Origin: a bacterium
Lineage (GTDB): Bacteria; SZUA-182; DTGQ01
Direction of reading: 5' to 3'
NCBI GenBank assembly: GCA_023512255.1
Contig: JAILZY010000058.1
Span: 1 to 22,930 of the forward strand
DNA: 22,930 nt
Part shown: positions 1 through 22,930 of the stretch, piece after piece
Numbering within the stretch: the stretch's first letter is position 1
How the letters are laid out: the number at the start of each line of letters is the position of its first letter
Notes under the pieces: model-generated
The model's database searches: none
What the model saw: the letters and a program-made list of their open reading frames with translations, nothing else
Told to the model about the DNA's origin: nothing
Made by a program: the position numbers and the translations under genes

Positions 1-72
1 ACTATTATCTTTTACCTCAATACCCTTACCCTGCGGCTTATCTCCTCCTCCTAATTTAAACATGGGGAACAT
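1..72 (-). CDS. Possible 5' end of a gene running off the left edge
   Basis: On the minus strand an ATG at 72-70 (or a second one at 63-61) opens a frame that stays open for 24 codons to the window edge, reading MFPMFKLGGGDKPQGKGIEV and four more residues. A GAGAGGG stretch lies about 8 bases upstream and could serve as ribosome site. The visible part is Gly/Lys-rich and matches no family I recognise. It is too short to be sure that it is a gene. The first bases of this frame (positions 59-75) recur in inverted orientation at 22857-22873, so part of it may belong to a dispersed repeat and not to a coding start. Confidence 0.35.
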   Translation of the reverse strand, partial: MFPMFKLGGGDKPQGKGIEVKDNS

Positions 73-187
73 CTGATCGGCCCTCTCTCTTTTGACAAGG
101 GTAGAGAGTGGAGAGGATTAAACAAACAGCAGACATATAAATGACGTATAAATACTGAAAGCAAATTGACAACAGACGACAATATCT

Positions 188-1027
188 ATGACATGCCAAG
201 AAGTAAATTGTGCGGCAGGGAAGCTAGAGGGTGTAGTGTACGGTATAAAAGATCCGATTGCGGAATGGCCTAGAATTAAAAGAGAATTACGGACCAGGCC
301 GCTGCTTCTTCTGATAAATTATGAAGGGGTTTTGGTTCCTACTCCATCCGTTTCGTCTAGCCTAGATTATGATCTGCGTGAGCTTCTGCTTTCTCTCCGG
401 TCAAAGCCTGCTGTAACTGTGGGTATCATAAGTGGTCTTGGGTTGAGCAGTCTTCAAAATTTGGTTCGGATCAATGGTCTGTACTATGCGAGCCGCTATG
501 GGCTGGAGATTCGGGGGCCGGAGATGGAATTTGTCCATCCGGTATGTACTCAGGGCAGCTCAGAGCTTCAGACCATGAAGGGCTCTCTTGAAGAGCGGCT
601 GCGGGGAGTGAGCGGAATTGCGATTGAAGAGCAAGGGTTTTCACTCAGCCTTAGTTATCAGCAAGTTGTCGATAACAGTCAGAAGGAAGCGGCTCGAGAC
701 ATAGCTGGTGCGGTGATTCAGCCATACGTGAATGCGGGGAAGTTCCGAATCGTGGAGTGGAAAGATAGCATGGAGATTATCCCGATGGTTAATTGGGACA
801 AGGGAAGAGTGGTTAAGATGTTTGAGAACCTGATTTCCTCTCGCAAGACCCTTCCGCTGACTATCTATTTGGGCGCTGATTATTCAGATGAAGAGGCTTT
901 TCGAAATATCAAGGGAAAAGGGATAGGAATAGTGGTTGGACGAAGGAATACCACCGCCGCTGGTTATTATCTCAGTGGACATAGTGAAGTGTTAGATTTT
1001 TTCCTGCTCTTGGAGAGTTTTTACTAA
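188..1027 (+). CDS. Trehalose-6-phosphate phosphatase-like HAD protein, probably catalytically dead
   Basis: The 279-residue protein follows the trehalose-phosphatase (OtsB) fold order: HAD motif I region at residues 44-49, a Ser motif II (IISG, S82), the YGLEIRGPE..FVHP segment (104-118), the lysine motif III (WDKGRVV, K205) and motif IV (GADYSDEEAF, 229-238). Active family members carry DxDGT in motif I and GDDxTDE in motif IV. Here motif I reads NYEGV, so the nucleophile Asp is Asn44 and the general acid Asp is Glu46, and the first Asp of motif IV is Ala230. The fold seems intact but hydrolysis is unlikely, so a regulatory or scaffold role is possible (inference). No otsA-like synthase is in the window. 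The ATG at 188 has no clear ribosome site; the GTG at 236 has GAGG five bases upstream and fits the usual family start better. Confidence 0.85.
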   Translation: MTCQEVNCAAGKLEGVVYGIKDPIAEWPRIKRELRTRPLLLLINYEGVLVPTPSVSSSLDYDLRELLLSLRSKPAVTVGIISGLGLSSLQNLVRINGLYYASRYGLEIRGPEMEFVHPVCTQGSSELQTMKGSLEERLRGVSGIAIEEQGFSLSLSYQQVVDNSQKEAARDIAGAVIQPYVNAGKFRIVEWKDSMEIIPMVNWDKGRVVKMFENLISSRKTLPLTIYLGADYSDEEAFRNIKGKGIGIVVGRRNTTAAGYYLSGHSEVLDFFLLLESFY

Positions 1028-1097
1028 CCCTGTGGCTCCTCGCCTAGGAGGCTAGACTCCTAGGCAGCCTTAAAATTTAGGGTTGTTTTCTTTTTTT
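1026..1097 (+). terminator. Rho-independent terminator after the HAD gene
   Basis: A perfect 9-bp stem GCCTAGGAG (1042-1050) / CTCCTAGGC (1057-1065) with a 6-base loop is nested inside outer arms GGCT/AGCC and AACCCT/AGGGTT. It is followed by a T-rich run at about 1084-1097. It begins at the stop codon of the preceding gene. Confidence 0.7.
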
Positions 1098-1124
1098 CGC
1101 CTCCCGCCTTGATTTTCTATAGCT

Positions 1125-1229
1125 CTACACTTTTGCAGAAATTTCTTAACGCCTTGAAATCTTTAAAAATTACCTCTAATAGAAAATCCAGTAAAATCAA
1201 GGGTTCGGGAAAAAGTGCAAAAACATAGT
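1125..1229 (+). mobile_element. MITE family B, copy 1 (non-coding, about 105 bp)
   Basis: This segment recurs as an inverted copy at 20901-21008, about 85-90% identical over most of its length. Its ends are related inverted repeats: CTACACTTTTGCAG on the left and the complement of GTGCAAAAACATAG on the right. The 7-mer TATAGCT occurs at 1118-1124 and again at 1230-1236, consistent with a target duplication (with one extra T at the right edge). There is no coding capacity. It lies in the gap between the HAD-gene terminator and the 3' end of the cooT-like gene. Confidence 0.7.
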
Positions 1230-1230
1230 T

Positions 1231-1260
1231 ATAGCTATTTTTGATATAGCTATTTTTGAT
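1231..1260. repeat. 15-bp perfect tandem duplication
   Basis: ATAGCTATTTTTGAT is repeated exactly twice, directly beside the right end of the family B element and 8 bases from the stop codon of the cooT-like gene. Confidence 0.85.
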
Positions 1261-1267
1261 TTTTCGG

Positions 1268-1462
1268 CTATTTTATTTTTTCCAGAAGAATCTTATGGTT
1301 AAGCAGGGATATTTTTTTGATTTTACCATGTAAAATTTTCTGATCACCGAAAATATTCATGATCAGCAATCTATTTTCAGCCTCAGGCTTAATGATATCC
1401 ACCGATTCCATAAAAAGTTCTTCTTTTCCTTCATGATCAATATAGGCATTTGCTTCACACAC
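1268..1462 (-). CDS. CooT-family small protein (nickel-binding/RNA-binding type)
   Basis: The 64-residue product begins MCEANAYIDHEGKEELFMESVD and continues with IKPEAENRLLIMNIFGDQKILHGKIKKISLLNHKILLE, the full pattern and length of the CooT family. In characterised CooT the cysteine directly after the initiator Met binds Ni(II) at the dimer interface, and Cys2 is present here. The physiological role in organisms without a CO dehydrogenase operon is not settled, and none is visible here. The start is GTG at 1462-1460, inside the last codons of the upstream DUF3842 gene (8-base overlap), which implies translational coupling. I leave the symbol empty because cooT is established only in CO-dehydrogenase settings. 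Confidence 0.85.
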   Translation of the reverse strand: MCEANAYIDHEGKEELFMESVDIIKPEAENRLLIMNIFGDQKILHGKIKKISLLNHKILLEKIK

Positions 1463-1907
1463 GGCTTTCTCTTATCTCCTTATTATTGCCTTGGATGGCT
1501 ATGAGTTCTTTAATTTTTTGAATCAACTTATCAGTAAGGTGCGGTAGGGGTTCATATTGATAGCCGATTATGGATACGCTCTCTTGCGGCGTAGGCAGCA
1601 GGAGCTTTAAGGCATTGCTGCTAGCAATGGCTTCGGCCATTTTTGGGGTTAGCTCTCCCAGCATAGAATTGGCCATGATAATATGAACTGAGCCGATAAT
1701 GATATCAACCTGCGGCACAACATATATGATGGCATTTTCTCCAGAGGCTCCCCGATTGGCACGGGCTTTCATCATGGCTGAAGTGGCCAAAGAATTGGTT
1801 CCCAGGGCAATGATTTCAAGGTCGCTAAGCTCATCTTCCTCTCGCAGCCTCTTGATGATATAGCTTCCGATGCCACCGCCATGCCCGTCAACAATTGCAA
1901 CTACCAA
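1455..1907 (-). CDS. DUF3842 family protein
   Basis: The 150-residue protein starts VVAIVDGHGGGIGSYIIKRL, a Rossmann-like glycine-rich loop, followed by EIIALGTNSLATSAMMKARANRGASGENAI and VDIIIGSVHIIMANSMLGELTPKMAEAI, which are the hallmark blocks of DUF3842. The biochemical function is unknown; the glycine loop suggests nucleotide or dinucleotide binding. It is the first gene of a two-gene unit with the CooT-like protein, a pairing I recall from other anaerobes. The start is TTG at 1907 with AGGAGG five bases upstream. A plausible promoter lies at 2018-1989. No membrane segment or signal peptide is seen. Confidence 0.85.
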   Translation of the reverse strand: MVVAIVDGHGGGIGSYIIKRLREEDELSDLEIIALGTNSLATSAMMKARANRGASGENAIIYVVPQVDIIIGSVHIIMANSMLGELTPKMAEAIASSNALKLLLPTPQESVSIIGYQYEPLPHLTDKLIQKIKELIAIQGNNKEIRESRV

Positions 1908-1988
1908 AAGACCCTCCTATATCCTTCTATCCTCCCCTTGGCGAAGTTCAAAATTTCATTTGCCAAGATATTATTTTCCTACTTTAAG

Positions 1989-2018
1989 ATATTAATCAAC
2001 AAATCACTTTTTTGTCAA
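1989..2018 (-). promoter_or_regulatory. Sigma-70-type promoter for the DUF3842-cooT unit
   Basis: On the minus strand a consensus -35 TTGACA (2018-2013) is followed after 18 bases by TAATAT (1994-1989). The start codon lies about 80 bases downstream. Confidence 0.5.
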
Positions 2019-2036
2019 GCTCAGGAGAGGGTTTTC

Positions 2037-2081
2037 ATGGCGAATCAGGCGTGGTACAATAATTTTTGGTTTAGCCGCTAG
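2037..2081 (+). CDS. Possible 14-residue aromatic leader peptide
   Basis: AGGAGAGG (2023-2030) sits six bases before an ATG that opens MANQAWYNNFWFSR and a TAG stop. Five of the 14 residues are aromatic (two Trp, one Tyr, two Phe). It ends about 30 bases before the methyltransferase gene. The ribosome site is stronger than that of the following gene, which argues for translation, but nothing else supports it and I see no clear attenuator hairpin. Confidence 0.25.
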   Translation: MANQAWYNNFWFSR

Positions 2082-2116
2082 ATGGCAGGGACTTTCCATG
2101 AGATGAGGTAATGTCA

Positions 2117-2896
2117 ATGAGCCTATCCTCCTTGAGCCTATGCTCTGATTTGCCGGTGATGAAGGATGAAACCGTAGACTCGTTATTGGGCCGCGAGCTA
2201 TTGGTTATTCAAGATCGGTACGGTTATCGGTTCTCGGTGGATTCTGTTTTGTTGGCCTATTTTGCTAGGATAAAAAGGCGCGATCAGGTTTTAGACCTGG
2301 GCTCAGGAAATGGCATCATCAGCCTGCTGCTGAGTAAGATCTACCCTGAGGCGATATTTCTTGCAGTTGAGATTCAGGCTCATCTGGCAGATCAGGCCTT
2401 GCGAAACAGTATTATTAACGGAGTATGGCCAAGGATGATGGTTGTGCATGAGGATCTGCAAAATCTCCCTCGGCTCCTTCGGCCTGGTTCACTGCAGGTG
2501 GTTATCTCAAATCCTCCTTATCAGTCGGTAAATTCTGGCCGTATCAACCCAAATCCCTCTAGGGCCAGAGCAAGGCACGAGGTTTTCAGCTCTCTTGAGA
2601 CTTTCATTTCTGTGGCTGGCATTTTATTGAAAAACGGGGGTAGAGCCTATTTCGTGCTTCCCTCCTTTAGGCTGGCTGAGCTGATACTTCTTCTCAAAAA
2701 ACATCATCTTGAGCCGAAAACCTTGCAGATGCTTTATCCCTATGCTTGGGCACAATCTCGGCATTTTTTGATCGAGGCGTATAAAAATTGCCAGCCAGGA
2801 TTGCGGATTCTTCCGCCTCTGGTTTTATACCGAGAGCGGGGCATTATGTCTGAAGCTATCGAGAACATCTACCGTGATTTTCAAGATAAGATATAA
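2117..2896 (+). CDS. tRNA1(Val) (adenine37-N6)-methyltransferase family (TrmN6/YfiC-like)
   Basis: A class I SAM-dependent methyltransferase. In the product (259 residues from this start) the family entry signature DETVDSLLGRELLVIQDRYGYRFSVDSVLLAYF is at about 17-50, the SAM loop DLGSGNGIISLLL at 60-72, an acidic residue ending strand 2 (AVEI) near 86, and the catalytic NPPY motif, typical of N6-adenine methyltransferases, at 132-135. Family members methylate A37 of tRNA(Val) in Escherichia coli; the target here is inferred. I start at the ATG at 2117 because GAGG (2105-2108) is 8 bases away, while the ATG at 2111 is only two bases from it. The gene stands alone, ahead of the rpsU promoter. 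Confidence 0.85.
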   Translation: MSLSSLSLCSDLPVMKDETVDSLLGRELLVIQDRYGYRFSVDSVLLAYFARIKRRDQVLDLGSGNGIISLLLSKIYPEAIFLAVEIQAHLADQALRNSIINGVWPRMMVVHEDLQNLPRLLRPGSLQVVISNPPYQSVNSGRINPNPSRARARHEVFSSLETFISVAGILLKNGGRAYFVLPSFRLAELILLLKKHHLEPKTLQMLYPYAWAQSRHFLIEAYKNCQPGLRILPPLVLYRERGIMSEAIENIYRDFQDKI

Positions 2897-2981
2897 ATAA
2901 TTATTTGCTTTCAACCAACTGGTAGCGTTATATTTATATATAGGCAAGTGGCTGGATGGGGGATAGTTCAAAAAATAATAC

Positions 2982-3010
2982 TTGACAATTCTTATAGGGG
3001 TGAGTATACT
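2982..3010 (+). promoter_or_regulatory. Consensus sigma-70 promoter for rpsU
   Basis: TTGACA (2982-2987), exactly 17 bases, then TATACT (3005-3010). This is the best housekeeping promoter in the window. Transcription would begin near 3017, leaving a leader of about 78 bases before rpsU. Confidence 0.85.
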
Positions 3011-3094
3011 ATCTATTTTAGACGCGTATATATTGAATTGAATGAAATATATAAAAGAAATATAAATATACTGTTTCGGAGGGAGGGAAAATGA

Positions 3095-3280
3095 TTGCCA
3101 GTTGTAAAGATAAGGGAAGACGAATCCTTTGAAAGTGCGTTGCGCAGGTTCAAGAAGCAGTGCGAAAAGTCTGGAGTCTTAACTGAGTTTCGGCGGAGAG
3201 AACATTACGAGAAGCCGAGTGCCAGAAGAAAGAGAAAGGCTATTGCTGCTCGGAAAAAAGCGCAAAAGAAGAAAATATGA
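3095..3280 (+). CDS. rpsU: 30S ribosomal protein bS21
   Basis: The 61-residue, strongly basic protein reads [47 protein letters not shown], the full bS21 pattern, ending in a Lys/Arg-rich tail. bS21 sits on the 30S platform near the anti-Shine-Dalgarno region. The start is TTG at 3095, about seven bases after GGAGGGAGGG; an ATG at 3091 is out of frame and gives only 13 codons, so it is not the start. It opens the classic rpsU-dnaG-rpoD order but has its own consensus promoter and a strong terminator, so it is probably transcribed mainly alone. Confidence 0.95.
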
Positions 3281-3310
3281 TTCTCATTGGGCGGAAAGTT
3301 GAACAAGTGT

Positions 3311-3347
3311 GATTCGGGATGTATCATCATCCCGAATCTTTTTTTTT
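3311..3347 (+). terminator. Strong rho-independent terminator after rpsU
   Basis: A perfect 10-bp stem GATTCGGGAT (3311-3320) / ATCCCGAATC (3329-3338) with an 8-base loop is followed at once by nine T. It separates rpsU from dnaG. Confidence 0.95.
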
Positions 3348-3422
3348 AAAATGCCGCAGGGCAGAACTTATGCCGGTGAGATAACTCTATTAGACTAGAT
3401 CATGAGGGTATTATTTTAAGGG

Positions 3423-3464
3423 ATTTTATGGCTATTATCTATTATTTTATGGCTATTATCTATT
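3423..3464. repeat. 21-bp perfect tandem duplication
   Basis: A 21-base unit beginning ATTTTATGGCTATT is repeated exactly at 3423-3443 and 3444-3464. The exactness implies a recent slippage event. Confidence 0.9.
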
Positions 3465-3810
3465 GAGGTTTTAACTATTCGAATTCTTTTGATTCATCGA
3501 AAAGAGAATCTAGGATAAGGGCAACTAAAGCTTAACGGAAAGAAAATCTCAAGCTGCACTCCTGACAACCTGCCGTGGGCTCTCATAAAGCTTTGTGGAC
3601 TGGAAATCTTGAAAAAACAAGAGATAAAGTCTTGCTCATGAGGAGAAGATTCTCACCTGCCTAGTAGGTTATTTCTATATCTATCTCCCCAGGGTTTTAT
3701 TTGAATGTGGTTTTATAGAGGCTGTCATTGCCGATGAGTGAGAAAAGTGCATGTTGAGAGATTCCAAACCAGCGGGCGCAAAAACGGTCCCGTGGAAGCT
3801 CGGAAGGTGT

Positions 3811-3832
3811 TTTTTCGGTTATTTTTCGGTTA
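3811..3832. repeat. 11-bp perfect tandem duplication upstream of dnaG
   Basis: TTTTTCGGTTA occurs twice in a row, ending about 33 bases before the dnaG start codon, where promoter or leader sequence is expected. Confidence 0.8.
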
Positions 3833-3865
3833 TAACCTGGTGAGTTTTTAGCTAAGAGGGTTTGC

Positions 3866-5704
3866 TTGAAGCATTTGTCTCAAGAAACGGTATATCAGAT
3901 AGTACAGGGTAGTGATATTATCGAGGTTATATCAGAATTTGTTCAGCTTAACAAGGCGGGGAAAGAATTTGTCGGCCTCTGTCCCTTCCATAAGGAAAAA
4001 ACGCCTTCTTTTACGGTTAGTCCAGCAAAGCAGCTTTTTTATTGCTTTGGCTGTGGGGCTGGAGGAGATATCCTGTCATTTTTGATGAAATATGAAAACT
4101 GTTCATTTGTTGAGGCGGTTGAATTTCTTGCTCAGCGTCAGGGTATAACGATTGCTGAAAAGAAGGGGGAGCCTTTTGAGGATTCGAAAAGGAGAGAAAA
4201 GGAACTTCTTATTCAGATTAATGAATTGGCGGCTCAATATTACCATGAGCTGCTTATGAGCGGCTCGGCAGGAAGAGCTGCTCGCAAGTATCTGGATTTT
4301 CGGCAGATAGCTTTGCAGACGAGGAAGGAATTTTGTTTAGGCTATAGTAAAGATTCGGGAAAGGATCTGCTTTCCTTTTTACAGAAAAGGGATATTTCGC
4401 CAACTTGGGCCAAGGAGGCGGGGCTGATCTCTACCCCTCATCAGGGAGGAGGGGAGGGAGAGGGATATGATCGGTTTCGGGGGCGGGTTACTTTCCCTAT
4501 TTATAGCCATGATGGCAAAATTATAGCTTTAGGAGGTCGAAAGATTGATGAGAAAGCATTCGGTCCCAAGTATCTGAATTCATCCGAGACCGGGGTTTAT
4601 AGCAAAAGTAGCAGCTTGTACGGACTTTTCCAGGCTAAGCAGTTCATTCGGGCAACTGGATTGGCGATTGTTGTTGAGGGATACCTGGATTTTCTCTCTC
4701 TGTATCAGCGGGGATTTAAGAATACTGTAGCTACCCTGGGGACAGCGTTGACTCATGGCCAGGTGAAGCTGCTGAAACGATATACAAATAAAGTTATTTT
4801 CCTGTATGATGCTGATCAGGCTGGAATTTCAGCCACCTTGCGCGGACTTGATATTTTTCAGCAGCAAGATATTGATGTTCAGGTAGCTATGCTCCCCTCT
4901 GGTCATGATCCTGATAGCTTTGTTCGGCAGTATGGCCCGCAGGAGCTCAGCAAAAGGATTGCTCAGAGCAGACCGGCCATTGAATTTCTCATTCATCAAT
5001 CTATTCAACGCAGCGGCATCTCGACCGTTGAGGGAAAAGTTAAGGCAACAAAAGAGATTTTATTAATCTTATCCAAAGTTTCAGACCCTTTGGTTCGAAT
5101 GGAATATGTAAAACTTGCTGCCAAGCATTTGAATATAAATGAAGAGATGCTCGCAGATGAATTACAGCGCAAGATCCAGGAAGGGCGACGAGGCTGTTGG
5201 AGACAGGCGACGAGAGCGGGCTCATCCTCTCCATCCTTGAAGGAGGGGATAGATTGTGGGAGATTGCTGGCTGCGGCTGATGCCACTCAGGTAGCTGAGC
5301 GAATGCTCATGGGGCTGATCTGTCGCGGTCATGTCTCGATGGATGAGGTTTTGGCCGAATCTATCAATGAGTCTGATTTTCAATCGGAATCAATGAGAGA
5401 AATTGCCCAGGTAGTCTATTCTCTTTGGCGAGATCGGAAAAGACTGGTTTCGGAGGAGTTGATATTAGCTCTAAAGGACGAAAAGTTAAAAGGGGTGGTG
5501 TCTGGTTTTCTGTTTGAGGAAGTTAACTATGAAGATACCAAAAGGGTGTTTCAGGATTGTGTGGCCAAGATAAAGAGCCGTGAATTGACAAGAAAATTGC
5601 AATCCTTGCACCATGAGATAAAGTCAAGGTCAGAAAATGACTTAGAAATTAATAGGTTGTTGAAAGAATATTCTGAAATCAAGAAAAGGATTATTATAGG
5701 ATAA
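3866..5704 (+). CDS. dnaG: DNA primase
   Basis: This 612-residue protein makes RNA primers at the replication fork. The N-terminal CHC2-type zinc-binding domain is clear: C39, H42, C60 and C63 in LCPFHKEKTPSFTVSP..FYCFGCGAGGD. The catalytic core follows at about 110-380, with the TOPRIM glutamate in VVEGYLDFLS (E271) and the metal-binding DADQAG motif (D315, D317). The C-terminal third (about 460-612) corresponds to the DnaB-helicase-binding region and is poorly conserved, as is usual. Length is typical. The start is TTG at 3866 with AAGAGGG six bases upstream; the N-terminal sequence fits the family. A low-complexity patch near 190-202 (GGGEGEGYDRF) lies in a region variable in primases. It is followed after about 100 bases by rpoD, which has its own promoter. 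Confidence 0.97.
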   Translation: MKHLSQETVYQIVQGSDIIEVISEFVQLNKAGKEFVGLCPFHKEKTPSFTVSPAKQLFYCFGCGAGGDILSFLMKYENCSFVEAVEFLAQRQGITIAEKKGEPFEDSKRREKELLIQINELAAQYYHELLMSGSAGRAARKYLDFRQIALQTRKEFCLGYSKDSGKDLLSFLQKRDISPTWAKEAGLISTPHQGGGEGEGYDRFRGRVTFPIYSHDGKIIALGGRKIDEKAFGPKYLNSSETGVYSKSSSLYGLFQAKQFIRATGLAIVVEGYLDFLSLYQRGFKNTVATLGTALTHGQVKLLKRYTNKVIFLYDADQAGISATLRGLDIFQQQDIDVQVAMLPSGHDPDSFVRQYGPQELSKRIAQSRPAIEFLIHQSIQRSGISTVEGKVKATKEILLILSKVSDPLVRMEYVKLAAKHLNINEEMLADELQRKIQEGRRGCWRQATRAGSSSPSLKEGIDCGRLLAAADATQVAERMLMGLICRGHVSMDEVLAESINESDFQSESMREIAQVVYSLWRDRKRLVSEELILALKDEKLKGVVSGFLFEEVNYEDTKRVFQDCVAKIKSRELTRKLQSLHHEIKSRSENDLEINRLLKEYSEIKKRIIIG

Positions 5705-5749
5705 ATGCTCATTATAAGCTATTCTGATATAGAATGTAAACTATTTTTC

Positions 5750-5779
5750 TTGCCATTTTTATGTAGATGATTATATAAT
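5750..5779 (+). promoter_or_regulatory. Sigma-70 promoter for rpoD
   Basis: TTGCCA (5750-5755), 18 bases, then a perfect TATAAT (5774-5779), 22 bases before the rpoD start codon. The leader would be only about 16 bases long and consist mostly of the ribosome site GAAAGGAGAG. Confidence 0.75.
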
Positions 5780-5801
5780 GGGCTAGAAGAAAGGAGAGAA
5801 A

Positions 5802-7547
5802 ATGTCTAACGAAGTAAAGGTGGATCAGATGAAGCAGCTGATTTCCATTGGCAAGGAAAAGGGTTATCTAACCTATGAAGAGGTAAATGATTTTCTCCCC
5901 GATGAGGTTGTATCATCGGGGGAAATTGATGATATATTCATTATGTTCAATGAGATGGACATCAATATTATTGATGATGCCGAAAAGAACAAATTTGAGG
6001 AAAAGCTTGAATCCGAAGAGAAGATCAATGAGTTAGGTTTTACGGAATTAGATGATGAAGTCTCGGGTTCTTATGTTGGCAGGACAGATGATCCGGTTAG
6101 GTTATATCTGAGAGAGATGGGAACTGTCCCTCTTTTAACTCGTGAAGATGAGGTGCGGATTGCCAAAAGAATAGAGCAAGGCAAGCAGAGGATGCTGAAA
6201 GCCATTACCAAGACTCCGATCGCTTATCGGGAGATCATAGACTTAAAGAATCGGATGGTGGAGGGCCGTGCAGGGTCCAAGGATATTCAATCAGGGGAGA
6301 GTGAAGGTCTAACCCTTGAAGATGCCGAGGTAGAAGCTACAGGTAATTTTATCAAGATGGTCGAAGCGATCGAAAAACTCGAGAAGGAAATTCATGCTCT
6401 TCAGGCGGAAGTCGGCAAAAGGGATGTAGATAGTGCTAAGAGGAAGACTATCACGAAACTCATTCAAAAAAAACAAGCTCAGGTGGTCAAATTAATAAGA
6501 ATGATTCCTCTGGATTCTCGACAGATTAATAAAATAGTTGAAAAAATCAGAATATTTTTAGAGCAGATTGACAATTGCTTAAAAGAGATGCACACCTTAG
6601 AGCAGGAGGCCGGCATAAGTTATGCTGAGTTGCGCAAGGCCGCAAAACGGGGCAAGCAGCCTGCAAGTGCCTCATCTTTACTTTCTGAAGAGAATCTTAT
6701 TCATTATGAAAAGAGTTTGAGTAATATCTACCGTAAGATTAAGCGAGCGGAAGCCGAGGCTGGGGTGAGTGTCGAAGAGCTGCGTCAAATCATGGATGAG
6801 ATCAAGGTAGGAGAGAAAGAAGCGGAAGATGCGAAGAGAGAATTGGTTGAGGCAAATTTGAGGCTGGTAGTCAGCATTGCTAAAAAGTATACCAATCGGG
6901 GATTGCAGTTTTTAGACCTGATTCAGGAAGGGAATATTGGCCTGATGAAGGCAGTAGATAAATTTGAGTATAAGCGAGGTTACAAGTTTAGCACCTATGC
7001 AACATGGTGGATACGCCAGTCGATTACAAGGGCAATTGCTGACCAGGCGAGAACTATTCGGATTCCAGTCCATATGATTGAAACCATTAATAAACTGATC
7101 AGGACCTCTCGTTCCTTAGTGCAGGAGGTAGGCAGAGAGCCGACTCCAGAGGAAATTGCTGAAAGAATGGATCTGGAGGTTGACAAGGTTCGCAAGGTTT
7201 TGAAAATAGCTCAGGAGCCGATATCCCTGGAGACTCCTATTGGCGAGGAGGAAGATAGCCACTTAGGTGATTTTATCGAGGATAAAAAGGCCGAATCGCC
7301 TCTTGATGCGGTTATCAGTATTGATTTGAGCGAGCAAACCAACCGGATATTGGAAACCCTGAATTATCGGGAAGAGAAGGTTTTGAGGAAGCGTTTTGGC
7401 ATTGGTGAGCCGTGTGAGCATACGCTAGAAGAGGTAGGGCAGGATTTTGACGTTACCAGAGAAAGAATTAGGCAGATTGAAGCCAAGGCGCTTAGGAAGT
7501 TGAGACATCCGAGCAGAAGCAAGATCCTCAAAAGTTTCTATATGTGA
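5802..7547 (+). CDS. rpoD: Primary RNA polymerase sigma factor (sigma-70 type)
   Basis: The 581-residue protein has every region of a primary sigma factor. Region 1.1 is at about 5-60 ([24 protein letters not shown]), region 1.2 starts at [21 protein letters not shown] (97-117), a charged non-conserved insert fills about 125-340, and regions 2.1-2.4 run from 345 with the promoter-melting and -10 recognition block [22 protein letters not shown] (394-415). Region 3 follows ([12 protein letters not shown]), and the region 4.2 helix-turn-helix [28 protein letters not shown] is at 541-568. The ribosome site GGAGAG is seven bases before the ATG. It closes the rpsU-dnaG-rpoD set. The TTGACA/TATAAT-like promoters seen around it match its predicted recognition helices. 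Confidence 0.97.
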
Positions 7548-7573
7548 TATATATGTGATATTATGTGATAGAT
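7537..7573. repeat. Triplicated TATGTGAT unit at the rpoD stop
   Basis: ATATGTGAT-like units occur three times in a row, the first containing the rpoD stop codon. It has the form of a short slippage tract and extends into the 3' untranslated region. Confidence 0.6.
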
Positions 7574-7642
7574 ATACAAGTTTGTGTAATAGCGCAATCT
7601 GGTTACAAAAAACAAGTATAAACAGTAAATTTACTGCATCGT

Positions 7643-7769
7643 ATAATCCTGAATCCAGAGCGAACAGCTGAAAAGGTTTATATTCCAGAATGTTAACTCA
7701 CACATTTTGTGAAAGTTAACTGATTGATTTTAAAACGCAATCAAGCATTCGCTCTGGCATAAGGATAAT
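7643..7769. repeat. Long imperfect palindrome (127 bp) between rpoD and the tRNA
   Basis: The perfect 10-bp arms CCAGAGCGAA (7655-7664) and TTCGCTCTGG (7748-7757) extend outward as ATAATCCT (7643) against AGGATAAT (7762-7769), with 18 of 22 bases matching. Inside, GTTAACT and AGTTAAC pair across a short CACA..TGTG-containing loop near the middle. A separate perfect 14-bp palindrome CAGTAAATTTACTG lies just outside at 7623-7636. The form is that of a miniature inverted-repeat element or REP-like hairpin. I see no clean target duplication, so mobility is uncertain. Confidence 0.6.
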
Positions 7770-7840
7770 CTTATCAAGGTTTTTAGTTATGGGATAGACT
7801 CTATGCCCCTTTTGGTGGGGGGGTAGGGTGTGGATTTTTG

Positions 7841-7913
7841 GGGCCCATAGCTCAGTTGGTAGAGCCACCGGCTCATAACCGGTAGGTCCCTGGTTCGAAC
7901 CCAGGTGGGCCCA
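7841..7913 (+). tRNA. tRNA with CAT anticodon, probably elongator tRNA-Met
   Basis: The cloverleaf is complete: acceptor stem GGGCCCA (7841-7847) / TGGGCCC (7906-7912) with discriminator A, D arm GCTC..GAGC, anticodon stem ACCGG/CCGGT (7867-7871, 7879-7883) around loop CTCATAA with anticodon CAT at 7874-7876, and T arm CCTGG-TTCGAAC-CCAGG. The CCA end is not encoded. The CAT anticodon is shared by initiator Met, elongator Met and the lysidine-modified tRNA-Ile2. The fully paired acceptor end excludes a standard initiator. Elongator Met fits best, but Ile2 cannot be fully ruled out by eye. Confidence 0.93.
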
Positions 7914-7976
7914 TGAGAAAACCTGATTTGAAAAGCTGGCAGGTTCTGAAAATAATGAGAGAAGTCTCGACGGGTG

Positions 7977-8010
7977 AAAAAGTGCACAACAATGTTGTGC
8001 ACTTTTTTTT
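7977..8010 (+). terminator. Strong rho-independent terminator after the tRNA
   Basis: A 10-bp stem AGTGCACAAC (7981-7990) / GTTGTGCACT (7994-8003) with a three-base loop is flanked by AAAA before and eight T after. The flanking runs can extend the stem, so it may act in both directions. Confidence 0.9.
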
Positions 8011-8059
8011 GAGAAGTAGAAATTTTGCTGACTCCTCAAGGAAAGAAGAAAGAGGAAAT

Positions 8060-8088
8060 TTGATTTCAAAAAATTTTTATGGTATAAT
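8060..8088 (+). promoter_or_regulatory. Sigma-70 promoter for the zinc-ribbon gene
   Basis: TTGATT (8060-8065), 17 bases, then a perfect TATAAT (8083-8088). The predicted transcript start near 8095 helps to place the gene start at 8120, not 8105. Confidence 0.7.
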
Positions 8089-8119
8089 GTTACTTTGTTA
8101 ATAAGTGAGGAAACAGATA

Positions 8120-8848
8120 TTGGACAAGCAGTTAGACCTACTTATCAATTTGCAGGATCTTGACCTGCAAATTCAACAACTGGAGAAGAAAGAGGCTGAA
8201 ATTCCTTTGCAAATTAAAGAGCTGCAAAGGGAAATTGAGGGCTATAAGCATGCCTACGAGGCTAAGGTGCAAGCCGTTGAAAATCTTGAGAAAAACAGGA
8301 GAAAGAAAGAAAGAGAGCTAGAGGCGAAAGAGAGTGGCTTGGCGAAATTAAAAGATCAGCTCCTTTCGATCAAGACGAATCGTGAATATCAGGCCCTGCT
8401 GCACGAAATTGAGAATATAAAGCAGGAAATTTCTCAACTCGAAGAGGAAATACTGCTGATGATTGATGAGAGCGAATCAGAGGCTAAGAGGGTCAGGGAA
8501 ATGAAACTCGAGATGGAAGAGAGCCAGAAGCTATGCAGGACGCGGATTGAAGAGAGAGAGCAAGGGTTGGTATCACTTCGTCAGCATAAGATCAGCCTTG
8601 AGTCTTCTCGAGAAACATTGCGGAGGCAGATTAGCCCTGAGTGGTTAAAACAATATGATAAGCTCAGGAAAAGCAGAGGCGGGTTAGCTGTAGTTTCTGT
8701 CAAGGATGGCTCCTGTCAGGGATGTTGTATGAGTCTTATGCCTCAGCTCTTTCAGGAGATCAAGCAGAACGATCAAATTTATTCTTGTCCGCATTGCCAT
8801 CGCATTGTCTACTATAATGAGGAGAGGGAACCAGAAGCTGTTGGGTAA
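8120..8848 (+). CDS. Coiled-coil protein with C-terminal C4 zinc ribbon (COG1579 / zf-RING_7 type)
   Basis: The 242-residue protein is almost all charged heptad-like helix (about 1-185, rich in Leu, Glu, Lys), forming a long antiparallel coiled coil. It ends in a zinc ribbon with Cys pairs C199/C202 and C223/C226 (CQGC..CPHC), the architecture of the CT398/COG1579 family. The family is widespread but its function is not firmly known; nucleic-acid binding is often assumed. I chose the TTG at 8120, which has GTGAGG at a normal distance; the GTG at 8105 would add five residues, has no ribosome site and lies only about 10 bases from the predicted transcript start. It lies directly upstream of the RNase P RNA gene. 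Confidence 0.9.
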   Translation: MDKQLDLLINLQDLDLQIQQLEKKEAEIPLQIKELQREIEGYKHAYEAKVQAVENLEKNRRKKERELEAKESGLAKLKDQLLSIKTNREYQALLHEIENIKQEISQLEEEILLMIDESESEAKRVREMKLEMEESQKLCRTRIEEREQGLVSLRQHKISLESSRETLRRQISPEWLKQYDKLRKSRGGLAVVSVKDGSCQGCCMSLMPQLFQEIKQNDQIYSCPHCHRIVYYNEEREPEAVG

Positions 8849-8906
8849 GAAGGATGAGAAGATAATTTGATTCATCCTCACTTTTGGTCATAAGCTTAAA
8901 AAAGCT

Positions 8907-9038
8907 CGCTCTTATTTATTAGCTACCATTGAGAGACATAACCCTAATAAGAGCCAAGCCCCTTCGAGGGTTTATGGTTGTTCTGATATTTTATGGTTTT
9001 TCTGATATAGGGTTTATGGTGTCTGATATATAAGAGCA
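8907..9038 (+). mobile_element. MITE family A, copy 1 (132 bp)
   Basis: The inverted ends are CGCTCTTAT on the left and ATAAGAGC plus a mutated last base (A instead of G at 9038) on the right. It is flanked by a perfect 8-bp direct repeat AAAAAGCT at 8899-8906 and 9039-9046, a target-site duplication. Compared with copies 2 and 3 it carries an extra 19 bases, an added internal copy of the TTTATGGTTNTTCTGATA unit (three units against two). It has no coding capacity. It sits 59 bases after the zinc-ribbon stop codon and ends 32 bases before the RNase P RNA. Confidence 0.88.
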
Positions 9039-9070
9039 AAAAAGCTTAAAGAAATATGTTTGGGGTGGCT

Positions 9071-9485
<415 letters not shown>

Positions 9486-9771
9486 GGAAATAATAATTCA
9501 TATTGAAGATTTTATAAAGCTAATAGTTTTTTGAATCAAGGTAATGATAAAGGCGTAATAGGTTTGGAAATTAAACCGTCAGAAGAAAGAGATGATCTGT
9601 TCAGGGTAAAATACCTTTTGGTTGCAAGTCGATCAGGATTAGATTGCAGAATTAGCTTAAGTGGTATAATTATTGCTTTCTTATTACCGTAAGGATTTTG
9701 GCATATAGTATAAAGCTTGGGTATTCGACCTTGATCAGAATTAGGTTTTCTACATTAGGGGAGGAAATGAG
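9486..9771. other. Intergenic region between rnpB and the large secreted protein gene
   Basis: No gene or named RNA motif is visible. A TATAAT at 9665-9670 with an imperfect TTGCAG about 15 bases upstream is the most promoter-like site, but the spacing is short. The ribosome site AGGGGAGG before 9772 is clear. I saw no terminator with a T tract directly after rnpB. Confidence 0.45.
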
Positions 9772-12700
9772 ATGCAGAAAAAATGGGCCCCGGGGGCAGT
9801 TTGTACCCTATTGACTGTGCTTTTGGCAGTATGCTGGCTGGCTGCTAACTCTAGAGAGCAGGCCTGGGCGGCGGATGAATATTCCTTGACCATTAATTTC
9901 AGCTCGCCTGAGTCAAATAAAGATATCCAGGTGTTGATCGAACTCTATGAATATGTCGAGAGTAGTGGCACGGTTGGGGCCCTGGCCGGGATGACGGTAT
10001 GCAATACCAAAAGTAGCCTAAACCCTCCCAATGGACTACCGGTAACTATTAAGCTTCCCAAGGGGAAGAAATACCTGATGAGGGTTGAGCCCCTGGTAGG
10101 CCGCACCAGTAGTCAAAGTTCTTACCAGGCAAGAGAGGCAAATTATCAGACCCAATTCTATTCTCGGCACCGCACTGCTCAGGAGGCTATTGCTGATGAG
10201 AGTTTCATTGATACTACTGGCAGCGCAACTTCGGGTACCAAAACGATCTCTCTTGAGCCGGGGTATAAAATTGAAGGAAGCATAAAAAAGAGCGGATCCA
10301 ATACCTATATTGAAGGGGTCACGGTTAAGGTTTATGACGAAAAAGGCCAGGTTGTAACCCGCTATGGGAAAAGTAGCGGCACAGGCGGAACAACTGGAGC
10401 CAATTATACAATTTATGGTCTTTCGCCTGGTAAATATTATCTGGTAGCAGATGGGGCTCCAAAAGGTTATATCCGCAAATGGTATAAAGGGAGCACAGGC
10501 ACAGATCTTTTCGCTGAGGCTGAGCTCATTGAAATAAAAAACTCTGATGTTACTGGGAAAAATTTTTCCCTCGATGAGGGCCGCTCTATTAAGGGAACGC
10601 TGCTTGATCCGGACGGAGCCCCGATCAAGCATGCGGCCAGAGTTTATCTTTTAGATGCAGCTACCAGCAGCCCTTTGGGATGGTATTTTTATGATCCAAA
10701 CAGCGCATCTTATGATGAGTTGTTAGCCAGGCTTACTTATTCTCAAACCCGTGGGCTGATCGATTTTTCTTATTTTAAGAATTCGCCCAACTACTTTATC
10801 GGGGGGCTTGATCCTAACTACTCAATTGGAGGGCTGCCTAGAGGCTCTCTGGGCGAGTGCATCTTAGTTGGAGTCGATCTCATGGGGAACTATGCCCCTT
10901 CAGTCTATAAAGATAAGTATTTTGTCAGTGATGCTGATCGAATTGTCTTGAAAAATATTACTCAGGATTCGGTTTATAATCTTCAGTTCCGTCGTTCAGT
11001 TACAATCGAGGGATCGGTTAAGGATAAGGCTGGCAAGCCCTTGGGTGGGATTATCATTCAGGCCGTAGATGCTCGGGATGAAACAAAAATTGTTCCACCG
11101 CTGGCTCAGACTGATCCCAATGGTCGATACAAACTGAGCGGATTGCCGCCGATTGGCTACAAGATTCAGGCGATTGATCAATATGGTCGAAAATATCTTT
11201 GGCAGTACTATAAAAATGCGGCCAGTTTTGCTCAGGCAACTACCATTCAATTTACGGATCAGAAATTGAGCGAATCACGTATTGATTTTGAACTGGAAAT
11301 TGGAGGAAGAATATCAGGTTATGTTCGGGATGCTTCCTCCAATCAGCCAATACCTAAAATTACTGTTCAAGCTTTTCAGGTTGGAAGCGGTAGCCAATTA
11401 ATGAATTGGCCGATAGCCTCATCTCCGGCTAATATAGGTATCAGTGAGTCTGACGGAAAATATGAAATCAGTGGGCTGCCTATGGGCCGCTATGTTCTTT
11501 GGGCCGGGCCTCCGACAGAGAATTATGTAGCCGTTTTTTACCGAAATAGTGATAATCTGAATAGCGCAGATTCTGTGGTGATCACAGATCCTAATCAATT
11601 GATCTCCTCGTGTGATTTTTCCTTAAGCAAGGGAGGAATAATTCAGGGTCGGATAACTGGTATTCCCGCCGAGGTTAAGAGCAATCTTATTAATATTCAA
11701 AATATTAATATCCACGTTACTCTGCAAGATGCCAAAACAGGCAAAGTAATGAATACGACTGCCGAAGAGATCGATCCTAATACCCTAGAATACAAAATCG
11801 TGGGTATTCCCCGAGGGGAGTATACGGTGAGTATTACCGATTTGAGAATCCCTCCGGAAATGGTAAAAAAATATTATAAGGAAAATGATCCTCGAGGCGT
11901 CTCTTCTTACAAAGAAGCAACTACGGTAACCATCGACCCGACAGCGGCTCAGCCCACCCGGATAGATTTTGTCTGGGATGAGGTCGGTGAAACCTTGAGG
12001 GGAAGGGTTTTGGCAGATAGTTCAGAATCAAAACCCTTGTCCTCTATTAAAGTAGAGGCTTATAAAGTGGAAGAGATGTCTGGAGAAGTGCTGAACACCG
12101 GGATTTATACTTTTACCAATAGCGAGGGGATATACTATCTGAGAGGCTTAGCCAAGGGAACCTATATCTTAAAGGCATCTGATGAAACGAATCATCTCTA
12201 TCCGGCAGAATTTTATAATCCGAATGATAATGCCTTTACTACTGATAAGGCGGCTAGGATTACTCTTCCCCTGCTGAGTTCGAGCTTATCCTTTGATTTT
12301 AAATTAAATCGAGATTTTGGTATCATCAATGGCGTGGTAACCAAGGGGCCGGGGAGGGAAATTATTAAAGGAGGAGGGGTCGATCTTTATTCTGGTGAAA
12401 ATTACCAGTTCTTACAGAGAATAATGACCGATCCAAATGGCCGCTACAGTTTTACTGGACTAGCCGAAGGGAGTTATAAGATTAGGGCATTTGATCCTGG
12501 AAGAGTTTATGTTCCTAGATTTTATACCTCTAGTAGTACGACCTATGCTTTTAGCTGGAGTGAGGGGGAGTCGGTGATAGTCAAATATAGTTCTCCGGCA
12601 TCTAGCTTGCATAAAGATATCTCCCTAGACCAGCAGGGCACGCAAATCGAGGGGAAGGTAAGTAATGAGAGTGGTGATCCTCTGGCTGGTGCTATTCTTT

Positions 12701-13539
12701 ATCTCTATCAGCCTGCTGGGGAGAATAAATGGTCTTTTGTGGCTGAGTATTACAATGCGGCTACTGATTCGAGCGGCAAGTATACTATCAGCGGCTTACC
12801 AGCAGGTAGCTATCGTATCTTAGCCTGGGACCCCACAAGCAGTTATCTTTCCAAAGAATATGATCTGACCTTGACTCAGTCGGGAAAGAGTGGAGTTAAT
12901 TTCTCATTGCCGAAAGCAGATCCGAAAATACAATCGCAGAAAAATACGCTGGATATCTCAGAAGGACTAAATCTCTTTGCCTATCCGACTAAAATCCCGC
13001 TATGGTATCCTCTCTACACGGCTAATATTCTGTTGAATGAGTGGGCTCCAACAAGTTATATGTGGTCTATTGGAAGCGATCCCGGAATTATCAATCTCCT
13101 TCGATATAATCCGGAAAAAGAAAAATGGGAAAATCGTTTTGTTGACTTTTTGATTACCAATGGTGAAGGATATATCATGTATTCGCAGTCGGATAGGAAG
13201 ATAAACTATTGGGGGGCTCCATTCTCTAGCCAGGACAGGTTGGCCATCAATTTGCATAAAGGTATGAATGTGGTCGGTAATATTGCGGCCAGTATAATTG
13301 ATTACGACTCTTACCATCTGCTTAAAGAGTTAGCAGGAGAGGTAGTTGATATCAGGAGCTATGATCTTAGAAGAATGGATGATCCCAAAAGAATGGATGA
13401 TTCCAAAAGAAGAGCAGGTAAGTGGTTAAGTTCGGTGTTGTTTTGGGGAATGCCCAGTGGAGATAGATTTCCGATTTCTTCTACCCAAGCTTATATTATA
13501 GATATGAAAGTTCCCCATTGGTCATGGTTACCGCAATAA
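9772..13539 (+). CDS. Large secreted protein of tandem carboxypeptidase-regulatory-like beta-sandwich repeats
   Basis: The 1255-residue product starts with a signal peptide (basic MQKK, hydrophobic core 9-25, likely cleavage after AWA near 33). From about 165 to 1047 it consists of about eight repeats of about 100 residues, with starts near 165, 271, 411, 512, 622, 741, 849 and 957. Each follows the pattern G-x-V..G-x-P-L..TDxNGxYxIsGLpxGxYxIxAxD, the signature of transthyretin-like CarboxypepD_reg/SdrB-type folds. Many repeats then have an aromatic YY or FY about 15 residues later. The second is interrupted by an insert. The last about 190 residues contain LNLFAYP..TNGEGYIMYS..LHKGMNVVGN, a GWNLVGNP-like C-terminal domain often found at the ends of such extracellular proteins. 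No sortase motif or membrane anchor is seen. A surface or matrix role is inferred. An 18-bp tandem duplication encodes RMDDPKRMDDSK. Confidence 0.9.
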   Translation: MQKKWAPGAVCTLLTVLLAVCWLAANSREQAWAADEYSLTINFSSPESNKDIQVLIELYEYVESSGTVGALAGMTVCNTKSSLNPPNGLPVTIKLPKGKKYLMRVEPLVGRTSSQSSYQAREANYQTQFYSRHRTAQEAIADESFIDTTGSATSGTKTISLEPGYKIEGSIKKSGSNTYIEGVTVKVYDEKGQVVTRYGKSSGTGGTTGANYTIYGLSPGKYYLVADGAPKGYIRKWYKGSTGTDLFAEAELIEIKNSDVTGKNFSLDEGRSIKGTLLDPDGAPIKHAARVYLLDAATSSPLGWYFYDPNSASYDELLARLTYSQTRGLIDFSYFKNSPNYFIGGLDPNYSIGGLPRGSLGECILVGVDLMGNYAPSVYKDKYFVSDADRIVLKNITQDSVYNLQFRRSVTIEGSVKDKAGKPLGGIIIQAVDARDETKIVPPLAQTDPNGRYKLSGLPPIGYKIQAIDQYGRKYLWQYYKNAASFAQATTIQFTDQKLSESRIDFELEIGGRISGYVRDASSNQPIPKITVQAFQVGSGSQLMNWPIASSPANIGISESDGKYEISGLPMGRYVLWAGPPTENYVAVFYRNSDNLNSADSVVITDPNQLISSCDFSLSKGGIIQGRITGIPAEVKSNLINIQNINIHVTLQDAKTGKVMNTTAEEIDPNTLEYKIVGIPRGEYTVSITDLRIPPEMVKKYYKENDPRGVSSYKEATTVTIDPTAAQPTRIDFVWDEVGETLRGRVLADSSESKPLSSIKVEAYKVEEMSGEVLNTGIYTFTNSEGIYYLRGLAKGTYILKASDETNHLYPAEFYNPNDNAFTTDKAARITLPLLSSSLSFDFKLNRDFGIINGVVTKGPGREIIKGGGVDLYSGENYQFLQRIMTDPNGRYSFTGLAEGSYKIRAFDPGRVYVPRFYTSSSTTYAFSWSEGESVIVKYSSPASSLHKDISLDQQGTQIEGKVSNESGDPLAGAILYLYQPAGENKWSFVAEYYNAATDSSGKYTISGLPAGSYRILAWDPTSSYLSKEYDLTLTQSGKSGVNFSLPKADPKIQSQKNTLDISEGLNLFAYPTKIPLWYPLYTANILLNEWAPTSYMWSIGSDPGIINLLRYNPEKEKWENRFVDFLITNGEGYIMYSQSDRKINYWGAPFSSQDRLAINLHKGMNVVGNIAASIIDYDSYHLLKELAGEVVDIRSYDLRRMDDPKRMDDSKRRAGKWLSSVLFWGMPSGDRFPISSTQAYIIDMKVPHWSWLPQ
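13372..13407 (+). repeat. In-frame 18-bp tandem duplication inside the large secreted protein
   Basis: An 18-base unit beginning AGAATGGATGAT is repeated with one mismatch, giving two adjacent hexapeptides RMDDPK and RMDDSK near residue 1201. Confidence 0.85.
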
Positions 13540-13584
13540 GCTGTGGAGATTTTTTGGATAAGGGTGTGTAAAATTTTCGCTCTA

Positions 13585-13604
13585 ATATGCAATAGGTTGC
13601 ATAT
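13585..13604. other. Perfect hairpin after the large secreted protein gene
   Basis: ATATGCAA (13585-13592) and TTGCATAT (13597-13604) form an 8-bp stem with a TAGG loop, 45 bases after the stop codon. No T tract follows directly, so a terminator is possible but weak. Confidence 0.4.
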
Positions 13605-13645
13605 CTGTGTAACTGCTTGCTTAGCTTTTTATCAGCTTGATTGTA

Positions 13646-13659
13646 TTTGATTAATCAAA
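13646..13659. promoter_or_regulatory. Perfect palindrome ahead of the small RHH-like gene, candidate operator
   Basis: TTTGATTAATCAAA is an exact 14-bp palindrome ending 16 bases before the start codon at 13676. Small ribbon-helix-helix proteins commonly bind such sites to repress their own gene. The same half-site TTTGAT/ATCAAA recurs at 20642-20657 with a wider spacer. Confidence 0.35.
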
Positions 13660-13675
13660 AACCTAGTGAGGAGAT

Positions 13676-13819
13676 ATGAAAGAAAATTCATATAGGGGAG
13701 AATTTAGCCTTATCTTAACTCCAACTCAAGAATTTATCTTAGAGAAAGTAAAATACCTATCAAAGATGATAGGGCTTAATTCAATGAGCTTAATAGGTGA
13801 ATGTATGCTTCTCCAATAG
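13676..13819 (+). CDS. Small ribbon-helix-helix-like protein (47 residues)
   Basis: The frame starts at an ATG with GAGGAG a few bases upstream and encodes MKENSYRGEFSLILTPTQEF, then ILEKVKYLSKMIGLNSMSLI and GECMLLQ. The pattern is a short beta strand (FSLILTP), an amphipathic helix (TQEFILEKVKYLSKMIG), a GLNSMS turn and a second helix (LIGECMLL). This is the layout of Arc/CopG/MetJ-like DNA-binding domains, where the turn usually reads G-x-S-x-S. The product is near the lower size limit for such folds, and may be a truncated copy. A perfect palindrome lies just upstream. The gene is too short for confident homology by eye, so both its reality and its fold are moderate inferences. Confidence 0.5.
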   Translation: MKENSYRGEFSLILTPTQEFILEKVKYLSKMIGLNSMSLIGECMLLQ

Positions 13820-14148
13820 GCTGAGTGGAGAGGCGTAGAAATGAAGTATGGCATGGATATTGCAAACTTCTACCGTCGATAAGGGTGTTTTTTGTTAGAA
13901 AAATATAATTGTAAGGGATTCTACTTATCCAAAAAATTCAAACCTCAGTTAATAAAAAGCAGAGTTTGGGAGGTGATGTCATGATACATTACAAAAAAAT
14001 TATAAAGGAGGTGACATTTTCGGAGGGTTAGTTTCATATTTACTTTAGTTATCAAAAAGTTTAGTAATTTATTAGTTATTAAGTATAGAGTTAAAGAGAG
14101 AGCTTTAAGAGATTGATGAGCTTATAATGGAAGAAAGGAAGGTTTATT
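13820..14148. other. Gap with two orphan ribosome-binding sites and mini-ORFs
   Basis: After the small gene there are a 13-codon frame at 13841-13882 (MKYGMDIANFYRR) and a 16-codon frame at 13981-14031 (MIHYKKIIKEVTFSEG) that starts after GGGAGGTGATGTC. Inside the second is AAAGGAGGTGA (14004-14014), an almost perfect complement to the 16S tail, followed by no usable gene. The region could be a decayed gene or a leader for the Tyr/Pro-rich gene at 14149. I assign no function. Confidence 0.3.
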
Positions 14149-14574
14149 ATGAATAAAGGATGGCTTTTGAGAGTGATAATGGCGTGTGTAGCGGCTACAG
14201 TTCTGTTAGTAGGTGTCAGTGCTCATGCCCAATGGCTGCCAGTATCATGGTATTATACCAATCCGCTTTATTATCCCAGCTATGGATACACGAACCCTAT
14301 TTCCGGGGCTTCAACCCTTTTAGGGTATGCACCGTTTAGCCCGTTCTATGATCCGGCTTATATTACTTCTTTGGCTTCATTGGCTACGCCTATTTTAATC
14401 CCATCATATGGGTATCCTTATTCTCCGTATGTTACCCCCTTCCCGTATCTGACTACTCCGGGCGCGGTATCACCGTATGTAAGCTTTAGCTATCCCTACT
14501 ACACTTATGGCAGCCCGACCTTCTACTCAACCTGGTCTCTGCTGAATGGCGCTACTTACGGAGCTTTGCTCTAA
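14149..14574 (+). CDS. Secreted Tyr/Pro-rich low-complexity protein
   Basis: The 141-residue product has a clear signal peptide (MNKGWLLRVIMACVAATVLLVGVSAHA, cleavage likely after AHA). The mature part of about 114 residues is strongly biased: about 21 Tyr and 17 Pro, arranged as loose SYGYPYSPY / PSYGYTNP / SFSYPYYTYGSP runs, with almost no charged residues. I recognise no family. Such compositions occur in adhesive, matrix and surface-layer-associated proteins, so an extracellular role is likely but unproven. AAGGAAGG gives a ribosome site before the ATG. It lies downstream of the large repeat protein in the same direction, and the two secreted products may work together (inference). Confidence 0.75.
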   Translation: MNKGWLLRVIMACVAATVLLVGVSAHAQWLPVSWYYTNPLYYPSYGYTNPISGASTLLGYAPFSPFYDPAYITSLASLATPILIPSYGYPYSPYVTPFPYLTTPGAVSPYVSFSYPYYTYGSPTFYSTWSLLNGATYGALL

Positions 14575-14614
14575 GAGTTTTGTCTTAAAGAGCATAAAAG
14601 GGGAAAATAGATAT

Positions 14615-14648
14615 AAAAAAGAGCCCGCAAGCTACCTCTTGCGGGCTC
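14615..14648 (-). terminator. GC-rich terminator hairpin between converging genes
   Basis: GAGCCCGCAAG (14621-14631) and CTTGCGGGCTC (14638-14648) form a perfect 11-bp stem with a 6-base loop. The T tract is on the minus strand (six A at 14615-14620 on plus), so it best terminates the clpB-activator transcript coming from the right. It also lies 46 bases after the Tyr/Pro-rich gene and could act on that transcript, with a weaker T-rich tail. Confidence 0.75.
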
Positions 14649-14769
14649 TATCTATATCTGCCTATATCTGCGGAATGTCGGATTTATTATCCATGTGAAA
14701 GACATTGGAGAGGCTAGGTTAAAACCTTCTGGCGGCAAGTATAGGTTGGTAAGTTAGGCAAGTAAGTTG

Positions 14770-14793
14770 TAACTTCCTTTTTTAAGGAAGTTA
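14770..14793. other. Perfect 10-bp hairpin with TTTT loop
   Basis: TAACTTCCTT and AAGGAAGTTA pair perfectly at 14770-14793, next to MITE family A copy 2. No T tract follows on either strand, so it is more likely a structural repeat than a terminator. Confidence 0.45.
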
Positions 14794-14810
14794 TCCTGTC
14801 AAAAAATATT

Positions 14811-14923
14811 CGCTCTTATTTATTAGCTACCATTGAGAGACATAACTCTAATAAGAGCTAAGCCCCTTCGAGGGTTTATGGTTGTTCTGATATAGGGTTT
14901 ATGCTGTCTGATATATAAGAGCG
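14811..14923 (+). mobile_element. MITE family A, copy 2 (113 bp)
   Basis: The complete element has ends CGCTCTTATTTAT and ATATATAAGAGCG and a perfect 8-bp target duplication AAAATATT at 14803-14810 and 14924-14931. It has two internal tandem units. AATAAGAGC at 14850-14858 can pair with the left end as well as the right end can. The right end is 14 bases from the stop codon of the sigma-54 activator gene, which runs the other way. Confidence 0.9.
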
Positions 14924-14936
14924 AAAATATTATTAG

Positions 14937-16280
14937 TCAAGAATTTTCTGCTTGTTCCCCTCCTTGATTTCCCTGAACCTGGAGATTTAACTCCTCTCGG
15001 CTCAGCCCCATAGTTTTCATATGTCGGTAAAAGGTGGCCTTATGAATTCCTAGGAGGCGAGCCGCCCGGGTAATATTGCCTTCGCTCTTTCGAAAGGCAT
15101 TAATTATGGCCTCTCTGGTTAGCTCTTTTGATTTAAGTGAGCTTGTGGCTATATCGGCCGCAGCCGGGGTGATCTCAAGCGGAATGATATTCTCTTTCCT
15201 TGGCAGCAGGTCATATGGCGGCAGGCTCTTAGTTTCGGAAAAAGAAACAGGGGTAAGGAGATTTGAATTAGGGGTTCCCCAATGCTCATCCCCTAAGCGG
15301 GGAGAGTCGGCCTTGAAGGGGAGTAGGGCTACCTGTTGCCGAAGATCCTCAGATGATGGGTAATGAGGGACAATAATGGCCGGTTTAGTAGCTTTGCGGT
15401 TTTCTGGAAAATAAAGATTCCACTCTCCGGCGGCAAAGTAATCTCTCTCCTGTACCCATTCGTTCAGAGAATTGTGGCCGATGACCATGCCACGGCTTTC
15501 GACAAAAATTCGCTCCAACACATTGCGCAGCTCTCGTACATTACCAGGCCAGTGGTAGTCCTCCAATACCTTAAGAGCCTCTGGAGTTAGGCGAAGGACG
15601 TTGCGGCCGTAGCGATGATTTAAGATTTTTAGAAAATGATTTACCAGCAGCGGTATATCTCCCGGCCTTTCCCGAAGGGGAGGCACATGGATCCGAAACA
15701 CTGCCAGTCGGTGATAAAGATCGGCCCGAAAGCGGCGCATCGCTACCGCCTGCTCTAGGGAGACATTGGTTGCCGCAATAATCCGCACATCTACTGGATA
15801 TTCCTGTTCTCCTCCGACCCGTTCAAATTTGCCATCCTCTAGCACTCGCAGTATTTTGGCCTGGGTCTTGAGTGGCATATCGCCGATTTCATCGAGGAAG
15901 AGAGTGCCTTTATCAGCTCGCTCAAATCGGCCCTTGTGGGTTTTAACCGCGCCGGTAAAGGAGCCCCGCTCATGCCCGAAAAGTTCTGACTCAAACAGCT
16001 CTTCAGACAGGGCGGAGCAGTTTACGGCTACAAAGGGCATACTGTGTCGGGCACTTCGCTCATGGAGAGCCCTGGCCACAAGCTCCTTGCCTGTGCCTGT
16101 TTCTCCAGTAATCACCACTGGTGCTTCAGCAGGACCGTAGATATTAATCTTGTGGAATACCCTTCGGATTGATTCGCTCTGGCCGACGATGCCGAGAAAA
16201 TTCCCCCCCTCTGGAAGCTGCTCCTGATCATCTGGAGAGGAAAGTTGTGCCCCTGGCTGATCTTGTTCAAAATTGTTCAT
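14937..16280 (-). CDS. Sigma-54-dependent transcriptional activator without sensor domain
   Basis: The 447-residue protein is a bacterial enhancer-binding protein that uses ATP hydrolysis to open sigma-54 promoters. The AAA+ domain starts almost at the N terminus (about 28-270): Walker A GETGTGKE (59-66, K65), the sigma-54-contacting loop as GSFTGA (106-111; GAFTGA is usual, with the key Phe-Thr kept), Walker [10 protein letters not shown] (126-134) and arginine-finger region [10 protein letters not shown]. No receiver, PAS or GAF domain precedes it. A long Pro/Ser-rich linker (about 280-385) separates it from the C-terminal Fis-type helix-turn-helix ([26 protein letters not shown], 401-426). 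It lies 24 bases after clpB and is probably cotranscribed; its own ribosome site is weak. It is the obvious candidate to act at the hsp20 sigma-54 promoter. Confidence 0.93.
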
Positions 16281-16304
16281 GATTTTTCTATATGTTTTTT
16301 GCGG

Positions 16305-18944
16305 TTAGCCAACAGCCTGCCCTTCACTAACCTGCGGATTTTCATACTCAAGTGCCAGTTGTCCATCAGCAAGTGTAACCTTGATCTTGGCACCATCGAG
16401 AATTTCTCCTCGGATTAAGGCACGGCTGAGGCGAGTTTCAAGCTCACGGGTCATGAATCGTCTGAGTGGTCGAGCTCCGTAGACAGGATCAAAGCCTCTG
16501 CGGGCGATAAACTCTCGGGCTGGCTCGGTCAGCTCAAGAGTCAATCGTCTATTTTTGAGTCGTTTGCGCAGGTCATCGGCCAAAAGATCAACAATCTTTT
16601 TGATTTCTTCAAAGGTCAGCGGCTTGAAGAGAATAATCTCATCCAGCCGGTTTAAGAATTCAGGCCGAAAATGTCGCCGCAGTTCTCTCATCACTGCCTC
16701 TCGAGCCGATTCCTGAATCTCTCCCTGAGGGCTGATTCCCTCGATAAGGTATCCCGAGCCGATATTGCTGGTCATTATGATCACCGTGTTTTTGAAATCA
16801 ACGGTATGACCCTGGGAGTCGGTTACCCGGCCATCATCGAGTATTTGAAGCAGGATATTGAACACATCCTGGTGGGCTTTTTCAATCTCATCGAAAAGAA
16901 CCACAGAATATGGTTTCCTCCGTACCGCCTCGGTTAGCTGGCCTCCTTCTTCATAGCCGACGTAGCCTGGCGGAGCGCCGATTAGCCGGGATACGGTGTG
17001 CTTTTCCATATACTCTGACATATCAATACGGATCATGTTTTCTTCACTGTCAAAAAGGGCCTCGGCCAGGGTCCTGGCTAGTTCTGTTTTCCCGACCCCA
17101 GTGGGGCCGAGAAAGATAAATGAGCCGATTGGCCGCCGAGGATCCTTGATTCCTGACCTTGCCCGGATAATGGCATCGCATACCAGTTGCACCGCTTCAT
17201 CCTGGCCTATTACCCTGGAGTGGAGAATCCGATCGAGGTTTAAGAGCTTTTCCTTCTCACTTTCAACCAGCCGAGTTACGGGAATCCCTGTCCAGCGGGA
17301 GACGATTTCAGCTATTTCTTCCTCGGTTACCTCCTCCCGCAAGAGCTTCCCTTGCCCCTGTTTCTGGGCTAGCCTGCTTTCTTCTGCTTTCAACCTGCGC
17401 TCAAGCTCAGGGAGTTTCCCATGTTTTAATTCCGCGGCCAGGTTGAGGTCATAGGCCCTTTCAGCCCGGCTGATTTCCTGGCGCAGATGCTCTATCTCCT
17501 CCCGTAGAGCCTGGACTTTGCGGATAGCCTGTTTTTCTGCCTCCCACTGGGCTCTCATGGAATCCCCCTTGGCTTTCAGCTCAGCCAGTTCTTTTCGCAG
17601 GGTTTGGAGTCGCTCCTGGCTGGCAGTATCTTTCTCTTTTTTAAGAGCTGCCTCCTCGATCTCAAGTTGCATGATCCTTCGGGTTACCTCATCGAGCTCA
17701 GCAGGCATAGAGTCCATTTCCGTGCGGATCATGGCACAAGCCTCATCCACGAGGTCGATGGCTTTATCGGGCAGGAATCGATCGGTGATATAGCGGCTTG
17801 AGAGTACAGCCGCAGCTACCAGGGCGTTATCCTGAATTTTGACTCCATGATGCACTTCAAATCGCTCCCGCAGCCCTCGGAGGATAGAGATCGTGTCTTC
17901 GACTGTTGGCTGATCAATCATAACTGGCTGGAAACGGCGCTCTAAGGCTGCATCCTTTTCGATATACTTTCGGTATTCATCCAGGGTAGTGGCGCCGATG
18001 CAGTGCAGCTCTCCGCGGGCCAGCATGGGCTTTAGCATATTACCAGCATCTATGGCCCCTTCGGCTTTGCCTGCTCCGACAATGGTGTGCAGCTCATCGA
18101 TAAATAGCAGGATTTGTCCTTCACTTTGCTTGATTTCCTGAAGAACCGCTTTCAGTCGCTCTTCAAATTCACCACGATATTTGGCTCCAGCCAACAGGGC
18201 TCCCATATCGAGAGAAAAAATAGATTTATTTTTTAATCCTTCTGGTACATCGCCGCGCACGATCCGATGAGCCAGTCCCTCGACGATGGCGGTTTTCCCT
18301 ACTCCTGGCTCGCCGATCAAAACGGGATTGTTTTTTGTTTTCCGGGATAGAATGCGTATAACCCGGCGAATCTCAGAATCACGCCCGATCACCGGATCAA
18401 GTTTTCCGCTTTGCGCCTCTCGCACCAGATCGCGGCCGTAGCGCTCCAGGGCCTCATAGGTTGCCTCAGGGTTGGCGCTGGCTACTCGCTGGTGTCCTCT
18501 GACCGAGGTCAGAGCCTGCAAGAATCTCTCTCTGGTTATATTGAACTGCCTGAGCGCCCGGCCAGCCGCACTTTTAATCCCCTCATCAATCATGGCTAAC
18601 ATGATGTGCTCTACAGAAACATATTCATCTTTCAGCCGCTTGGCTTCATCCTCAGCCTTGACTAGAATCTGACTCAAGGCCGGGGTAATATAGATTTGGC
18701 CTGGCTGGTGGCCAGGGCCAGTTACGCTTGGCCGCCTTTGTAAGCTGCGTTCAATCTCGGTGCAGAGCGGCTCGATGGGCACATCCATTTTGTTCAACAA
18801 GCGGGGGACTAGCCCCTCTGGCTGCTCCAGCAGAGCCAAGAGCAGGTGCTCACTGTCAATTTCCGAATGACCGTAGCGCAAGGCTTTAGTTTGGGCCTGC
18901 TGAAGTGCTTCCTGCGATTTTTGTGTTAAGCGGTTCATATCCAT
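16305..18944 (-). CDS. clpB: ATP-dependent disaggregase chaperone ClpB
   Basis: ClpB (Hsp104 family) pulls polypeptides out of aggregates together with DnaK and small heat-shock proteins. The 879-residue protein has the double-Clp N domain (about 4-145), NBD1 with Walker A GEPGVGKT (211-218) and Walker B FIDEL (281-285), a coiled-coil M domain at about 405-530 that distinguishes ClpB from ClpA/C, NBD2 with Walker A GPTGVGKT (613-620) and Walker B VLFDEIE (682-688), and the C-terminal ClpB_D2-small domain. The substrate-pore motif YRGE (256-259) and GYVGYEEGG (660-668) are present. The ATG at 18944 has GGGAG about 11 bases upstream. It lies between the hsp20 pair and the sigma-54 activator, all on the minus strand. 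I see no CIRCE element upstream. Confidence 0.97.
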
Positions 18945-19017
18945 AAATATCTTAGCTCCCTGTTAACCACTTAAAAAATAATAAGGATTTTCACCTCGCC
19001 ATACTTAATTGGTCCTT

Positions 19018-19117
19018 TCGCTAAGTGCGTAACACAAAGTGCGCAGCGGATCAATTACGCTATCAATCGTAGCGGCAGGCCTTATGCCCACCAACAGCTT
19101 GCGCACTTTATTAGCGA
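19018..19117. repeat. 100-bp nested inverted repeat upstream of clpB
   Basis: The outer arms are TCGCTAA (19018-19024) and TTAGCGA (19111-19117); the inner arms AAAGTGCGCA (19036-19045) and TGCGCACTTT (19100-19109) are a perfect 10 bp. GTGCG also recurs as a direct repeat inside the left arm. The block is more GC-rich than its surroundings. No target duplication is seen. It could be a miniature element or a structured clpB leader. Confidence 0.6.
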
Positions 19118-19160
19118 GAGAACCACTTATTGATTCCATAGAGAATATGATATACTATAA

Positions 19161-19190
19161 TCTTTTGTATTGCAATCTCTTGTATTGCAA
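19161..19190. repeat. 15-bp tandem duplication
   Basis: TCTTTTGTATTGCAA is followed directly by TCTCTTGTATTGCAA, differing at one base. Confidence 0.8.
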
Positions 19191-19265
19191 AGAGAATTAT
19201 ATAGTAGCGGGTCAGGAGAATTATTATCCAAAAGATGAATAGTTATTACCATAAAATAAACGTAT

Positions 19266-19296
19266 GGCCAGGCCCTCCTTCGGGAGAGACCTGGCC
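19266..19296 (-). terminator. Hairpin terminator after the hsp20 pair
   Basis: GGCCAGG (19266-19272) and CCTGGCC (19290-19296) enclose CTCC-TTCG-GGAG, a stable UUCG-type tetraloop stem. On the minus strand it is followed by a moderate T-rich tail (ACGTTTATTTTATGG). It lies about 90 bases beyond the second hsp20 stop codon. Confidence 0.65.
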
Positions 19297-19382
19297 GTGT
19301 CGGGTGGCAAGACCTTTTTCGAATATGTTTTGACGATAAAAAATATATTTTGGTGATAAAATTCCCCTTGAACAATAGCACC

Positions 19383-19787
19383 TTAGGCTACATTGACCGT
19401 GATCCGCTTCGGTTTGGCCTTCTCCACCTTTGGCAGATGAATGACCAAGGTACCGTTCTTTAGGTCGGCACTGATTTTTTCCTGATCCACTATCTCGCTG
19501 AGCTGGAATTGGCGGAAAAAATTCAACAGGGTATATTCGGTATAAACCGGATTGCCTGGGGCTAAATGCTGGGTCTTTCCCTGAATGGTCAAGACATTAT
19601 TGTCAACCCTAATATCGGCATTTTCCTTACTTACACCAGGCAGATCAGCAATAACTACAAGTCCTTCTTGGGTTTCGTAAATATCGACCGGAGGAGTCAG
19701 ATAACGCTCTTCCTGGCGGGTTTCCTCACGGGTGGATGCCTCAGTTGTTTTTACAGTAGTAGTTACGGGAATAGTTCTTTCAGCCAT
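19383..19787 (-). CDS. Small heat-shock protein (Hsp20/alpha-crystallin), second of pair
   Basis: The 134-residue protein has a polar, Thr/Glu-rich N-terminal arm (1-30) in place of the hydrophobic arm of its neighbour, then the alpha-crystallin domain from PPVDIYETQEGLVVIADLPGV (32-52) to the family signature NGTLVIHLPK (about 110-119). The C-terminal ITV is the I-x-I/V motif that docks onto a neighbouring dimer during oligomer assembly. Small Hsps hold unfolded proteins for later release by DnaK and ClpB. The ribosome site GGGGAGG precedes the ATG. It follows the first hsp20 gene after 21 bases and shares its tail KAKPKxITVNV, so the two are probably a diverged tandem duplication and one transcript. 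Confidence 0.95.
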   Translation of the reverse strand: MAERTIPVTTTVKTTEASTREETRQEERYLTPPVDIYETQEGLVVIADLPGVSKENADIRVDNNVLTIQGKTQHLAPGNPVYTEYTLLNFFRQFQLSEIVDQEKISADLKNGTLVIHLPKVEKAKPKRITVNVA

Positions 19788-19808
19788 TTTTCTTTCCTCC
19801 CCTCATAA

Positions 19809-20273
19809 TTATCCTACATTAACAGTAATCTGTTTTGGTTTGGCCTTTTCAGACTTGGGCAGTGTCACCAAGAGCAAACCGTTTTGGTAATCAGCTTTGA
19901 CTTTATCCGCATCCACCTCAGATGGGAGCTCTATAGTGCGGGTAAATTTGCCACAAGCCCGCTCGCTGCGGTGATAAGCCTCAGGCTTAACCTCAATGCC
20001 GGCTCCGGCTACGAGCTTTTCTCCAGAAATCGTTAGGCAGTTATTAGCCAGGGACAGGTCAATGGTTTTTGGGTTAACTCCTGGGGCCAGTGCCTCGACA
20101 TAGTAGTTGTCCTTATCCTCGTTGAGATTAATCATTGGATATTGGCGGGCTGATCGTCCTGGAAGGAACGATACCCGCGAGAAGGGAAAGGTCCACTGTT
20201 CAATGGCGTTGAAAATTCGGTCAAACTCGCGGCGCAAAGACTCCATTTCACGGAAAGGATCTCGGTAAGCCAT
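19809..20273 (-). CDS. Small heat-shock protein (Hsp20/alpha-crystallin), first of pair
   Basis: The 154-residue protein has the classical N-terminal arm MAYRDPFREMESLRREFDRIF with aromatic residues (WTFPFSRVSF), then the alpha-crystallin domain (about 45-142), including PMINLNEDKDNYYVEALAPGV and the signature NGLLLVTLPK, and the C-terminal ITV assembly motif. It is an ATP-independent holdase that would feed ClpB/DnaK. The ribosome site AAAGGAGG is strong. It leads a minus-strand unit with the second hsp20. A near-consensus sigma-54 promoter lies about 110-130 bases upstream (20383-20400), which is unusual for a heat-shock gene and is the likely route of control. Confidence 0.95.
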   Translation of the reverse strand: MAYRDPFREMESLRREFDRIFNAIEQWTFPFSRVSFLPGRSARQYPMINLNEDKDNYYVEALAPGVNPKTIDLSLANNCLTISGEKLVAGAGIEVKPEAYHRSERACGKFTRTIELPSEVDADKVKADYQNGLLLVTLPKSEKAKPKQITVNVG

Positions 20274-20382
20274 AAGTATACCTCCTTTAAGTGTGAGAGT
20301 GGTTAAAAATTTACTCCTTGCCGAAATAGTCTAAAAATTAATTATTAGGAAATATTTATATTTCCTTGACAACTTATAGCCA

Positions 20383-20400
20383 ATGCATATATTGTGCCAA
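20383..20400 (-). promoter_or_regulatory. Sigma-54 (-24/-12) promoter for the hsp20 pair
   Basis: Read on the minus strand the site is TTGGCACAATATATGCAT. Aligned to the consensus TGGCACG-N4-TTGCW it matches TGGCAC fully, keeps the invariant GG and GC with exactly 10 bases between them, and differs only at the G after CAC and the first T of TTGC. The transcript would start near 20373, giving a 5' leader of about 100 bases before the first hsp20. A sigma-54 activator is encoded in the same cluster. Confidence 0.75.
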
Positions 20401-20506
20401 GCTATGGTAAAAAATTTTTTATATAAAAATCAAGATCTTAACTCTGCTGTCTCCCCTGCTCTCTCCTCAGCTTAAAATTCATGAGAGCCATGTTTCACCC
20501 CTGCAC

Positions 20507-20533
20507 CGTCGCCCGCGACATCGTAAGGCGACG
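20507..20533. promoter_or_regulatory. Candidate enhancer (UAS) inverted repeat for the sigma-54 activator
   Basis: CGTCGCC (20507-20513) and GGCGACG (20527-20533) form a perfect inverted repeat with centres 20 bp apart, about two helical turns. A 12-bp palindrome GTCGC-CC-GCGAC (20508-20519) overlaps the left arm. The centre is about 135 bp upstream of the hsp20 -12 element, a normal enhancer distance. It is GC-rich in AT-rich surroundings. It could instead be part of a dispersed repeat. Confidence 0.4.
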
Positions 20534-20867
20534 CTGTCACTGCCCTGCTTGTCGTCACTTTTGGGAAAAAAATGCCAGACCCCAGAGGCCCTCTGACTCA
20601 TATTCCATAATTCCCAAAATAATAAAAAAAGAAGCTTCTTTTTTGATGATTATCAAATGACTGTCAAAAATTGGCATCTTGCTAAAATTGAGGCAAGGCC
20701 GCTAACCATAATGGGAATAGCCGTTAGTGCTGAAAAGCTCATCACGGAGTTAATCAAGGGAGTGCCCGGATTTTGTCATCGCCCTGACTTATAGGGGAAG
20801 TGATTTAAATGCCCATAACTATAAGTAGCTAAAGGCGTTTTAAGCAATAAACCTGATAATTTTAGGA
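20534..20867. other. Intergenic control region between the divergent sigma-54 promoters
   Basis: No convincing gene. Two exact palindromic features stand out: AAAAAAGAAGCTTCTTTTTT at 20625-20644 and TTTGAT-GATT-ATCAAA at 20642-20657. The GCTAAC/GTTAG pair near 20701-20727 is a weaker inverted repeat. I see no NtrC-type TGCACC-N5-GGTGCA site. Confidence 0.45.
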
Positions 20868-20883
20868 TGGCACTGAGTTTGCC
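20868..20883 (+). promoter_or_regulatory. Sigma-54 (-24/-12) promoter for glnA
   Basis: The site reads TGGCACTGAGTTTGCC: TGGCAC at 20868-20873 and TTGC at 20879-20882, with the invariant GG and GC correctly 10 bases apart. It deviates only at the base after CAC and the final W. Transcription would begin near 20894. glnA starts at 21077, and the 108-bp family B element occupies most of the leader between them. glnA is a classical sigma-54 target in many bacteria. Confidence 0.75.
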
Positions 20884-20900
20884 CATATTTTAGTCAGTAA

Positions 20901-21008
20901 CTATTGCTTTGGCACTTTTTCTCTGAAATCCTTGAATTTTACTGGATTTGCTATTATAGGTAATTTTCAACGATTTCAAGGCGTTAAGAAATTTCTGCAA
21001 AAGTGTAG
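20901..21008 (-). mobile_element. MITE family B, copy 2 (108 bp), in the glnA leader
   Basis: This is the inverted copy of 1125-1229. The ends are CTATTGCTTTGGCAC at 20901 and TTTCTGCAAAAGTGTAG at 21008, related inverted repeats. It is flanked by a perfect 7-bp direct repeat TCAGTAA at 20894-20900 and 21009-21015, a target-site duplication. The insertion point coincides with the predicted start of the glnA sigma-54 transcript. Confidence 0.8.
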
Positions 21009-21076
21009 TCAGTAATCAGTAACTCCTAGGAGAAATGGGATAAACACAAAATGTACTTTATTGAAAGGAGAATACA

Positions 21077-22408
21077 ATGTCGACCAAAAGTAAAGAAGAG
21101 ATACTATCCCTAGTTAAAGAAAGAGATGTCAAGTTCATCCGACTGTGGTTCACCGATATTCTAGGAATGGTAAAGAGCTTTGCCATTACAGATAATGAAC
21201 TTGAAGGAGCGCTGGAAAACGGTATGGGATTTGATGGCTCATCCATTACTGGGTTTCAATCCATCGAAGAAAGCGACATGATTGCCATGCCTGATCCAGA
21301 TACCTTTCAGATTCTCCCCTGGCGTCCAAAGGAAAAGGCCGTCGCGAGAATGATCTGTGATATTCTCACTCCAGACAAAAAGCCCTATGAGGGAGATCCC
21401 CGCTATGTTCTGAAGAGAGCCCTCCAGAGAGCCAAGGATATGGGATTTGATCATTTTTATACTGGTCCTGAGCTTGAATACTTCTATTTCAAGAATGATC
21501 AGGCGGCCGAAATTCTGGACAAGGGTGGATACTTTGATCTGACTACCCTGGATGTAGCTAGCGATATGCGCCGCGATACCATTTTGGCTCTTGAGCAGAT
21601 GGGTATCCAGATAGAATATAGCCACCATGAGGTTGGCCCCTCGCAGCATGAAATTGACATGCGCTTTGCCGATGCCCTGAAGATGGCTGATAACGTTATC
21701 ACTTACCGAGTAACCGTCAAGGAAATTGCTCAGCAGTACAACTGCTATGCCACTTTCATGCCCAAGCCTCTCTTTGGTGAGAATGGGAGCGGCATGCATA
21801 CTCATCAGTCATTATTTCGTGGTAACAAAAACGCCTTTTTTGATGCCAATGACAAGTATCATCTCAGCCCGGAAGCTAAAGGGTTCATTGCCGGACAACT
21901 GAAGCATGCTCGGGAGATGGCCTCGATCTTTGCTCAGTGGGTCAACTCATACAAGAGGCTTGTACCTGGCTATGAAGCTCCGGTTTACGTTGCCTGGTCG
22001 AGGAGAAACCGCTCGGCTCTCATTCGTGTCCCGATGTATCATCCGGGCAAGGAGATCGCCACCCGAGCAGAGCTTCGCTGTCCTGATCCGGCCTGTAATC
22101 CCTATCTTACCTTTGCCGTAATTCTCCATGCGGGTCTTGAGGGGATTGAAAAGAAATATCCTATGCCAGAGCCGATGGAGAAAAACCTGTATCATCTGAC
22201 GGCAGAGGAGAGGAAGGCGGCCGGGATCGAGTCCCTGCCGGATAGCCTGGGTGAGGCTATCGCCCTGACTGAAAATAGCGAACTTGTGCGAAAAGCCCTT
22301 GGCGATCATGTGTTTAGTCGCTTTATAGCCCTGAAGCGAAAGGAATGGGATAACTACCGTATCCAGTTGACCAAGTACGAAATAGAAAACCTTTTGCCTA
22401 TCTTGTAA
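21077..22408 (+). CDS. glnA: Glutamine synthetase, type I (GSI-alpha-like)
   Basis: The enzyme makes glutamine from glutamate, ammonia and ATP, and forms dodecamers. The 443-residue protein has the beta-grasp N domain with the GMGFDGSSI loop (50-57) and the catalytic domain with EYFYF metal ligands, SHHEVGPSQHEID (conserved His/Glu), the ATP-binding KPLFGENGSGMHTHQS, NSYKRLVPGYEAPVYVAWSRRNRSALIRVP and the RAELRCPDPACNPYL block. Length and the C-terminal layout (ERKAAGIESLPDSLGEAI...LGDHVFSRFIALKRKEWDNYR) resemble alpha-type enzymes of Bacillus and Thermotoga. The Bacillus feedback residue Arg62 aligns with Ser62 here. Tyr in KNLYHLT aligns with the adenylylation-site Tyr of beta types, but the surrounding sequence differs and no adenylyltransferase is seen. 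The ribosome site is AAAGGAGA. Transcription probably starts at the sigma-54 site at 20868-20883. Confidence 0.97.
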   Translation: MSTKSKEEILSLVKERDVKFIRLWFTDILGMVKSFAITDNELEGALENGMGFDGSSITGFQSIEESDMIAMPDPDTFQILPWRPKEKAVARMICDILTPDKKPYEGDPRYVLKRALQRAKDMGFDHFYTGPELEYFYFKNDQAAEILDKGGYFDLTTLDVASDMRRDTILALEQMGIQIEYSHHEVGPSQHEIDMRFADALKMADNVITYRVTVKEIAQQYNCYATFMPKPLFGENGSGMHTHQSLFRGNKNAFFDANDKYHLSPEAKGFIAGQLKHAREMASIFAQWVNSYKRLVPGYEAPVYVAWSRRNRSALIRVPMYHPGKEIATRAELRCPDPACNPYLTFAVILHAGLEGIEKKYPMPEPMEKNLYHLTAEERKAAGIESLPDSLGEAIALTENSELVRKALGDHVFSRFIALKRKEWDNYRIQLTKYEIENLLPIL

Positions 22409-22441
22409 GGCAAAGGAAAGGATTCTCCTCATAAAAATAAA

Positions 22442-22554
22442 CGCTCTTATTTATTAGCTACCATTTTAGAGACATAACCCTAATAAGAGCTAAGCCCTTT
22501 CGAGGGTTTATGGTTGTTTGATATAGGGTTTATAGTGTCTGATATATAAGAGCG
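22442..22554 (+). mobile_element. MITE family A, copy 3 (113 bp)
   Basis: The complete element has ends CGCTCTTATTTAT and ATATATAAGAGCG and a perfect 8-bp target duplication AAAATAAA at 22434-22441 and 22555-22562. The central hairpin is perfect here (CCCT-TTCG-AGGG), whereas copies 1 and 2 have one mismatch. It begins 34 bases after the glnA stop codon, in the same orientation as the other two copies. Confidence 0.9.
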
Positions 22555-22577
22555 AAAATAAAAAGCTCACACTGGGT

Positions 22578-22597
22578 CGCAAGGTTTACCCCTTGCG
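22578..22597. terminator. Hairpin downstream of glnA, possible weak terminator
   Basis: CGCAAGG (22578-22584) and CCTTGCG (22591-22597) form a 7-bp GC-rich stem with a 6-base loop. The next T run (GTTTT) is about 16 bases away, so termination may be inefficient. Confidence 0.35.
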
Positions 22598-22645
22598 GCC
22601 TAGGGGGAGTTTTAAAAGGTTTTCACTACCCAGGACACTTTTATC

Positions 22646-22720
22646 GTCACTCCTGCGAAAGTGGTAATCCATGTATATGGTTGCAGAAACCCTCTGAACT
22701 TCCGCCTACGTGGGAATGAC
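22646..22720. repeat. REP-like inverted pair
   Basis: GTCACTCCTGCGAAAGTGG at 22646-22664 (continuing TAATCC) and, on the opposite strand, GTCATTCCCACGTAGGCGG at 22720-22702 are diverged copies of the GTCATTCCCGCG..GCGGGAATCC-type repeat widespread in Gram-negative genomes. They face each other about 30 bases apart and would form a long hairpin. Confidence 0.55.
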
Positions 22721-22726
22721 ATGAAA

Positions 22727-22930
22727 TGCCTAAACCTTAGAAGGCATATACAAAACCGGAAGATAAAATGTGTCCGCTAGTAAGAAAAGGTTCTAGTTTA
22801 AAGTAAAAAATACTATTTTTTTTACTTTTATTGCCTAAATCTTAGGCATTTTGGGACAGATGTTCCCCATGTTGAAAAAATAATGTTGAAAATATAAAGG
22901 GGAGGAGAGAAAATAAAGAGAGAAGAAAGT
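22727..22930. other. Structured non-coding DNA at the right edge
   Basis: Two strong hairpins follow one another: AAGTAAAAAA (22801-22810) with TTTTTTACTT (22818-22827), and TGCCTAA (22832-22838) with TTAGGCA (22842-22848). They are followed by CAGATGTTCCCCATGTT (22857-22873), the inverted copy of 59-75, and by a short imperfect ATGTTGAAAA repeat (22869-22890). GGGGAGGAGAG near 22900 looks like a ribosome site for a gene beyond the window. No gene is visible within. Confidence 0.45.

What the first reader, a model, noticed from the sequence alone, without database searches (positions are those of the whole stretch)
14937..20400. A sigma-54-controlled heat-shock module: hsp20-hsp20-clpB plus its own enhancer-binding protein
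Seen: a near-consensus -24/-12 site (20383-20400, minus) with the exact GG-N10-GC spacing lies upstream of two small heat-shock genes. Further along the same strand come clpB and, 24 bases later, a sigma-54 activator. Known: small Hsps and ClpB cooperate in rescuing aggregated protein; heat-shock control is usually by sigma-32, HrcA/CIRCE or HspR, with only isolated sigma-54 cases (the HsfA/lonD case in Myxococcus). Inference: the activator and its targets form one portable stress circuit in which the activator, cotranscribed with clpB, drives the holdase genes. I know of no described system with this exact set.
Basis: partly seen in the sequence, partly recalled or inferred. Interest (0 to 1): 0.78.

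Follow-up and report, generated by a model that had tools for sequence, protein, structure and literature searches.

The report
Sigma-54 switch for small chaperones
In a small family of uncultured bacteria, the genes for small heat-shock chaperones carry a rare type of promoter plus a private enhancer sequence, and the likely activator gene sits next to the gene for the partner chaperone ClpB; this is a dedicated switch for handling protein aggregates, separate from the organism's ordinary heat-shock control.

Summary
The genes are as described: hsp20A-hsp20B-clpB-activator on the minus strand, with an exact GG-N10-GC site at 20399-20384. That site alone would not convince, because the window has three matches of similar quality. 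Conservation settles it. The same site (TGGCA[C/T]N4TATGCA) lies 88-125 nt before the ATG of four hsp20 units in two species, two of them unlinked to this locus. A good sigma-70 -10 is seen only in the window.

Searched genome-wide, this inverted repeat occurs only upstream of hsp20 pairs, or of clpB, in genomes that have the activator. Enhancer plus -24/-12 is found at exactly the four hsp20 promoters in nine genomes. An IHF-like site sits at one register in three of the four.

The activator has a sigma-54 AAA+ domain and a Fis-type HTH but no receiver. It follows clpB in all four genomes of its family and is absent elsewhere in the phylum. rpoN is present. HrcA/CIRCE sits at groESL and hrcA instead.

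Corrections: clpB-activator probably has its own sigma-70 promoter; 'portable' is unsupported; the signal is unknown. Sigma-54 control of other heat-shock genes is already known, so this is a new variant.

The parts
14937..16280 (-). sigma-54 enhancer-binding protein (447 aa): about 30-residue N terminus, AAA+ domain (GSFTGA loop, Walker A GETGTGKE, Walker B LFLDEI), family-specific conserved linker (about 275-308), Fis-type HTH (389-422); no receiver or other sensor domain
   Evidence: orthologs at 78/69/68% identity in three relatives, each after clpB
16305..18944 (-). clpB, ATP-dependent disaggregase (879 aa), 24 nt before the activator
   Evidence: TIGR03346, 1375.6 bits against cut-off 1232.1
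19383..19787 (-). hsp20B, second small heat-shock protein (134 aa)
   Evidence: PF00011
19809..20273 (-). hsp20A, first small heat-shock protein (154 aa)
   Evidence: PF00011
20384..20399 (-). -24/-12 (sigma-54) promoter TGGCACAATATATGCA of hsp20AB
   Evidence: same element at G001:C55, G001:C17 and G000:C35 hsp20 genes
20428..20440 (-). IHF-like site TAAGATCTTGATT (0 mismatches to YAANNNNTTGATW), 41 nt upstream of the -24 element
   Evidence: same register with 1 mismatch in two of the three other promoters, absent at G000:C35
20502..20533 (-). putative upstream activating sequence: inverted repeat CGTCGC-N15-GCGACGG (20533-20506), half-site GCGACGGTGCA (20512-20502)
19147..19175 (-). sigma-70-type promoter candidate of clpB-activator (TTGCAA-N17-TATCAT), in a block conserved in G001 (TTGCAA-N17-TATTAT)
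19266..19296 (-). stable hairpin after hsp20B (GGCCAGGTCTCTCCC/GGAGGGCCTGGCC), possible partial terminator with weak U-tract
   Evidence: z = -3.16 for the surrounding 101 nt

Best explanation
This is a dedicated sigma-54 regulon for the aggregate-handling chaperones. The receiver-less enhancer-binding protein encoded after clpB binds GCGACG-type half-sites about 100 nt upstream of the hsp20 promoters. With DNA bending at an IHF-like site, it remodels sigma-54 RNA polymerase on TGGCAY-N4-TATGCA promoters. It does so at hsp20AB next door and at other, unlinked hsp20 loci (G000:C35; the second hsp20 pair in G001). clpB and the activator are most likely made from a separate sigma-70-type promoter, so activator level or activity sets holdase (Hsp20) supply to match the ClpB disaggregase. 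Shown by sequence: gene order, conserved -24/-12, conserved enhancer, rpoN, co-occurrence of activator and enhancer. Inferred: that this activator is the protein that binds the enhancer; that IHF binds; that clpB-activator uses the sigma-70-type promoter. Unknown: the inducing signal. The activator has no sensor domain, so either its abundance is regulated or another protein controls it in trans.
For: A -24/-12 element of the same form precedes four hsp20 units in two genomes, 88-125 nt from the ATG; two (G001:C17, G000:C35) are unlinked to the window locus. A good sigma-70 -10 (TATAAG, 5 of 6) is seen only in the window; elsewhere the best is 3-4 of 6. The inverted repeat CGTCGC-N8..20-GCGACGG has four places in five genomes: hsp20AB in G000 and G001, the second hsp20 pair in G001, and upstream of clpB-activator in G002. 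Enhancer half-site plus -24/-12 hits only the four hsp20 promoters in nine genomes, with 0 for the reversed-pattern control. The half-site alone has ten places in 18.5 Mb, five of them here; of the other five, at least one is in a tuf gene, with a second copy of identical sequence, and none has a good -24/-12 nearby. The activator follows clpB in all four genomes that have it and is absent from the other five of the phylum; those five have no enhancer-plus-promoter match. rpoN present. groESL and hrcA carry CIRCE; this module does not.
Against: No expression or binding data. The link between activator and enhancer rests on co-occurrence and neighbourhood; the genome encodes at least 28 matches to sigma-54 activators. 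In G002 the enhancer-like repeat lies 363 nt upstream of clpB with no -24/-12 between, and about 600 nt separate clpB from the activator there. G000:C35 has a different enhancer layout and no IHF-like site. In the window a sigma-70-like -35/-10 overlaps the site. The half-site pattern was refined on the loci it is counted on. The G003 contig ends 81 nt upstream of clpB, so it could not be tested.
Confidence: 0.78

Rival explanations
1. The hsp20 genes are sigma-54-dependent, but another of the genome's many enhancer-binding proteins drives them; the activator next to clpB serves something else.
For: At least 28 sigma-54-activator matches in the genome. In G002 and G003 the activator is kept although the hsp20 pair was not found there.
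Against: The enhancer occurs only in genomes that have this activator, and in G002 lies upstream of clpB-activator itself. No other gene with enhancer plus -24/-12 was found.
Confidence: 0.13
2. hsp20AB is an ordinary sigma-70 gene; the -24/-12 match is a coincidence within TTGGCA-N16-TATAAG.
For: In the window, TTGGCA and TATAAG each match 5 of 6 at 16-nt spacing.
Against: The -10 is not kept in the other three promoters, whereas GG-N10-GC and TATGCA are identical in all four; enhancer and IHF-like site are in the right places.
Confidence: 0.05
3. One polycistronic operon hsp20A-hsp20B-clpB-activator transcribed only from the sigma-54 promoter, with positive autoregulation of the activator.
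For: Same strand and order in G000 and G001; in G002 an enhancer-like repeat sits upstream of clpB-activator.
Against: 438-nt gap with a stable hairpin after hsp20B; conserved sigma-70-type promoter before clpB; no -24/-12 near clpB. Partial read-through is not excluded.
Confidence: 0.2
4. The GCGACG repeat serves the divergent sigma-54-type glnA promoter (NtrC-like control, GGTGCA half-site), not hsp20.
For: glnA is divergent and has a conserved -24/-12-like site (20868-20883 +; G001 L112 5029-5014); the half-site contains GGTGCA.
Against: The same element sits upstream of hsp20 genes in G001:C17 and G000:C35 and of clpB in G002, none of them seen next to glnA in the stretches read.
Confidence: 0.04

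Closest known systems
Psp (phage-shock) response: PspF-sigma54 (E. coli; PMC6003685, PMC3791423)
   Same: Stress regulon run by an enhancer-binding protein without receiver or N-terminal sensor, encoded beside the genes it serves
   Different: Targets are cytosolic holdases and disaggregase, not membrane-stress proteins; no pspA nearby; below the PspF model cut-off (294.9 against 443.55 bits); by alignment offset the residue at PspF's W56 is H/F/R/Q in the four orthologs
HsfBA-lonD of Myxococcus xanthus (PMC9109919 citing Ueki and Inouye 2002)
   Same: An NtrC-like activator directly controls a heat-shock gene
   Different: HsfA is a phosphorylated response regulator with kinase HsfB; the target is lonD; here there is no receiver and the targets are hsp20 genes
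E. coli ibpB sigma-54 promoter (stated in PMC4370416)
   Same: A small heat-shock gene reported as transcribed by sigma-54
   Different: There sigma-32 transcribes ibpAB as well, and I know of no dedicated neighbouring activator
Sigma-54-linked heat-shock genes in Bacteroidota, Planctomycetota and Chlamydia (PMC12316311, PMC8762339)
   Same: Genome-wide promoter predictions put IbpA-type genes and COG0542 under sigma-54; chlamydial hrcA-grpE has tandem sigma66-sigma54 promoters
   Different: No dedicated activator or enhancer with a clpB neighbour is described in the passages read; the Chlamydia case works through the two-component AtoSC
HrcA/CIRCE
   Same: Present in this genome, at core chaperone genes
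   Different: CIRCE sits only at groESL and hrcA-grpE; none in the window

Membership tests
Sigma-54-dependent promoter | GG-N10-GC (-24/-12) with near-consensus flanks | tested here: met
   20399-20384, and at three further hsp20 units
Sigma-54-dependent promoter | rpoN in the genome | tested here: met
   Sigma54_DBD, E 3.3e-60, 495-aa open frame
Sigma-54-dependent promoter | conserved upstream activating sequence | tested here: met
Sigma-54-dependent promoter | transcript start about 12 nt after the -12 GC; dependence on RpoN | not testable with these tools
   no expression data
Bacterial enhancer-binding protein (sigma-54 activator) | AAA+ domain with intact GxFTGA loop and Walker motifs | tested here: met
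   [20 protein letters not shown] invariant in four orthologs
Bacterial enhancer-binding protein (sigma-54 activator) | C-terminal DNA-binding HTH | tested here: met
   PF02954 at 389-422
Psp system (PspF) | score above the curated PspF model cut-off | tested here: not met
   TIGR02974 294.9 against 443.55 bits
Psp system (PspF) | pspA as neighbour or target | tested here: inconclusive
   no PspA-like ORF recognised by eye among the window ORFs or at enhancer-bearing loci; no profile search for PspA was run
HsfA-type two-component activator | N-terminal receiver domain | tested here: not met
   AAA+ starts at residue 31; no receiver match
HrcA/CIRCE regulon | CIRCE upstream of the gene | tested here: not met
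   0 matches in the window; two exact CIRCEs elsewhere, at groESL and hrcA
Sigma-32 (RpoH) regulon | sigma-32 promoter and rpoH gene | not tested

The most novel reading that the evidence does not exclude
The sensor-less activator is controlled by the chaperones it is encoded with: free ClpB or Hsp20 holds it inactive through its family-specific conserved linker, and protein aggregates titrate them away. It would be a sigma-54 counterpart of the DnaK-sigma32 feedback loop, sensing aggregates rather than heat as such.
Probability: 0.17. Interest if true: 0.78.

Novelty: new variant of a known kind. Interest (0 to 1): 0.55.

Why it matters
Bacterial heat-shock control is usually described as sigma-32, HrcA/CIRCE or HspR. 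Here groESL and hrcA-grpE keep CIRCE, while the aggregate-handling holdases are split off to a private sigma-54 regulon whose likely activator travels with the disaggregase gene. Sigma-54 promoters need an ATP-driven activator and can be silent until switched on, so this would give a tight on/off response to aggregation. It supplies a concrete enhancer motif and promoter form that can be tested and looked for in other lineages.

Tried and rejected
(1) Named-genome scan with the activator returned only generic sigma-54 activators; none of those loci carries a ClpB or Hsp20 match. (2) The 10-nt inverted arms upstream of clpB (19036-19045/19100-19109) looked like an enhancer, but they lie in a stretch repeated upstream of hsp20 in G000:C15 and missing in G001: a dispersed repeat, rejected. 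(3) A sigma-54 promoter for clpB: best score 8.4, inside that repeat, not conserved. (4) AlphaFold model of the activator from four sequences: mean pLDDT 39, not used. (6) A strong sigma-54 score upstream of hsp20 in G001:C22 lies in the preceding coding sequence at -275 and has no enhancer: treated as chance. (7) The Desulfovibrio sigma-54 regulome paper mentions no hsp20 or clpB, and heat shock only in its reference list.
Full report
Observation. The minus strand from 20273 to 14937 encodes two small heat-shock proteins, ClpB and a sigma-54 activator. clpB and the activator are 24 nt apart. The site at 20399-20384 is TGGCACAATATATGCA with exact GG-N10-GC spacing. By itself it is weak evidence: with up to two mismatches the window holds 20 such matches against 8.8 expected, and three of them have one mismatch.

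Genome context. The window is a contig of a 3.83-Mb genome with rpoN. The phylum has nine genomes in the held set. Four, all of one family, have the activator; the three orthologs are 78, 69 and 68% identical to it. In every one it follows clpB: gap 24 nt in G000, about 15-24 nt in G001 depending on start codon, about 600 nt in G002 and 23 nt in G003. The hsp20 pair precedes clpB only in G000 and G001. G002 has no pair there, and the G003 contig ends 81 nt upstream of clpB.

Promoter conservation. In G001 the orthologous hsp20A has TGGCATTGCCTATGCA, at the same distance from the ATG as in the window. A general sigma-54 weight matrix (an approximation written from memory of the published consensus) was then run over the hsp20 genes in these genomes. 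It found the same element, TGGCACACCGTATGCA, before a second, unlinked hsp20 pair in G001 (C17), and TGGCACAAGATATGCA before a single hsp20 in G000 (C35). These two were not used to define the site. Four hsp20 genes in genomes without the activator score at most 5.5, against 12.8-15.4 here. In the window the site also reads as a sigma-70 promoter (TTGGCA-N16-TATAAG), but that -10 is not kept in the other three promoters while the sigma-54 bases are.

Enhancer. Aligning the G000 and G001 upstream regions showed a conserved inverted repeat about 100 nt upstream of the -24. As CGTCGC-N8..20-GCGACGG it has four places in five genomes: the two hsp20AB promoters it came from, the unlinked hsp20 pair of G001, and upstream of clpB-activator in G002. 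The reversed control pattern gives comparable counts (0 to 9 per genome), so the evidence is where the hits fall, not their number. The half-site GCGACGKYGCA, refined on these loci, occurs ten times in 18.5 Mb; five are at this regulon. The other five have no good -24/-12 nearby; one was read and lies in a tuf gene, and a second copy has identical surrounding sequence. Half-site plus -24/-12 within 45-102 nt hits exactly the four hsp20 promoters in nine genomes, with no control hits. A post hoc binomial estimate of co-location is below 1e-9 even without the orthologous copy; it is only indicative because the motif was refined on these loci. Three of the four promoters have an IHF-like site at the same register, 41 nt upstream of the -24 element, one of them perfect. 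Whether IHF is encoded was not tested.

Transcription units. clpB is 438 nt after hsp20B. Between them are a stable hairpin (19296-19266; z = -3.16 for the surrounding 101 nt) with a weak U-tract, and a block conserved in G001 with TTGCAA-N17-TAT[C/T]AT. No credible -24/-12 lies before clpB. So clpB-activator probably has its own sigma-70-type promoter, and the activator acts on hsp20AB and on unlinked hsp20 genes in trans; some read-through is possible.

The activator. AAA+ begins at residue 31. The GSFTGA loop and Walker motifs are invariant, and a Fis-type HTH closes the protein. There is no receiver or other sensor domain. A conserved linker after the AAA+ lid (RDYFxAGxWxLYxxENxKAxKPAIIxP) has no match among the other activators fetched. 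The structure model was too poor to use.

Separate heat-shock control. Two exact CIRCE elements exist in the genome, at groESL and at hrcA followed by a grpE-like gene, and none is in the window. The hsp20 regulon is therefore distinct from the HrcA regulon. rpoH was not searched.

Mechanism. Best reading: the activator binds GCGACG half-sites upstream of hsp20 promoters and, with DNA bending, opens sigma-54 polymerase there. Shown: genes, sites, conservation, co-occurrence. Inferred: that this activator is the binder. Unknown: the signal. With no sensor domain, control must be by abundance or by a partner in trans. PspF is the model for the latter, but its W56 docking residue (position assigned by alignment offset) is not conserved here, so a different partner or contact would be needed.

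Known relatives. Sigma-54 or NtrC-type control of heat-shock genes is not new: lonD by HsfA in Myxococcus (PMC9109919), ibpB in E. coli (PMC4370416), hrcA-grpE in Chlamydia (PMC8762339), and predictions for Bacteroidota and Planctomycetota including IbpA and COG0542 (PMC12316311). The Desulfovibrio regulome text mentions no hsp20 or clpB. I found no description of a receiver-less activator paired with clpB and a private enhancer on hsp20 genes, but the library lacks most subscription papers. Verdict: a real, specific regulon and a new variant of a known kind.

Noticed in passing
20868-20883 (+), upstream of glnA 21077: A -24/-12-like site (TGGCACTGAGTTTGCC) upstream of glnA, in a conserved block in G001 (TGGCATCAAGCTTGCC, L112 5029-5014), so the hsp20A-glnA intergenic region may hold two divergent sigma-54 promoters.
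   Followed up: partly
13849-13864 (+), ORF 14149-14574: The best sigma-54 site of the window (TGGCATGGATATTGCA), identical in G001 within a conserved leader, lies 285 nt before a conserved Tyr/Pro-rich, probably exported 141-aa protein convergent with the activator; no GCGACG enhancer.
   Followed up: partly
L207 1444-1459 (G000:C80:6443-6458): A site of the same TGGCAYN4TATGCA form precedes another low-complexity, probably exported protein (165 aa), hinting at a sigma-54-controlled group of such proteins.
   Followed up: no
about 18995-19125: Dispersed repeat (MITE-like) before clpB, also upstream of hsp20 in G000:C15 (L163), absent from the G001 clpB upstream region.
   Followed up: partly
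20366-20393 (+): Strong sigma-70-like promoter TTGACA-N16-TATATT on the plus strand overlapping the hsp20 -24/-12 site, pointing towards glnA about 680 nt away.
   Followed up: no
L113 8006-8033 (G002:C97:23005-23032): In G002 the enhancer repeat is present upstream of clpB without a -24/-12 site or hsp20 genes: either a relic of a lost hsp20 operon or autoregulation.
   Followed up: partly
L112 5404-5429 (G001): Perfect 11-nt inverted repeat TCGATCCCGGC/GCCGGGATCGA between enhancer and promoter of hsp20A in G001 only; role unknown.
   Followed up: no
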